From Peptococcaceae bacterium CEB3 (GTDB lineage: Bacteria; Bacillota; Desulfitobacteriia; Desulfitobacteriales; Desulfitobacteriaceae), in the NCBI GenBank assembly GCA_001029295.1, contig LDXJ01000059.1:1-64000 (forward strand): a stretch of 64,000 nucleotides of DNA, in the 5' to 3' direction. How positions within the stretch are numbered: the first letter of the stretch is position 1; each line of letters begins with the position of its first letter. The notes beneath the pieces are model-generated. The model was given only the letters and a program-made list of their open reading frames with translations. It was not told where the DNA came from and did no database searches. Positions 1 to 64,000 of this stretch are shown here, in pieces. A program made the translations under genes and the position numbers.

Positions 1-1
1 T

Positions 2-1045
2 CCACATTACAAGACGAATCTTCTCTATAAATTGAAAGATACCGAAGCCTCGTCACGCCTGGAAAAACTCTTGAATTTAGGCGGTGAATTGAGCCAACTT
101 GTAAAAGACAACTTGGAATTACAAGGGCGTCCAGAAATTCAAGTACTCGTTCGCTTTATAAAGGAACAAACGGTTCATGATGACGAACGTAACGTGTGGC
201 TCACTAAAGAAAATAAAGATATCACCGCAAGTTCCCTTCAATCCGCTTTCGACGCAGAGGCAACGTATCGGAAAAAGGCGGGCAAGAGTCACGTTGGCTT
301 TGTGGTTAATCTCACCGAGACCTGCGCTGATAATAATCCTGTTCAAATTGTGACAGATTACCAAGTGGAGCCCAATAGCACAAGTGATGTTAAAATGGCC
401 GGTGAGAGTCTCGAAAAACTCCAAGGAACAACTCCAATGAAGGATCTTTACGTGGACGGTGGGTATTATAGCAGCGATTTCGTGAAAAAAGCGGAAGGAC
501 AGGGAGTTCAACTCCATTACACGGATATGACGGGGCGGAACGTCACCTCGAACAAACTGCCTTACAACGTCTTTAATATTGAACACTTCGAAAGGATCTT
601 GAGCTGTCCGAAATTGCAGGAACCCTTGCGGAGTAACTTTGATTCCAAGAGCGGCATCTTGAGTGCTCACTTTGACCTAAACGTCTGCACTCCATGTCCC
701 TTCAAGGATCAATGTCCGGTCAAGTTTCAAAAAAAGGATACCGTATTGTGCGTCAGTCAGAAAAGCCTCATGGCCGAAAATACTCGTTTAATCCTGATGG
801 ATAAAAAGGACCGAAGCGAAAACGGTAGTAAACGTGCCGCTATCGAAGGAACCAATTCCGCTTTTAAACGGGCGCATGGAGCTGGGAAACTTAAAGTTAG
901 AGGTTTAGTACGCTGTAGTTTGGTCATGGGCTTGAAAACAATCGCTCATAACTTCCACCAGATCGTTCGTCTCCTCCAAGGTGATACTCGTCAAAAGTGC
1001 AGAAAAAATGCAGGCCTACACCAAGGGACACTTGCGACCATTTAG
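2..1045 (+). CDS. IS1182-type transposase, 5' end outside window
   Basis: The frame is open from the first bases of the window, so the start lies further left and only the C-terminal part is present. The protein has the DDE_Tnp_1_6 look of IS1182-type transposases: an acidic residue in a YVDGGYYSSDF block, a Cys-rich CTPCPFKDQC segment as in the zinc-binding insert of this family, and the terminal acidic residue in AIEGTNSAFKRAHG. The C-terminus appears complete. I could not identify the terminal inverted repeat in the 220 bp that follow. Family assignment is by motif; activity cannot be judged without the N-terminus. Confidence 0.8.
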   Translation, partial: PHYKTNLLYKLKDTEASSRLEKLLNLGGELSQLVKDNLELQGRPEIQVLVRFIKEQTVHDDERNVWLTKENKDITASSLQSAFDAEATYRKKAGKSHVGFVVNLTETCADNNPVQIVTDYQVEPNSTSDVKMAGESLEKLQGTTPMKDLYVDGGYYSSDFVKKAEGQGVQLHYTDMTGRNVTSNKLPYNVFNIEHFERILSCPKLQEPLRSNFDSKSGILSAHFDLNVCTPCPFKDQCPVKFQKKDTVLCVSQKSLMAENTRLILMDKKDRSENGSKRAAIEGTNSAFKRAHGAGKLKVRGLVRCSLVMGLKTIAHNFHQIVRLLQGDTRQKCRKNAGLHQGTLATI

Positions 1046-1289
1046 AGAAAATGACAGGTTGGAGAGAAGAAATACCCTCCTGCACCACGAAAATATGCGC
1101 TATTTTCTATGGATATTCCGGATTTTGAGAAACACAGGATCCATGAACTGGTAAAATCAATTTGAGCGTACAATTAAGAGCGGGTCGGCCTACTATATCT
1201 TTAGACTTTTAGCACTGGAATCAGGTGTACATTTATACAAAATAGAGGGCTTCCGCGCGAAGCATTCGGTGAAGGAGGAAGCGGACGGC

Positions 1290-1940
1290 ATGCGCTTTGA
1301 CAGAGTGCTTTGGGATTTGGACGGGACGTTGACCGATCCGAAGGCGGGTATCACCCGCTCGGTGCGCTATGCTTTGACGAGGTTGGGTCATCCGGCTCCG
1401 GAGGAGGACCTCCTGGAGTGGGTTATCGGGCCCCCGTTAGTTGCCAGTTTTCGCTTGCTTCTGGGGACTGAGGACGAAAACCTGCTGCGGCAGGCGGTGG
1501 AAGTTTACCGGGAAAGGTTCGTGGCGAAAGGGATGTTCGAGAACACCGTTTATCCGGGCATTCCCGAGCTCTTGGCGGATTTGGAAGCGGCCGGTGCCCA
1601 GCTTCTCGTCGTTACCTCCAAGCCCAGGGTGTTCGCCGAAAAGATCCTGGAGCATTTCCAGTTAAGGAGTTTTTTCCGGCGTGTGATCGGCAGCGAACTG
1701 GACGGCAGCCGGACAGATAAAGAAGAACTTGTGGGTGAGGCCCTGCGCGGCCTTCCTTTTTCCGCCCGGGCGCAAACGGCGATGGTGGGGGACCGCTCCT
1801 TTGACGTTCAAGGCGCGCGCCGGAACGGTATCGCCTCCATCTTCGTGCGTTACGGCTACGGCCAGCCGGACGAAGCAGAGCGGTCGGGTCCCGACTATGA
1901 GGTGGGAAGTGTAGAGGAACTGCGTTCCCTTTTGCTTTAA
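1290..1940 (+). CDS. HAD-superfamily phosphatase (phosphoglycolate phosphatase-like)
   Basis: Haloacid dehalogenase-type hydrolase of about 216 residues. Motif I is WDLDGTLTD, with nucleophile and acid/base aspartates at residues 9 and 11. Motif II is VVTSKP and motif IV is MVGDRSFDV. A helical cap lies between motifs I and II, as in the Gph/PpaX subfamily. I start it at ATG 1290 because an AAGGAGG ribosome-binding site lies 11-17 nt upstream; an upstream in-frame GTG at 1269 overlaps that site. Substrate unknown: phosphoglycolate phosphatase, pyrophosphatase PpaX or a detoxifying phosphatase are all possible. Confidence 0.85.
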   Translation: MRFDRVLWDLDGTLTDPKAGITRSVRYALTRLGHPAPEEDLLEWVIGPPLVASFRLLLGTEDENLLRQAVEVYRERFVAKGMFENTVYPGIPELLADLEAAGAQLLVVTSKPRVFAEKILEHFQLRSFFRRVIGSELDGSRTDKEELVGEALRGLPFSARAQTAMVGDRSFDVQGARRNGIASIFVRYGYGQPDEAERSGPDYEVGSVEELRSLLL

Positions 1941-2024
1941 ATCCCGTATAATAGGGATCGTGGGGCGGGCGGGACGGATTCCGGCCGGCGCTTCCCCCGA
2001 ATTTTGCGCAAAGGGGTCTTAGGT

Positions 2025-2735
2025 ATGGGCGAACCTGAAACGGTGGTTCCCGTGGTTCCGGTCAGGCGTTTGGGCTGGCGCGATTTGGGCATTGTCATCT
2101 TAGGGATTATCGTCATTTATGCGGTTCTCGGCGGCCTCACCTTCTGGTTGTCCGCCCGCTGGAAAAACGAACAGGCTTTGATTTACGCCAACGGCTTTGC
2201 CACTCAGGCTTCCTTCCTCGGCTTGATTTGGTTCCTGAAAAGGGTGAGGCACTGGAGCTGGGCGGATCTGGGCTGGCGCCGCGTAGCTGTAAAGCCGCTT
2301 CTGGGCAGGATCGTAGGCCTCTATATTTTCGCTTGGGTGATCAATGTAGCCTATGCCGTGGTTATCTACAAATACGGAGTTTCTCTGCCGAAAAAGGACG
2401 TGTACACGGTGCTCCTAAGCCATGTCTCCGCTTTAACCCTCCTCTTAAACGTGCTTTTGGCGGCGGTGCTGGCCCCGATGATTGAGGAGACGCTCTTTCG
2501 CGGCATCATTTTCAGCAGCCTGACGTCGTACTTTGGACCGGTGACGGCAGCGGTCCTCAGCGCCGCTTTGTTTTCCGGCTTGCACCTCCAGCTGGTGGGC
2601 TTCATTCCCCGTTTTGTCTTGGGTCTCATTCTGGCGTACCTGTATTCTCAGAATCGTTCTCTTTACCCTTCTATGGTATTTCACTCCCTCAATAACCTGG
2701 TGGCCACCCTGATGATGGCCGGAATGACGGGGTAG
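2025..2735 (+). CDS. CPBP-family intramembrane metalloprotease (CAAX protease/Abi-like)
   Basis: Polytopic membrane protein of about 236 residues with the three signatures of the CPBP/Abi family: EETLFRG (catalytic glutamates plus arginine), a following helix with HLQLVGF, and HSLNN near the C-terminus, which together form the intramembrane metal site. Start chosen at ATG 2025, eight bases after AAAGGGG; a TTG at 2004 is the alternative. In Firmicutes such proteins process membrane peptides or serve bacteriocin self-immunity; no bacteriocin gene is visible here, so the role is unknown. It lies between the HAD phosphatase and cmk on the same strand. Confidence 0.85.
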   Translation: MGEPETVVPVVPVRRLGWRDLGIVILGIIVIYAVLGGLTFWLSARWKNEQALIYANGFATQASFLGLIWFLKRVRHWSWADLGWRRVAVKPLLGRIVGLYIFAWVINVAYAVVIYKYGVSLPKKDVYTVLLSHVSALTLLLNVLLAAVLAPMIEETLFRGIIFSSLTSYFGPVTAAVLSAALFSGLHLQLVGFIPRFVLGLILAYLYSQNRSLYPSMVFHSLNNLVATLMMAGMTG

Positions 2736-2923
2736 ATGCCTGGACGCATTCCCGTGGCAGCACCGGAAAGGAGAACGGTCGAAGCCACGGGCGATTCTTC
2801 GCTGACGAGTTGCGCGAAACCGCCGGCGGCGGAGCGTTGGACCTACACGGAAGCCTTCGTGCGGGGGGGCAGGCGGCTTGCGTGAAACGGGTGGCACGGG
2901 TGGCTTGCCTGATCTCTTTATGC

Positions 2924-2929
2924 TATAAT
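2924..2929 (+). promoter_or_regulatory. possible -10 box upstream of cmk
   Basis: A perfect TATAAT sits 92 bp before the cmk start within the 285-bp gap after the CPBP protease. No good -35 box lies at 16-18 bp; TTGCCT is only 13 bp away. Weak evidence for a separate cmk promoter. Confidence 0.3.
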
Positions 2930-3020
2930 GGCTTTGGTCCGGATGGAAGAAGTCTTAAAGAACGGTTTTGTTCGGGACGGACGAGGTCTTAAATCAGGTC
3001 TTGGATAAGGAGCAGCGGCC

Positions 3021-3710
3021 TTGGCTAACGGATTGGAAGAGGGAAAAGAAGACAGCCGGCAGATCGCCATCGACGGCCCGGCGGGCTCGGGCAAAAGCAC
3101 GGTGGCCAAAAAAGTAGCGGAGCGCCTGGGGATTGTTTATCTCGATACCGGTGCGATGTACCGGGCCCTGGCTTACAAGGCGGTAAAAAATAAAGTGCCT
3201 TTAACGGATGAGGATCTTATCTCCCGTTTGGCCCAGGAGACGGACATACATTTTTCGACGGAACGGGGCGTTTGGTGCGACGGGGAGGAAGTGACCCAAG
3301 CTATCCGGACTCCCGAGGTCAGCCGGGCGGTATCGCTGGTGGCATCTTACGCCGGTGTGCGCAAGCGTCTGGTCGAGTTGCAGCGCGCCGAGGCGGAGCG
3401 TCGGAGTATTGTGATGGACGGCCGGGATATCGGGACCCATGTGCTGCCTCAGGCCGGGCTCAAGGTTTTTCTCACGGCCGAGCCGGAGGTGAGGGCCCGC
3501 CGGCGCTGGCAGGAACTCAAAAGCTCGGGCAAGGAAGCGAGTTTGGCCGAAGTCGTGCGCGACCTGGAGGAAAGGGACCGGCAGGACCGAAACAGGGCGG
3601 TTTCCCCCCTGCGGGCTGCACCGGACGCAGTCATTCTCGACACGAGCCGTTTGGATATTGAAGAAACCGTGGCCAGGATTTTGGACATGGCCAGGGGGGG
3701 TTTGAGATGA
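3021..3710 (+). CDS. cmk: cytidylate kinase
   Basis: Phosphorylates CMP and dCMP with ATP in the cytoplasm. The P-loop GPAGSGKST is near residue 19 with the lysine at about 25; DTGAMYRA (NMP binding), [11 protein letters not shown] and the lid segment rich in arginine ([12 protein letters not shown]) follow in family order. Length 229 is usual. TTG start at 3021, eight bases after AAGGAG; the 14-residue lead before the P-loop region is slightly longer than in many orthologues. Overlaps plsC by four bases (ATGA), implying translational coupling. The cmk-plsC-ispH/rpsA order is typical of Clostridia. Confidence 0.96.
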
Positions 3711-4291
3711 CACTTTACGGTTTTGCCAGGAGGTTTTTCCGCACTTTCTTTCAGCTGAAGGGGTGGAAAATTGAGGGCCTCGAGAATATACCGAAGAAGG
3801 GTCCCGTCATCCTGGCCGTCAACCATATCAGCAACTGGGATCCGGTCTTGGTTGGCTGCGGCTTAAACCGGCAAGTTTCCTATATGGCCAAAGAGGAGCT
3901 GTTTTCCGTACCTTTCTTGGGCTGGGCCATTGGCAAAGTAGGGGCGTTTCCGGTCAACCGGGCGCAAGCGGACACCGGGGCTATCCGGCAGGCCTTGGCG
4001 ATTCTGAAAGAAGATCGGGTATTGGGTCTTTTTCCGGAAGGGACCCGGTCCAAAACGGGAGACGTGCAAAAAGCGTTGCCCGGGGTGGTACTGATCATGG
4101 ATAGGAGCAAAGCCCCCGTGGTTCCGGTCAAAGTGCGGGGGACCAACCGCCTGCTAAGGGAAGGCAGGGGAAAGCTGAGGCTGGTCGTGGGCAAGCCTTT
4201 GACCCCCGATCAACTCAAAGCGCCCGAAGGCGTCCCGAACCGGCGGGAATGGGTGGCTGAGCGGATCATGCGGGCAATTGATGAACTTTGA
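3707..4291 (+). CDS. plsC: 1-acyl-sn-glycerol-3-phosphate acyltransferase
   Basis: Second acylation of phosphatidic acid synthesis at the inner membrane face. The catalytic NHxSNWD block ([14 protein letters not shown]) and the phosphate-binding FPEGTRSK block are both present with normal spacing, followed by VPVKVRG. About 194 residues, usual for the small Firmicute PlsC. Start ATG 3707 overlaps the cmk stop. PlsY, which makes its substrate, is encoded 9 kb downstream in the same core region. Confidence 0.95.
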
Positions 4292-4537
4292 CACCCTGCA
4301 TTTTTTTGCGTATTGGGGGTACCTTATTATCAAGGAAATCGTGGCGATCTCAAGAAAACCATGGCGAAGAGAAATCATTATAGCGTGTTAAGCATTCAGC
4401 GATTAATCATTGCAGCGATTGAACTATTGCAGCCCATCTAATGAGGCGAAAAAACACGGCTCGGAGAAGGATTTTCTGCGATCCGTGGCGAAGTATTCCG
4501 GTAGGCTGTTGGTCACAGGTTGTTGGGAGGGACTGGG

Positions 4538-6616
4538 TTGAGAGTCATTCGAGCCGCGAAAGCCGGGTTTTGCTTCGGAGTGAAGAGGGCATTGGAATTG
4601 GCGGAGCGCACGGCTGGGGTTTCGGAGACGGTATCGCTCGGGCCTCTTATTCATAATCAGCAGGTCGTAGAACGCATGGCTGAAAAAGGGCTGCGGGTGG
4701 TTGATACTCTCGACGGCCTGGGGCGGGGTCAGACCCTGATCGTCCGTTCGCACGGGCTGCCGCCTTCCATCTACGAGACGGCCCGCCGCGCGGCCATGGA
4801 AGTAGTGGACGCGACTTGCCCGTTTGTGCAAAAAGCCCAGCGTTTAGCCGCGGAAGCCGCCGAGGTAAGCCAGGTCATCGTTGTAGGCGACAAAAACCAT
4901 CCCGAAGTTCAGGGTATTTTGGGTTGGGCCGGCTCGCGGGCCATAGCGATCGAAAAGTTGGAGGAAGCGCGGGATCTGCCATATTTCCCCTCCCTTGCGG
5001 TCCTGGCGCAGACGACCCAGCCCGCGGAGAATTTCCGCCGGATCGTCGGCGAGCTGGAGAGCCATACGGATTCCCTCACCGTGCACAATACCATTTGCAA
5101 TGCCACGGAGGAACGCCAGACGGCGGCACGGGAATTGGCGAATGCGGTGGATGTCATGGTCGTCGTGGGAGGACGTAACAGCGCGAATACGCGAAAACTG
5201 GCCGATATATGCGCCGGGCTGACGCGGACATACCTGATAGAAACAGCTGTGGAATTGCAAAAGATCTGGTTTACGGGGGCCGCAACGGCCGGTTTGACGG
5301 CCGGGGCTTCCACGCCGGATTGGATTATTGAGGAGGTTTACAGGAAGATGGCAGAAATGAACGAAATGGATTCCCAAACGTTGGCGACTGAACCGGTCCG
5401 GGAGGAGGAGCCCGCTGAAGAGACGGCGGCGGATCTTGAGCATGCGGATCTTGAGCATAAGGAAAGGAACATGGAGTCTTGGGATGAAGGGTTGCAGGGA
5501 ATTCACCGGGGCGCGCTGGTAACCGGCACGGTCGTCAAGATCACGGACGACGAGGTTTTTGTCGATATTGGCTGGAAATCAGAAGGGGTTATCTCTTTAC
5601 GGGAACTTTCCGTGGCCAAGGTACATAAACCGGAAGAAGTGGTGTCCCTGGGGGACTCGCTGACCGCGCTCGTCCTGCGGGTCGAGAATGACGAGGGGTA
5701 TCCCGTGCTCTCCAAGAGGCGGGCCGGTGAAATGGAGGCTGTGCAGCGCCTGGAAGAAGTTTACGAGAGTAAAGGCGAGATCCAGGCCAAAGTGGCGGAA
5801 GTGGTCAAAGGCGGACTCTTGGTGGATGTGGGGATGCGCGGTTTTGTGCCGGCATCGCAGATTCAGTTGAATTATGTGGAGGATTTGAACCAATTCCTGG
5901 GTCAGACTTTAAGACTCCGGATTATTGATTTTGATCGGGACAAGAAGAAGGTCGTGCTTTCGCAGAAGGTGATCTTGAGTGAGGAACAGAGCAGCAAGCG
6001 CGCGCACCTGCTGGAAACTCTGCAGGAGGGTGAAACAGTCCAAGGGATTGTGCGCCGTTTGACGAGTTTCGGGGCCTTTGTCGACATCGGGGGGATTGAC
6101 GGGCTCTTGCATGTTTCCGATATGGCTTATTCCAGGGTTAAACACCCTTCGGAGATCGTCCAGGTGGGGGAAGAGATCGAAGTCCGGGTCCTGCGCATCG
6201 ACCGTGAGAACGGGAAGATTTCCCTGGGGCTGAAACAGCTCAAGGAGAGCCCTTGGGCCAGCGCCGCCGAGAAATATCCGGTAGGCTCCATGGTGAGCGG
6301 CAAAGTCGTGCGTTTGGCCCCCTTCGGGGCTTTTGTCCAGCTGGAAGACGGTATCGACGCCCTCATTCATATCTCCCAATTGGCGGATCACCGCATCGCC
6401 AAGGTGGAAGACGCGGTTCAGGTGGATGATATGATCAGCGCGAAAGTCATCGAGGTGAAAGCAGCCGAGAAGCGGATTAGTTTGAGCATCCGCGAAGCGC
6501 TCAACGAAGCGGCGGCTCGGAGCAATGCCGAAGCTTTGGCGGCCCAGGAGGATGTGGCGCCGGTGACGATCGGTGAGGCCCTATCCGGAAATCCCGCCGA
6601 GGAGCGCGAGGATTAA
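4538..6616 (+). CDS. ispH-rpsA: IspH-RpsA fusion: HMBPP reductase fused to ribosomal protein S1
   Basis: The N-terminal ~275 residues are 4-hydroxy-3-methylbut-2-enyl diphosphate reductase, last step of the MEP isoprenoid pathway: the three [4Fe-4S] cysteines are at about 12 (AGFCFGV), 94 (DATCPFV) and 187 (NTICNAT), with RSHGLPP and NHPEVQG active-site blocks. An acidic, probably flexible linker (about 280-322) leads to four S1 RNA-binding domains at about 325-392, 413-476, 498-566 and 583-650; domains 3 and 4 carry the classic GAFV core. Start is TTG 4538, six bases after GGAGGG. This fusion is known in Clostridia, so it is diagnostic rather than novel. A strong hairpin follows the gene. 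Confidence 0.95.
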   Translation: MRVIRAAKAGFCFGVKRALELAERTAGVSETVSLGPLIHNQQVVERMAEKGLRVVDTLDGLGRGQTLIVRSHGLPPSIYETARRAAMEVVDATCPFVQKAQRLAAEAAEVSQVIVVGDKNHPEVQGILGWAGSRAIAIEKLEEARDLPYFPSLAVLAQTTQPAENFRRIVGELESHTDSLTVHNTICNATEERQTAARELANAVDVMVVVGGRNSANTRKLADICAGLTRTYLIETAVELQKIWFTGAATAGLTAGASTPDWIIEEVYRKMAEMNEMDSQTLATEPVREEEPAEETAADLEHADLEHKERNMESWDEGLQGIHRGALVTGTVVKITDDEVFVDIGWKSEGVISLRELSVAKVHKPEEVVSLGDSLTALVLRVENDEGYPVLSKRRAGEMEAVQRLEEVYESKGEIQAKVAEVVKGGLLVDVGMRGFVPASQIQLNYVEDLNQFLGQTLRLRIIDFDRDKKKVVLSQKVILSEEQSSKRAHLLETLQEGETVQGIVRRLTSFGAFVDIGGIDGLLHVSDMAYSRVKHPSEIVQVGEEIEVRVLRIDRENGKISLGLKQLKESPWASAAEKYPVGSMVSGKVVRLAPFGAFVQLEDGIDALIHISQLADHRIAKVEDAVQVDDMISAKVIEVKAAEKRISLSIREALNEAAARSNAEALAAQEDVAPVTIGEALSGNPAEERED

Positions 6617-6666
6617 TCCGGGTTGCAACTTCACAGGTTGCAACGTCTTTGAAGGATACAAGGGAT

Positions 6667-6700
6667 ACGACTTCTTACTCCTTCCGGAGTGAGAAGTCGT
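6667..6700 (+). terminator. 15-bp hairpin after ispH-rpsA
   Basis: Arms 6667-6681 and 6686-6700 pair over 15 bp with one T-G wobble and a TTCC loop. There is no long T tract (TTTACG follows), so it may be a weak terminator or mRNA-stabilising hairpin. It ends 34 bp before the next start codon. Confidence 0.6.
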
Positions 6701-6733
6701 TTACGTATTCGCGTCGGAGGAAGGGGGATTGGG

Positions 6734-7918
6734 ATGCAGGAGCGACGGCAGAGCCGGACCCGTACGAAAAAGCGCGTACTCCCCGCCCAGCACGGAGTGG
6801 ATTTTGCCCTGCTCTTTTTGAGCGTGGCTCTTTTGGCTTTCGGCCTAATCATGGTGCTTAGTTCCGGGGCCGTGAACGGGTTCGATATGGCCCATGACAG
6901 TTATTATTACCTTTTGCAACAGTTGAAGTGGACAGGGCTGGGAGGGGCTCTCGCCGTCATCGCCGTCATGGTGCCTTTCACCTTCTGGCGCAGGCTGGCG
7001 GGGGCCGGGATGCTCGTCACCTATATTTTGCTGATCATCGTACTCTACACCCATGCGGGCATTGTGACTTCCGGGTCGGCCCGCTGGCTGAGAATCGCCG
7101 GTCTCAGCATCCAGCCCTCGGAAATTGCCAAGCTCTCCGTGATTCTCTTTTTTGCCCACACCCTGGAGCGCTATCCGGCGCGAAAACTGCGAGACTTGGC
7201 GATTCCCCTGGCGGCCCTCTTGCCGGTCCTCTTCTTGATCTACAAGCAACCGGACCTGGGAACGATGCTGGTGCTGCTCTTTACGGCCGGAGCGATGTTT
7301 TTGCAGACGGATCTGGCAGCGGGCTGGTTTGCTGTCGCCCTTCCCGCCGCCGGAATACTCGGCACCGTTCTTGTGCGGCATCAGCCCTACCAATGGCAGC
7401 GCATTCTCGTCTGGCTCAATCCCTGGGCCTACCCCAATGCCGGGTACCAGATTACCAACGCCGAGATAGCTCTCGGTTCGGGGGGGCTCTTCGGGGTGGG
7501 TCTGGGGCGGAGCATGCAGAAATACGGTTTCCTGCCCGCGAACCGTACAGATACCATCTTTGCCATTGTGGGTGAGGAACTGGGCCTGGCGGGGACTCTG
7601 GCCCTCATCATGCTCTTTGCGCTCTGGATCGTCAGAGGATTCCAGATCGCGCGCAGCTGTCCGGACCGCTTCGGCCGTCTGCTGGCCTTCGGCATCACCT
7701 CCAGCCTGGCCATTCAGGCGGGAATGAACCTGGCCGTGGTCACGGGCGTGATACCGGTCACCGGAGTGACCTTGCCCCTCATCTCATACGGCGGGAATTC
7801 CCTCTTGATCACGCTGGTGGAATTGGGCATTCTATTGAATATTTCCCGTTACAAAACTCTGCCGCAAAGCCGTAAGACCCCCGAGAGGACATCGGGCTAC
7901 AGCGGGTTGAGCCAGTGA
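6734..7918 (+). CDS. SEDS peptidoglycan glycosyltransferase (FtsW/RodA/SpoVE family)
   Basis: About ten transmembrane segments and 394 residues. Family signatures are visible: GSARWLRIAGLSIQPSEIAKL early in the protein, KQPDLGTM, the extracellular YQITNAEIALGSGGLFGVGLG loop region, TDTIFAIVGEELGLAG, and the C-terminal GVTLPLISYGGNSL. These polymerise lipid II at the membrane. Start ATG 6734 after a purine-rich GGAGGAAGGGGG; an upstream GTG at 6689 would start inside the preceding hairpin. FtsW, RodA and SpoVE cannot be separated by eye; nearby spoIVA makes a sporulation or division role plausible. Confidence 0.9.
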   Translation: MQERRQSRTRTKKRVLPAQHGVDFALLFLSVALLAFGLIMVLSSGAVNGFDMAHDSYYYLLQQLKWTGLGGALAVIAVMVPFTFWRRLAGAGMLVTYILLIIVLYTHAGIVTSGSARWLRIAGLSIQPSEIAKLSVILFFAHTLERYPARKLRDLAIPLAALLPVLFLIYKQPDLGTMLVLLFTAGAMFLQTDLAAGWFAVALPAAGILGTVLVRHQPYQWQRILVWLNPWAYPNAGYQITNAEIALGSGGLFGVGLGRSMQKYGFLPANRTDTIFAIVGEELGLAGTLALIMLFALWIVRGFQIARSCPDRFGRLLAFGITSSLAIQAGMNLAVVTGVIPVTGVTLPLISYGGNSLLITLVELGILLNISRYKTLPQSRKTPERTSGYSGLSQ

Positions 7919-8283
7919 GAGGGAGAGGCGGCGCGGCATCCGAAGACCAGTCCTTCGTGCCGGTGAGACAGGGGAAGAGCCGGTGCGTGGATCCGTGAAC
8001 GTGGATAGCGCGTCAAGCGCGTATGGGAAAGGCATCGGAAGGGTAAGTGGTCCGGTGTTGCCCGTTAAGTCGGTACGAAAGCCCTGCTTGCGAGAGCCAT
8101 ATGAAGAGTCGGTGCTTTGTGTTTGAGGTGCGCTGTGGGGTGCACCGTAGACAGGTATGCGGTGGCGAAACTGGTCGGTTGAAACCTAGTCGGTTGAAAC
8201 CAGTAGGAAGATTTGCCGCGGACGATGAAAACTTCGTTTCTTGGGAAGAATAAGGAATGATGCGCATGAAGGAGGAGAATCCT
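7919..8283. other. intergenic region, no gene seen
   Basis: Short open frames here do not look coding. A direct repeat of GTCGGTTGAAACC occurs twice near 8174 and 8190. No promoter or riboswitch could be named. Confidence 0.5.
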
Positions 8284-9765
8284 TTGGTCATTCCTTATGG
8301 AGATTTGCTGCTCCTGGTCGCGACTTTAGTCGCCTGGGCCGAGAGACTGCCGGAGCGGAAAATGTTAGGCCTTCTCAGCCTGACCTGGCTGGGAGGAAGG
8401 TTTCTGGAAGGGTTTATTAATACCGGACTGGTTTGGCATTGGAGCTTGGCGCGGATAGCCGTGATCATCGTTTTTCTGGTCATGGCCTGGCGCCGTGCGT
8501 CACATCCCGTGCAAGCCCTGGTTGTCCCGAGTCTCGTACTCTTGTCGCAAGATCTTCTGATTGTGAATGAGCCGGGAGTCCTTCCGCCCGAACATTGGCT
8601 TTTTGCCGCCGGCTTTTTTTTGGCAGCCCTGTTGACTTCTCAAACCTATTGGGGAACGGCGGTCGGGGTGTCGGGAGGGCTGGTCCTGAGTGAACTGTTC
8701 AACTTCTTTGCCCTCAAGGGAATTGTTCTGCACAGGGACATTCCTGACCCTTTTCTCTGGCATTTCACGCTGGCGGGTTTAGTGGTCAGCGCCTTGGGAC
8801 AAAAAGCCTGGCATTTATTTAAACGCCGGCGGGGCGAAAGCCTTGGGTCCGAAAGCCCGGAACCCGAAAGCCTGGAACCAGAAGGTATCGGACCAGAAAG
8901 TATTGAACCCGAAAGATTTGGGTCCGAATTAAGCCGCACTGACGATCCTTTCCCGGGAGGGGGTTTGCCCGTCGGGGCAAGGTTGACATTCGGGGAAGGG
9001 TCAGCGGAGGTGGAAGGCTCAGCTATCGGGGAGGGGTTATCCGAGGGGAAAGGGCCAGCCTTCGCTCCGGAAGGAAGGTCGGCGTCTCTTTCCCTCAAAG
9101 GGCCAGGGGCGCTCTTCAGAGAAGGGTTTTACCTGTGGAGGAGGCGATCCTTGGCAGAGGAGGCGCTTCTCAGGCAAGAGATATCGTCAGCAGACAGAGA
9201 GTTCGCTCAAGGAAGCGAATCCTTTCAGGAGAGCCCGTCATTCGCGGAAAAGGCGTGCTCGGGCGAAAAGGCGTCAGTCGGTGGAGAGACACTCTGCGGT
9301 CAAACGCTGTCCGTAGGTGGAGAGGTGTCCGGCGTTCGAGAGGCACCCGCGGGTACAGGCGAAAAAGCAGCCGCCGACGCAGACGTATCGGTTGGCGGAC
9401 GGCTATCCGGAGATGGAGTGACATCGATCACCAAAAAGACACCTAGGGGCGAAAAAGCAGCCGCCGACGCAGACGTACCTGCCGGCGGACGGCTATCCGC
9501 GCTGGAAGGGGTATCGGTCGACAAAAATCCTCCTGTAACCGAAAAGGTATCCGCCGACAGAATGGCAGCCATGGCTGAAAAGTGGTCCGCTGAAGGAGGA
9601 GCATCCGTAGGCCAAGAGGCATCCGTGGGCCAAGAGGGATCCGTAGGCGGAGAAGTATCCGTCCGCGAAAAGTCGTCTATCGGCGAAGGGGGATCCCCGG
9701 AAGGTTTTTCATCCCTCGATGAGAGGGTGTCCTCCGGCCAGGGTTTATCTTCGGAGGAAGAGTAG
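8284..9765 (+). CDS. membrane protein with long repetitive hydrophilic tail (unknown)
   Basis: Not recognised. Residues ~1-175 contain five or six hydrophobic helices ending at a basic KRRRGE stop-transfer stretch. The remaining ~310 residues are low-complexity: first Pro-Glu-Ser repeats (SPEPESLEPEGIGPES), then many imperfect 9-12-residue units rich in Gly, Ser, Glu, Val and Ala, such as VGGEVS, VGQEAS and EKAAADADV. One block is duplicated at DNA level (9359 and 9449). TTG 8284 is preceded by AAGGAGG at eight bases; ATG 8257 is the alternative. By position next to SEDS/DUF512/der and by topology the N-terminal half could be YphA-like; this is only a guess. The tail probably expanded by slippage or unequal exchange. 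Confidence 0.7.
   Translation: MVIPYGDLLLLVATLVAWAERLPERKMLGLLSLTWLGGRFLEGFINTGLVWHWSLARIAVIIVFLVMAWRRASHPVQALVVPSLVLLSQDLLIVNEPGVLPPEHWLFAAGFFLAALLTSQTYWGTAVGVSGGLVLSELFNFFALKGIVLHRDIPDPFLWHFTLAGLVVSALGQKAWHLFKRRRGESLGSESPEPESLEPEGIGPESIEPERFGSELSRTDDPFPGGGLPVGARLTFGEGSAEVEGSAIGEGLSEGKGPAFAPEGRSASLSLKGPGALFREGFYLWRRRSLAEEALLRQEISSADREFAQGSESFQESPSFAEKACSGEKASVGGETLCGQTLSVGGEVSGVREAPAGTGEKAAADADVSVGGRLSGDGVTSITKKTPRGEKAAADADVPAGGRLSALEGVSVDKNPPVTEKVSADRMAAMAEKWSAEGGASVGQEASVGQEGSVGGEVSVREKSSIGEGGSPEGFSSLDERVSSGQGLSSEEE
9359..9510 (+). repeat. intragenic direct repeat in the tail-coding region
   Basis: About 52 bp starting at 9359 recur at 9449 with few mismatches; the first 30 bases are identical. 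The 90-bp period keeps the frame and duplicates the EKAAADADV...GGRLS protein block. Confidence 0.85.
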
Positions 9766-10000
9766 ACTCGTTCGGCTAAGACTGAACATCGAGTCTTCGG
9801 TGAGGAAGTCTGCACCCATGGCAGCAGAGTAGAGCTACTTCCCTAGCAGAGTAGAGCTACTTCCCTTTTCAAACACCTATGAACGCTCTACACCTCCCTG
9901 AGTGAAAATCAGGACTCGGCTCTTAGTTTTCTTTGGGACAAGGTTGTTGTATACTCGGCATAGGGTTTTGGCCAATCCGGAGAGGAAGCGGGGGATTTGT

Positions 10001-11332
10001 GTGTCTGAAGGCTTGGTGGTAGCACGGGTGGAAAGAGGAGGCATAGCGGACCAACTGGAGATACGGCCCGGAGACGAGATTCTCTCCGTTGACGGGGCAG
10101 AAGTTAAGGATATTATCGACTTTCAGTACTTGACGGCCGAGGATGTTTATACGATCCTGGTGAAGGCTCGGGACGGAGCTGTCATAGAATGCGAGATTGA
10201 ACAAGAGCCGGGCGAAATTCTGGGCCTGGAGTTCCGGGGAGTCGGGCCGGAGGGGCTGAAATTCTGCCGCAATCATTGTGTTTTCTGCTTCGTGGCTCAA
10301 ATGCCGCCCGGCCTGAGGCCGACGCTCTATGCCCGGGATGACGATTACCGCCTCTCTTTGACCCAAGGAAGTTTCATTACTTTATCCAACCTGACGGAAG
10401 AGGAGTTCGAACGCGTTCTCAAGTTTCATTTGAGCCCCCTCTACATATCTGTTCATGCTTGGGATGCCGAAGCGCGCAGGACGATGATGCGCAATCCGCG
10501 CACCGGGGACATCGGTAAGCAGCTAACCCGCCTGGCTGAGGGCGGGATCACACTCCATACGCAAATCGTCCTCGTACCCGGTTACAATGACGGTAAAGTA
10601 TTGGAAGAAACCGTGCACCATTTGGCCGCTTTATTTCCGGCCGTGCAATCGATTGGGGTGGTTCCCGTCGGCTTAACCCGATTTCGAGCCGGACTGCCCC
10701 CGTTGCGCCCTTGCAGCCCGGAGGAGGCGCGGGAGGTGCTGAGAGCCGGGGAAGGCTGGCAGCGGGAGTTTCAGGCAGCCTATGATCGGCATCTGGTTTA
10801 TTTGGCCGATGAATTTTACGTGTTGGGCGGTTGGGAACTTCCGGGAGCCGAGGTTTACGACGATTTTCCTCAGCTGGAGAACGGGGTAGGCATGGCCAGC
10901 AAATTCAGAGCCGAGATCGAAAGTGTCTGGCAAGACCTGCCCGCGAGGGTGCCCCCTCGCCGCTTGCACCTGATTACCGGTGTGTCGGCGCTGAAGTTTT
11001 TCGAGGGCTGGCGGGACCGGCTGTGTGAACGGATCCAAGGCTTGGACCTGCGGATCATCGGTGTGGTCAACAATTTCTTTGGGCCGGAAGTGACGGTGGC
11101 AGGCCTGTTGACGGCGGGCGACATTGCCGCCCAGGTGGGAAAACTGAAGGGGGAAGATTTCCTCATTCCGGAAGTCATGCTCAAGACCGGGGAAGATCTT
11201 TTCTTAGATGAGCGGGACCCGAGCTGGCTGGAAGAACAGGTGGAAGGGAAGTGCATCGTGGTCGCCAACGACGGCCGGGCTTTCCTCAAAGCAATTTTGG
11301 GAGCGGAATGGGAAGGTGATAACATTGACTAA
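10001..11332 (+). CDS. DUF512 protein: PDZ domain + radical-SAM-like domain
   Basis: Order of parts: a PDZ-like domain (about 1-70; [21 protein letters not shown]), a radical SAM-type CxxxCxxC cluster ([10 protein letters not shown], about residues 88-97), then the DUF512 C-terminal region. This family is common in Clostridia and Peptococcaceae beside der; its biochemical role was not known to me. I prefer GTG 10001, after a purine-rich stretch (GAGGAAGCGGGGG), over an upstream in-frame start at 9902 whose extra 33 residues do not look conserved. Its last eight bases overlap the der start, so the two genes are probably translated in a coupled way. Confidence 0.85.
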
Positions 11333-12656
11333 ACCGGTCGTGGCTATCGTAGGCCGGCCGAACGTGGGTAAATCCACGCTCTTTAACCGCATTGCCGGCG
11401 GTCTGGTGGCTATCGTGGAAAATAGGCCGGGGGTTACGCGTGACCGGCTTTACCGGGACGCGGAATGGCTGGATAGGAAATTTAGCTTGATCGACACCGG
11501 TGGGATTGAATTCAAAGACTTGAGCACCCCTCTTTCGGCCCAGATGCGCCGGCAGGCTGAGTTGGCCGTGGAGGAAGCGGACGTGATCCTCTTTTTGGTG
11601 GATGCGCAAGCGGCCCTGACGCCGGACGACTATACTATTGCCCAACTCTTGCGCCGTTCGGCCAAGCCTGTTATCTTAGTAGCTAACAAGGTGGAAAACT
11701 TTGATAAAGTCGAGGCCGAACTCTTCGAATTTCTCGAGCTGGGCTTGGGGGAGGCGGTCCCTGTCTCCGCCGTCCACGGGCTGAATACCGGGGATCTTCT
11801 GGACGCCGTGGTCGCCCAGCTGCCGCCGGATCCCGGGGAGGACGCTGAGCCGGATGTCATTCATATCGCGGTGATCGGCCGGCCCAATGTCGGCAAGTCC
11901 TCTCTGGTGAACAGTCTTTTGGGGGAGGAAAGGGTCATCGTCAGCAACATTCCCGGCACCACCCGGGATGCGATTGACACCCCTTTTACCCGGGAAGCCA
12001 AGGACTATGTCCTGATCGATACAGCGGGGATGAGGCGCAAGGCGAAGATCGCCGAGTTGACGGAACATTACAGTGTGGTGCGATCCCTCAGAGCGGTGGA
12101 TCGCTCGGATGTCGTTTTAACACTGATCGATGCTTCGGAAGGGGTGACCGAACAGGATAAGAAAATTGCCGGCTACGCCCATGAGTCGGGCAAAGGAATC
12201 ATTCTCATCATCAATAAATGGGACCTGATCGAAAAAGACGACAAGACCATGAACAAGTTTGAAAAAGATATCCGGGAAGAGCTCGGTTTTCTGCAATATG
12301 CCCCGACTCTCTTTATCTCGGCCAAAACCGGACAGAGGGTTAACAAAATCTTGGAGTTGGTGGATTTCGTCGCGGAACAGAATTCAACTCGCGTGGCTAC
12401 AGCAACCTTAAATGAGCAAATTCGGGAATGGGTTCACCTCAACCCTCCTCCTACAGACAAAGGACGGCGCCTGAAGATTCTCTATGCTACCCAGGTCGGG
12501 GTGAAGCCGCCGACGTTTGTCTTTTTTGTCAACGCCCCTGAACTGATGCACTTCTCCTATCGGCGTTATTTGGAGAACCGGCTGCGCCAAACCTTTGGCT
12601 TTGAGGGTTCTCCCCTGCGGCTCGTCACCCGGCAAAGAGAGCCTGAGGACAATTAG
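11325..12656 (+). CDS. der: ribosome biogenesis GTPase Der (EngA)
   Basis: Two tandem GTPase domains and a C-terminal KH-like domain, 443 residues, normal for Der, which acts in 50S subunit assembly. Domain 1: [17 protein letters not shown]; domain 2: [21 protein letters not shown]. Start TTG 11325 lies inside the end of the DUF512 gene, with GGAAGGTGAT just upstream; longer frames to the left simply read through the neighbour in another frame. Confidence 0.96.
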
Positions 12657-12778
12657 GCGTACATTGGAACCGGAGGAAAAACGTGTACATTGGAACCAGA
12701 GGGAAGAGGTTTACATCAAGACAAAGAAGAGAACGAAAGTGAACGGAAGAACAGTATAGAAAGGGAAGAGAAGGAAAG
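12657..12778 (+). repeat. short direct repeat between der and plsY
   Basis: GTACATTGGAACC occurs at about 12659 and 12684, each followed by an AGAGG/GGAGG purine run. No gene or promoter assigned. Confidence 0.5.
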
Positions 12779-13369
12779 ATGGGCAATTATCCGGTCTTCT
12801 TGCTCGCCTATCTCTTGGGGGCCATACCTTTTGCCTATTTGGCGGGGTTGTCCAAGCATATTGACGTGCGCAAGCATGGGAGCGGCAATATCGGGACGAC
12901 CAACGCTTTCCGCCTGCTCGGGCCGAAGCTGGGAATAGCCGTCCTCTGCGGCGACGCGCTCAAAGGCGCTCTGGCGGCGGGGATCGGATACCATTTCTTC
13001 GGTGCATGGGGTGGGATCGCAGGCGGTTTGTTGGCCATGGCCGGACACAGCTGGAACCCTTTTTTCCGCTTTCAACCGAGCGGGAAAGGAGTGGCCGCCG
13101 GTTTGGGCATTATCGCGGTTCTCATGCCCAGAGTGACCCTGGCGGCCTTGGCGGTTTTTCTTATTCTCGTGCTGCTCACCCGTTACGTTTCCCTGGGTTC
13201 GGCCGCAGCCGCCCTGACGGTCGCCGTCTCAGTGCTGGTCCTGAAGATGCCGCTCGCCTACAGAGTGTTTGGCGTGGTGGCAGCCTCCGTGGTCTTAATC
13301 AGGCACAGGACGAATTTTCAGCGCATCATCCACGGCACGGAGCATAAAATTGGCAAGAGGAAACGTTAA
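12779..13369 (+). CDS. plsY: acyl-phosphate:glycerol-3-phosphate acyltransferase
   Basis: First acylation of glycerol-3-phosphate from acyl-phosphate in the membrane. Multi-spanning protein of 196 residues with the three PlsY loop motifs: SGNIGTTNA near residue 37, [18 protein letters not shown] near 93, and the C-terminal [16 protein letters not shown] 12779 follows GAAGGAAAG. Followed by gpsA, which makes the glycerol-3-phosphate it uses. Confidence 0.95.
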
Positions 13370-13620
13370 GGCTCCTTTGGACCCTTAAGAGGATGACAGA
13401 GGGACTGTCAAGGGGCCCCTCTGATTCAAAAGGGACGCGTAATGACTTTTCAAAGAGCGCTCACAACATGGCAGGCACGGGATAGACAAGGCATGGGGCG
13501 AACATGTACACGCCCCGCATAGAAACGGACAGTAAAGGGTCTGCGGTGGTTTTTCACTTGACAGACAAGGACTGCTCAAGGCGAAGTGTTTCTGGAAAGG
13601 AGAAGGGGGCCTGAGTTTTG

Positions 13621-14652
13621 ATGGTAAAGGTAGCGGTGAACGGGGCGGGCAGCTGGGGCACCGCCCTGGCAGTGCTGTTGGCCCAGGCGGGTTATTCCGT
13701 CACGTTGATCGGCAGGCGGAGCGAAGAAGTAGAGGAGATGCGAAGGCGGCGGGAAAACGCCCGCTATCTGCCGGGAGTGACTTTTCCTTCGGCTTTGGAA
13801 GTGACGACCGATCTGGCCGCCCTGGAAGCTGACATGGTCGTCTTCAGTATTCCCTCTCATGGGGTTCGGGAGGCCGCGCGTTTGGCTCTGCCGCATCTCA
13901 AGGCCCAGGCCCTGATCGTCAACACGGCCAAAGGCTTGGAAGAAGGGTCCCACAAGCGCCTTTCGGAGGTGCTGACGGAAGAGCTTCCGGGACACCGGGT
14001 GGTGGTTTTGTCCGGACCGAGCCATGCCGAAGAGGTGGGCCTCAACATGCCGACCACGGTGGTGGCGGCGGGGGAACTGACGACAGCTCAGAGAGTACAG
14101 GATCTGTTCATGACACCGAGATTTCGCGTCTATACGAATCCGGACCTGGTGGGCGTGGAATTGGGCGGAGCTTTAAAAAACGTGATAGCGCTCTGCACAG
14201 GAATTGCGGAAGGTCTGGGTTATGGCGACAATACCAAAGCGGCCCTCATGACCCGAGGGTTGGCGGAGATCGCCCGCCTGGGCACGGCGATGGGGGGAGA
14301 CCCGTTGACCTTTGCCGGGCTGGCTGGGGTGGGGGACCTGATCGTCACTTGCACCAGCCGGCACAGCCGGAATCGGCGGGCCGGCGTGGCTTTGGGACAG
14401 GGAAAACCCCTGGACCGGGTCTTAAACGAGGTCGGGATGGTTGTGGAAGGAGTGAGGACGACGCGGGTAGCCCACGAGCTGGCCCAGATGAAAGGGATTG
14501 CCATGCCCATCGTGGAGGAGGCTTATCAGGTTCTGTTTGCGGGCGCGGACCCAAAGACCGCCGTGTCCAATCTCATGGAGAGGGGGAAACGGCACGAATT
14601 GGAAGAAGTGGCCGCTGTTCGCTTAAAGAGGGATGCCGTACATCGAGTCTAG
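13621..14652 (+). CDS. gpsA: glycerol-3-phosphate dehydrogenase [NAD(P)+]
   Basis: Reduces dihydroxyacetone phosphate to sn-glycerol-3-phosphate for phospholipid synthesis. The Rossmann motif [10 protein letters not shown] is at the N-terminus; SGPSHAEEV, the catalytic-lysine region [23 protein letters not shown] and [10 protein letters not shown] follow. Length ~343, normal. ATG 13621 or the adjacent TTG 13618 (AAGGAGAAGGGGG upstream) could be the start. A 248-bp gap separates it from plsY. Confidence 0.96.
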
Positions 14653-15135
14653 CGGGGTATCATCCGTCAGAAGAGCCGTCTTCGTCGCTGAAAAGCTCCC
14701 TGATTGCGGTTACCTTGGCGACGGAGGCTTTCCGGAGACGGAGGTTCTTTCACTCATTTTGGGATAGGTTTTCTTGTGGATGCAGGTTAGCCGGAGACGA
14801 ACGATGCCTAAGTCACAGCTTCTCCCGGAGCTGCAGATTCTTCTGGGACGCGGGTTTTCCAGAGATACCGGTCCGGCGGGGATGCAGGCGCTCCCGAGTG
14901 CAGGCCTCTCCCAGCTCTTTTTCCCCGGACAATGTCCGGAATATTCCCACGGGATATGCGCAAATTTCCAGACAAAAGTTTGGCATATTCCCCCAAAGCA
15001 GGCAATATACTTATACTGCTTAACGTGCTAGTCCAGTCACCGGGGACTCATACAGCCGCTAGGGAGGTGGAAGGGAGATAAGGTGGGGGCCCTTCCCCAA
15101 TTTTGGGACAGCACTCAAAAGGGAGGGAATTTTAA
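14653..15135. other. intergenic leader of spoIVA
   Basis: No convincing gene. It contains a CCGGAC-AAT-GTCCGG hairpin at about 14926-14940, then the sigma-E-like promoter (separate entry) and a leader of about 120 nt before spoIVA. An 85-codon frame at 14774 lacks coding character. Confidence 0.6.
14983..15011 (+). promoter_or_regulatory. sigma-E-type sporulation promoter for spoIVA
   Basis: GCATATT at 14983-14989 fits the sigma-E -35 consensus KMATATT fully; after a 14-bp spacer, AATATACT at 15004-15011 fits CATACAHT at six of eight positions. Spacer and boxes agree with the known mother-cell sigma-E control of spoIVA in Bacillus. No sigma-A pair was seen nearby. Confidence 0.7.
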
Positions 15136-16620
15136 GTGGAAAAAGTGGACATTTTTCAAGATATCGCTGAGCGCACAGGAGGCGATATCTACGTTGGTAT
15201 CGTAGGTCCGGTCCGCACAGGGAAGTCCACCTTTATCAAACGATTCATGGATCTCTTGGTCCTGCCCAACATCCTGGACGTGTTTGAACGGGAGCGGGCC
15301 AAGGACGAACTTCCGCAGAGCGGTGCAGGCAGAATGATCACAACCACGGAACCGAAGTTCATTCCTTCGGAGGCGGTCAAGATCGTCCTGCGCGACACTA
15401 TTTTCATGAATGTGCGACTTGTGGATTGTGTCGGATATGCTGTTGATGGTGCTGTGGGATATGAAACGGAAGAGAGTGAAGAACCCCGGATGGTTCACAC
15501 TCCCTGGAATGAAGAAGCCATACCTTTTCAGGAAGCCGCGGAAATAGGGACCCGCAAAGTCATCACTGATCATTCGACCATCGGAATTGTGGTGACGACA
15601 GATGGCTCGATAACCGATATCCCCCGGGAAGCCTACCTTGACAGTGAGGAACGGGTCATAGACGAGTTGCGCCAACTCGGAAAACCGTTCCTGGTGGTCC
15701 TCAATACGACTCGTCCTTATGCGGAACATACCATGGAACTGTGCCGTTCCTTGGAGGAGAAATATTCCGTACCGGTGATCCCGGTGGACTGCCTGGAGAT
15801 GACCCCGGAGGACATAACCCAAATTCTGGAGGAAATCCTCTACGAGTTTCCGGTTGCCGAAGTCAATATTAATTTGCCTAAATGGGTGGAAGAGCTGGAT
15901 CCCAGCCACCCCGTCAGGGCGAGTTTTGAGGAAACGGTACGCAAAGTCATCGAGGGTGTGCACCGGGTCCGGGACATTGAGCAGTCCTTGGACGGCCTGG
16001 CTGAGTGCCCGCATGCCGAAGAAGTGACCTTAAAGGAGATGAACCTGGGCACCGGAGTCGCTCAGATTGAAATGACGGCCGTCGAAGGGCTTTTCAACAA
16101 GGTCCTGGAGGAACTCACCGGGATTACGATGGAAGGCGAACATACGTTAATGCGTTTGGTTCTCGATTACAGCCGGGCTAAAAAGGAATGGGACAAATTG
16201 TCCCCCGCCATTGAAGAAGTGCGCAATATCGGTTACGGTGTGGTTACTCCCCAGCTGGAAGAGATGTTCCTGGAGGAACCGGAGCTTGTTAAACAAGGTG
16301 GACATTACGGCATCAAACTCAAAGCCAGTGCCCCCTCACTGCACATTCTCAGGGCCGATGTGACGACCGAGATCACACCTCTCATCGGGACGGAGAAGCA
16401 GGCTGAGGATCTCGTCAAATACATCCTGGATGAATTTGAAACAGATCCCAAGAGAGTCTGGGAGTCCAACATCTTCGGCAAATCCCTGCATGACCTGGTG
16501 CGCGAGGGGATTCAAAACAAGCTCTACAAGATGCCGGAAAATGCCCAGCACAAACTGCAGGATACGCTGCAACGCATCGTCAACGACGGCAACGGGGGAC
16601 TGATTTGCATCATCATCTAG
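15136..16620 (+). CDS. spoIVA: stage IV sporulation protein A (spore coat ATPase)
   Basis: Spore coat basement-layer ATPase made in the mother cell. Walker A GPVRTGKST with the lysine near residue 30, the TRAFAC-like N-terminal domain, and a C-terminus ending GGLICIII, typical of the tail that anchors SpoIVA to the forespore surface. 494 residues, expected length. GTG 15136 after GGGAGGG. Own promoter and terminator flank it, so it is monocistronic. Confidence 0.97.
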   Translation: MEKVDIFQDIAERTGGDIYVGIVGPVRTGKSTFIKRFMDLLVLPNILDVFERERAKDELPQSGAGRMITTTEPKFIPSEAVKIVLRDTIFMNVRLVDCVGYAVDGAVGYETEESEEPRMVHTPWNEEAIPFQEAAEIGTRKVITDHSTIGIVVTTDGSITDIPREAYLDSEERVIDELRQLGKPFLVVLNTTRPYAEHTMELCRSLEEKYSVPVIPVDCLEMTPEDITQILEEILYEFPVAEVNINLPKWVEELDPSHPVRASFEETVRKVIEGVHRVRDIEQSLDGLAECPHAEEVTLKEMNLGTGVAQIEMTAVEGLFNKVLEELTGITMEGEHTLMRLVLDYSRAKKEWDKLSPAIEEVRNIGYGVVTPQLEEMFLEEPELVKQGGHYGIKLKASAPSLHILRADVTTEITPLIGTEKQAEDLVKYILDEFETDPKRVWESNIFGKSLHDLVREGIQNKLYKMPENAQHKLQDTLQRIVNDGNGGLICIII

Positions 16621-16635
16621 AAATTCACTGACCGG

Positions 16636-16680
16636 ACCGGACCTATCAGCGCGGAGCTGAAGGGTCCGGTTAATTTTTTG
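16636..16680 (+). terminator. rho-independent terminator of spoIVA
   Basis: ACCGGACC (16636-16643) pairs with GGTCCGGT (16663-16670); a smaller CAGC/GCTG stem can form inside the loop. TTAATTTTTT follows immediately. Confidence 0.85.
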
Positions 16681-16825
16681 CCGAATGCGGCGCAACAGTT
16701 GGTTGATAAGACAAAAGGGGATAGGCTTTTCATCTTGAGAAGTGTGAGTCCGGCGCTTAAGCCGCAAACAGCAAACAACAAACAGCAAACAGCGGAGACG
16801 GGAGTTGGGTGTGCTGTCCGTTTTC

Positions 16826-16854
16826 TTGCCAAGGAACGGCGGCTGGCCTATAAT
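16826..16854 (+). promoter_or_regulatory. sigma-A promoter of the ACT-domain gene
   Basis: TTGCCA (16826-16831), 17-bp spacer, TATAAT (16849-16854), 45 bp before the start codon. Confidence 0.7.
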
Positions 16855-16899
16855 AATAACGATGGGTTGAGAGCAAACGGATAGAAGGGAAGCGCATTC

Positions 16900-17343
16900 G
16901 TGATCAAGAGCAGGGATTTTTTGATTGTCAGTAAGGAAATTCTGCCGGAGGCAATTCTCAAAACGGCTCAGGCGAAAGAACTCCTAGCTAAAGGAGACGT
17001 CGACACGATCAACGAAGCGGTGGAGCGAGTCGGGTTGAGCCGAAGCGCTTTTTATAAATACAAAGAAGGAGTCTTTCCCTTCTACGAAGCCAGCCGTGAG
17101 AAGATCATCACGCTTTCCCTGATCCTTGAGAATAAATCAGGTATCCTTTCGCAGGTCCTGAACTTCATCGCTTCGGTCAGAGGAAATGTCCTCACTATCA
17201 ATCAGGATATCCCTCTGCAAGGGATCGCTCACGTGTCCGTGGCCATAGAGACAGCGGGAATGCTGGACATACCCGAGAAGCTGCTGGAAGGCTTGGGATC
17301 CCTGGACGGGGTGCGCAAGATCGAGGTCATCGCGCAAAGCTGA
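16900..17343 (+). CDS. ACT-domain protein of the UPF0735 (PheB-like) family
   Basis: 147 residues. An N-terminal helical segment (about 1-65, with GLSRSAFYKYKEGVFPF resembling a helix-turn-helix) precedes an ACT domain (about 70-147; LILENKSGILSQVLNFIA). UPF0735 proteins are widespread in Firmicutes and often linked to amino-acid (phenylalanine or homoserine) biosynthesis, hence the PheB label, but the ligand is unproven. GTG 16900 start after GAAGGGAAG. Preceded by its own promoter. Confidence 0.85.
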   Translation: MIKSRDFLIVSKEILPEAILKTAQAKELLAKGDVDTINEAVERVGLSRSAFYKYKEGVFPFYEASREKIITLSLILENKSGILSQVLNFIASVRGNVLTINQDIPLQGIAHVSVAIETAGMLDIPEKLLEGLGSLDGVRKIEVIAQS

Positions 17344-17366
17344 GGTGGGAAACCCAAAAAATAACC

Positions 17367-17395
17367 TTGCATTCTTGGCAAAAATGTGCTATTTT
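17367..17395 (+). promoter_or_regulatory. promoter of tRNA-Pro
   Basis: TTGCAT (17367-17372), 17-bp spacer, TATTTT (17390-17395), 13 bp before the mature tRNA start. Confidence 0.6.
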
Positions 17396-17408
17396 ATATA
17401 AGCGTCGT

Positions 17409-17485
17409 CGGGGCGTAGCTCAGTTTGGTAGAGCGCTACCTTGGGGTGGTAGAGGCCGCAAGTTCAAATCTTGTCGCTCCGACCA
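17409..17485 (+). tRNA. tRNA-Pro (anticodon GGG)
   Basis: Full cloverleaf: acceptor CGGGGCG/CGCTCCG, D arm GCTC...GAGC, anticodon stem CTACC/GGTAG with loop TTGGGGT (anticodon GGG, G37 as usual for proline tRNAs), T arm GCAAG-TTCAAAT-CTTGT, discriminator A and encoded CCA at 17483-17485. Confidence 0.93.
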
Positions 17486-17540
17486 ATAAAATCTTACCAT
17501 TGGATTGCTTCGTGCATAGGGGTACTTGCTACAGGAGCGG

Positions 17541-17567
17541 AGTTCAAATCTTGTCGCTCCGACCAAT
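17541..17567 (+). repeat. exact copy of the tRNA-Pro 3' end (attachment-site-like)
   Basis: The 27 nt at 17461-17487, covering the T arm, acceptor 3' strand and CCA of tRNA-Pro, recur without mismatch at 17541-17567. Sequence before the copy is not a tRNA 5' half. This is what an integrase attachment scar or a decayed tandem tRNA would look like; no integrase gene remains. Confidence 0.85.
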
Positions 17568-17694
17568 GAAAGCCTTACAGGAAGCGGGTTTGAAGAAAGC
17601 CAGCTTTTATTTATTCCAAAGACAGGATTTTGACCACTGAATTTGACCACAATGGGGATCAGCGTTGACTACATTAGCAGGACAAGATGAAAGA

Positions 17695-17720
17695 CCGGGG
17701 GGTTACTCCCCGGCCTTTTT
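17695..17720 (+). terminator. rho-independent terminator after the tRNA region
   Basis: CCGGGG (17695-17700), loop GGTTACT, CCCCGG (17708-17713), then CCTTTTT. Confidence 0.8.
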
Positions 17721-17756
17721 CCGTTCCTACTTCTCTTGTATTGCCGTGCGCTTCGC

Positions 17757-18062
17757 TCAAGCGCGGCACACCCAGAACCACCTTCCTTGGATGGTGGGCA
17801 TACTCTCTAGCATTAGCGTTAAACCGTTAATTGTGTTTTCTGCCGTTTCGATTATTTCAGCTTCAGATAATCCAAAATTGAATGCCTCCACGTATTGCTC
17901 TAGAGGCTTGTCTGCTAAGTGAGTAATTTCATTAATTATTCCGGAATGAGTATACAAAGTAATTTCATTGTCATTTTCTAGTATGTGCTTGTCAAAGAGA
18001 CGTAACCAATGCGTTATTGATCGTTGGCGGGGAGTGATGTTGGGAGAACGCTCACACGTTTC
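17757..18062 (-). pseudogene. remnant of an unrecognised protein gene
   Basis: On the minus strand about 98 codons read through as protein-like sequence, including HWLRLFDKHILENDNEI and EAEIIETAENTINGL, ending at TGA 17757. No ATG or GTG start with a ribosome-binding site is present, and a stop precedes the stretch at 18063-18065. It looks like the C-terminal end of a lost gene. I do not recognise the family. Confidence 0.4.
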
Positions 18063-18193
18063 TTACGTGACAAAAGGCAAGTGATTTTATGCAACAGCAG
18101 TGGTATACTCTTCTCAAATCCAGTGGACGGCCGGGTGATCGCCTTCTGCCATGGTACCCGGACATAATCGAATACGAGGGAAGGATAATAGGG

Positions 18194-18598
18194 ATGGATA
18201 TGCTCCATGAGATTCATTTACAGACTGAGCAGCAGGATGAAATGGTTGAGATTACGGCTCAGATAGAAAACATTCTTCTTCGGGAGAAGGTCCAAAACGG
18301 GCTCGTCACAGTCTACTGTCCCCATACTACGGCGGGAATAACGATCAATGAAAATGCCGATCCTGACGTCCGGAAGGATTTCCTCCGCCGGCTTGATGAG
18401 GTGTACCCGTGGAAGCGGGCCAAAGATCAGCATTCAGAGGGTAACTCCGCGGCTCACTTGAAAGCGAGCGCGGTCGGAGCATCCCAGACCGTAATTGTCC
18501 GGAACGGGAAATTGCTTCTTGGCCGCTGGCAGGGCATTTACTTTTGCGAATTCGACGGTCCGAGGCCGCGCAGCTATTATGTCAAGATTTACGCCTGA
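18194..18598 (+). CDS. YjbQ/UPF0047 family protein
   Basis: About 134 residues from ATG 18194 (GAGGGAAGG upstream). The family core is clear: [22 protein letters not shown], a central [15 protein letters not shown] metal-site region, and [16 protein letters not shown] near the end. UPF0047/YjbQ proteins have been reported to show thiamine-phosphate synthase side activity; physiological role unsettled. A longer frame to 18089 would add an unconserved leader. It stands alone among debris just right of the tRNA. Confidence 0.9.
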
Positions 18599-18702
18599 AA
18601 AGGTGCGCAGTCTAGGGACCGACGGAAGGCTGGTTTTGGGTCGCGTAGCTATCATGTAAAGATTTACGGGGAGGCGGGGGTGTCGGAACGCCCCGGCTTC
18701 CA

Positions 18703-18945
18703 TTATCCAAGGTATTCATCGAGCCGGATATTGTCCTCACTGGGAATACGGATTTTGGCGAATCGCTCGTACTGCCCGAGCGGAATGGTCGCGTCAATTC
18801 CGAATTTATCGGTGGTAGAATTCCTTGCGGAGGGATCCAACAGATTGCCCGGCAGGTCACTGGCGATAATAAGGTCGCGCTTGGCCTGTGTCCTGGTAGT
18901 GATTGCCCACTCTACCCCGGCATAAGAATACCAAGAGGCGTTGGG
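18703..18945 (-). pseudogene. UbiD-family decarboxylase, C-terminal remnant
   Basis: Minus-strand frame closing at TAA 18703-18705 reads like the C-terminal end of UbiD decarboxylases: VEWAITTRTQAKRDLI, then LLDPSARN, DKFGIDATIPLG and a final KIRIP segment, matching the family order W-A-x-x-T-R / R-D-x-x-I / LDPSA / K-x-GIDAT-x-PL. The upstream part degenerates and no start codon exists. UbiD acts with prenyl-FMN to decarboxylate aromatic or unsaturated acids; this copy cannot function. No UbiX gene is nearby. Confidence 0.65.
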
Positions 18946-19258
18946 AAAAATACTTGCAAACGGTGAATTGAAACATTGTGGATTCCGGTCTCAGGATCCT
19001 CGGCGATGACTAATCACTTTCTCCGCAATTCAGGGTAGACCCCCATGCCACCAAATGTGGCCTCAGCTAAGGCAGAAAAGGCCGACGGATTGCCATTAGG
19101 TACGTCGGTCTGTCGTGTAGATCGATGCGGCGGGCGCCAGGTGAGTAAATGTAGGCGGATCCCGTGGTCTGGAAATTGACGAAAGGTTTCACGGTAGCCC
19201 TTGGCGATGAGGAGCAAACGTTTCGTTGTTCGACCCGCTTAACGGTCGATTTTCGCTA
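18946..19258. other. intergenic debris
   Basis: A minus-strand 67-codon frame (19014-19217; GGMGVYPELRRK at its end) has some protein character but no recognisable family or upstream continuation. Likely more remnant sequence. Confidence 0.4.
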
Positions 19259-19309
19259 GTGACAGCCATGTGTTCTATGTGCTATAATCGCTGGAGAGAG
19301 GTATTACCA
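19259..19309 (+). promoter_or_regulatory. promoter and palindromic operator of the FCD-GntR gene
   Basis: GTGACA (19259-19264), 18-bp spacer, TATAAT (19283-19288). Twelve bases later AGGTATTACCA (19299-19309) has the symmetric core GGTA-T-TACC. It fits the FadR-subfamily operator TnGTnnnACnA except for the first base and resembles the site at 20395, suggesting autoregulation. Confidence 0.65.
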
Positions 19310-19401
19310 CCTTTATCGTGTTCGGCTAGACATATCTAGAGACATCATGAGGGTAGTCCAAGCGAGCAAAAAACAACAACTGTTGAAAGGCCGGTGTAGT
19401 A

Positions 19402-20133
19402 ATGTTCGAACCCATAAAGACGGTAGGCAACCTTGCCGAAAGCGTTGTCAACACTATTATTCAGCGAATCAATAATGGTGAGCTAGGACCGGGCGACAGG
19501 CTCCCGCCGGAGCGAGAGCTCGCTGTCATGCTCGGGGTTAGTAGGACGGTGGTAAGGGACGCACTCAAGACATTGGCTGGACTCGGAATTGTGACTATCC
19601 GCCACGGTATGGGTGCTTATATTAATACGGTGACAGACGAAGGGTATATGTCAAAGCTGGCTTCCTTTTTGCAAATTAATCGAGGAACGGTCGATGAGTT
19701 GTACCAGGTACGACAAGTGCTCGAGACCCAGGCGGTAGTCTGGTGCACTGAGAATGCCTCAGAGCATGACATCAGCGAATTGCACAACATTGTTGAGAGA
19801 GCAGGTAAGGTGAGAGAGGGGGATGAGTCCAAACTTGAAGCGTTGGACGCGGAGTTCCATCTCAAAATCTGTGAAGCAGCCGGTAACCGGGTTCTCATGC
19901 GTCTAATGCTCAACTTGCTGGATTTGTTAGGGGAAAACAGGGCACGGACTCTTCTCGTTCCAGGCCGACAGCAAAAATCTGTCGATGATCATGCGGCGAT
20001 CTTACGGGCAATCGAGCGGCGCGACGCGGCAGCGGCCAAAGGGAAAATGTCTGATCATTTGGAGGATGTCTATAGGGCGATACAGAACGTGGACTACCAG
20101 GAAACCGAGTGGGAGAATGGGAATGGGGACTAA
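19402..20133 (+). CDS. GntR-family regulator, FadR subfamily (FCD domain)
   Basis: N-terminal winged helix (about 8-75: GDRLPPERELAVMLGVSRTVVRDALKTL is the HTH) and an all-helical FCD ligand domain (about 90-230). The FCD metal-site residues appear present: D and H in DAEFHLKI, H in DDHAAIL and H in MSDHLEDV, so a metal-bound carboxylate effector is likely. 243 residues, usual. ATG 19402. It precedes the symporter/lyase/racemase operon, whose promoter carries a matching operator, so it is probably the local repressor responding to the imported acid. Confidence 0.9.
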   Translation: MFEPIKTVGNLAESVVNTIIQRINNGELGPGDRLPPERELAVMLGVSRTVVRDALKTLAGLGIVTIRHGMGAYINTVTDEGYMSKLASFLQINRGTVDELYQVRQVLETQAVVWCTENASEHDISELHNIVERAGKVREGDESKLEALDAEFHLKICEAAGNRVLMRLMLNLLDLLGENRARTLLVPGRQQKSVDDHAAILRAIERRDAAAAKGKMSDHLEDVYRAIQNVDYQETEWENGNGD

Positions 20134-20364
20134 GCCTGATACACAGCGGAAGGCGCTAGACAGGGGAATGGACGACCGGTCTTTTGCAGCGGGAGCTGTC
20201 TTTGTATTTGGCTGGTCATGCCAGGCCTCAGTGAAGTTTGGTTTGGCAGATAGTTTCCCAATGCTCAGGGGATGGTGCGGGCACCCTAAGAAATGGTGCG
20301 AACACTGTAAGAAAGAGTTAGAGATGAGAATGCCAAAAAGCTGAGAAGAAGGAAGAAAAAAAGC
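20134..20364. other. intergenic region downstream of the GntR gene
   Basis: No gene seen. It separates the regulator from the operon promoter at 20365. Confidence 0.4.
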
Positions 20365-20407
20365 TTGACAGCGAATGAGTGACGCGTTATTCTAGTGGTA
20401 GTACCAC
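20365..20407 (+). promoter_or_regulatory. promoter + operator of the DUF3311/SSS/suyAB-like operon
   Basis: TTGACA (20365-20370), 17-bp spacer, TATTCT (20388-20393), followed at once by the perfect palindrome GTGGTAGTACCAC (20395-20407). Its core TGGTAGTACCA fully fits the FadR-type operator TnGTnnnACnA and overlaps the expected transcription start, as expected for repression. A run of CCACATACCACATACCACC follows. The leader to the first gene is about 340 nt. Confidence 0.75.
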
Positions 20408-20739
20408 ATACCACATACCACCAAACGCTGCTTGTCACAACCACCACAACAACTACCACAACAACTACTCTACTACTACTATGGGCCACTTACTCACTAG
20501 ACTACGGGCGACAATTTTGGGGGGGTGATATTGAGAAATATTAATCTCTTAAGAGTTTTCCGTATATGTGGAAAGCAAATTGGGTCAAGTTCAGCTTTCC
20601 TTCTACAGGATGCGTTTCGCATCAATTTGGTAGTTCATTCCTTCAATTGGCGCTCCCCGAATTCCTTCAAAGGACCAGTTTATCGTTCAACGCTCTTGGA
20701 AAGGTACCGGCGAGAAAGTTTGACAGGGGGTTGAGGCGC

Positions 20740-20973
20740 ATGCGCCGAACTTTATGGGCATGGTTTATAGCGGTTATTCTAATTGTGTTTTTATATGTTG
20801 GCGTTGCAGCCCTATGGGTAAACAGAGTTGAACCGACAGTCTTTGGGATGCCTTTATTATACACCTGGTTTGTCATAGTGCCACTGCTAAATCCGATCAT
20901 ACTGGGGGCATTGTACTTGTACGATAAGAAGCACAACCCCCAACCGCAGGAGGTGCGAGGCGATGTCCGCTGA
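20740..20973 (+). CDS. DUF3311 small membrane protein (symporter partner)
   Basis: 77 residues with two hydrophobic helices (about 6-28 and 38-60) and a short charged tail; FGMPLLYTWFVIVPLLNP is typical of DUF3311 proteins, which are encoded just upstream of sodium:solute symporters. I start at ATG 20740; a longer frame to 20566 adds a poor-quality leader. Its end overlaps the symporter start by 11 bases, implying coupled translation. It may act as an accessory subunit, but that is unproven. Confidence 0.8.
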   Translation: MRRTLWAWFIAVILIVFLYVGVAALWVNRVEPTVFGMPLLYTWFVIVPLLNPIILGALYLYDKKHNPQPQEVRGDVR

Positions 20974-22471
20974 TGTAATGCTTGGTATAAGTTTCGTGCT
21001 TGTCCTTGCGGTAACTTTATTCGGCGCTGGGATTGGTAAAAAGAAGAGCACGGACATGGAGGGTTGGTTAGTAAACAGTCGTAAGATGGGAACGTTCCTG
21101 GTATGGTTCTTGTTAGGGAGCGAAATTTATACGATTTTCACTTTTGAAGGCTTGGCGGGTTATGCTTATATCGACGGGGCAGCCGCATTTTACAACGTGG
21201 CCCTGAATGACGTAGCCTATGCGATAGGCTTTATGGTATTACCGACGATTTGGTTAATTGGCAAGCGCTTCCGTTATGTGACCCAATCAGATTTTATAGA
21301 GGGACGCTACCAGAGCAAGAATTTGGGTATTTTCGTCGCGCTGACCAGTGCTTTAATCATGATTGCTTATATTGACCTAAACATCACGGGTTTGTCGGCG
21401 GTCATCCAGGTTATTGGTCAAGGTTCGATCTCAGTGACCTGGGCCGATACAATTGGCTTTTTAATCTTAGCCGGTGCCGTATTTTTAGGGGGTATCCGCG
21501 GCAATGCGTGGCAAGCAGTAATCAAAGACATCTTGATGTTGGTAGCAGTAGCTGTTCTCTTTGTGGTCATTCCGATCCGTTATTTCGGTTCTTTCGGCCA
21601 CATGTACAGTTCTTTCGTACAAAAAATTCCCTCTCACTTGGTTTTGCCGGGTGTTTCCAAAAAACTGGGCCCCCTTTGGCTGGTGACTACCGTGATACTT
21701 AATGCGGTCGGGCAGTGGATGTGGCCACAATGGTTTGGAGTGGCTTACACAGCAAAAAGTCCGAGGACACTCAAATTGCAGGCCGTTTTCATGCCTTTCT
21801 ACCAACTAGTAAAAGTTGCTGTCATTACCATCGGCTTTGCCGCCGTGCTCATCCTTGGGACGTCGAAACCCGGGAATAACGTAATAATGATGCTGGCGTT
21901 GAAGACATTTCCGCAGTGGTTCTTGATTCTCTTTGCGGTTGCAGCCATTTTGGCCGCTATTGTTCCGGCGGGGCCGATTGTCATGACTTCCAGCAGCCTC
22001 ATTGCCAAGAACGTAGTTCAAGGCTTAAAACCGCGCGTTTCAGATAAGACCGTGTATAACATGACAAAAGTGTTAGTGTTCCCCATTACCATCGTTGCTC
22101 TGTTTTTAACAATCGTCGTTCCTTCGCTCATCGTCTCTATCCTGCTCGTAGCCTATGACTTTATTTCACAACTGTTCCCCGCTGTAGTCTTGGGCGGGCT
22201 TTTCTGGAGGAGGGCTACCAAAGAAGGTGTGTTGGCGGGGATGCTGTCCGGCTGGGTGACGGTCGCATACCTTGTGTTAACAAAACACGACCCAATTGCT
22301 GGGTGGAACGCGGGCATGGTGGGTTTGCTGGTCAACATAGTGGTGTTTTGGCTAGTTAGCCTTCTGACAAAGCCTGTGCCTAAAGAAATATTGGCCGACT
22401 TCTACCAGGATGCTTTCCCCCAGACATCCACCGGCCTGTCTTCTAGCACTGTCGACATGACTGTAGAATGA
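20963..22471 (+). CDS. sodium:solute symporter (SSS family)
   Basis: 502 residues with about 13 hydrophobic segments; GTFLVWFLLGSEIYTIFTFEGLAGYAY near the N-terminus and the RYVTQSDFIEGRYQSKNLG segment are typical of the PanF/SSS group. ATG 20963 is preceded by CAGGAGGTG within the DUF3311 gene. As second gene of the operon it should import the substrate of the enzymes that follow, probably a small carboxylate or sulfonate, with sodium. A truncated relative lies at 62126. Confidence 0.9.
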   Translation: MSADVMLGISFVLVLAVTLFGAGIGKKKSTDMEGWLVNSRKMGTFLVWFLLGSEIYTIFTFEGLAGYAYIDGAAAFYNVALNDVAYAIGFMVLPTIWLIGKRFRYVTQSDFIEGRYQSKNLGIFVALTSALIMIAYIDLNITGLSAVIQVIGQGSISVTWADTIGFLILAGAVFLGGIRGNAWQAVIKDILMLVAVAVLFVVIPIRYFGSFGHMYSSFVQKIPSHLVLPGVSKKLGPLWLVTTVILNAVGQWMWPQWFGVAYTAKSPRTLKLQAVFMPFYQLVKVAVITIGFAAVLILGTSKPGNNVIMMLALKTFPQWFLILFAVAAILAAIVPAGPIVMTSSSLIAKNVVQGLKPRVSDKTVYNMTKVLVFPITIVALFLTIVVPSLIVSILLVAYDFISQLFPAVVLGGLFWRRATKEGVLAGMLSGWVTVAYLVLTKHDPIAGWNAGMVGLLVNIVVFWLVSLLTKPVPKEILADFYQDAFPQTSTGLSSSTVDMTVE

Positions 22472-22477
22472 TTGGTG

Positions 22478-22504
22478 TTTAAACAGTCTCCCATACTGTT
22501 TAAA
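22478..22504 (+). terminator. hairpin between symporter and lyase genes
   Basis: TTTAAACAGT (22478-22487), 7-nt loop, ACTGTTTAAA (22495-22504): perfect 10-bp stem. AT-rich without a T tract, so it may process or attenuate the operon mRNA rather than end it. Confidence 0.55.
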
Positions 22505-22533
22505 ATAAATTTAACGATTAGAGGAGGTTTACC

Positions 22534-22818
22534 ATGAGTAGTCACAAATTTTTAGTGCACGCTGACGGGGATAGCGTTGGCGTAGCGATCAGTGACATTC
22601 AAGCCGGAGAGCAGGTAACTGGGATCATCATGGATCCCGACCACGAGATCAAGGTCCATTCGAACCACGATATTCGTGTGGGTCATAAAATCGCTCTCAA
22701 GGATATCAAAACTGGGGAGCTTGTTATCAAGTATGGTGAAAAAATTGGTAAGGCGACACAAGATATTAAAGTAGGGGATTGGGTTCACGTTCATAATTTA
22801 AAGAGTGCGAGGTGGTAA
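22534..22818 (+). CDS. suyA: UxaA-family lyase small subunit, SuyA-like (SAF domain)
   Basis: 94 residues forming one SAF domain (GHKIALKDIKTGELVIKYG, VHVHNLK). This is the separate small subunit that is fused to the N-terminus in full-length altronate and galactarate dehydratases. Its C-terminal VHVHNLKSARW and the nature of the next gene fit (2R)-sulfolactate sulfo-lyase subunit alpha as I remember that family. Alternative: small subunit of a split altronate dehydratase. ATG 22534 after AGAGGAGG. The stop is directly adjacent to the next start. Confidence 0.6.
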   Translation: MSSHKFLVHADGDSVGVAISDIQAGEQVTGIIMDPDHEIKVHSNHDIRVGHKIALKDIKTGELVIKYGEKIGKATQDIKVGDWVHVHNLKSARW

Positions 22819-23976
22819 ATGATGAATACAAAAATTTACGGTTATCGGCGTGAGAACGGCCGAGTTGGGATTCGCAATTATGTCCTTCTTATTCCGGTCG
22901 ACGACTTGTCCAATTCCGCCGTATTGAAAGTACAAAGCGCTATTCAAGGGACATTAGCCATCCCCCATCCCTATGGGCGCCTCCAGTTTGGTGAGGATTT
23001 AGAGTTGCATTTCCGTACTCTGATTGGCAACGGCGCTAACCCGAACGTAGCTGCCGCTATTGTGATTGGCATCGAACCCAATTGGGCTAAGAAAATCGCG
23101 GACGGCATCGCCAAAACCGGTAAACCGGTTGCTTATTTCGGCATCGAGGGCCGTGGAGAGCTTAAGACTGTGGAAATGGCCAGCCGGAAAGCCCAAGAAT
23201 TCGTCCAGTATGCCACCTCGCTGCAGAAGGAGGAGGCGGACCTCTCCGAACTCACGGTCAGTTTTAAATGTGGGGAATCCGATACCACTTCCGGTTTGGC
23301 AGGTAATCCCACGGCCGGTGTCGTGGGGGACCGTCTCGTAAAAATGGGAGGGACGGTAATCTTTGGTGAGACATCGGAAATCACGGGGGCAGAGCACATT
23401 TTGGCTAAGCATTTTGCTACGAAAGAGCTTGGAGAGAAATTCTTACAAGTGCATGCCAATTATCTCAAGATGATCGAGCAAAGTGGTGCGGATCTTCTTG
23501 GTTCTCAGCCAACCCAAGGCAATATTGCCGGCGGACTTACGACAATAGAAGAGAAGGCGCTCGGTAATATACCGAAAGCGGGGACTAGCCCGATCCAGAG
23601 TGTATTGGACTTGGCCTGTGCACCTCAAGGCCCGGGACTTCACTACATGGACTCATCCTCGGCCGCCGGGGAATTTATAACCTTAATGGGGGCTGCGGGG
23701 GCTGTGCTGCACCTCTTCATCACCGGTCAGGGAAATATCTGCGGCAACGCTATCGTTCCGGTGGTTAAGATCTCGGCAAACCCCAATACCGTAAAGAATA
23801 TGACTGAGCATATTGACGTTGACATCAGCGGAGTACTAACCAGGGAGTTAAACCTGGAGACCGCGGCGGATAAGGTTATGACCCGGATGGTTGAGACGGC
23901 GTGTGGGCGCTATACGGATACCGAGGCTCTTGGTCATCAGGAGTTTATCTTGACCCGCCTGTACGCCAGTGCTTAA
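22819..23976 (+). CDS. suyB: UxaA-family lyase large subunit, SuyB-like
   Basis: 385 residues of the UxaA/GarD catalytic family: GYRRENGRVGIRNY at the start, KCGESDTTSG, GNIAGGLTTIEEKALGN and a C-terminal LGHQEF. Two regions differ from what I recall for sugar-acid dehydratases: HPYGRLQFGEDLE where those have a GCGQ block, and MDSSSAAGEF where those have MDTPG-type residues. Both fit (2R)-sulfolactate sulfo-lyase beta, which splits sulfolactate into pyruvate and sulfite. Starts ATG 22819 or 22822, behind GAGGTGG at the end of suyA. Sulfite could serve a Desulfitobacterium-like host as electron acceptor. Substrate is inferred, not shown. Confidence 0.6.
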   Translation: MMNTKIYGYRRENGRVGIRNYVLLIPVDDLSNSAVLKVQSAIQGTLAIPHPYGRLQFGEDLELHFRTLIGNGANPNVAAAIVIGIEPNWAKKIADGIAKTGKPVAYFGIEGRGELKTVEMASRKAQEFVQYATSLQKEEADLSELTVSFKCGESDTTSGLAGNPTAGVVGDRLVKMGGTVIFGETSEITGAEHILAKHFATKELGEKFLQVHANYLKMIEQSGADLLGSQPTQGNIAGGLTTIEEKALGNIPKAGTSPIQSVLDLACAPQGPGLHYMDSSSAAGEFITLMGAAGAVLHLFITGQGNICGNAIVPVVKISANPNTVKNMTEHIDVDISGVLTRELNLETAADKVMTRMVETACGRYTDTEALGHQEFILTRLYASA

Positions 23977-24002
23977 GGTGAAGTAGAGAGCGATTGAGTT
24001 GA

Positions 24003-24027
24003 AGGGTGCGGGACAATCCTGCACCCT
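24003..24027 (+). terminator. hairpin between suyB-like and larA-like genes
   Basis: Eleven base pairs (24003-24013 with 24017-24027, one G-T) closing a CAA loop. No T run follows; more likely an mRNA-processing or stability element inside the operon. Confidence 0.55.
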
Positions 24028-24066
24028 AATCCCATTAGATTGCTGCCCTGAGCGGGGGGATTTAAA

Positions 24067-25326
24067 GTGTTAGTTGAGCTGCCTTACGGACAGGAAAAAG
24101 AAACCGCTGATTTGCCTGACGCTTGTTCGTGCCAGGTCGTCAGGCTACAGGAGGTTATGCCCGAAGAAGACGCGGACAAACAGATTAAGCACGCTCTGGA
24201 AACCTTAACCGGAGAGATAAATACGGAAAAGCTAAGACGATCCCGCACGGTTGCTATCGCTGTAAGTGACATTACCCGCCCGGCACCCAGCCGCGAAATG
24301 CTGGAGGCATTATTGCCGTGGCTCACTCAATTTGGCCTATCTATAGATGACATTACGGTACTCGTAGGTGGCGGGCTTCATCGTCCGGCCAAGCGAGAAG
24401 ATTTAGACTACCTCCTCGGAGAGCTACTCCTTGGCAGGATCAAGCATCTTATCGTACATGATGCCGATAATCAAGAGACGCAGGCTTTCCTGGGGCATTC
24501 CAGCCGCGGGACTCCAGTATATGTCAACAAGTTCTTCGCTCAGGCTGATTTTAAAATCTCCACAGGAGTAATTGATGCCCACCAGTTTATGGGATTCAGC
24601 GCGGGGGTGAAAGGTGCGGTTATCGGTTTGGGCGGGCGTCCAACAATCACCGCTAACCACGCCCGGCTCTTTGAACCCGGAGCGGAAGTGGGACGTCTTG
24701 ATGACAATCCGGCCCGCCAGGACTTAGAGGAAATTGGCAGTATTATTGGCGTGGACATGGTTGTGAATGTAGTTCTTAATGCTACTAAGCAAGTGGTTAA
24801 AGCCGTGGCAGGACACCCTGTGCAGGCTCACCGGAGCGGTGTGGAGTTTGCCCGAGGTTTACTCGGGGCAAAAATAGCGCCCGCCGATATTGTTATCGCG
24901 TCACCCGGAGGGTTTCCCAAGGACATCAACATTTACCAAGCCCAAAAAGCTCTGACGGTCGCAGCTCACATAGTCAAAGAGGGTGGGACGATTATCCTTG
25001 TGGCAGAGTGTGCGGAGGGGAGTGGGGAAGAGAGTTTCGAGCAAGAGATGTCACTTTATGGGAGTCCGCAAGAGGTTATAGAAGCCTTTCGGACCAAGAA
25101 ATTCGCAATCGGCCCGCATAAGGCCTTCTTGTGGTCCAAAGCCTTGACCAAAGCACAAGTCCTTTTGGTTTCGCAAAGGGTATCTTCGGATTTAGCGCAG
25201 AGACTTATGATAAAAGTGAGCTCGAGTCTGCAAGAGGTGGTTGACCAGGCTTTACAGGACTATCCGGGCTCTCCGAGCATTGCAGTTCTACCGAATGCTT
25301 CTTCCGTAATTCCGGCTGCTCAGTAA
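24067..25326 (+). CDS. larA: LarA-family nickel-dependent 2-hydroxyacid racemase/epimerase
   Basis: 419 residues, the usual LarA length. Residues equivalent to those that hold the nickel-pincer cofactor in Lactobacillus plantarum LarA (H108, H174, K184, H200) are all present: H105 in GGGLHRP, H172 in DAHQFMGF, K182 in AGVKGA and H198 in TANHARLF. Known family members racemise lactate, malate and other 2-hydroxyacids. Placed between a SuyAB-like lyase and an Ldh_2 dehydrogenase, a sulfolactate racemase is an attractive guess. larB, larC and larE for cofactor synthesis are not in this window. GTG 24067 after GCGGGGGG. Confidence 0.82.
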   Translation: MLVELPYGQEKETADLPDACSCQVVRLQEVMPEEDADKQIKHALETLTGEINTEKLRRSRTVAIAVSDITRPAPSREMLEALLPWLTQFGLSIDDITVLVGGGLHRPAKREDLDYLLGELLLGRIKHLIVHDADNQETQAFLGHSSRGTPVYVNKFFAQADFKISTGVIDAHQFMGFSAGVKGAVIGLGGRPTITANHARLFEPGAEVGRLDDNPARQDLEEIGSIIGVDMVVNVVLNATKQVVKAVAGHPVQAHRSGVEFARGLLGAKIAPADIVIASPGGFPKDINIYQAQKALTVAAHIVKEGGTIILVAECAEGSGEESFEQEMSLYGSPQEVIEAFRTKKFAIGPHKAFLWSKALTKAQVLLVSQRVSSDLAQRLMIKVSSSLQEVVDQALQDYPGSPSIAVLPNASSVIPAAQ

Positions 25327-25408
25327 CGTCATCGTTCCGGAGTTCAACGGTTTTGGGCGTTTGAACCATTGTTAAACGACTTACCGAACAGATTGGGGGC
25401 TTAGAGCC

Positions 25409-26458
25409 ATGGATTTTACCTGTCCGGTAGAAACACTGCAACGGCATTGTATCGATCTATTAGTTGCCACCGGTGTGTCGGTAAAAGAAGCCGAGATGGT
25501 GACGACCATCTTGATTGATACAAGCCTTGAAGGAATTGATACGCACGGGATAAGCCGATTGCCGGCGTATCTTTCATGCCTCAACGAGGGTAGGATCAAT
25601 GCCCAACCTCAAATCAAAATAGTAAAAAGTGGTGCAGTTGCGAAGGTAGATGGTGACAATGGTCTGGGACAGCTTGTCTCGGCAACGTCGATGTCTGTGG
25701 CACTCGATTTAGCCGACGAATTTGGGATTGGGCTTGCCGTGACTAGACGAAGCAACCACTTCGGTGCATCTTCCTATTATTGTAAAATAGCTGCTCAGCG
25801 GGGAATGATAGGGGTCGTCTTCACCAATGCCCCGCCCGCAATGCCCCCCTGGGGAGGAAAGAGCGCCTATTTCGGGACGAACCCTATTGCCTTCGGTTTT
25901 CCTAACGCTGGATTTCCCGTTACAGCAGATCTAGCCTCCTCACAGGTTGCGCGCGGGAAGATTATTCTGGCGGCAAAGGAAGGTCGAGCGATTCCCTTGG
26001 GGTGGGCAATTGACAAAGATGGCCGAGAGACCACCGATGCGCAGGCTGCCATCGCAGGAGGGGCGGTGTTGCCGCTGGGAGGTGCCAAAGGCTATGCCTT
26101 GGCCATGGCGATTGAAGTAATGACCGGCATTTTGTCGGGATCGGCTTATGGCAATGAAGTAGGGTTTATCTATGACGGAAACAAGGAACCCGCAGATGTT
26201 AGCCATTCGTTCATTGCCCTGGACGTTTCTCGCATCATGCCGGTGAACCTGTTCCTGGAGCGGATGGATGGTATGATCGGGGGTGTTAAATCGGTTCCTT
26301 TAGCCGACGGGGCGGATGCAATCCGTATCCCGGGTGAAAAACGTTACAAGACATTCCAAGCTCGCATGAAGGGAGGTATTCCGATTAGGTCGGCCGTGCT
26401 CAACGAATTGAGACAGATTGCGAGCACGTTAGGAGTTAAACGTCTTGAATGCAGCTGA
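25409..26458 (+). CDS. Ldh_2-family NAD(P)-dependent 2-hydroxyacid dehydrogenase (ComC/YlbC type)
   Basis: 349 residues of the malate/L-lactate/sulfolactate dehydrogenase family, which has its own fold distinct from classical LDH. The family blocks EGIDTHGISRLPAYL, the RSNHFGASSYY catalytic-histidine region, FGTNPIAFGFPN and LGGAKGYALAM are all present. Other members are ComC ((R)-sulfolactate dehydrogenase), AllD and 2,3-diketogulonate reductase. With suyAB and larA upstream, sulfolactate/sulfopyruvate interconversion is plausible. Last gene of the operon, followed by a terminator and a convergent aldolase. ATG 25409. Confidence 0.82.
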   Translation: MDFTCPVETLQRHCIDLLVATGVSVKEAEMVTTILIDTSLEGIDTHGISRLPAYLSCLNEGRINAQPQIKIVKSGAVAKVDGDNGLGQLVSATSMSVALDLADEFGIGLAVTRRSNHFGASSYYCKIAAQRGMIGVVFTNAPPAMPPWGGKSAYFGTNPIAFGFPNAGFPVTADLASSQVARGKIILAAKEGRAIPLGWAIDKDGRETTDAQAAIAGGAVLPLGGAKGYALAMAIEVMTGILSGSAYGNEVGFIYDGNKEPADVSHSFIALDVSRIMPVNLFLERMDGMIGGVKSVPLADGADAIRIPGEKRYKTFQARMKGGIPIRSAVLNELRQIASTLGVKRLECS

Positions 26459-26522
26459 TGTAAACATTTCGCCGCGGTCTCAGAGCGATAGGGAACTAAA
26501 TTAATTGAAAGAGAAGGCAGAC

Positions 26523-26610
26523 GTGCGGACTCAGGACAGAAGACTGCCGCCCAAGTCTTTGGCCAAGTCTTCTGCCCTCGTTGTCGCACCGTGATCAAGC
26601 TATTTTTTTC
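26523..26610 (+). terminator. terminator between convergent operons
   Basis: Nested stems GTGCG/CGCAC (26523-26527, 26585-26589) and CAGAAGACT/AGTCTTCTG (26537-26545, 26566-26574), then a run of seven T at 26603-26609. Serves the plus-strand operon. Confidence 0.65.
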
Positions 26611-26613
26611 AGG

Positions 26614-27459
26614 CTAGGCTCGGTTGACAGAAGCGCACATCAGGATCTTCTGCGCTACAACCCGGCCGATCGCCTCACGTGCTTTTGCGGCTACTTTCCA
26701 AGGTTCCCCTTCGTTGATCAATGTTTCTGCCATGGATTTTGCCCAAGTAACTTTTAATTCCGTGCCAACGTTGACTTTGGTGATGCCGCGGCGAATGGCC
26801 TCACGCACCATGTCGTTGGATATTCCGGAACCACCGTGGAGAACGAGCGGAATGTTAAGGGCGACCGCTAGTTCCTCTATCAAGCGAAAATCGATCTTAG
26901 GCGGAAATTTATATAGGCCGTGTGCTGTCCCGACAGCGGGAGCCAGAATATCTATTCCGCTTTCCTGGACTAATTTGGCGGCTTCGCCAGGATCGGCGAG
27001 GAGTTTTTTGGGGTCAGCTCCGGTTTCCCGACTGTCTTCAACCCCGCCGATATGTCCCAGTTCCGCTTCGGCTGTTGCCCCGTGCTCATGGGCCAATTCA
27101 GCCGTTTGCCGGGCGAGGGCGATGTTCTCGGTCAAGGGAAGCGCTGAGGCATCAAGCATGACGGAAGTGAATCCATGAGCCAACGCCCATCTGATCCATT
27201 CAAGGCTGTTGCTGTGGTCAAGGTGCAAAGCGACGGGTATCTTTGCTTCTCTTGCCGCTTCCCGCGCCATTGCAGCCGCGGCTGTCCGGCCAATCTTTTC
27301 TAGGTAGATCGGGCTGATCTGAAGAATCACTGGCGAGTGTTCTTTTTCCGCAGTTTCGATTATGGCTTGCAGAATCTCAAGATTGTGGAAGTTGAGGGCC
27401 GGAACGGCGTACCCTTCCTGCTTAGCCCGGTTAAGCAGATGAATTGCAGGTTCTAACAC
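26614..27459 (-). CDS. class II fructose-bisphosphate aldolase family protein
   Basis: 281 residues, complete. Zinc-site and phosphate-site blocks are all there: LHLDHSNS, GTAHGLYKFPP, VLHGGSGI and KVNVGTEL. Typical of class II ketose-1-phosphate or ketose-bisphosphate aldolases in peripheral sugar pathways. GTG start at 27459 with GAGGAGGAA upstream. Divergent from the GntR/UTRA gene and convergent to the larA operon. Compare the truncated aldolase copies at 41138 and 58323, which are a different subgroup. Substrate unknown. Confidence 0.9.
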   Translation of the reverse strand: MLEPAIHLLNRAKQEGYAVPALNFHNLEILQAIIETAEKEHSPVILQISPIYLEKIGRTAAAAMAREAAREAKIPVALHLDHSNSLEWIRWALAHGFTSVMLDASALPLTENIALARQTAELAHEHGATAEAELGHIGGVEDSRETGADPKKLLADPGEAAKLVQESGIDILAPAVGTAHGLYKFPPKIDFRLIEELAVALNIPLVLHGGSGISNDMVREAIRRGITKVNVGTELKVTWAKSMAETLINEGEPWKVAAKAREAIGRVVAQKILMCASVNRA

Positions 27460-27503
27460 TGAAATTCCTCCTCACGCAACTAGATGGTTGCTCAATATTT
27501 CTC

Positions 27504-27533
27504 TTGACAAGGGCAATACTAGCACACTATAAT
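27504..27533 (+). promoter_or_regulatory. divergent promoter zone between aldolase and GntR/UTRA genes
   Basis: Plus strand: TTGACA (27504-27509), 18-bp spacer, TATAAT (27528-27533). On the minus strand TTTACA-17-TAGTAT overlaps it and would serve the aldolase. GGCAATACTA and GGCAATATTA flank the boxes and GCAATATT recurs near 27846; these could be operator half-sites. Confidence 0.5.
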
Positions 27534-27888
27534 ATTATTGTAAATAGGCAATATTACATATTTGCTAGCCCTAAGTTCGGTGGTAATCCAGAAGCCAAAA
27601 GCACCGCTTCAATTACAAAGCTGCTAGACCATCCAAGCCGGAAGACAGAAGTATGAGTATACTTCAAGACTGCGGAGAATCCTTGGTATTCCGGGTCGAC
27701 GATCCGCCCGGTTCTGATGGGGATTTCCCAGGAGAACCCAAAGGGGGACCCAAGGAGGACTCAAGAAAATTGAGGGGAGGGAGTCAAAATCTAAGTTCCT
27801 TAACCATTGACGAAAAGGTTGTTGTACGGTAATCTAGTGATTGTGCAATATTGTCATATTCGGTTTAGGAAAAGGAGCTTAAGATGAG

Positions 27889-28659
27889 ATGGAGCTGAGA
27901 AAAACGGAATCCATCCCCCTGCACTACCAATTGACAAATAGGCTGCGGGACGGCATCAGAGACGGTGTCTGGAATTTGGGTGAACTCTTTCCCACAGATA
28001 AAGAACTCATGCAGCAGTATGGCGTTAGTAGTACCACGGTCAGACGCGCAGTGGGGCAGCTTGTTCAGGAGGGATTACTTGAGCGTAAAGCCGGGAAGGG
28101 CACCTTTGTCCGCAAGAAACCCGTGGAAGAAACATTGGGGCTGCTGACTGGGTTCTTCGAAGAAATGAGCAGTCGCGGCTTTATACCGAGTGCCACGGTG
28201 CTTAACCTGTCGGCGGTTGAGATTGCAGCGAAAGAGTTGGAAAAGGTACCGGAGTTAAGCGTGTTCGGGGACAGAAAACTGTTTTTGATTGAGAAAGTAC
28301 AAAAATTAAATGGTGAGCCCATTGCCTACTTACGCAGTTACTGGCCTTATGAATACGGCGTGCGCATGGCGGAATTTGATCTTACTAAGGTAGGCCTGTA
28401 CGAAATCGCGACTAAAGAACTGCATCTGTCCTTAACCAGGGCTGAAGAGACCATCGGGTCGGATATTGCCCGAAAGAGGGTGGCAGAGCATCTGGGAGTG
28501 AGAGTGGGCTTTCCTATTCTCACAATGGACCGCGTCGCTTTCAATGGTACGGAACCAGTGGAGGTTTCGCTTAACTCCTACCGGGCCGATAGATACAAGT
28601 ACAAAATTACACTACTGCAGAACACCCGTAACAATATTGAAGGGGTTTATCTCTCATGA
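27889..28659 (+). CDS. GntR-family regulator with UTRA domain (HutC subfamily)
   Basis: 256 residues: wHTH domain at about 8-75 (YGVSSTTVRRAVGQL as recognition helix region, GKGTFV in the wing) and a UTRA effector domain from about 90 on, with the RSYWPYEYG segment and a terminal LNSYRADRYKYKI strand typical of the subfamily. Likely controls the divergent aldolase and/or the genes to its right, responding to a sugar phosphate or similar ligand. ATG 27889 after AAAAGGAG. A weak TTGACG-17-TAATCT pair precedes it near 27810. Confidence 0.9.
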   Translation: MELRKTESIPLHYQLTNRLRDGIRDGVWNLGELFPTDKELMQQYGVSSTTVRRAVGQLVQEGLLERKAGKGTFVRKKPVEETLGLLTGFFEEMSSRGFIPSATVLNLSAVEIAAKELEKVPELSVFGDRKLFLIEKVQKLNGEPIAYLRSYWPYEYGVRMAEFDLTKVGLYEIATKELHLSLTRAEETIGSDIARKRVAEHLGVRVGFPILTMDRVAFNGTEPVEVSLNSYRADRYKYKITLLQNTRNNIEGVYLS

Positions 28660-29074
28660 GGGGTCCTATTTCCAGTACATTCCTCAAGAGTCCCATGTTA
28701 CCGCACTCCTAAGATGCACCGCAACATACGTCTACTACTAAGACGGCGGGTTGAAAATTTTAGTGTTTTTTGAGTTTTTCAAGTTTAGGCCGTTCACAAT
28801 GCGTAAGGTCCTATCCGGGGCGAGTTGTGGCTACAGTGATTCTACCAGGGGCCTTCGCCTAACCTTCTTCGTGATTGCTTTTATTCATCGACAGACTTGG
28901 TTTTAACGTCAAGAATTATCAGAAGTACGAGATTGCATAGGGGGAAATAGATGGTAGTTGTGAGAGAGCATTGGTACAACTCGAGATTTGCGAATCTTTT
29001 AGTGTGTGGAGGGATCACGCTTGAAGAGAGGGACTCACAGTGTTTAACAATTTCCGGAGGTGCTTGATCGATTC
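28660..29074. other. intergenic region, no gene seen
   Basis: AT-rich gap between the UTRA regulator and the phosphofructokinase-like gene. GGAGG at 29056-29060 is the nearest Shine-Dalgarno match. No clear promoter pair or structured RNA. Confidence 0.4.
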
Positions 29075-30244
29075 ATGAAGGCGAATGTAGCAATTATCCA
29101 GGCTGGCGGTCCCACATCTGTACTGAACGCAAGTTTGGTGGGTTTCCTTGAAGCACTAATCTCTTCTAACCAATACAAGGAGATTCTCGGGTTTTATAAT
29201 GGGGTTGAGGGCTTGGTTACAAATAGAGCCGTTCGCCTAGACGAACTGGACAAAGCCAAGCTCGAGATTCTTAAGTCTCAACAGGGGGCGGCTCTTGGGG
29301 CAGGGCGGTATCCATTGACCGCCCAAGGATTGAGAAGTATACGAAGTAACCTGCAACAGCGCGGCGTAAGTCAATTAGTATTAGTCGGCGGCAACGGAAC
29401 GATGTGGGCCGCTAGGCAAATAGCATCTCTTTGTCGAGATATTCAAGTGGTTGGAATTCCTAAAACAGTGGATAATGACTTGCGGGGAATAGATCATTCT
29501 CCAGGTTACTTGAGCGCTGCTAAATTTATCGGTGAGGCTATCAAATCGATGGCGTTAGACCTGTGGGCGATTCGCAATTTCGAACGGGTTCGGGTAGTGG
29601 AAACAATGGGACGGAATGTGGGTTGGTTAGCGGCCGCGGCCAGTCTGGTCACCAGTTCTTTGCCAGAGTTCCCACCAATTCATATTTATGTGCCAGAACA
29701 TCCCTTAAGTTTAGAAAGTTTCTTTGCTAGGGTTAATGAGCATCTGCAGGCTCATCCGTGTTTGTTGGTGGTTGTGAGTGAAGGAGCCCGTAATGAGTCC
29801 GGAAACCCGATATCAGAATATAGAATTGGGGGAAGCGCAAGTGGTACGCTTCCCGGTGGAGTTGCGCAACTATTGTCTTCGGAGTTGCGCGTCCGAGGAA
29901 TTCCGTCGCGCGGGGAGAACCTAAGCACCCTCCAAAGGTCAAATGCATGGACAGTATGTGAGCGTGATCGCCAGGAAGCCATATTCTTAGGAGGACAGGC
30001 CGTTAAAGCTTTGGAGGACGGCAAAAGCAATGTCATGTTGAGTTTGCCAGACAAGGCTGTCAATTCAGATACGGATTTTAAGGCCGAACTGGTGGACCTT
30101 AAGGATGTTGCAGGACTGGAGCGTCCTCTGGACTCTTGTTTTTTCACGGAGTATGGAATCGACCCGTCTTTTGTGGACTGGCTGCTGAGCAGAATGGGGG
30201 AACGGTCGGAATGGATTGATAGTGTTCAAAGGGTGTGGATCTAA
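29075..30244 (+). CDS. phosphofructokinase-like protein with altered GGDGT motif
   Basis: 389 residues of the PfkA superfamily. Family blocks: QAGGPTSVLNAS at the N-terminus, GGNGT at 105-109, PKTVDND at 129-135, VETMGRNVGW and VVSEGA. In ordinary ATP- or PPi-PFKs the first block reads GGD; here the metal-coordinating Asp is Asn. The Lys in PKTVDND is the residue usual for PPi-type enzymes. So phosphoryl donor and substrate are uncertain, and reduced kinase activity or a changed donor are possible. ATG 29075 lies 14 bases after GGAGG; GTG 29060 overlaps that site. It sits between a sugar regulator and a sugar ABC transporter. Confidence 0.75.
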   Translation: MKANVAIIQAGGPTSVLNASLVGFLEALISSNQYKEILGFYNGVEGLVTNRAVRLDELDKAKLEILKSQQGAALGAGRYPLTAQGLRSIRSNLQQRGVSQLVLVGGNGTMWAARQIASLCRDIQVVGIPKTVDNDLRGIDHSPGYLSAAKFIGEAIKSMALDLWAIRNFERVRVVETMGRNVGWLAAAASLVTSSLPEFPPIHIYVPEHPLSLESFFARVNEHLQAHPCLLVVVSEGARNESGNPISEYRIGGSASGTLPGGVAQLLSSELRVRGIPSRGENLSTLQRSNAWTVCERDRQEAIFLGGQAVKALEDGKSNVMLSLPDKAVNSDTDFKAELVDLKDVAGLERPLDSCFFTEYGIDPSFVDWLLSRMGERSEWIDSVQRVWI

Positions 30245-30781
30245 GTGGAAAATCTAAAAACCCGCAGAACCAGGAGAAAGAAGGCATTCAAAAAGGGGGG
30301 AGATCGCAAATGGGTAGCTATTTGTCGCCAGAAAGCTGGCGTCCTGTTCCACACTACTCTCCATGATGTTTTTGGGTTATTATGTCTTACAGCAAGTAAT
30401 GCTGTGAAGTTGAGGAGGTGAAGATTTGCGCCAATAAGCGCATTGGCAACAAGTTTTCGGTTTGGGGACTGATTATGAGACTGATAATGGACTACGGGAA
30501 AAGTCGGAGTCGGGTGCCAATCTCTAAGGATGCTCTCTCATACGGAAGCAACGTTTCGCACAAAGGACGTGAACCGTGCTAATTAGTCCGAATATTGAGA
30601 GAGAATCGTTGATAAACGTTCACTAAGTTTAACAAGGGAAAGTTTGGTGAAAGAAAGTTCGGTTCTAGCTTTTCCGGAGCAGACCAAGGCGAAAGAAGTA
30701 AAAGGGAGAGGTAGGTTTGCAATGAAAGGGGTCAACTCCGGCTCAATTCTGAAGACTTCTATTAAGTAAGGAGGGGCTTAA
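30245..30781. other. 537-bp intergenic leader of the ABC transporter operon
   Basis: No gene. A CGCCAG-AAAG-CTGGCG hairpin lies near 30330-30345 and a GAGGAGGTGAAG ribosome-binding-like motif near 30413 leads only to a three-codon frame. GCAACGTTTCGCAC at 30548 shares 11 bases (opposite strand) with the palindrome at 51970, but no -24/-12 promoter follows it. Confidence 0.4.
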
Positions 30782-32119
30782 ATGAATAGCGCTACTAGGC
30801 GAGTGATATCCGTAACATCGGCCATAACTGTTATGATGCTTTTGATCGTGCTTATCTCTGGGTGTAGTCAGGCTACCCAAGGAAGTGCCGGTGGCACGCA
30901 AAGCAAGAAACTGTCTGAGACGATTACAGTTTTGGCAGAAAAACATCCGTGGACTACCGCAATCCAACCCTATATCCCTGAGTTCGAGAAACAGACTGGT
31001 ATAAAAGTTAATCTAAATATCCTTTCAGAGCAACAGCAACGTGCCAAGAGTTTGATGACTCTGCAAGCGAAAAGTCCCGATATAGACGTTTTTATGTCCC
31101 TTAAGTCCTTGGAAGGTTTGGCCTATGAAAAGGCTGGCTTTTATGAAAGTCTAGATAAGTATATTAAGGATCCCACGCTGACCCCAGCCGACTACAAAAT
31201 CAACGATTTTATGAAAGGCCCATATGACGGGGAACGTATCGAAGGGAAGTTAGTAGGGATTCCAATTATTGTTGAGGGCCCCGTCATATTTTATAGGAAA
31301 GATCTGTTTGCGGAGTACAATATTCCTATTCCTAAAACACTGAACGATCTTGTAGCCGCGGCGAAAACTGTTGAACAAAAAAGCAACGGGCACGTTTACG
31401 GTATTGCGCTGAGGGGGTTGCCACCCGCGGTATGTTACGATTTCGGCCCATTTTTTCACAATATGGGTTTGGAGTGGCTTGATAAGAATGGCAGCTTAAA
31501 CTTTGACAAGCCCGGTGCGGTTACAGCAATCAACACATATTGCACATTGGCGGCAAAATATGGTCCTCCCGGCGCTGTGAATAATAACTTTTACCAAGAT
31601 TCGTCTTTGTTTGCCCAGGGCAAGGTGGCCATGGAGCTCGATTCTTCCAATGAATTGGCGTCAATTATAGATCCGAGTAACTCCAAAGTAATTGGTAAGA
31701 TAGGAGTATTTGCCATTCCCGCTGGACCCGGGGGCAACCACCCTACAGTGTTGCAGTGGGGTATTTCCATGTCAGCGTATTCACAGCACAAAGATGCCGC
31801 CTGGAAGTTTATTCGCTGGGCAACAAGTCCGGAGATGCAACTAAAGCTTGCATTAAAAGGTATCGCGAGTCCTAGGGCCTCAACATGGGACAATGCCAAA
31901 TTCAAAGCGTCTCTTAAAAGTACTGTTAAAAAAGAGTGGGCTAAGACTCTCGAGTTTATATTGAAGAACGGTAATCCGGAAGTAGGACCGCCAGCTGTAA
32001 AAGAAGCTGAGGTTAGGCAGGTCATCGGAAATAACATTGACCAAGTCATACTTGGTTCTGAGACTCCTCAAGCGGCGGCTAACAAGATCCAACAGCAGGC
32101 GATGGAGGTTATCAAGTAG
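30782..32119 (+). CDS. ABC transporter extracellular solute-binding lipoprotein (sugar type)
   Basis: 445 residues, family 1 (MalE-like) binding protein. A basic N-terminus and hydrophobic core end in the lipobox LISGC with Cys28, so it should be lipid-anchored outside the membrane. The mature part has typical family features (KAPDI-like KSPDIDVF, WKFIRWATSPEMQ near the C-terminus). ATG 30782 after AAGGAGGGG. First gene of the transport set; ligand probably a mono- or oligosaccharide or sugar acid. Confidence 0.9.
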   Translation: MNSATRRVISVTSAITVMMLLIVLISGCSQATQGSAGGTQSKKLSETITVLAEKHPWTTAIQPYIPEFEKQTGIKVNLNILSEQQQRAKSLMTLQAKSPDIDVFMSLKSLEGLAYEKAGFYESLDKYIKDPTLTPADYKINDFMKGPYDGERIEGKLVGIPIIVEGPVIFYRKDLFAEYNIPIPKTLNDLVAAAKTVEQKSNGHVYGIALRGLPPAVCYDFGPFFHNMGLEWLDKNGSLNFDKPGAVTAINTYCTLAAKYGPPGAVNNNFYQDSSLFAQGKVAMELDSSNELASIIDPSNSKVIGKIGVFAIPAGPGGNHPTVLQWGISMSAYSQHKDAAWKFIRWATSPEMQLKLALKGIASPRASTWDNAKFKASLKSTVKKEWAKTLEFILKNGNPEVGPPAVKEAEVRQVIGNNIDQVILGSETPQAAANKIQQQAMEVIK

Positions 32120-33039
32120 TGAGTGCTCCAAGCATAAAAGGGGGTGGGGTCGCGTCCTACCCCCGTCTGCGAAAAGTAAAAAGGGATGATCGGATTACAG
32201 GGTTCCTAATGGTCAGTCCGGCGGTAGTGTTTACCCTGGCTATGATCATATTTCCGATAGGGTATGCCGTATTTCTTTCGGTTACAAAGTGGGCACCAGG
32301 CTCTTCAGCCATTCATTTTGTTGGTCTGAACAATTTCGGACGGATGTTAAGCGATCATGTATTTTGGTCATCATTTCGCGTAACCATGATACTTTTCGTT
32401 GCATGTTTACTGATTGAGACAATTATTGGAATATATTTGGGTATTTTTTTAAGTAAAGATATCCCAGGGCAAAAAGTGTTGCAGGCAGTGATATTGATTC
32501 CGTCCATAATTGCATCAGTAGCTATTGGCATGATGTGGATCCAAATTCTCGATCCAACACTGGGATTCGCCAACTATCTCCTTAGCGTTGTTGGCCTAAA
32601 GCCTTTGGCTTGGCTTGCCAATCCAGATACTGTACTGCAATCCCTAATTATTATTGATGTCTGGCAGTGGTCACCATTTATGGCATTGATAATTACAGGG
32701 GGCATGCGGACCCTTCCGTCAGAGCCGTTTGAAGCGGCGGTAATCGATGGGGCAAGCAAATGGCAAATATTTAGGTTTGTGACACTGCCTCTCCTACGAC
32801 CCGTTGTAATGGTAGCTGTGCTTCTAAGAAGTGTGGACCTGGTGCGTTTTTTCGATACGGTATACATCATGACTCAAGGTGGCCCCAACAACGCTTCAAT
32901 GACTCTAAACGTTTATTCCTATCTCCAAGGATTTAATTACATGGATATGAGCTATGGTAGTGCTATTATGCTTTTCCTGTTGCTGTTAGTGATGTTAATA
33001 AGTTTAGTGATCACTAAACTGCGGGGGAGGACGTCGTAA
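32119..33039 (+). CDS. sugar ABC transporter permease (MalF/UgpA type)
   Basis: 306 residues, six transmembrane segments. The cytoplasmic EAA loop reads EAAVIDGASKWQIFRFVTLP, the contact site for the ATPase. GTG start at 32119 shares one base with the stop of the binding-protein gene. Pairs with the next permease. Confidence 0.92.
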   Translation: MSAPSIKGGGVASYPRLRKVKRDDRITGFLMVSPAVVFTLAMIIFPIGYAVFLSVTKWAPGSSAIHFVGLNNFGRMLSDHVFWSSFRVTMILFVACLLIETIIGIYLGIFLSKDIPGQKVLQAVILIPSIIASVAIGMMWIQILDPTLGFANYLLSVVGLKPLAWLANPDTVLQSLIIIDVWQWSPFMALIITGGMRTLPSEPFEAAVIDGASKWQIFRFVTLPLLRPVVMVAVLLRSVDLVRFFDTVYIMTQGGPNNASMTLNVYSYLQGFNYMDMSYGSAIMLFLLLLVMLISLVITKLRGRTS

Positions 33040-33864
33040 GTGCAAAGTAAGAGACATTACATTGGTGCATATGTACAGTATGCAATTTTAGCGTTTGCCT
33101 TTCTTGGGCCAGTTTTATGGATGGTCAGTTCTTCATTCAAAAACAATGTTGATATTACAGCTTATCCTCCGGTTTTTTTATTCAAACCGACTCTCAAGAA
33201 TTACTTGAACCTGTTTCGGGTTTATCCTTTTGCTAAGTACATTCTAAACAGTTTTATTATCGCAGGATTTTCCACCATTCTAGGTTTACTTATGGGGGTC
33301 CCAGCGGCCTACGCTATAGCAAGATTTCGCCTTAATTCACTGGCATTCTTGACCCTGCTGGCGAGGATGGCACCTGGCGTTTTGTTTCTGATTCCCTGGT
33401 ATATTATTAGTACGGGTTTGCATCTATCAGGGAATGACTTTACTGACTACTCGTCGCTAATTTTGGCCCACTGCGTAGTAACAATGCCACTGATAGTTTG
33501 GCTCATGATATCCTATTTCGAGAGTGTACCGATCGATATTGAAGAATCCGCGGTAATTGACGGGTGCTCAAGACTGGGATTATTTTTTAGAATATCCCTG
33601 CCATTGTCACTACCTGGCCTAGCTGTATCAATGGTTCTATCCTTTATCTTTTCATGGAACTATTTCCTTTTCGCACTAGCGCTGGCGAACAATTCGACAA
33701 TGCCTTTAACAGTAATTGCATTTAACTTTATAGGTGAAGGTTCGGCCGACTGGGGAGGACTAATGGCAGCTAGTACAATCATAAGCCTTCCTGCGTTGAT
33801 TTTAACCATTTTCGCGCAAAAACTCCTGATTAAGGGGCTTACGACTGGGGCTGTTAAGGGATGA
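33040..33864 (+). CDS. sugar ABC transporter permease (MalG/UgpE type)
   Basis: 274 residues, six transmembrane segments; EAA loop EESAVIDGCSRLGLFFRISLP. GTG 33040 abuts the previous stop, with GGGGGAGGA shortly upstream. No ATPase gene follows; such CUT1 systems in Firmicutes commonly share a general ATPase of the MsmX/MsmK type encoded elsewhere. Confidence 0.92.
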   Translation: MQSKRHYIGAYVQYAILAFAFLGPVLWMVSSSFKNNVDITAYPPVFLFKPTLKNYLNLFRVYPFAKYILNSFIIAGFSTILGLLMGVPAAYAIARFRLNSLAFLTLLARMAPGVLFLIPWYIISTGLHLSGNDFTDYSSLILAHCVVTMPLIVWLMISYFESVPIDIEESAVIDGCSRLGLFFRISLPLSLPGLAVSMVLSFIFSWNYFLFALALANNSTMPLTVIAFNFIGEGSADWGGLMAASTIISLPALILTIFAQKLLIKGLTTGAVKG

Positions 33865-33893
33865 AAAAACGATAAAAAGGAGAGATGCTTAAC

Positions 33894-34886
33894 ATGTTGG
33901 CCGCAAATTTTCTAGGAGAGAAGAAAGTAGCAATAGTAGATCGGGAGATTCCGGCAATTAAGTCGGACGAGGTGCTCATAAAGGTCGCATACACCGGATT
34001 GTGCGGCTCGGATAAGCGACTATTTTTTGAAGGAACTGAAGTTGTACCAGGTCACGAAATCTCGGGAATAGTGGTTCGGGCCGGAACTGACGTAAATATT
34101 CAAATAGGAACTAGGGTCATCGTCTATATACCCCTGTACTGTAACTCGTGTACGGAATGCAATGCCGGAAATTACAATAGGTGCGAAAATATTGTTGGCC
34201 TAATTGGTTGGCAGATCCCCGGAGGTTACGAGGAGTTCATGGCTGTGCCTGCCAGAAACGTTATTCCAATAAATGATAGCATAGGTTTGGACGAAGCTGT
34301 CCTATTACTCGATACAATTGGTACACCTGGGCATGGGATTCGCATGTGCATTAAGGCTATTGGCGACAATGTCGCTCAAGAGGTGCTTGTAATTGGATGT
34401 GGACCTTTAGGGCTGGGGGCTGCCCTGGTCTTAAAAGGAATGGGAATCAGAGAAATTTATGCCTACGACCCTAATCCGAGCAGGCTCAAATTGGCGTTAG
34501 ACTTTGGTGCCAAAGCATATAATGTCCAAGGGTCTCGTGGCATGCATATGGTTGTCGAAGCTAGTGGTCAAGAGGCTGCTCGGAAAATGGCATTGCATGC
34601 TGTGCGCGCAGGGGGAGCAGTTTTGCTACTTGGAGAAAACAGTAACCCTTGGACGATTGTGCCCAGTCCAGAGATCAGGCGCAAAGATTGCTTCTACATC
34701 AGGTCGTTCTATTTTCCGCCTAAGGAGGTCCAGGAGAATGTGACCCTCTTTAAGAACAATAGAACTGAATTTAAAAAGCTTATCAGTGAAGTTGGCTTGC
34801 TGAAGGACATTGAACGCATGCATGTCGACTTCTGCGAGGGCAAAACGATTAAACCACTTATAAAACTGGTAAACGATGCATTATGA
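33894..34886 (+). CDS. zinc-dependent medium-chain dehydrogenase (sorbitol/threonine DH type)
   Basis: 330 residues. Catalytic zinc ligands in GLCGSDKR and PGHEISG; structural zinc from four cysteines in CNSCTECNAGNYNRC; nucleotide-binding VIGCGPLGLGAALV with an acidic residue after strand 2 (AYDPN), suggesting NAD. I prefer ATG 33894 (AAGGAG 11 bases upstream) over ATG 33885, which is too close. As first catabolic enzyme after the transporter it may oxidise the imported sugar or polyol. Confidence 0.85.
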   Translation: MLAANFLGEKKVAIVDREIPAIKSDEVLIKVAYTGLCGSDKRLFFEGTEVVPGHEISGIVVRAGTDVNIQIGTRVIVYIPLYCNSCTECNAGNYNRCENIVGLIGWQIPGGYEEFMAVPARNVIPINDSIGLDEAVLLLDTIGTPGHGIRMCIKAIGDNVAQEVLVIGCGPLGLGAALVLKGMGIREIYAYDPNPSRLKLALDFGAKAYNVQGSRGMHMVVEASGQEAARKMALHAVRAGGAVLLLGENSNPWTIVPSPEIRRKDCFYIRSFYFPPKEVQENVTLFKNNRTEFKKLISEVGLLKDIERMHVDFCEGKTIKPLIKLVNDAL

Positions 34887-35011
34887 TGGTCAAGATCTAA
34901 GGTTGGCAATTGTATAAACACTGTCCAGAAAAGGATAATTGGCTTCCGGGTAAATGTAGTGTCAAGGATTTTTATAGGTTGTGGAAAAACAATTGTGAGG
35001 TAGGGAGACAG

Positions 35012-35905
35012 ATGAAGGGAAAAACAATTAGTGGAATATTAGCAGCCACTGTGACTCCGATGGATGAAACCGGGGAGGTGAATTATGAAGAAATAGCCAG
35101 ATTAACTGACTTTCTGATTGATAAGGGTATTCACGGTATATTTCCATGTGGCTCAACGGGTGAAGGTATTTTACTTGCGAAAAATGAACGTAAAAAGGTC
35201 GCAGAACTAGTTGTTGAGGAAACGGCCGGTAGAGTGCCAGTGATTGTCCATACCGGGTCCATTGGCCTTAATGAAGCAATTGAGCTAACCATCCATGCAT
35301 ACAATATCGGCGCAGATGGCGCGGCTTTGGTCCCACCTTATTATTACAGTTTTGATGAAGACGCTATTTTGAATTATTATCGCGCCATTGCTCGACGGGT
35401 TTCTGAATTTCCGTTGTATATTTACAACATCCCTAGCAATGTAAAAAATGTAATAACCCCTAACATTATGTTTAAATTGCAGGAAGAATTCACTAACATC
35501 GTTGGAATTAAAGACAGCAGTATAGACTTCATGAATTTTATCAATTTTAAGGAAGCTCTCCGGACGGATACTTGCGTTCTGATAGGAAATGATGCCCTAG
35601 TTTTCTCCAGCGTCCTCATGGGGGGAGCTGGGGCCGTTGCAGCAACAGCGAGTGTTTTTCCAGAGCCAGTGGTCGAGATCTATCAAAGTATTAAAAAAGG
35701 GGACATAGAACGGGCTTTAGAGGCCCAAAGGATTGTGACAAAGATCAGGGCGGTTTTCAGAAGTTATCCTCCTGTTGCCTCTTATAAAAAGGCCCTAGAA
35801 TATAGGGGCATAAAAGGCGGCGTACCCCGTTTACCTTTAAGGAGGATGACGAAAGAAGAGAGCGAAAAGATGATCGAAGAATTCCAAATGCTTGGTTTGC
35901 TGTAG
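35012..35905 (+). CDS. DHDPS/NAL-family aldolase (2-keto-3-deoxy sugar acid aldolase type)
   Basis: Class I aldolase of about 297 residues. GSTGEG binds the keto-acid carboxylate, the tyrosine is in YIYNIPSN and the Schiff-base lysine in GIKDSS. These family hallmarks fit enzymes that split 2-keto-3-deoxy acids into pyruvate and an aldehyde, or dihydrodipicolinate synthase itself; context with an IlvD/Edd dehydratase favours the former. ATG 35012 after TAGGGAGACAG; the frame extends to 34910 but the extra residues are not conserved. Confidence 0.88.
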   Translation: MKGKTISGILAATVTPMDETGEVNYEEIARLTDFLIDKGIHGIFPCGSTGEGILLAKNERKKVAELVVEETAGRVPVIVHTGSIGLNEAIELTIHAYNIGADGAALVPPYYYSFDEDAILNYYRAIARRVSEFPLYIYNIPSNVKNVITPNIMFKLQEEFTNIVGIKDSSIDFMNFINFKEALRTDTCVLIGNDALVFSSVLMGGAGAVAATASVFPEPVVEIYQSIKKGDIERALEAQRIVTKIRAVFRSYPPVASYKKALEYRGIKGGVPRLPLRRMTKEESEKMIEEFQMLGLL

Positions 35906-35940
35906 TCTTAAGTTTTAGCTAGAATTGGAGGGACAGTGAC

Positions 35941-37614
35941 GTGTTTACAAAAGATCGCAGGTACCGTAGTTCTGATGCAGTTGTCGGTGCGGATCGCGGT
36001 GGGCCGAGAGCCCATCTTAGAAACATCGGTCTTTCAACTGAAGAACTGAAGAAGCCTTTCATTGCAATCGTTAATACCTATAATGAAATGCATCCGGGCC
36101 ACTTCCATTTAAACGAGTTGGTTAAATGCGTTCGTGATGGGGTGCTCGTAGCGGGTGGGATACCCTTCGAATTTGGTACAATTGCGATTTGCGATGGATT
36201 CGGTCAAAATAATCTGGGTATGTGCTATGCTCTCCCGAGTCGAGAAGTTATAGCCGATTCGATCGAAGTAATGATAGAAGGACATCGCTATGATGGGCTA
36301 GTTTTGGTAGGTGGCTGTGATAAAATCGTCCCAGCCATGCTGATGGCTGCAGCCCGATTGGACCTGCCGGCGATTGTCGTCACAGGTGGGCCCATGCTTC
36401 CGGGACGTTATAGGGGGAAAGAATATGCTACCTATGAGTTGAAAGAAGCGGCGGGAGAAGTTCAACGAGGCATCATGAGTGAAGAAGAATTTGAGGAGAT
36501 GGAAAGCTATCTCTCTCCAACAGCTGGTTCATGCGCTATGATGGGCACCGCGAACAGCATGTCAATTGTTGCCGAAGCATTAGGCCTTACGATGCCAGGG
36601 TGTGCTACGGCTCATGCTGTCGAGGGTACGAAAAGACGTATAGCCAAGGCTAGTGGTTATCGGATCGTTGAACTGGTAAACAGCGGGTTTAAGCCGAGTT
36701 CGATTTTGACGAAAGAGACGTTCTTTGACGCCATGAAAGTAGCCATGGCGGTTGGAGGGTCGACGAATACGTCACTTCATGTTCCGGCAATTGCTCACGA
36801 GTTAGGAATTCAAATTACCCCTGACGATTTTGAACGGATTAGTAGTTCTACGCCTTATTTGGCTAAGATTAAACCAAGTGGCTATCATACACTTAGGGAT
36901 TTGGAAGATGCGGGTGGGGTTCCTGCGGTCATGAAGGAACTAGGCGAAATGCTTGATTCTTCTCGCATGACTGTAAGCGGTTTAACGATCGGCGAAATTA
37001 CTCGGAAAGCAGAAAATAAGATTCCCAAGGTCATTCATCCTATTGATAAAGCCTACAGCAAGCAGGGAAGCTTAGCTATTCTGAAAGGAAATATCGCCCC
37101 GTACGGAGCTGTGGTAAAACAGACCGCTGTGCAACCGTCTATGCTTCAGCATCGGGGACCGGCTCGTGTGTTTAATAGTGAGGAAGAAGCAATAGAAAGC
37201 ATTTCAAATAGCAGGATAAAGCATGGCGATGTAATTGTTATCCGATATGAAGGGCCGAAGGGTGGCCCGGGAATGCGGGAAATGCTTACTGCTACTTCTT
37301 ATCTTGTTGGTATGGGACTTGAGGACGTGGCACTTATAACGGATGGACGGTTTTCAGGAGCAACCCGTGGTCCGGTCGTTGGACACGTCTCGCCTGAAGC
37401 GGCCAGCGGTGGCATAATTGGTTTGGTTAAAGAGGGAGATGAAATTTTGATTGACGTACCTGAGCGTAAGCTTGAGTTGTTGGTCTCGGAAGAGGAATTA
37501 AACCGGCGTAGGGCCAAATGGCAGCCACTACCTCCCAAAATCAACAAAGGCTATCTCAAGCGATATGCTTACTTGGTGACTTCGGCCTATGAGGGGGCGA
37601 TCCTTAGAACATAA
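35941..37614 (+). CDS. IlvD/Edd-family dehydratase (sugar-acid dehydratase candidate)
   Basis: 557 residues. Fe-S cysteines expected in this family are visible in ICDGFGQ, GGCDK and GSCAMMGTAN; PSREVIADSIE, KGNIAPYGAVVK and TDGRFSGATRGP are also conserved. IlvD makes branched-chain keto acids, Edd and xylonate/gluconate dehydratases make 2-keto-3-deoxy acids. Position after a sugar ABC importer, a dehydrogenase and a DHDPS-type aldolase, and no other ilv genes, supports a sugar-acid substrate. GTG 35941 after GGAGGG. Confidence 0.85.
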   Translation: MFTKDRRYRSSDAVVGADRGGPRAHLRNIGLSTEELKKPFIAIVNTYNEMHPGHFHLNELVKCVRDGVLVAGGIPFEFGTIAICDGFGQNNLGMCYALPSREVIADSIEVMIEGHRYDGLVLVGGCDKIVPAMLMAAARLDLPAIVVTGGPMLPGRYRGKEYATYELKEAAGEVQRGIMSEEEFEEMESYLSPTAGSCAMMGTANSMSIVAEALGLTMPGCATAHAVEGTKRRIAKASGYRIVELVNSGFKPSSILTKETFFDAMKVAMAVGGSTNTSLHVPAIAHELGIQITPDDFERISSSTPYLAKIKPSGYHTLRDLEDAGGVPAVMKELGEMLDSSRMTVSGLTIGEITRKAENKIPKVIHPIDKAYSKQGSLAILKGNIAPYGAVVKQTAVQPSMLQHRGPARVFNSEEEAIESISNSRIKHGDVIVIRYEGPKGGPGMREMLTATSYLVGMGLEDVALITDGRFSGATRGPVVGHVSPEAASGGIIGLVKEGDEILIDVPERKLELLVSEEELNRRRAKWQPLPPKINKGYLKRYAYLVTSAYEGAILRT

Positions 37615-37884
37615 TCATGGACCGATTCGTCTTTCTTCCAGGCATTCTCGAGGTTGTACGATCGTAGTTTGGCCGATTACCACATGTAGGTTTAAGCTAC
37701 GAAGGCAACCCGCCGTCCAGGCTTTGCAAAGAGCTCTTTGGTGTCGGCGAATATTTGGAGGCTCAGGAGAACTGGTGGTCTGGGCAGATGGTGGGACATG
37801 GTTTGTCAGTCATATCTTTGAGTCTGTGAAAGCGTGGGTGAGAGCGGGAGAGACTTCCACCGAAAACGCCTAACATGGACGCTT
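37615..37884. other. intergenic region before an IS3 remnant
   Basis: No coding sequence recognised; likely part of the degraded insertion sequence that follows. Confidence 0.4.
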
Positions 37885-38151
37885 TACATCGAATCATTTC
37901 ACTCCAGCCTAGAACGGGAATGTTTCTCTAAATATGAGTTCAGCAGTTACGCCGAAGCGTATAGGGTTATCGTTAACATTGACTTCTACAACTAACGCCG
38001 CTGTCATAACAGCCTTTACGACCTGTCGCCTGAAGAATTCCAGGAAAAGCTCAGTAAAGGAAAACTCAAGCGCTTTGCGGTGAAGGTTTGGGCACCAAAC
38101 GGCTTGAGAATCTACTCCTTTGTCAGGTTTAATCTGCGGATAAACCCTTGA
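37885..38151 (+). pseudogene. IS3-family transposase (OrfB) C-terminal remnant
   Basis: Reading from 37885 gives YIESFHSSLEREC, then an in-frame TAA at 37993, then RRCHNSLYDLSPEEFQ and more to TGA 38149. This matches the end of IS3-family integrase cores (N-A-x-IESFHS...YNxRRxHxSLxxLSPxEF), with a stop where an Asn is expected. The upstream catalytic part is lost. Confidence 0.75.
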
Positions 38152-38555
38152 CAACAGCTTGATTGCCTGGGGCAGCTGGAGGCTTTGAATGTCAAGGGCG
38201 GGCGTATGCCCGGCGGAACGGGTCTTTTACATTTCAGGGCCAGAAGCTGTAATCCTGGCCAAGTGGTGTCAAGCGAGCTTGTGCTACGCCTTCCTGGGAA
38301 AAAGCTATAGAACTACGAAACCACGGGAATAAGGGAACACGACCCTAAAACTTGGGGGCCGTCCCGCTATCTGGGATGAGGGTTTATTTAGAATATGCTC
38401 ATATGTTTCAGCATCTTTACCGTGAGTAGATTCATGTGATCAGCTGAATATCTAAGCCTAGAAAAATCGAGTGTTTGTAGCAGTAAAGAGTCGTCAAGAG
38501 GCATATGGGTTAGACGACGCGAATTGGATTGGCTACGAAGTGGAGGGGATCTCGC
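38152..38555. other. intergenic debris
   Basis: No gene identified. Short frames near 38220 and 38250 look like fragments but match no family I know. The last 30 bases hold the ribosome-binding site of the next gene. Confidence 0.4.
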
Positions 38556-39569
38556 TTGAAAGAGATATTCGTCAATCTCAAGCGGTTTGATGTGCCCAAA
38601 GAGATGGGTGGGGTATGCAATATGACAAACCCCCAAACATGGATTCACTGGGTCATCGACGAAAGTGTCAAAGGTGGGCTGGGTAAACTCAAAGGTACCA
38701 AAGTAACATTTCTCTTGCCAGAAGGACTAATCATGGCGGCTAAAGATAAACTGGCCGCGTACCCAATTGAGGATACGGAAGCGATCAATATCGGCTGTCA
38801 GGGCGTTTACAGGGAGGATGTTGAAAACGGCGGCAATTTTGGCGCATTTACCACGAATAGGCCTGCAAGCGCTGCTAAGAACCTAGGGTGCACCTGGACT
38901 ATAATCGGACATTCGGAAGAAGTCAAAGACAAGCTGGAAATTATGACCGCGTACGATCCTCAAATTGCTAAGGATGAGGAAAAAAGAGGTAAAGCGAAAA
39001 GAGCGATTCACCCCCTAATCAATCAGGAAGTGCTTTGTGCCTTACGGGCGGGGATGAATGTGCTTCTGTGTGTCGGGGAAACGGCTGAGGAAAGGGGGCA
39101 GGGAACTCCGGAAGAGCAAAAGGCAAGGGTAAAAAAGGTTTTAAAAGAACAGCTCGAAGAAGAATTGAAGGGTTTCCCACTTGAACGTCGTGGTAGTCAA
39201 GTTAATCCGGTAAATCAGGGAGATAAGGAAGGTCAGACCAGCCGGTCAGACCGGGTAAATCAGGCGTATTCAGGGAATCGGATTGTTTTAGCTTACGAAC
39301 CGGTTTGGGCTATAGGCCCCGGGAAAATCCCCCCGGAACCGCAATATATCTCATTTGTTGCTTTATATTTGAAACAGCTTTTTCTTGAGCTGTTCGGTGT
39401 GGATATTCCGGTCGTCTACGGAGGAGGGTTAAAGGAGGACAATGCCGGAGCGATTGCCGGACTCGAAGGAATTGCCGGGGGTTTGGTCGCGCTGACGAAG
39501 TTTATCGGTGAGATCGGATTTTTCCCGGATGACTTGAAAAGGATAGTCTCGATCGTTAGTAGCCCGTAG
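38556..39569 (+). CDS. triosephosphate isomerase family protein with a Gln/Asn/Ser-rich insertion
   Basis: About 337 residues. TIM active-site residues are present: Lys in FVNLKRFD, His in IIGHSEE and Glu in AYEPVWAIG, plus the phosphate-binding VYGGGL. Ordinary TIM is ~250 residues; extra length comes from an N-terminal variation and a hydrophilic insertion (about 205-245, QVNPVNQGDKEGQ...SDRVNQAYSG) just before the catalytic-Glu strand. Similar TIM-like proteins occur in erythrulose or other sugar clusters, so this is probably not the glycolytic enzyme. TTG 38556 after GGAGGGG. Confidence 0.82.
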   Translation: MKEIFVNLKRFDVPKEMGGVCNMTNPQTWIHWVIDESVKGGLGKLKGTKVTFLLPEGLIMAAKDKLAAYPIEDTEAINIGCQGVYREDVENGGNFGAFTTNRPASAAKNLGCTWTIIGHSEEVKDKLEIMTAYDPQIAKDEEKRGKAKRAIHPLINQEVLCALRAGMNVLLCVGETAEERGQGTPEEQKARVKKVLKEQLEEELKGFPLERRGSQVNPVNQGDKEGQTSRSDRVNQAYSGNRIVLAYEPVWAIGPGKIPPEPQYISFVALYLKQLFLELFGVDIPVVYGGGLKEDNAGAIAGLEGIAGGLVALTKFIGEIGFFPDDLKRIVSIVSSP

Positions 39570-39696
39570 TTTCACGGGCTACAGCAGGATTTCGCATTGT
39601 CAGGGGGCAGTATTCAGGATGGTTTTGAGGTCTCTGTATTAACGAACCAATATGCCAAAGTATTTATGCCTAAAGTTAACGAGGGGGATTAGCCTA

Positions 39697-41136
39697 ATGA
39701 AAAAACTGTCTTTTGAATATGGAGAAGGCTTAATGGAAGCCCAACTGCCAGACAATACAGATGTGTTCATTCCGGGAGAGACGGTGAAGGACCCGCCCGT
39801 TCTCGATGATATCGTAGATGAAACCAGGCAATCCATTTTGAATCCGATAGGTGTTGAACCGATTGCCCGGCAGGTCAAGAAAGGCTCCAAAGTTGTCATT
39901 GTTTTCCCGGACAGAGTTAAAGGGGGATTTCAGGGAAATTCGCACCGCAAAGTCGCCATTCCCATTATTATTGAAGAATGTATGAAAGCCGGAGTGGACA
40001 AGAAGGACATCCAGCTCATTTGCAGCAACGGACTTCATCGAAAAATGACCAGGGAAGAAATCCAGCGTATCCTGGGTGATCAGATATTCGATGAATTTTG
40101 GTGGTCCAATCAGATCAAGAACCATGACAGCGAAGACTGGGACGATCTGGTGGACTTGGGCCCAGACGAGATGGGAGACCCGGTTATCATGAACAAACAG
40201 GTTTACGAGGCGGACTTAGCGGTACTCATCGGCCATGTCTTGGGCAATCCCTACGGGGGTTATTCCGGAGGGTACAAGCATTGTGCGACAGGCATCTCGC
40301 ACTGGCGCTCCATTGCGTCTCACCATGTGCCTCATGTCATGCACCGGGAGGATTTTACTCCTGTCAACAACCACAGCCTTATGCGCAGAAAATTTGACTC
40401 CATCGGCCAGCACATGGAAAAGTGCATGGGGAAAAGGTTCTTTACCTGTGATGCGGTTCTGGATACATCGCAACGACAGATAGCGGTTTTCACGGGCTAT
40501 GCCAAGGAGATTCAGCCTTTATCGTGGGAAATCGCCGATAAGAGAACTTATGTGCCCTGGGCGGAAAAAAAATATGATGTCCTGGTTTTCGGCATGCCGC
40601 AAAATTTTCATTACGGTAACGGCATGGGGACCAACCCGATTCTAATGATGCAGGCCATATCCGCTCAGATCATCCGACACAAGAGAATCTTAAAAGATAA
40701 TTGTGTGGTGATCTGTTCTTCTATCTGCAACGGCTATTTCCACGATGAAGAATTTCCGGCGTACCGAACTGTCTACGAATTGTTCCAGAAAGATTATCAC
40801 AATACCCTGCCGGACATGGAGAAACACAGTGAATACTTAGCGCGGAATCAGGAGTACATCGACAAGTACCGTTTCGACCACGGCTATCACCCGTATCATA
40901 CCTTCTCCATGATTTCCTGCGCCCACATTGCCGAAGAAAACTGTGCGGCTATCTATATTGTGGGAGCGTGTGAGCCGGGTTATGCCAGAGGGATGGGGAT
41001 GAAGAGCAGGGCAACTTTCGAAGAAGCTTTACGAGACGCCGAAAAATATGTCGGCAAGGAGCCCGACATCCTTGCCTTGCCTCGGACTTTCAAAACTGCC
41101 AGCGTGCACCTCGGCATGCGGGAAAGGGAGTTGTAA
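39697..41136 (+). CDS. divergent LarA-family (DUF2088) protein
   Basis: 479 residues, longer than normal LarA (~420). Family layout is clear (NGLHRKM; GGYSGGYKHC). Counting from the lysine of GGYSGGYK (K194), the position of the nickel-ligand H174 of L. plantarum LarA is Asn184, while H108 (H114), K184 (K194) and H200 (H210) equivalents remain. So it may bind a modified cofactor, catalyse another reaction, or be non-catalytic. The C-terminal 150 residues with CSSICNGYFHDEEF are unusual too. ATG 39697 after GAGGGGG. Between a TIM-like gene and a broken aldolase gene. Confidence 0.75.
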   Translation: MKKLSFEYGEGLMEAQLPDNTDVFIPGETVKDPPVLDDIVDETRQSILNPIGVEPIARQVKKGSKVVIVFPDRVKGGFQGNSHRKVAIPIIIEECMKAGVDKKDIQLICSNGLHRKMTREEIQRILGDQIFDEFWWSNQIKNHDSEDWDDLVDLGPDEMGDPVIMNKQVYEADLAVLIGHVLGNPYGGYSGGYKHCATGISHWRSIASHHVPHVMHREDFTPVNNHSLMRRKFDSIGQHMEKCMGKRFFTCDAVLDTSQRQIAVFTGYAKEIQPLSWEIADKRTYVPWAEKKYDVLVFGMPQNFHYGNGMGTNPILMMQAISAQIIRHKRILKDNCVVICSSICNGYFHDEEFPAYRTVYELFQKDYHNTLPDMEKHSEYLARNQEYIDKYRFDHGYHPYHTFSMISCAHIAEENCAAIYIVGACEPGYARGMGMKSRATFEEALRDAEKYVGKEPDILALPRTFKTASVHLGMREREL

Positions 41137-41137
41137 C

Positions 41138-41782
41138 ATGCTGCTTACACCGTTGCGTCCTTTGCTGGAAGCGACCCGACAATATGGCTTTGCCCAGGGG
41201 GCGTTAATGTTAACAGTGTTGTCCAAGTCCAAGCCGTGATTGAGGTGCATGAAATGTTTTGCTTCGCCGCCATATTGCAGGGCGCGGATCTTGCCAATGC
41301 TTTTATAGGCGGAAAAGCGGACTTTATGCACGGAACTGTGGAAGACAGACGCAGGAGGGGCGCTAAGAGAATCGGAGTCGCCGAGGCTGAGCTGGCCAAA
41401 GATCCTCCAACCCCTACCGTTCACCATTTCGATTACGGCAAAGACCTTGAATCACTCAAAGGGGCCACTGACGGCGGCTATACATCAGCGATGATCGATG
41501 GCTCTCAGCTGGGGTTTTCCGAAAATGTGGAACTAACAAGGGAAATCGGAAATCGTTCAATATGCCCATTCCCAGGGGGTTTCGGTGGGAGGCGAACTTG
41601 GTGTCCTTTCCGGGATCAAAGACGACGTTTTTTCTGAGCATTCGACGTGTACCAATCCCTTGAAAGCTGTTGAGCTTTTCCAGAAAATCGACCCGGATTG
41701 TCTGGCGATCTCCTATAGAACAAAGCATGGAATAACTAGGAGGAACGAGCCAAGTAAGAAAGAGGCGGCTTTAGGAGTATGA
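41138..41782 (+). pseudogene. class II aldolase-like gene, broken by frameshifts (copy 1)
   Basis: Starts ATG 41138 after GAAAGGGAG. Compared with the intact copy at 58323, one T is missing in GCGTTAATG (about 41209) and about seven bases are inserted near 41552; each shifts the frame, so no full product can be made. The end still overlaps the permease start. The sequence retains DYGKDLESLK where the intact copy has DHGKDLESLK, so the zinc-ligand His is mutated too. Confidence 0.88.
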
Positions 41783-42657
41783 AGACAGCGACGGTTAGCG
41801 GCATTGTCTCGGCAGCGCTTATGGGTATCCTGCTTAGCCTGGCTAAGATTTGCTTCTCCGGAATGACGGTTGTTCAGTTCATGCTAATCGTGTTCGGTGG
41901 AACGCACTTGCTGTTTTTGGCGATTTTATTAGCGCGTCGGGAAGGACGGGAGATCTGGTCAGCCGGTAGGCACTATCCCGAACTTTATCTTGTAGGTATT
42001 GTCGGAACAGCCTTAAGGTCGTTACAAAATTGGGGATTAGAGCTCAGTTCACCTACCAATGCCGCTATCCTTTTACGGGGAGATTTGCTTTTCAGCCTGG
42101 TCATTGGCTATCTGCTGTGGAAGGAAAAGCTTCATCCCTTGGAATGGGTCGGTATGGCAGGAATGCTTGTCGGTGTTAGTTTAGTGCTGCAAATCTCCTG
42201 GGAGAGATTTGGCCTTAGCGCCGGCGGTAATATCTTGATTCTTGGCAGTGCTTTTTTGGTAGCGGTTAATGCTGAAATTATTAAACACAGGTTGGGTCAG
42301 GTGGGAAACATTGTTGTAGCCTATTTTAACTCCGGTATGTCTCTGGTTTTCTTCCTAGCAGGGGCTTTCCTTACAGGGGCGCTAAACACGCTGCCAAAGA
42401 TCGGTATCTCGGCCTGGGTCCTGGCGTGCACGGGTATTATACTGCAGGTAGTCCAGTATCTGTGCTATTATCGCTCGTTGGAAGGGCTTCCGACGTGGTT
42501 GGTGCGAGTAGTTCATCTAATAACGCCGATTATGGCAATGGTGACCAGCGCCTGGTGGCTGAATGAAAGGATCAGTGTGGCCCAAGTTTTAGGAATGTTG
42601 GTCGTGGGCGGTGGGATTATACTTGTTTATACGGGGCATGTCAAGAGTTGTGTCTAA
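41779..42657 (+). CDS. DMT-superfamily (EamA) permease, copy 1
   Basis: 292 residues, about ten transmembrane helices arranged as two EamA halves. ATG 41779 overlaps the stop of the broken aldolase gene by four bases; AGGAG lies just upstream. Exporter or importer of a small metabolite; substrate unknown. Nearly identical to the protein at 58958. Confidence 0.88.
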   Translation: MKTATVSGIVSAALMGILLSLAKICFSGMTVVQFMLIVFGGTHLLFLAILLARREGREIWSAGRHYPELYLVGIVGTALRSLQNWGLELSSPTNAAILLRGDLLFSLVIGYLLWKEKLHPLEWVGMAGMLVGVSLVLQISWERFGLSAGGNILILGSAFLVAVNAEIIKHRLGQVGNIVVAYFNSGMSLVFFLAGAFLTGALNTLPKIGISAWVLACTGIILQVVQYLCYYRSLEGLPTWLVRVVHLITPIMAMVTSAWWLNERISVAQVLGMLVVGGGIILVYTGHVKSCV

Positions 42658-42779
42658 AAACCGTATCTAGCTAGAACCGAACCTTTAGGGCCAAACCTCT
42701 AGAATCTGCTGCCGGAATTCATTCGGAGGTACGTAAAATATCATTATACGTAAAATAACATTAAAGGAGAAGACGGACG

Positions 42780-44219
42780 ATGGTAAAAGAGATCAAAGAG
42801 TCGCTTTTCATTGACGGAAGATGGGTAGAGCCGATTGGGAAAAAGAGTAAGGGGATAAAGAATCCTGCAACCGGTAAAGTTTTTTGTGAGATCGGCTACG
42901 GTGAAGCAAGTGATGCGCTAGCTGCTGTAGAAGCAGCGCAGGCAGCTTTTGACTCATGGTCTGTAAAATCGGTCCGGGCAAGAGCCGATATCCTAAATAA
43001 GGTTGCAGACCTGTTAAGAGAAAGGGCGAACGAAATTGCTCGAGTTCTAGCGGCGGAATCTGGTAAACCTGTTCCTCAGGCGGTTGGCGAAGTTAATTTC
43101 TCAGCGGAATATTTCCAGTGGTTTGCAGAAGAAGTGCGGAGACCCTACGGCCAGTATATCCCAAGTGATGCGGCTAACAAACGGCATATCGCCTATATGC
43201 AGCCAAGCGGAGTCGCCCTTTGCCTTTCACCCTGGAATTTCCCGGTTTCTATACAAGCGCGAAAATTGGCACCCGCTTTGGCAGCCGGTTGTACAGTAGT
43301 ATCTCGAGCTTCTGAAACAGCCCCCTTAAGTGTAATAGAATTGTACAAATGCCTGGAGGATGCCGGTATTCCTCAAGGAGTTGCAAATTTAATTCAAGGC
43401 CCTGCCGCGGCCACGACAGAAGCAATGATGAAGCATCCTGCGGTGCGCGTCGTTAGTTTTACTGGCTCAACCCCCGTGGGCCGCAGCTTAATGCGTCAAG
43501 CTGCAGCAGGAATGGTGAGGTTAGCGCTCGAATTAGGGGGTGACGCTCCGTTTATCGTCTTTGACGATGCGGACATTGAAAAGGCCGTTGAAGGCGCGAT
43601 GATTGCCAAATTCCGGAATAACGGACAGTCTTGTATCGCCGCAAACCGTTTCTATATTCATGAAGACGTTTACGATGCCTTTGTGTCCTCTTTTGTCAGC
43701 AAAATTAAACAGATGAAAATCAGCGATCCTTTGACAGAAACCAATCTTGATCTTGGGCCGATGATTAACTTTGAGAGCAAAGCCCGCATAGAAAAACTCA
43801 TTAGTGAAGCAGAAGGGTACGGTGCGAGGCGTGTAACGCCAAAGTTAGAGGTACCTGACGATGGTTATTATGTTGCCCCAGTTATAATGGAGAACGTTCA
43901 GGAGACCATAGCTCTAGCGAGAGAGGAGTTATTTGCCCCGGTCGCGCCACTTTTTACGTTTACAGACGAAGACGAGGTTATCAAAAAAGCGAACAATACC
44001 GATATGGGACTGGCGGCTTACGTGTATACAGAGAGTTTAGCCCGTTCCACCCGCGTGACGGAGTCCCTGAAATTCGGTATAATTGGCCTGAACAATGCAC
44101 TACCATCAGTCGCTTATTCACCTATGGGCGGGGTAAAACAAAGCGGTATCGGACGCGAGGGCGCGAGGGCTGGACTGGAAGAATTTATGGATGTAAAGTA
44201 TGTAGCAACTGAGTTTTAA
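42780..44219 (+). CDS. NAD(P)-dependent aldehyde dehydrogenase (succinate-semialdehyde type), copy 1
   Basis: 479 residues. Catalytic Cys in NNGQSCIAANR, general-base Glu in LELGGDAPF, cofactor-binding SFTGSTPVGR and SPWNFPV. Closest to GabD-like succinate/glutarate semialdehyde dehydrogenases, though related enzymes act on lactaldehyde or glycolaldehyde; the aldolase-linked context fits a short aldehyde. ATG 42780 after AAAGGAGAAG. About 23 residues differ from copy 2 at 59981. Confidence 0.9.
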   Translation: MVKEIKESLFIDGRWVEPIGKKSKGIKNPATGKVFCEIGYGEASDALAAVEAAQAAFDSWSVKSVRARADILNKVADLLRERANEIARVLAAESGKPVPQAVGEVNFSAEYFQWFAEEVRRPYGQYIPSDAANKRHIAYMQPSGVALCLSPWNFPVSIQARKLAPALAAGCTVVSRASETAPLSVIELYKCLEDAGIPQGVANLIQGPAAATTEAMMKHPAVRVVSFTGSTPVGRSLMRQAAAGMVRLALELGGDAPFIVFDDADIEKAVEGAMIAKFRNNGQSCIAANRFYIHEDVYDAFVSSFVSKIKQMKISDPLTETNLDLGPMINFESKARIEKLISEAEGYGARRVTPKLEVPDDGYYVAPVIMENVQETIALAREELFAPVAPLFTFTDEDEVIKKANNTDMGLAAYVYTESLARSTRVTESLKFGIIGLNNALPSVAYSPMGGVKQSGIGREGARAGLEEFMDVKYVATEF

Positions 44220-44327
44220 CCCAAGTTTGGCGACATATTTTGCCAAACCCTTATGTACCGAGGCTTCTGAGGCACCGACCCGGATAATGTAGTCCTAGGT
44301 TATTGAGCGAATAGCACCGACTTACTC

Positions 44328-44355
44328 TTGCAATAAAGGCAGTGTATGGTATAAT
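44328..44355 (+). promoter_or_regulatory. transposase promoter
   Basis: TTGCAA (44328-44333), 16-bp spacer, TATAAT (44350-44355), 37 bp before the ATG. Confidence 0.65.
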
Positions 44356-44392
44356 GAGTGTAGTCCTAACCATCAGGGCTTGGAGGGCTACA

Positions 44393-46147
44393 ATGTTTCT
44401 TAAAAAAGTTACCATTAAGCAAGAAAATAGAACGTACAATTACTACAAAATTGTTGCTTCCTACAGGGATCAAGACGGAAAACCCAAACACCGCCTCATC
44501 CAGAACCTTGGTGTCCTGTCTGAAAGTGATGCCGAACGAATGCGGTTAATCCTTAAAGCTGAGCAGGATTCAGAACTGGTTTTAGCTAAAAGTTCCGACA
44601 TTGTCGTCATAAAGCATTGGCTGTTTTTGCCCATCATTTTGCCGCATGCCTTGTGGGAAACCTTTCAGTTACAGAGATTTTTCCCAGGTGGTTTATTAAT
44701 CGAGGCAATGGTACTGAATCGTTGCATCGAACCTCTGAGTAAAATCCACGTGGTGGATTGGGTGCAGAGTACTGTGCTACCCGCTCTGTGTGGGTCTTCC
44801 CAGTTACCGGATGATTTCGCAGTATACCGGGAGTTGGATTTCCTTAATCAACAGGAAGTCGCTTTGCAAACTCATCTCTATACTCAGCTTCAGCAGATTG
44901 ACTCTACGGTGGGGCAAGGATTTTTCTATGACATTACATCTACATACATGGAAGGCAGTCAATGCGTGATTGCCAAACTGGGATATTCCCGCGACCACCG
45001 ACCCGACCTGGAGCAAATTGTTATTGCCCTCATGGTTACCCCACAGGGTTCCCCTTTTTATTGGAAGGTACTTGAGGGAAATACTCAGGACGTCACCACC
45101 TTACCGGCTGTGGTTAACGATCTGAAACAGCGATTTGGCTTAAAGACGTGTCACCTTGTGTTCGATCGGGGCATGGTCTCTGCCGATCATCTCGATTTAC
45201 TGGAAAGAAAGGGACTGACCTATCTGTCAGCCATGGACAAGGATGAAATGGCCTGCCATCCGCTCTTTCGGGAATTTGTTTCGGAGCCTGCCTCAAAAGA
45301 GGATTATGAGCAAATCCTAGCTCTTCACGAATTCGTACCCATCGACGATCATCAATGCTTCTACACGAGGGAAGGCCAAGTGGGACAAAGGCGGTTCATC
45401 TTCTTCTTTGATGTGACCCGCTTTTTTGAAGATATTGCGACCCGCGAGAGACGAATCGCAAAAACTATGGCTTGGATTGCTGAAGAAAATGCAAAATTGG
45501 CTGTTGCTAAGAAGTCCCGCCAGAAGGAACCTGTTGAGCGAAATGTGCAAAAAGTAATCTCCAAACGAAAACTGAAGTCATTGATGAGAGTCAGGGTCAC
45601 GCCGTTTGAGGTAAAAGTAACTAAAAAAGACGGTTCAACACGAATCGTCCATTCTTTCCAGTTATCCGCAACGATTGATAAGACGGGGGAGGCGGAAGTT
45701 AGACGATTGGACGGGATCACTTGTTTCATGACGAACGACGCAACGATTCCCCAAGTTGAAATCATTCAAAGATATAGAGAGAAGAACAAAATAGAAGAGG
45801 CCTTTCGGGAAATGAAGTCTCAATTGGCCTTGCGCCCCATTCACTTAACGCGTCCTGAACGCGTCAAAGCCCATGTCACGGTTTGCATTTTGGCCTACCT
45901 TCTCGTCAACACCATGGAGATGATACTAAAAAAATCCGGACATTCAACATCCCCAATAGATGTTTTGAAACAAGCGCAAAGTTGTCAGTTAAATCAAGTG
46001 GGTCTCAAAGGTTCAACCGGTTCTTCTTTTACTATAACAGAAATGACAGAACAACAACGCGAATGGACAAGAATCTTCAACTGTGAAAACTTATTGAAAC
46101 CTAAGGCCTTAAAACAGCTAACAAAATCCTTGGAAAATGCATTGTAG
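44393..46147 (+). CDS. IS1634-family transposase
   Basis: 584 residues, intact DDE transposase of the IS4/IS1634 type: FYDITSTYMEG (first Asp), HLVFDRGMVS (second Asp) and a YREKNKIEEAFREMKSQL C-terminal block with the Glu. ATG 44393 after TGGAGGG. Complete, therefore potentially active. Only distantly similar to the broken IS1634 transposase at 49630. Confidence 0.92.
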   Translation: MFLKKVTIKQENRTYNYYKIVASYRDQDGKPKHRLIQNLGVLSESDAERMRLILKAEQDSELVLAKSSDIVVIKHWLFLPIILPHALWETFQLQRFFPGGLLIEAMVLNRCIEPLSKIHVVDWVQSTVLPALCGSSQLPDDFAVYRELDFLNQQEVALQTHLYTQLQQIDSTVGQGFFYDITSTYMEGSQCVIAKLGYSRDHRPDLEQIVIALMVTPQGSPFYWKVLEGNTQDVTTLPAVVNDLKQRFGLKTCHLVFDRGMVSADHLDLLERKGLTYLSAMDKDEMACHPLFREFVSEPASKEDYEQILALHEFVPIDDHQCFYTREGQVGQRRFIFFFDVTRFFEDIATRERRIAKTMAWIAEENAKLAVAKKSRQKEPVERNVQKVISKRKLKSLMRVRVTPFEVKVTKKDGSTRIVHSFQLSATIDKTGEAEVRRLDGITCFMTNDATIPQVEIIQRYREKNKIEEAFREMKSQLALRPIHLTRPERVKAHVTVCILAYLLVNTMEMILKKSGHSTSPIDVLKQAQSCQLNQVGLKGSTGSSFTITEMTEQQREWTRIFNCENLLKPKALKQLTKSLENAL

Positions 46148-46229
46148 TGACAAAAATACTTTTGACATAGGGCTCAAACTCTTGCTACGCCTAGTTCTGA
46201 AATTTCTTACGCCAATCTTGGGGTAGAAA

Positions 46230-46990
46230 GGCTAATACTCCGACATGCCCGACAAAAGGTGAAAGTGACTCGGGTATGAGAGCTCGGTGAAGACGGCGAA
46301 ACATCGGCCTGTCAAATGGCTGGTAAAGTGGTCGGGTCGCCATAAAACATCCATGCCGACTCATCACAGGAACCTGCGTTTGTACGGCTCGAAAACTGTA
46401 GGTATAGGAAACTATATCACTCACCCAACGGTGGGATGGTAAGCAGTCAAGGCATTAGATGTTACCAAGACTGACGCTCTCCAGCAACGGAAGCTGCCTC
46501 ACCCTCCAATCATGGGCAAAGGTCGAACCACGGGTCATAGCAGGCGGCTAAAGACGCATGTAATGCTAGAAAACACGGAACAGCGGACTTCCGCAGGATG
46601 GAGCTTATAAAAGGCAATGAAGTCTAACCCGTAGGAAATGACGGGTCAATGTGGAACGCGTCAGCCCATAGTAGTGATGAAACGGGGTAATGCCTGTGGA
46701 GTGAAGGGGCATAGTCAGGTAGTTAATGATTAAAGACTGAATCGGACTGGGAAGCCGTTATGCAATCCTGGTTAAACCCACAAAATCCTTCCGAAAAAGA
46801 AAAAGGATACCTTTGTGGCCTAACAATCAGTCTACCTGAATTTGAAGATTCTCAAATACAGGGGAAGATTAAGTCAAGGTCGTTAATTACTTGATGGAAC
46901 GCCTTGTGCGACGAAAGTTGGACGCACGGTGTGAACCGGGGGCTAAGGAGCCCTACCGGTAATGCTGAGGGGTTGCTTACCTATCGGTAC
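46230..46990 (+). ncRNA. group II intron lacking its reverse-transcriptase ORF
   Basis: Non-coding block with hallmarks of bacterial group II intron RNA: an upstream stretch (CAAATGGCTGGTAAAGTGG, CATCCATGC..CATCACAGG), CCCATAGTAGTGATGAAACG followed by GTGGAGTGAAGGGG, and a GAAA-capped hairpin at about 46898-46936 (ACGCC...GAAAG...GCACGGTGT) that resembles domain V, then a short stem and a CTTACCTATC end. Where the domain IV reverse transcriptase normally is, only about 130 nt remain. Ends are approximate; the expected GTGYG 5' end was not found. It would need a helper maturase in trans. Confidence 0.68.
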
Positions 46991-47004
46991 AATTAAAAGT
47001 GGAC

Positions 47005-47340
47005 AATAGATGCATATCTATTGAATCCACCTTGAATCCTTGGTATCGTCTTTGTTGCCTTTGACAGTTCGACTTGGAGTTAGCAATGGCTACGTTGATG
47101 GAATCCTCAAGCAGGTTGAACACGGGAACCCAATATTTCCCGGTAGACTCCGTATAAACGTCTCTACAATTGTTAATAAGTAGCCATTTCTTAAATTCTA
47201 AAATTGAGTTGTTGAATATGGAAAGGCGTTTTTTTGGGTACTGAGGTGTGAGCTGATCAGAAGTCAGGAGTAATGATTCTGGCGACAAAAAATTCCTTAT
47301 GGACATCGACACCACAACAAGTGGGATAAACGACCTCCAA
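47005..47340 (-). pseudogene. IS110-family transposase N-terminal remnant
   Basis: Starts TTG 47340 behind GAGGAGG: VVYPTCCGVDVHKEF is the usual DEDD N-terminus. It then breaks (stop after TPDF), continues in another frame to ESTGKYWVPVFNLLED, and shifts again to VKGNKDDTKDSRWI, after which the group II intron 3' end is reached. At least two frameshifts and loss of the C-terminal two thirds. Confidence 0.8.
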
Positions 47341-47643
47341 GTTACTACCTCCTCAATTAAAAATAGGTGGGGAGAAGGCAGTGACTGAACGACTGTTTAT
47401 GCGCCAAAGGGCATCTACAACTTACATTACCCTGCTCTGTCCCGGAACGATTCTATCACAGTCCGGGGGTACAGATCCCGTTTTCATCACACAGGCTCCT
47501 GGCAGCACGTGCTTCCAGGAGTAATCCCTCTGTACCATTGACGCTGCACGGACTATGGCTAGAGTTTCTCGAAATGTTCACTTGGCTAAGTAATTAATGA
47601 CACCGAACATCTCTTTGGCGCACATATAGAAAGGAATATAGCC
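47341..47643. other. intergenic region upstream of the PrpR-type gene
   Basis: No gene and no convincing promoter pair; the IS110 start region overlaps its left edge. Confidence 0.4.
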
Positions 47644-49530
47644 ATGAAACTCAATATAGACGCGAAGATCATGCTCATCGCTCCGTATATAGAATTAGCC
47701 GAAGAGGCGACACGCCTGAATCTCGAATTCAATTTGGATGTAACGGTAAAAAACGCATTGTTGGTTGAGTCCGATGATTTGATTTCTCAAGCCAAGAAGG
47801 AACAGGTGGATGCCATAGTGAGCCGCGGAGGTATCGCTTTAAAATTAAGTCAAGGCCAACATGATATACCGGTAGTAGAGATACCCATAACCGGCTTTGA
47901 TATTTTGGAGGCCTTGTATGAGGGAATGAAGATTAGCCATGAGATAGCCCTGATGGGTTTTTCCAATATCATTGAAGGGGCTGATAGGGTTACCCGGATT
48001 CTTTCCCTCTCTAATTTGCGGGTTGTTTTGCGGGAGACCGCGGATGATTGCGTCGACAAAGTCGGATTGCTGAAGAAGCAGGCTGTACAGGTGATTATCG
48101 GTGATTCATTGGCTGTCAAAACTGCTATTGGGTTTGGATTGAAGGGAATTCTTATCCGTTCCAGCCGGGAAGGCCTTATCGCCGCCTACCAGGAGGCTTC
48201 GAGAATTGTTAGGATAAAGAGGGATGAACGCCTACAGCAGGAGCAGTTGCGGACGATCATCAACTATACGCACAATGGAATTATTGCCGTTGATAAACAC
48301 GGATTCATCATAGCGGTCAATCCTCAAGCGGAAAAACTCATTGGCAAGAACCACGACGAAATAATCCGGAAGCCCTGCATGGAGAATGCACCTTCTCTTA
48401 ATTTGTGCAAAACCCTAGAGACGGGTAAGGCTGAATTAGGGGTTATATGTGATATGGCAACGACCCGGGTCGTCGTCAGTAGGATTCCTATTGTTGTTAA
48501 TGAAGAAGTTGTGGGTGCCGTAGCTACGCTTGAAGCATCAGAACAGATTCAGGAAATACACCGGAAGTTACACAAGGAGATAATAAAGAGGGGGCATTTT
48601 GCCCGAAACACTTTTGACTCCATCCTCGGCCGGAGCAAGATTATCAAAGCTGTCATCGCCCAGGCCAAAGCATACAGCAGCGCGGATTCAGCGGTCTTAA
48701 TACAAGGTGAGACGGGTGTGGGCAAAGAGCTGTTTGCCCAGGCGATCCACAATCAGAGTCCGCGCGGCCTGGGGCCGTTTATTGCCTTCAATTGTGCCAC
48801 TATTCCGACCAATCTCTTGGAGAGCGAATTGTTCGGCTATGTCGGCGGAGCTTTCACCGACGCGCGCAAGGAAGGAAAAGTTGGCCTGCTCGAAATGGCC
48901 GAAGGTGGTACTGTCTTCCTTGATGAGATTGGCGAAATTACACCAGAGTTTCAGGTTAAGCTGCTGCGCGTGTTACAGGAAAGAGAAATTATGCATATAG
49001 GTGACGGTAATATTATTAAGGTAAATATCCGCATTATCGCCTCTACAAACAAAGATTTACGGACCATGGTGGAAGAGGGCGGCTTCAGAGCGGATTTGTA
49101 TTACAGGTTGAACGTATTGAGGTTGAAAATACCGCCATTGAGAGAGCGGGAAGGGGATATTCCCCTTTTGGCAAAGCATTTCCTCCAGAAACACTGCGAA
49201 AAATATCGGAAACCAGTACTAGAATTGTCCCCTGAAGCCTTGAGCGTGTTGAACGGTTATAAGTGGCCGGGGAACATTAGGGAACTATCCAGCGTGATTG
49301 AGAGGGCCGCGGTCAGGTCCCCGGGTATAGTTATTGATGCCAACGAGTTTTATGACTTGGCGGACGAGGAAGTCAAGGACGAAGGATATTCATTTGACCG
49401 GAGGTTGCTGATCGAAACCATGCTCCTAACCGGGGGGAACAAGACCCAGGCCGCTGCATTGCTTGGCATCGATCGGTCTACTTTGTGGCGACGACTGAAG
49501 AAGTTGGAGGGAAAAGTCGGGAAGGACTAG
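47644..49530 (+). CDS. sigma-54-dependent activator with PrpR_N sensor domain
   Basis: 628 residues: PrpR_N-type sensor (about 1-190), PAS (about 210-310), AAA+ ATPase (about 340-560; Walker A GETGVGKE, Walker B VFLDEIGE) and C-terminal Fis-type HTH (GNKTQAAALLGIDRSTLWRRLKKL). The sigma-54-contact loop reads GAFTDA instead of the usual GAFTGA. PrpR_N domains sense small acids or their derivatives. ATG 47644 after AAAGGA. It should activate the -24/-12 promoter at 52037 that heads the pdxA operon; an IS1634 element now separates the two. Confidence 0.9.
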   Translation: MKLNIDAKIMLIAPYIELAEEATRLNLEFNLDVTVKNALLVESDDLISQAKKEQVDAIVSRGGIALKLSQGQHDIPVVEIPITGFDILEALYEGMKISHEIALMGFSNIIEGADRVTRILSLSNLRVVLRETADDCVDKVGLLKKQAVQVIIGDSLAVKTAIGFGLKGILIRSSREGLIAAYQEASRIVRIKRDERLQQEQLRTIINYTHNGIIAVDKHGFIIAVNPQAEKLIGKNHDEIIRKPCMENAPSLNLCKTLETGKAELGVICDMATTRVVVSRIPIVVNEEVVGAVATLEASEQIQEIHRKLHKEIIKRGHFARNTFDSILGRSKIIKAVIAQAKAYSSADSAVLIQGETGVGKELFAQAIHNQSPRGLGPFIAFNCATIPTNLLESELFGYVGGAFTDARKEGKVGLLEMAEGGTVFLDEIGEITPEFQVKLLRVLQEREIMHIGDGNIIKVNIRIIASTNKDLRTMVEEGGFRADLYYRLNVLRLKIPPLREREGDIPLLAKHFLQKHCEKYRKPVLELSPEALSVLNGYKWPGNIRELSSVIERAAVRSPGIVIDANEFYDLADEEVKDEGYSFDRRLLIETMLLTGGNKTQAAALLGIDRSTLWRRLKKLEGKVGKD

Positions 49531-49629
49531 CCGTTCCGCTGCCCCACGCCGACCGCTGTTGCAGGCTGGCTCTTGTTGTCCGGGGCTGAAAATCGTACTT
49601 TTACTGTCGGCCAGGAACTAGGCTTCGGA

Positions 49630-51295
49630 TCAATTTCTTGGGGGTTCCGGCAATTTGAGCGCTGAAAAAATACCCATTTGTTCTGTGGTTAATTCTGTCC
49701 TCTGAAAGACCTTTCCATCAGCCGATTTCCACTCAATGAGATGAATGTTCTCGAGCTCGGAGCGCAGAGTAGCCCAAGTTTGTCGGATCTCTACCTCGGC
49801 AAGACGCACCAGGAGCAAAACCAGCCAGCACAACAGGACATGGGCACAGATCCGATCGTCTTTCCGGTGGTAAACAGGTCGCAGCTCCAGAGTCGTTTTG
49901 ATCGTACGGAAAGCCCGCTCCACTTCCCAAAGCTGCTTGAAGCCCAAAGTGATATCCTCTACCGAGAGGGTGTCATCCGAGGTGCGGATGAGGTACTTCC
50001 CGTCCAACCTTTCCGCGGCCTTCACGGCCTTCTCGTTAATCCTAAGGTTCCCTTTGGCGTCGATTTGCAAGTATCGCTTATAGACGATATGACTGTAGAG
50101 AGCACAGTGGGCTTTCGTGTGCGCTTCTCCGTCCAGTTCCTTCAGTTTTGCGAGTTTCTGCCTCAGCTTTTCCAGGTGCTTGGCGCGGGTGTGGGCATCA
50201 CGCTTGGCTTCCGCAGGGTTACGGACCAGAACATAGCGGATGCGGGCCTCTCCATGGCCGACAACCACTTCTTTCGCCTCCAGATTCTCCTGAATCGTGC
50301 GAAACCGTCCGGGATGGGAGAGGGCCTCCTCAACCTCGGGTTTACCGGCTGTGAGGCGTTCCCCTGCGATGTAGTGACCTCCAGTCCTTTGCAAAATCCG
50401 CAAGTTCTCCTCGGAGGAAAAACCCCTGTCAATCACGCTCACGACCCGTCCCAACTTCCAACCCGTCAGATCCCGCTTGACTTCGGGAATAACCGACATA
50501 TCGGAGGTGTTGCCGGGCCAGACCCAAGAGCGAATCGGAATCCCGTCCCGAGTAACCGCCAAGCCTATCACGATTTGGGGCAGATCGGGCCGACTGTCCT
50601 TCGAATGGCCCGGAGCCTTCAGGTCTTCCTCTTCTTCGTCCCACTCGTCCATTTCAAAGTAACTGGACGTGGTGTCGAAGAACAACAGATCGACTTCCAG
50701 ATGAAACAACTCTGCTACGGCGTGAAATAGCTCCCGCTCAACGTCTTCCTGGGATTCCAAGAGGAAACCCATCAGCCCGGTAGCAATGCTGAACATCCAC
50801 GCTCGGAAGGCCGGGAATGACAACCTTCTCGGGCACCCACTTCTCCAGTTTCAGCTTACTCGAAGGCGCCAAGGCTCGGTGGGCCACCATCGCGAACAGA
50901 GTCCGCTCCACCTCTGTGCGATACTGACGTTCTTTCAACCAGCGCTCCAAAATGGTATCGATTCCGAGCCTGCGCCAAAGTAGATCCAGAAACCACGCCC
51001 CGCCCAGCGGGCGACTGGAAAGGAACTCCGGTTTTGGGGCCTGGGCCGGATCGAGCGGTTCCCCGAGAAAGCGCCGAATACTGCGCTCAAGCCGACGAAG
51101 GGCGTCCATGTCCAATCGATCCAAACGTCCGAAATTGAAAAGGACATCCGCTTGCGGAGAGCCGGTTTTCGGGTTGCGAACGTTATGAGCCAGCTGAACG
51201 TATTTAACCACCGTATTATCTTTGTTCTTGCGAGACGTCACACGTATATGTATCACATTTTTGCCACATATCTCGTAGCTATGCAAGCACGGCAC
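49630..51295 (-). pseudogene. IS1634-family transposase with one frameshift
   Basis: Minus strand. The N-terminal part reads from about 51295 (GTG-type start region, then KNVIHIRVTSRKNKDNTVVKY) to HCYRA, and the C-terminal part continues one frame over from MGFLLESQEDVERELF to TGA at 49630. At the junction (about 50770-50780) one extra G in GCTGATGGG explains the shift. All catalytic blocks are otherwise present (FFDTTSSYFE, VSVIDRGFSS, LWEVERAFRTIKTTLE). No obvious slippery sequence, so mutation is likelier than programmed frameshifting. Confidence 0.85.
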
Positions 51296-51529
51296 ATATC
51301 ACGCTTATCCACATCTTACCACAGATGCATATTCCGCTTTTTTAGGACACACACAGAATCGTGCACCTACACATTTTCACCGTTTTTGCCTGTGGATAAG
51401 CCCAGAAACCCGCATGAACTGTCGAAGCCGAGATCAGCAACTAGAAGATGGACATGGCGGCCGCCCAGAGCGGCTTAGTGCCAACCGCTGGATGACCGGC
51501 CAGGGCGCTTTTTCATGGCGGAGGAGGAG

Positions 51530-51616
51530 GCAACGACATATTGCAAGGAGCAACATGTCCCGCCGGGGAACAGGCCTGCCCTCTGCTCTTTTTCGGTTAG
51601 CGCAGATCTTGCTTCC
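51530..51616 (+). promoter_or_regulatory. degenerate copy of UAS plus -24/-12 promoter
   Basis: GCAACGACATATTGC (51530-51544) resembles the palindrome at 51970, and TTAGCGCAGATCTTGCTT (51597-51614) aligns with the -24/-12 site but has AG in place of the invariant GG. Probably inactive. Confidence 0.45.
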
Positions 51617-51969
51617 TAGTTGTAAAGCTGTCATGGGCTTTGGAGGGCCACTAATCCGGACCGGCGAATCAAGACCGAGATGATCAGCTAGTTGCCGCAA
51701 ACCAAATGTTCCTTGCATCCGGACTTGTAGACCCTTAGTGTGAATTCTCTGGGCTGATCAAACCGGACGAGGAGGGAGGGGTGGTGCGGGCTCTCTGCAG
51801 AGGGACACATATCAATTATGTCGGCAATCGCGGGACTAACTAGAAATGTTCACCAAAGCCCCGGTCCATCTCAGAAGGAAATGAGAAACAGGCTTGAACA
51901 ACTCCCCAGTACACCTAGAAAGGATGGCGGCCACCAAACTGGAAGCGTCGGCCGTCGACCGGGGGGGCA

Positions 51970-51984
51970 GCAACGAAACGTTGC
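51970..51984 (+). promoter_or_regulatory. palindromic upstream activator site
   Basis: GCAACGAAACGTTGC: arms GCAACG and CGTTGC around AAA. It ends 52 bp before the -24/-12 promoter, an ordinary distance for an enhancer-binding protein site; presumed target of the PrpR-type activator at 47644. Confidence 0.6.
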
Positions 51985-52036
51985 ACGGAGCGACGCTTCC
52001 TGCCGGGCAAAAGGTTGGCCTGACACTGTTTTTCGT

Positions 52037-52054
52037 TTGGTATGGATCTTGCAT
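52037..52054 (+). promoter_or_regulatory. sigma-54 (-24/-12) promoter
   Basis: TTGGTATGGATCTTGCAT: invariant GG and GC separated by exactly 10 bases, with the full TTGCAT -12 element; two mismatches in the -24 half relative to TTGGCACGG. Transcription would start near 52066, about 320 nt before the first gene. Confidence 0.7.
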
Positions 52055-52383
52055 AACCACAAGTAAGTGATAATTGAGACATCCATTTCGGCGGGAACAC
52101 AGTTAAGATAAGGGAATAAAAATTTCTTTGAGGGGAAGGAGAGCGCCTACACTTTTAGAGAGGTTGGCAGAGCATGAAGCATGCTAGACAGGGAGGAGAT
52201 AGGTCGCCTCCTTCCCGTGCACCAGGAATTTCGTCTTCGTGTCCCTGGTCCAGGGGACGACGAAAGGGCCAGAGAGGATAACAATGCGTGCATTCCGCAG
52301 TGAATCTGCGGTTGGCAGAATTGCCTCACGCTGAGGCTGGGAATCTCACAGAAATATCAGGGATAAGAAGGAGATGGGCCGGA

Positions 52384-53379
52384 TTGACGAGACCAAAACC
52401 AATTATCGGCATCACTATGTCTGAGGCAGCGGGCATAGGACCGGAGATTCTGTTGAGGGCCGTAGAGGAAGGGTCGATTTTTACTTACTGCCAGCCACTG
52501 ATTATTGGCGATTTCAAGATATTGGATCTAGCCAGGAGGCGGTTTAACATCAACGTCGGTTTTAATGTAATCAAGCACTTCGAGGAGGCCGCCTGGGAAG
52601 ACGGCAAGGTTGACGTGATTGACCTGGACAATATTCCCATGGGTGCCTTTAAACCGGCAGAGCCCAACGCCGTTACGGGACGGGCGATGATCGAATACAC
52701 GGAAGCGGCTGTCAGGCTGTGCATAGAGAAGAAAATCCAGGGGGCTGTGGGTGGGCCGCACAGCAAGAAGGCGGCGGCCGACGCCGGAATTCATTTTGAC
52801 GGCTACCCGGGGTTGATTGCCAGGATGACGGGGGCTAACTATCCCTTTTTGATGCTTGTGGCCGGAAATCTGCGGGTGGCCAACGTCACCCTGCACGTAT
52901 CGCTCAGGGATGCCTGCAACCTGATTTCCGAGCGATTGGTATTGGAAGCAATAAGAGCAGTCGATGAAGGGGTAAAAATGTTTGGCGTTGCCGAACCGAA
53001 GATCGCCGTCGCTGGGTTGAATCCTCATGCCGGGGAGGATGGCATGTTTGGTGACGAAGATGAAAGATATATCAAACCGGCAGTAAAGGCTGCCCAAGAG
53101 ATGGGTATTAATGCGTCAGGCCCATGGCCCGCAGATTCCCTGTTCTATAACGTTATGGACGGAAAATATGACGCTTATGTCGCTATGTATCATGACCAGG
53201 CCCATATACCCGTGAAAACCCTGGCTTTCAAAAAAGCCTCCGCGGTAGCCATAGGGGTGCCCATAAACTGGGCAACCGTAGACCACGGTTGCGCCCTTGA
53301 TATTGCATGGCAGGGGATAGCCGATCCAGGTGTTATTATCGAAACCATCAAGTTGGTAAGTCTGAGGGGAGGGTATTAA
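52384..53379 (+). CDS. PdxA-family dehydrogenase, paralogue 1
   Basis: About 331 residues. Metal-site histidines and neighbours typical of PdxA: GGPHSKK, LNPHAGEDGMFGDE and AMYHDQAHIP. PdxA oxidises 4-phosphohydroxy-threonine in B6 synthesis; PdxA2-type paralogues oxidise 4-phospho-D-threonate/erythronate, and TphB acts on a cyclic diol. The catabolic setting and a second copy next door argue against B6 synthesis. TTG 52384 after AAGGAG; a longer frame to 52288 has no ribosome-binding site. Six bases separate it from the next gene. No DUF1537 kinase is nearby. Confidence 0.85.
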   Translation: MTRPKPIIGITMSEAAGIGPEILLRAVEEGSIFTYCQPLIIGDFKILDLARRRFNINVGFNVIKHFEEAAWEDGKVDVIDLDNIPMGAFKPAEPNAVTGRAMIEYTEAAVRLCIEKKIQGAVGGPHSKKAAADAGIHFDGYPGLIARMTGANYPFLMLVAGNLRVANVTLHVSLRDACNLISERLVLEAIRAVDEGVKMFGVAEPKIAVAGLNPHAGEDGMFGDEDERYIKPAVKAAQEMGINASGPWPADSLFYNVMDGKYDAYVAMYHDQAHIPVKTLAFKKASAVAIGVPINWATVDHGCALDIAWQGIADPGVIIETIKLVSLRGGY

Positions 53380-53385
53380 GGAATA

Positions 53386-54393
53386 ATGAAACCAATTGTA
53401 GCCATTACTATTGGTGACGCGGCTGGAATCGGACCAGAAATAGTAACCCAGGCCCTTGCCAAGGAATACGTTTACGATATGTGCCGGCCACTGATCATTG
53501 GCGACCAGAATGTTTTACAGAAAGCCAACGATTTACTTAATTTACATCTACAGATGCGGACTGTGGGTGACCCGGCGGAAGGCCATTATGAGCTTGGCAC
53601 AATTGACCTGGTTGACTGCAAGAACATTGACTCCGCTTCCTTCCAGGGGGGTAAACCCGATGAGATGACTGGGCGGGCCATGATCGAGTATACCAATCGG
53701 GCAATGGGATTTTTAAAAGCTAACGCGGTACATGCCGCGATTGGCGGTCCCCACAGCAAGAAGGCGGTTGATCAAGCCGGTATCCGCTTTGCTGGTTATC
53801 CCAATCTGATCACCGAATTAACTTCAGCAAAGCGAGCTTTCCTGATGCTTGTTGCAGGTGACTTGAGGGTAGCCAGTGCCACTTTGCATGTTTCCATGCG
53901 AAAAGCATGCGATTTGATAAATAAGGATTTGGTTTTGGATATTGTCGCCAAGGTAAATGAAGCTGTGAAGTTGCTTGGTGTGGAACGGCCTAGAATCGCG
54001 GTTGCCGGGCTAAATCCCCATGCTGGCGAGGAAGGTATGTTTGGCGATGAGGAAATATTTCATATTTCTCCTGCGATTGAGGCTGCCAGGGTCCAAGGTA
54101 TTGATGTCTGTGGGCCGTTTGCCGGTGATTCCTTGTTTTACAAGTGCCTTGAGCATAAGTACGATGCCTACGTAGGAATGTATCATGATCAGGGGCATAT
54201 AGCGCTGAAAACCCTGGCGCTGGACAAGAGTTGCGGCTTGATCATAGGCACGCCCGTATTGTTCGCTACCGTCGGTCACGGCTGTGCCCAGGACATAGCT
54301 TGGAAAGGAATAGCTGATCCTGGGAGCATGTTGGAAACCATCAGGGTGGTTTCGTCCATGCATATGAACCGTAGCGCACTGTCTGCAAATTAA
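53386..54393 (+). CDS. PdxA-family dehydrogenase, paralogue 2
   Basis: 335 residues, clearly homologous to the preceding gene along its length (shared GGPHSKK, LNPHAGEEGMFGDEE and GMYHDQGHIALK). All three metal-site histidine regions are kept, so both paralogues could be catalytic. They may form a heterodimer (PdxA active sites lie at the dimer interface) or handle two stereoisomers. ATG 53386, AAGGA upstream. Confidence 0.87.
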   Translation: MKPIVAITIGDAAGIGPEIVTQALAKEYVYDMCRPLIIGDQNVLQKANDLLNLHLQMRTVGDPAEGHYELGTIDLVDCKNIDSASFQGGKPDEMTGRAMIEYTNRAMGFLKANAVHAAIGGPHSKKAVDQAGIRFAGYPNLITELTSAKRAFLMLVAGDLRVASATLHVSMRKACDLINKDLVLDIVAKVNEAVKLLGVERPRIAVAGLNPHAGEEGMFGDEEIFHISPAIEAARVQGIDVCGPFAGDSLFYKCLEHKYDAYVGMYHDQGHIALKTLALDKSCGLIIGTPVLFATVGHGCAQDIAWKGIADPGSMLETIRVVSSMHMNRSALSAN

Positions 54394-54529
54394 ATTCGCT
54401 GTGCTTCGCAGGATGGCTTATTATTAGGACTCTTTCGGGAAGCGTCTGTCATCCGGGCTATGCAATGTCTGCGAATGGGTAACATGGTATATATTTCCTC
54501 AAGGATCTTTGGAATTGAGGGGGATAATT

Positions 54530-55834
54530 ATGCCAACGGTACGTGTTCCTAACGGAAAAGATTTTGTGGAGGTCAATCTTCACAGCCGAAATCTAGGGCA
54601 GATTATTGAACCAAAACTAGTTGCGGTCGATACGTCTCCCCAGAACATCATAAAGCATGCTTTGGAACATCCTATAGGGGCGCCCAGACTAAGCACGATT
54701 GCTGCGCAAAAAAAGGCCCGAAAGGTGGTCATAGTGGTAACGGATATCACCCGCCCTTGCCCTGACGACCGCTTCTTGCCAGCGGTATTGTCAGAATTAT
54801 CTGGGGTCGGTATTGAGAACGCTAGGATAACAATAGTTGTCGCTACAGGGATGCATAGGCCGTGCACACGTAACGAATTGGCAAATAAGCTGGGATCTGA
54901 CATTGTATCCAAAATTAAAGTGGTTAATCATAGTCCAACCGATAAAGAAAACCTTGTCTTCGCAGGCAAGACATCTTTCAACTGTCCAATTTACGTTAAC
55001 AAGCTGGTATATGAGGCAGATCTAAGAATATCGACGGGCATAATCGAGCCCCATCTCTTTGCCGGTTACAGTGGTGGCCGGAAAGCCATAGCGATCGGGG
55101 TTGCCGGTGAGGAAACCATAGGCTGGCAGCATGCCATCGATGTTTTTGATGATCCGTATACCAGAATAGGCAATATCGATCATAACAGGTTCCACATGAA
55201 CGCCAGCGAAATTGCCGAAAAAGTCGGCTTGCACTTTATAGTCAACGGCGTGCTGGATACCAGTGGTCAATTGGTCAGGGTGGTGGCCGGAGGCGCCGTC
55301 GCTGCTTTCGAGGCGGGCGTATCCTTTGCCGACGAGGTATACAAGGTACCTATCCGGGAGCAGGCGGACATAGTAATCACCGGTGTCAGTTTTCCCAAGG
55401 ATGCGAATCTGTATCAGGCGACCAGAGGAGCCAGCAATGTGGCTTTCAGTCCTTTCCCTTCGGTTCGGCAAGGAGGCTTGATCGTGCTCCCGGCTACGAT
55501 GCCCGAGGGGGTAGGACAGGGTTTGGGCGAGCAGCGTTTCTACGATGCGTTCGTAAGTGCCTCAAGTCTGGATGAAGTTATCAAAAACATCAGGTCGGAA
55601 GGCGTCCCTCCTGGTGGGCATAGGGCATATCTTCTGGCTCTCACCCTTAAACACGCCGACTTGGCCATTGTCGGGTCAATAATACCGGAAGAGGTCAGGA
55701 AAATGTTCATGTTGCATTTTGACTCGATGGCCGAGGCATTGGATTACGGATTAGCCCGGTTTGGAGGAAGGTCCAGGGTTTCCGTGATAAGTCACAGCCT
55801 CCAGCTGATTTCAGTCGAAAGTACGCGAAAATAA
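54530..55834 (+). CDS. larA: LarA-family nickel-dependent racemase/epimerase
   Basis: 434 residues with all cofactor ligands of canonical LarA: H109 (TGMHRP), H175 (EPHLFAGY), K185 (GGRKAI) and H201 (GWQHAI). Starts ATG 54530 after GAGGGGG; the frame extends to 54509 but lacks a ribosome-binding site there. In the operon after two PdxA-type dehydrogenases, suggesting that one stereoisomer of a hydroxy acid must be inverted before oxidation. A 136-bp gap separates it from the second pdxA gene. Confidence 0.87.
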   Translation: MPTVRVPNGKDFVEVNLHSRNLGQIIEPKLVAVDTSPQNIIKHALEHPIGAPRLSTIAAQKKARKVVIVVTDITRPCPDDRFLPAVLSELSGVGIENARITIVVATGMHRPCTRNELANKLGSDIVSKIKVVNHSPTDKENLVFAGKTSFNCPIYVNKLVYEADLRISTGIIEPHLFAGYSGGRKAIAIGVAGEETIGWQHAIDVFDDPYTRIGNIDHNRFHMNASEIAEKVGLHFIVNGVLDTSGQLVRVVAGGAVAAFEAGVSFADEVYKVPIREQADIVITGVSFPKDANLYQATRGASNVAFSPFPSVRQGGLIVLPATMPEGVGQGLGEQRFYDAFVSASSLDEVIKNIRSEGVPPGGHRAYLLALTLKHADLAIVGSIIPEEVRKMFMLHFDSMAEALDYGLARFGGRSRVSVISHSLQLISVESTRK

Positions 55835-55954
55835 CGAAAGGCGGTGATAGTCATGAAGTGGTAGGCAGCGTATGATCATCAGCAAGTTCGGCATTGGTTC
55901 ACCCGGTAATGGCGCACGTACTGAGGCGCAAGTGGGAAATTTGATAGACAGGAC

Positions 55955-56347
55955 GTGATTAGGCTGATACGTTATATCGACGACATACCACCGGCAATCA
56001 AGAGTGAGGCTCGTACCAGTCGACTGGTCCTATCGGGCAGCGATGTGCGGTGTACCGTTTTAGTCACCGATCTTGGGGCTAACGGTGGGAGGAATTCCTT
56101 ACACGGTCATACGGTTGATGAGATAATCCATATAGTTACGGGTAAAGGATATGCCAAGGTGGGTAACGAGACGGTCAACATAAAGGATGGTTCTGTCTTA
56201 TATGTGAAAGCTAACGTTATCCATCAACAGGTAAACGAAGCCAGTGAGCCGATGCGGATGTTTTGCGTGTTTGTTCCTTCTCTCTCTGATTCCGAACTGG
56301 CCACCATTTTTACGACCCACCATGAGAATGAGGGAGGGAATAAGTAA
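55955..56347 (+). CDS. small single-domain cupin
   Basis: 130 residues, one cupin barrel: motif 1 SLHGHTVDEIIHIVTGKG (metal-binding His, His, Glu) and motif 2 VLYVKANVIHQQVN (His). Such proteins act as metal-dependent isomerases or sugar-binding sensors. GTG 55955; no strong ribosome-binding site. In the operon between larA and an MFS importer; function unknown. Confidence 0.8.
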   Translation: MIRLIRYIDDIPPAIKSEARTSRLVLSGSDVRCTVLVTDLGANGGRNSLHGHTVDEIIHIVTGKGYAKVGNETVNIKDGSVLYVKANVIHQQVNEASEPMRMFCVFVPSLSDSELATIFTTHHENEGGNK

Positions 56348-56380
56348 CGTCTTCCCTTCTGCGCCTAATTTCACGGTATC

Positions 56381-56443
56381 GCAATACGAGGGGGTATAGA
56401 AGCAATACGAGGGGGTATAGAAGCAATACGAGGGGGTATAGAA
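56381..56443 (+). repeat. three exact 21-bp tandem repeats carrying ribosome-binding sites
   Basis: Units 56381-56401, 56402-56422 and 56423-56443 are identical; each contains GAGGGGG and the last ends directly before the ATG of the MFS gene. The unit is seven codons without a stop in the MFS frame. Confidence 0.95.
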
Positions 56444-57712
56444 ATGGAAAACGTAACCAACTTTAGGTGGCGTCATATCATCCCGGCAGCGGTAGTAATG
56501 TATATGATGGCCTTTATGGATCGAACCAATATAAGCTTTGCCGCCCCCGGCATGATTAAGGACTTCCACATAACGCATGCGACGGCCGGATGGGTTATGG
56601 GAATATTCTTCATCGGTTACATGATCATGCAGGTGCCGGGAGGATACCTGGCCCAGCGCTGGAGTGCCAAGAAACTCATCACTATATTGATGGTAATTTG
56701 GAGCCTGTTTGCCATTTGGAGCGGGCTTGCCCAAAACGTGAACCAGGAACTTTGGTCACGGTTTTTTCTCGGGGTGACGGAAGGTGCGATATGGCCGGCA
56801 GTTCTGGTTATGATCGCAGACTGGTTTCCCAAGGGCGAACGGGCGAGTGCCAATGCCTACTGGCAAATTTGTCTGCCTATAACCGGCATCATAACCATGC
56901 CGTTGTCAGGGTGGATTCTGGCCGCCACTTCCGATTGGAGAGTGATGCTTCTCATCGAAGCCATTCCACCGCTGGTATGGGCCGTTTTCTGGTGGCTCCT
57001 GGTCGAGGACCATCCTCATCAGGCTAAGTGGCTGCCTGCCGGAGAACGTGAATACATCGAGACCAAGCTCACCGAGGAGCGTAAAGCTTTCGAGAACCAA
57101 GTCAAGGTTAATGCTTTTAGCATGATGTACCACCCCAAGGTTTTGCTGTTGACGCTCGCCTATTTCCTAACGATAATGGGTACTTACGGATTGAGCCTCT
57201 GGGCTCCTTCAATCATTAAGGCCCTGGGCGTTGGCTATTTGGCTACCGGCCTCTTGTTGGTTATTCCCAATGCATTTTCGGTTTGGACGATGATCTACGC
57301 CGCCCGCGTATCCGACCGGACGGGCAAACGGAGTGCGGTCGTAGCTATCGTTTTGATCATAGCCACCATAGGCTATTTCCTGCTAGGTGCCGTGGGCACG
57401 ATGCTACCGTGGTTGGCTGTCCTGTTCATGACTATCGCCCAAGGCGGTATAAACGCCCGCCAGGGTCCGTTGTGGGCGATACCGACTGACACGTTGCCGC
57501 AGAACACCGTGGGTCCGGCCATGGCCATCATCGGGGCCATCGGCAACTTGGGCGGGCTAGCTGGTCCGTGGATGATGGGTTTTGTCAAGACGACTACCCA
57601 CTCCTTCATGCTGGGCTTTTACGTACTGGCGGGGTGCCTTGTGGCGTCGGCGATTCTGGTCATGCTGGTTTCTGACCGCAAGGTTCGGGTTTCCGAGGGA
57701 ACCAATTTCTAA
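56444..57712 (+). CDS. MFS transporter, anion:cation symporter type
   Basis: 422 residues, about 12 transmembrane helices. DRTNISFAAPGM in the first loop and GYMIMQVPGGYLAQRWSAKK are typical of the ACS family (glucarate, tartrate, hydroxy-acid uptake). ATG 56444, preceded by the triple repeat with GAGGGGG. Probably imports the substrate handled by the PdxA/LarA enzymes upstream. Last gene of cluster D. Confidence 0.9.
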   Translation: MENVTNFRWRHIIPAAVVMYMMAFMDRTNISFAAPGMIKDFHITHATAGWVMGIFFIGYMIMQVPGGYLAQRWSAKKLITILMVIWSLFAIWSGLAQNVNQELWSRFFLGVTEGAIWPAVLVMIADWFPKGERASANAYWQICLPITGIITMPLSGWILAATSDWRVMLLIEAIPPLVWAVFWWLLVEDHPHQAKWLPAGEREYIETKLTEERKAFENQVKVNAFSMMYHPKVLLLTLAYFLTIMGTYGLSLWAPSIIKALGVGYLATGLLLVIPNAFSVWTMIYAARVSDRTGKRSAVVAIVLIIATIGYFLLGAVGTMLPWLAVLFMTIAQGGINARQGPLWAIPTDTLPQNTVGPAMAIIGAIGNLGGLAGPWMMGFVKTTTHSFMLGFYVLAGCLVASAILVMLVSDRKVRVSEGTNF

Positions 57713-58322
57713 CTGCACGGTTCAATGGCAGGGGGTTCGGAGAGACACGTGCCGTGTCCGGCCTGACTTTGGGCCGGCCAACCGGGAGCCGGTCGGTAAA
57801 TCTAGTTGGCTGGATATGCAGAACGGCCGGGTCGGCTGCAGGGGAGGGGGACAGCCTCCCTCCTCTTGGTTTGTTTGGAATGCGGCGCGGATCACGGGAC
57901 GGTTCGAGGGTGCCATCAGGATTTACGACGGGTCTTTCCCTGGATAGCCAAAACGGTGACTTCAAACTGGCGGCCGATTGTCGCCGGGGGTCACGCCCCA
58001 GGCAGAACCCCCCGGGGACCAGGGCGGTGGGTCAGCCAAGCAAAGCTGCGGGTTATAGTGAGGTTCGGCGGCCAAACCCCCGGGCGCTAGCGACTCGCCC
58101 GAAGGCGAGATGGACACCGCCTTCAGGAAGCCGGGGACCCGGTAAAGTCACGGGATTACTCTAAAAAAATTGGGGGGTGGATCCGGTGATGCCTTCCTGA
58201 TGCTCCCGGAAGATTGTCGCAGCCGGGAATTTAAGGCCGCGTTTCCGGCCAGGGAGGTAAAAAGTCTCTCCTAACTAAGGGTCCTGCAATGTAATCGGGC
58301 AGGAACAAAGGGGAGTTGTAAT
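57713..58322. other. GC-rich intergenic block with many short inverted repeats
   Basis: About 600 bp, visibly richer in G and C than its neighbours, with several self-complementary pieces (for example CCGGGGACCCGG near 58130, GGCGAG...CGCC near 58103). Overlapping open frames in all frames are explained by base composition. No family recognised; a structured RNA or decayed foreign DNA are both possible. Confidence 0.4.
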
Positions 58323-58961
58323 ATGCCGTTTGCACCGTTGCGCCCCTTGCCGGAAACGACCCGCCAATACGGCTTTGCTCAAGGGGCGTTTAATGTCAAC
58401 AGTGTTGTCCAACCCCAAGCCGTGACTGAAGTGCATGAAATGTTCCGTTCTGCCGCCATATTGCAGGGAGCGCATCTCGCTAGTGCTTTTATGGGCGGAA
58501 ATGCGGACTTTGTACACGAAACTGTGCAAGACAGACGCAGGAGGGGTGCTAAGAGAATCGGAACGGCTAAGGCTGAACTAGCCAAAGGTCCTCCAACCCC
58601 TACTGTTTACCATCTCGATCACGGCAAAGACCTTGAATCCCTCAAAGCGGCCATTGACGGCGGCTATATATCAGCGATGATCGATAGCTCTCTGCTGGGG
58701 TTCTCCGAAAATGTAGAGCTGACATGGGAAGTCGTTCAATATGCCCATTCCCATGGGATTTCGGAGGGAGGCGAACTCGGTGTGCTTTGCGGGATCGAAG
58801 GTGATGTTTTTTCTGAGCATTCGACGTGTACCAATCCCTTGAAAGCTGTCGAGCTTTTCCAGAAAACCGACGAGGATTATTTGGTGATCTCTTATAGAAC
58901 AAAGCATGGAATAATTAGGAGGGACAGGCTAAGTAAGAAAGAGGCGGCTTCAGGGGTATGA
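58323..58961 (+). CDS. C-terminally truncated class II aldolase-like protein (copy 2)
   Basis: 212 residues aligned with roughly the first two thirds of class II fructose-bisphosphate aldolases: YGFAQGAFNVNSV, YHLDHGKDLESLKAAID, MIDSSLLGFSENVELT and GGELGVL. The later HGGSG and NV-T(D/E) blocks, which supply a zinc ligand and bind phosphate, are absent, and the usual ISIGTSHG segment reads ISYRTKHG. Intact as an open frame, it overlaps the permease start by four bases. Catalysis looks unlikely; it may persist for translational coupling or another role. ATG 58323 after GGGGAG. Confidence 0.75.
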   Translation: MPFAPLRPLPETTRQYGFAQGAFNVNSVVQPQAVTEVHEMFRSAAILQGAHLASAFMGGNADFVHETVQDRRRRGAKRIGTAKAELAKGPPTPTVYHLDHGKDLESLKAAIDGGYISAMIDSSLLGFSENVELTWEVVQYAHSHGISEGGELGVLCGIEGDVFSEHSTCTNPLKAVELFQKTDEDYLVISYRTKHGIIRRDRLSKKEAASGV

Positions 58962-59845
58962 AGACAGCGACGGTTAGCGGCATTGTCTCGGCAGCGCTTG
59001 TGGGTATCCTGCTTAGCCTGGCGAAGATTTGCTTCTCGGGGATGACGGTTGTGCAGTTCATGCTAATCGTGTTCGGCGGAACGCACTTACTGTTTTTAGG
59101 GATTTTATTAGTGCGTCTGGAAGGACGGGAGATCTTGTCAGCCGGTAGGCACTATCCCGAACTTTATCTTGTAGGTATTGTCGGAACAGCCTTAAGGTCA
59201 TTGCAAAATTGGGGATTAGAGGTCAGTTCACCTACCAATGCCGCTATCCTTTTACGGGGAGATTTGCTTTTCAGCCTGGTCATTGGCTATCTGCTGTGGA
59301 AGGAAAAGCTTCATCCCTTGGAATGGGTCGGTATGGCAGGAATGCTTGTCGGTGTTAGTTTAGTGTTACAAATCTCCTGGGAGAGATTTCGCCTTAGCGC
59401 CGGCGGTAATATCTTGATTCTTGGCAGTGCTTTTTTGGTAGCGGTTAATGCTGAAATTATTAAACACAGATTGGGTCAGGTGGAAAACATTGTAGTAGCC
59501 TATTTTAACTCGGGTATGTCTCTGGTTTTTTTCCTGGCGGGGGCTTTCTTTACAGGGGCGCTAAACACGCTGCCAAAGATCAGTATCTCGGCCTGGGTCC
59601 TGGCGTGCACAGGTATTATACTGCAGGTAGTCCAGTATCTGTGCTATTATCGCTCGTTGGAAGGACTTCCGACGTGGTTGGTGCGAGTAGTTCATCTAAT
59701 AACGCCGATTATGGCTATGGTGACGAGCGCCTGGTGGCTGCATGAAAAGATTAGTATGGCTCAAATTTTAGGAATGTTGGTCGTGGGCGGCGGGATTATG
59801 CTTGTTTATACCGGGCATGTCAAGAGTTGCGCCGAGAACCCGTGA
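58958..59845 (+). CDS. DMT-superfamily (EamA) permease, copy 2
   Basis: 295 residues, ten predicted helices, two EamA repeats. Differs from copy 1 by scattered substitutions and three extra C-terminal residues (ENP). ATG 58958 overlaps the aldolase-like gene. Confidence 0.88.
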   Translation: MKTATVSGIVSAALVGILLSLAKICFSGMTVVQFMLIVFGGTHLLFLGILLVRLEGREILSAGRHYPELYLVGIVGTALRSLQNWGLEVSSPTNAAILLRGDLLFSLVIGYLLWKEKLHPLEWVGMAGMLVGVSLVLQISWERFRLSAGGNILILGSAFLVAVNAEIIKHRLGQVENIVVAYFNSGMSLVFFLAGAFFTGALNTLPKISISAWVLACTGIILQVVQYLCYYRSLEGLPTWLVRVVHLITPIMAMVTSAWWLHEKISMAQILGMLVVGGGIMLVYTGHVKSCAENP

Positions 59846-59846
59846 T

Positions 59847-59916
59847 CCAGAACCAAACCTCCAGAACCAAACCTCCAGAACCAAACCTCCAGAACAAAGC
59901 CTCTAAAACAAAACCT
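59847..59916 (+). repeat. 14-bp minisatellite, five units
   Basis: CCAGAACCAAACCT is repeated exactly three times from 59847, followed by two diverged units to 59916. Copy 1 of the duplication has only single-unit-like traces here, so the array expanded after duplication. Confidence 0.9.
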
Positions 59917-59980
59917 CTAGAATGTACTGCCGGAATTCATCCGGAAGCACATGAAATACCATTAAAGGAGAAGACGGACG

Positions 59981-61420
59981 ATGGTAAAAGAGATTAGAGA
60001 GTCGCTTTTCATTAACGGAAGATGGGTAGAGCCGATTGGGAAAAAGAGTAAGGGGATCAGTAATCCTGCAACCGGTAAGATCTTTTATGAGATCGGCTAC
60101 GGTGAAGCAAGTGATGCGCTAGCCGCCGTAGAAGCAGCGCAGGCAGCTTTTGACTCATGGTCTGTAAAATCGGTCCGGGCAAGAGCCGATATCCTAAATA
60201 AGGTTGCAGACCTGTTAAGGCAAAGGGCGAACGAAATTGCTCGAGTTCTAGCGGCGGAATCTGGTAAACCTGTTCCTCAGGCGGTTGGCGAAGTTAATTT
60301 CTCAGCGGAATATTTCCAGTGGTTTGCAGAAGAGGTACGGAGACCCTACGGCACGTATATCCCAAGCGACGCGGCTAACAAACGGCACATCGCCTATACG
60401 CAGCCAAGCGGAGTCGCCCTTTGCCTTTCACCCTGGAATTTCCCGGTTTCTATACAAGCGCGAAAATTGGCACCCGCTTTGGCAGCCGGTTGTACAGTAG
60501 TATCTCGAGCTTCTGAAACAGCCCCCTTAAGTGTAATAGAATTGTACAAATGCCTGGAGGATGCCGGTATTCCTCAAGGAGTTGCAAATTTAATTCAAGG
60601 CCCTGCCGCGACCACGACAGAAGCAATGATGAAGCATCCTGCGGTGCGCGTCGTTAGTTTTACTGGCTCAACCCCCGTGGGCCGCAGCTTAATGCGTCAA
60701 GCTGCCGCAGGGATGGTGAGGTTAGCGCTCGAATTAGGGGGTGACGCTCCGTTTATCGTCTTTGACGATGCGGACATTGAAAAGGCCGTTGAAGGCGCGA
60801 TGATTGCCAAATTCCGGAATAACGGACAGTCTTGTATCGCCGCAAACCGTTTCTACATTCACGAAGGCGTTTACCAGGCATTTGTGTCTTCTTTTGTCAG
60901 CAAAATTAAACAGATGAAAATCGGCGATCCTTTGACAGAAACCAATCTTGATCTCGGGCCGCTGATTAACTTTGAGAGCAAGACCCGCATAGAAAAAATC
61001 ATTAGTGAAGCAGAAGGATACGGGGCAAGGCATGTAACACCTAAGTTAGAGGTACCTGACGGCGGTTATTATGTAGCCCCAGTTATAATGGAGAACGTTC
61101 CGGAGACCACAGCTTTAGCAAAGGAGGAGTTATTCGCCCCGGTTGCGCCGCTTTTCATGTTTTCGGACGAAGACGAGGTTATCAAAAAAGCGAACAATAC
61201 CGATATGGGACTGGCGGCTTATGTGTATACCGAGAGTTTGGCTCGTTCCACTCGCCTGACGGAGTCGCTGAAATTCGGTATAATTGGCCTGAACAATGCA
61301 CTGCCATCTGTTGCTTATTCACCTATGGGCGGAGTAAAACAAAGCGGTATCGGACGTGAGGGCGCGAGAGCTGGACTGGAAGAATTTATGGATGTAAAGT
61401 ATGTAGCGACTGAATTTTGA
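59981..61420 (+). CDS. aldehyde dehydrogenase (succinate-semialdehyde type), copy 2
   Basis: 479 residues; catalytic Cys in GQSCIAANR and Glu in LELGGDAPF retained. About 23 residues differ from copy 1 at 42780, mostly conservative and concentrated in residues 1-120 and 290-410. ATG 59981 after AAAGGAGAAG. Confidence 0.9.
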   Translation: MVKEIRESLFINGRWVEPIGKKSKGISNPATGKIFYEIGYGEASDALAAVEAAQAAFDSWSVKSVRARADILNKVADLLRQRANEIARVLAAESGKPVPQAVGEVNFSAEYFQWFAEEVRRPYGTYIPSDAANKRHIAYTQPSGVALCLSPWNFPVSIQARKLAPALAAGCTVVSRASETAPLSVIELYKCLEDAGIPQGVANLIQGPAATTTEAMMKHPAVRVVSFTGSTPVGRSLMRQAAAGMVRLALELGGDAPFIVFDDADIEKAVEGAMIAKFRNNGQSCIAANRFYIHEGVYQAFVSSFVSKIKQMKIGDPLTETNLDLGPLINFESKTRIEKIISEAEGYGARHVTPKLEVPDGGYYVAPVIMENVPETTALAKEELFAPVAPLFMFSDEDEVIKKANNTDMGLAAYVYTESLARSTRLTESLKFGIIGLNNALPSVAYSPMGGVKQSGIGREGARAGLEEFMDVKYVATEF

Positions 61421-61443
61421 CCTGCTCTGGGGTAATACCCATT

Positions 61444-61560
61444 TCAATACCTTCCCGAACTCAGGAGCTTACCCCGGAGGCCAGAGCGGCCCTGGCCCGC
61501 TTGGCTGGCGGAGGAATTCCCCTCGGCAATCCACAAGTAAAATTCGTCAGGAAGAAGTGT
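61444..61560 (+). pseudogene. possible KamA-like (lysine 2,3-aminomutase family) fragment
   Basis: A short frame reads SRTQELTPEARAALA then AGGGIPLGNPQVKF, resembling the region of KamA-family radical SAM proteins in which a helix precedes A-G-I-P-L-G-N-Q-S-V. No cluster-binding cysteines or start codon remain. Low certainty. Confidence 0.3.
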
Positions 61561-61575
61561 CTTCACAGCAAGCAA

Positions 61576-61609
61576 AAGAGACGGGATGCCGGAAGGTATC
61601 CCGTCTCTT
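61576..61609 (+). terminator. 12-bp hairpin downstream of ALDH copy 2
   Basis: AAGAGACGGGAT (61576-61587) pairs perfectly with ATCCCGTCTCTT (61598-61609), 10-nt loop; only TT follows as T tract. Confidence 0.6.
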
Positions 61610-61712
61610 AGTGCTACACTCACACGCACTGTTACTACATATTTGCCAAGAATCTCCTGAGCACAGGGGAAGGATTGGAAATGATGGCGGAGATCTAAAA
61701 ACGGTCTGAAGA

Positions 61713-62126
61713 TTGAGAAGCCGAGGTAAGCATGAGGCGGCCATTCTTTACACCTCAGGGACCACAGGCAATCCTAAAGGCTGTTTGGAAAGCCACGGAT
61801 ATTACTTGGTAGCCGGTAATCGTTACTCGTCCCATCTTAGCCTAACGGCCAACGATCGGGTCATTACCCCATTACCCCTTTTCCATATGAATCCGCAGAT
61901 TCTTTCTACGATGGGAACTTTGTTTGTGGGTGGTAGTTTAACTTTGGTAGATCGTTTCCATTCACGAAGTTGGTGGCAGGAGGTGCGCGCCAAAGAAACT
62001 ACCCATTTTCACTATCTTGGTGTTATGCCGGCCGTGCTGATGGGAATGCCGGAACAAGCTGACGATGGCGCTAAGATATACGCGCTTTCCCAAGGCCGCA
62101 AGAATGATCAGGTGTACTTGGATTGA
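61713..62126 (+). pseudogene. acyl-CoA ligase (AMP-binding) internal fragment
   Basis: About 130 codons beginning in the P-loop-like AAILYTSGTTGNPKG block and running through PLPLFHMNPQ and FHYLGVMPAVLMGMP, as in crotonobetaine/carnitine-CoA ligase-type enzymes. Both the N-terminal ~150 and C-terminal ~200 residues are missing. It runs directly into a truncated symporter gene, so a deletion probably joined two unrelated genes here. Confidence 0.8.
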
Positions 62127-63274
62127 TGTCAGGTTTGGTCGGCTATCTGTCGGTTGAGTTTATGGCTTTGGGTGTGGTCATGTCGTCGCTTTTTCCTATT
62201 TCTTTGTGGACCGGAGTTATCATTGGCACTGCAGTTGTAGGCATATACACGGTCTTGGGTGGGGTTGCCGGAGGTATATGGACAGACCTAATCCAATTCT
62301 TTCTCGAGATGATTGCAGGGATTGCGGTGCTTATCGCCTCGTTTACGGTAGCGGGGGGACCAGTGGGGATTCTTCGCACACTTGCCACCTCGTCCGTCCC
62401 TAAGTGGCAATATCACGCTATGTTGTGGTGGCCTTCAGGGGCGGGAGGGCTAGGCTTCTTTGCGGCATTGGCCTGGATCTTAACTTACACGTTTGGGCAC
62501 ATGGGCCAACCACAATTGTTGGCTAAGTATTATACCCATCGGGATATAAGTAAGATGAAATGGCAGGCTTTGGGTAACGGAATTACCTACTCGCTTGCCG
62601 GATTGATGACTTTCGCAGGCTTAACTTTGGCTGCCCTGGTCGCCGCCGGAAAAGTCGCTCCCTTGGCAAACTCAAATTACGCGGTCCCCTATTTCTTGAT
62701 TCACTATATTCCTACGTGGATTGCCGGCCTTGTATTTGCAGCTCTGATAGCCGCATCAATGGCTACGACTAATGGGTTTGCAAATATTGCGTCAGCGGCT
62801 CTCACTCGTGATCTGATGCAAAAGATATTAAATATTAAGATGGACGACAAGACAGGCCTGAAATGGGGAAGATTTTGGACGTTAATAATTATTGTGGTGG
62901 CATTGGTTGTGACCTATTTCTGGAAGACGTTAATCGGGTTTGCGGGAAGCGCTGCCTGGGCTACGTTAGCTGCTGTATTCCTGCCACTTGTTTCTATCGG
63001 TCTGAATTGGCGTCGGGCAAATTCCTATGGAGCTGTTGCGGGAGCGGCCGTTGGTATTTTTACTTCCCTATATTTCACTGTAGCCAACATTAATCCAGGC
63101 AGTTTTTTCGGCAGCAGTCTTTCTGTCATTCTTTCGGTTGTAGTTTTCGTGGTGGTTTCTTTGCTTACACCTCAAGATCAACTTTCCCCGGAGATTGAAG
63201 ATATCATAGGAATGAATGAGTATTCCCCGAATTCCAGTTCTGCCAAAACGTCGCAGCAGGTAAGCGGACAGTAA
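62126..63274 (+). pseudogene. sodium:solute symporter lacking its N-terminus
   Basis: 382 residues, about ten hydrophobic segments, starting in SSS helix ~3-4 (LSVEFMALGVVMSSLF) instead of the usual N-terminus; about 100 residues are missing. Downstream features (GHMGQPQLLAKYYTHRDISKM, TRDLMQKILN) are intact. ATG 62126 has no ribosome-binding site and overlaps the stop of the ligase fragment. A full-length but different SSS protein is at 20963. Confidence 0.75.
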
Positions 63275-63462
63275 ATATCTAGGTCTTGTGACCTGAACAT
63301 AACAAGTGCATGGGTTCCGAACATAACAGTGATGCTCGGAACTCATGTGATTGAAGCCGAGTTTTTCTTATAGACAGATGGGGTGTGAAGGGGACCAATC
63401 TGGTGATGAAGGAGAAAGAACCATGGTGGGAACCGTCTGCGGAAAGTTAGCAACAAGCCAAT

Positions 63463-63747
63463 ATGACCCGGTTTATCCAATTCGTCAACGGCAAGTACGG
63501 CTTAAACTTCGCCGGCTATGACGAGTTGTACGATTGGTCTGTCACGGATGGCGCTAAGTTTTGGGCGGCCATGTGTGGATTTTTCCTGCTTCGCTCTGGG
63601 CAACCCGGTTGGACCGGTATACGCCGGCGAATTGCAATGCCGGGGTTTAGGCATGACAGTGGAAAGCTTCAACATTGCCCGGCAGCCGTTGAAGGGTGGT
63701 GGTGGGTAGGAGTTCAACCCCTGAATTCTGGATACCTGGATGGCTAA
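63463..63747 (+). pseudogene. acetoacetyl-CoA synthetase N-terminal fragment
   Basis: The first ~42 residues (RFIQFVNGKYGLNF, YDELYDWSVTDGAKFWAAM) match the N-terminus of acetoacetate-CoA ligases (M-x-x-F-x-x-x-V-N-x-x-x-x-L...Y-x-x-L-W-x-W-S-V...F-W). After about residue 45 the frame loses similarity and ends. Truncated and frameshifted. Confidence 0.6.
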
Positions 63748-63873
63748 AAATGTGAGAATGTTCTAACCAGTGCAGGAATTTTGTAAAACTAGGCGAAGTA
63801 TCTGTTATTGGTTGGACCAAGACGAACTTTCCTATGCGTTATTACTTTCATTGAGAGAAGGAGGGCGATCCTC
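63748..63873. other. short spacer before the GlcD-type gene
   Basis: Contains the AAGGAGGG ribosome-binding site of the next gene; no clear promoter. Confidence 0.4.
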
Positions 63874-64000
63874 TTGCAGGACAGAAGCCTTGTCAGTTCC
63901 CTGCAGACGGCGGTAGGCCGGGAAAACGTCCTGACGAAGAAAGAAGATCTGATCTGCTATTCCTATGATCCTACCCCTAATCACCATCTTCCCGAAGCCG
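63874..64000 (+). CDS. FAD-binding oxidase (GlcD/D-lactate dehydrogenase family), 3' end outside window
   Basis: TTG 63874 follows AAGGAGGG by eight bases. The visible 42 residues (VGRENVLTKKEDLICYSYD) match the N-terminus of glycolate oxidase subunit GlcD and related FAD-linked 2-hydroxyacid dehydrogenases (V-G-x-E-x-V-L-T-x-x-E-D-L-x-x-Y-S-x-D). Consistent with the 2-hydroxyacid theme of the region. Confidence 0.75.
   Translation, partial: MQDRSLVSSLQTAVGRENVLTKKEDLICYSYDPTPNHHLPEA

Follow-up and report, generated by a model that had tools for sequence, protein, structure and literature searches.

The window, that is the whole 64-kb stretch of DNA from Peptococcaceae bacterium CEB3 analyzed in this study, contains a single tRNA gene. 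It was identified by ARAGORN as an intact tRNA-Pro(GGG) on the forward strand (17409-17485; Rfam RF00005, 64.4 bits) and constitutes an attB-type target. To the left of this gene lies the conserved order der-plsY-gpsA-spoIVA-pheB, named by reading of the sequences. A pair of short direct repeats begins within the tRNA gene, and to the right of this pair sugar-acid catabolism genes are found together with two open reading frames read by eye as DDE transposases.

The first repeat copy (17461-17487, forward strand) is part of the tRNA gene and extends from the T arm to the CCA end plus AT. The second copy (17541-17567, forward strand) is an orphan tRNA-Pro 3'-fragment, which we read as an attR scar. 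Both are identical over 27 bp and 80 bp apart from start to start, as described in the first-pass annotation, and match at 30 of 31 positions when extended. Only these 27-31 bp are duplicated in the window, and the DNA between the copies is single-copy. For an exact pair of 27-mers in 64 kb, a simple calculation gives an expectation of about 1e-7, and the whole draft genome (5.3 Mb in 64 contigs, searched with up to 3 mismatches) contains no other copies than these two. Hence, the repeat downstream of tRNA-Pro(GGG) is real and not a product of chance. The same search bears on the earlier expectation of a further copy to the right that would define a genomic island. No third copy was present genome-wide at this threshold, and no distal or degenerate copy was detected toward the right edge or at the far edge of the variable region, the best match on the contig having 7 of 24 positions mismatched. 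The 80-bp spacing holds no integrase gene, and the 243-kb contig C59 as a whole lacks a PF00589 integrase, in agreement with the earlier statement that the integrase is gone.

The nearest named genome is that of Acididesulfobacillus acetoxydans (NZ_LR746496.1; PheB 99% identical), an acidophilic sulfate reducer (PMC8982180). In this species, too, tRNA-Pro is followed by the spacer and a second copy, with different DNA downstream. The same arrangement, again with unrelated downstream DNA, was found in two genomes (G003 and G011) of another genus of the family, g3. The spacing between the copies is nearly constant in the four genomes (80, 78, 79 and 76 bp), and G003 has two downstream copies, with a further 60-bp tandem duplication of the copy. 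Searching for the exact hairpin pattern described below, copy 2 was detected in 4 of 73 genomes of the order, always behind tRNA-Pro(GGG), and was absent from the other 69; among 398 genomes of a phylum sample the only hit was this genome itself. None of the genomes carrying the pair contains an intact second copy of tRNA-Pro. In genus g3, copy 2 is followed by CCA, approximately 20 nt and a CCGCAAA terminator, which is what directly follows tRNA-Pro in other relatives; in G003, copy 2 precedes the region with the terminator, which in relatives without the pair comes straight after tRNA-Pro. Thus, the extra DNA has the appearance of an insertion separating two tRNA tails, as expected of an attL/attR pair. 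In the comparison with related genomes proposed in the first-pass annotation, a pattern like that of an empty site is seen for g3 versus other relatives, and none is seen within Acididesulfobacillus, both genomes of which carry the pair. A pheB tree did not resolve g3 as sister to Acididesulfobacillus, so that copy 2 may have arisen once or repeatedly.

One base pair of the T stem differs between the two Acididesulfobacillus genomes, being A-T in the window and C-G in A. acetoxydans, in both copies of each genome. The two copies are thus alike within each genome, and between the genomes both differ identically. The DNA between the copies falls into two parts. The spacer (17488-17520, forward strand) is variable, with weak similarity to A. 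acetoxydans (18 of 35 positions, shuffle p 0.0055) and 18 of 34 aligned positions alike between the two g3 genomes; the middle of the spacer is poorly kept between the window and A. acetoxydans, although of the four-fold sites of pheB only 20 of 63 differ. It is followed by a conserved 20-bp flank, GGTACTTGCTACAGGAGCGG (17521-17540, forward strand), which is shared by Acididesulfobacillus and g3 although their spacers are not. The flank is retained at 19 of 20 positions in A. acetoxydans and at 16 of 20 in the two g3 genomes (consensus GGTAyTyGmTAmAGGAGCGG, 16 to 20 of 20), and occurs once per genome in the genomes tested. Its GGAGCG (17534-17539) is the exact complement of CGCTCC within copy 2 (17555-17560), so that copy 2 sits in a hairpin (17534-17560, forward strand) that is also found in A. 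acetoxydans and g3. GGAGCG differs by one base from GGGGCG, the acceptor strand of tRNA-Pro itself. RNA folding adds little support beyond shuffled sequences, with z-scores of -0.98 to -1.87, and of -0.60 for the whole tRNA-Pro trailer; the A-T variant of the T stem makes the hairpin weaker. An Rfam search assigned no family to copy 2 with its flank. A resemblance of the flank to the anticodon and variable region of the tRNA was also considered, and was judged by eye to be at chance level.

Evidence for recurrent integration at this tRNA gene comes from the relatives. In at least 7 of them (G027, G030, G006, G033, G023, G028 and G032, from genus g6 and others), partial 3'-copies of tRNA-Pro(GGG) share a contig with the intact gene and lie 6-63 kb away from it. 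These partial copies begin at the anticodon loop, not at the T loop. Furthermore, the DNA right after tRNA-Pro reads by eye as the inverted 3'-end of a tyrosine integrase in several relatives. Judged by these sequences, the tRNA-Pro(GGG) beside pheB is a true hot spot for tyrosine integrases within the order, and its recognition as an integrase target from the window alone is well supported. Across the order, the T stem of tRNA-Pro(GGG) occurs as C-G, A-T and T-A alleles. In G023 and G035 the allele of the intact gene differs from that of the partial copy, as if integration swaps T arms. Another genome of the order contains two full-length tRNA-Pro matches 219 bp apart (G039:C67:11983-12279), a candidate tandem duplication.

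The DNA immediately following copy 2 also bears signs of integration. A module at 17568-17608 (forward strand), which holds a terminator-like hairpin (17580-17608), is common to the tRNA-Val(CAC) and tRNA-Ala(CGC) loci. It is followed by tandem TTTTGACCACT / TTTGACCACAA direct repeats (17628-17654, forward strand), read as arm-type integrase sites, and by a second terminator-like hairpin (17695-17713, forward strand) as the last conserved part. The whole segment 17568-17713 has matches at other places in this genome, behind tRNA-Val(CAC), tRNA-Ala(CGC) and a half tRNA-Val, as well as in A. acetoxydans behind tRNA-Ala and two half tRNAs. In A. acetoxydans, tRNA-Ala(CGC) harbors an intact element of 16,059 bp (G001:C1:3374000-3392000). 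Its identical core measures 92 bp, starting in the anticodon stem and including the terminator hairpin, and an integrase matching PF00589 and PF14659 is encoded next to the half tRNA. The element also encodes resolvase, sigma-factor and CHC2 zinc-finger proteins. TTGACCAC repeats are found at both ends of this element as well as at 17628-17654 of the window, and the left end of the element, comprising terminator module, repeats and second hairpin, closely resembles 17568-17713. In contrast to the intact 16-kb element with its integrase, the left end alone is recognized at tRNA-Pro. The terminator module and the TTGACCAC repeats are found at a fixed distance from the tRNA tail, as in the tRNA-Ala/Val/Pro element family. 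The left end of an element of this family thus immediately adjoins copy 2, here as well as in A. acetoxydans. The occurrence of the same module after tRNA-Val, tRNA-Ala and tRNA-Pro suggests target switching by one element family, which at Val and Ala duplicates the tRNA from the anticodon loop and not from the T loop.

Two other readings of this segment were abandoned. The module at 17568-17608 is not a plain tRNA terminator, as the homology continues through the arm repeats and the second hairpin, and an interpretation of the TTGACCAC repeats as IS21-like ends was dropped because these repeats also turned up at either end of the integrase element. The 92-bp attachment core in A. acetoxydans includes the tRNA terminator; hence tRNA-Ala keeps a terminator after integration. 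In this genome, contig C18 (13,130-13,260) contains a half tRNA-Val(CAC) with the element left end and contig C62 an intact tRNA-Val with the same module. These are ends of same-family elements; no relative of the A. acetoxydans tRNA-Ala integrase is encoded on C18. Viral contigs, phages and plasmids yielded ordinary tRNA-Pro matches only, and nothing related to the flank, the module, the arm repeats or the integrase.

Nucleotide synteny with A. acetoxydans extends to 17,701 and is restored from 236,098 of contig C59 onward. The interval between the two synteny blocks comprises 218 kb here (17,702-236,097, of which 17702-64000 is in the window) versus 10.7 kb in A. acetoxydans. A large variable region thus does begin at the tRNA-Pro locus, and the switch in gene content reported in the first-pass annotation is real, being visible in both gene content and synteny. 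The pair does not bound this region: it is present in both Acididesulfobacillus genomes, whereas the region is not, hence the pair must have existed before today's boundary and is not the limit of the 218 kb. The catabolic block at approximately 19.4-57.9 kb of the window is collinear with a block located about 1.1 Mb away in A. acetoxydans (about 69-92% identity). The supposed island is therefore not simply newly gained cargo. For a 20-kb piece from the middle of the interval, matches in the A. acetoxydans genome are limited to short, scattered stretches. The region was shaped both by rearrangement and by gain or loss.

With moderate confidence, we interpret the pair as an old integration scar at the tRNA-Pro hot spot, copy 2 being the orphan attR of an element now reduced to approximately 50 bp. 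An element that entered tRNA-Pro by recombination in the T loop would have brought a replacement for the tRNA tail, now copy 1, and the original tail would have been left as copy 2, preceded by the core arm of that element (the GGAGCG inverted repeat). Nearly all of this element would since have been lost. A second element family left its end, terminator module and TTGACCAC arm repeats, immediately after copy 2. Both integration events would predate the split from A. acetoxydans, and the 218-kb region would have been gathered or rearranged later. Origin of copy 2 by integration in the T loop and loss of the element by deletion are what we infer from several observations: the extra DNA between two tRNA tails in g3, the partial tRNA-Pro copies and the apparent integrase 3'-end after the tRNA in relatives, the similarity of the DNA after copy 2 to the left end of the intact A. 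acetoxydans element, and the restriction of copy 2 and hairpin to tRNA-Pro(GGG). Searches of this genome, of related genomes and of viral contigs revealed no intact element that carries the flank of copy 2, which makes the parent element a hypothetical one. A spacing kept at 76-80 bp requires that almost the whole element was deleted once in an ancestor, or that it was tiny by nature. Against a scar speaks that the copies made by other elements at tRNA-Pro, and by the family at Val and Ala, start in the anticodon loop and not in the T loop. Moreover, the concerted T-stem change of both copies between sister species is not explained by a passive scar, nor does the attR reading explain the conservation of the 20-bp flank and hairpin between genera with diverged spacers. 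Both facts must be accommodated by any account of copy 2.

Concerted change is usual among tandem tRNA genes, and would fit if copy 2 were the remains of a second, tandem tRNA-Pro which lost its D and anticodon arms and was kept like the first by recombination. The near-identity of GGAGCG, which pairs with CGCTCC, to the tRNA acceptor strand and the candidate tandem genes in G039 agree with this explanation, but the flank before copy 2 is unlike a tRNA leader by eye and an intact second gene is missing wherever the pair occurs, and we regard it as rather unlikely. The retention of flank and copy 2 between two genera can also be accounted for if they form a selected part of the tRNA-Pro transcript, i.e. 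a tRNA-like 3'-trailer minihelix acting in processing or as a decoy. Where the T-stem pair of the tRNA is C-G or A-T, that of copy 2 is the same, and terminator-like hairpins lie 3' of copy 2, with none reported between it and tRNA-Pro. This we consider unlikely in view of folding energies close to those of shuffled sequences, the weakening of the hairpin by the A-T variant, the lack of an Rfam family and the absence from 69 of the 73 genomes. A combined version, in which a selected trailer element of two genera is matched to the tRNA tail by ongoing recombination, integrase-driven or by gene conversion, so that tRNA-Pro and fragment evolve in concert, seems equally improbable to us.

Simple slippage or duplication of a short tRNA segment, involving no integrase, might be invoked on account of the additional 60-bp duplication in G003. 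It is very unlikely, because in the window only the 27-31 bp themselves and not the DNA between them are duplicated and because the locus is a hot spot of integration and has the end of an element next to it. The idea that the pair marks a present genomic island with its distal copy to the right draws on the start of the 218-kb region less than 150 bp from copy 2. With no third copy genome-wide or at the right edge, and the same pair in A. acetoxydans without that region, this idea is contradicted by the genome comparison and is very improbable. Overall, the first interpretation was thus borne out in its observation and in part in its explanation.

Sublocations of tyrosine-integrase attachment sites within tRNA genes were reportedly described by Williams in 2002. 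The orphan attR proposed here shares with such sites the 3' tRNA fragment downstream, the arm-type direct repeats of an element end and integrase elements at the same tRNA in relatives. In contrast to these sites, the fragments are 80 bp apart with no integrase or element between them, and the copy begins at the T arm whereas other elements at this locus begin at the anticodon arm. A tRNA 3'-end repeated downstream is also known from the RtT repeats behind tyrT of Escherichia coli, and one relative has a further tandem unit here. Unlike RtT, the repeat has no Rfam match and is tied to an integration hot spot. This kind of site is already known; the unusual detail is the concerted change of the tRNA and the downstream fragment. 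If that change is driven by integrase traffic, mobile elements would exchange T-arm alleles of tRNAs. Furthermore, a short tRNA repeat found where gene content changes is not necessarily the mark of a present island, as the pair is shared by sister species but the island-scale difference is not.

Two other repeats were observed to the right of the pair. A 30-bp imperfect direct repeat (87%; 18564-18593 and 18639-18668, 75 bp apart) spans the end of a UPF0047 reading frame, which suggests a partial duplication of the 3'-end of that gene. A two-gene block, by sequence reading an EamA-like transporter and an aldehyde dehydrogenase, is present twice, 17 kb apart (41779-44219 and 58958-61420), and also matches two places in the collinear block of A. 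acetoxydans.
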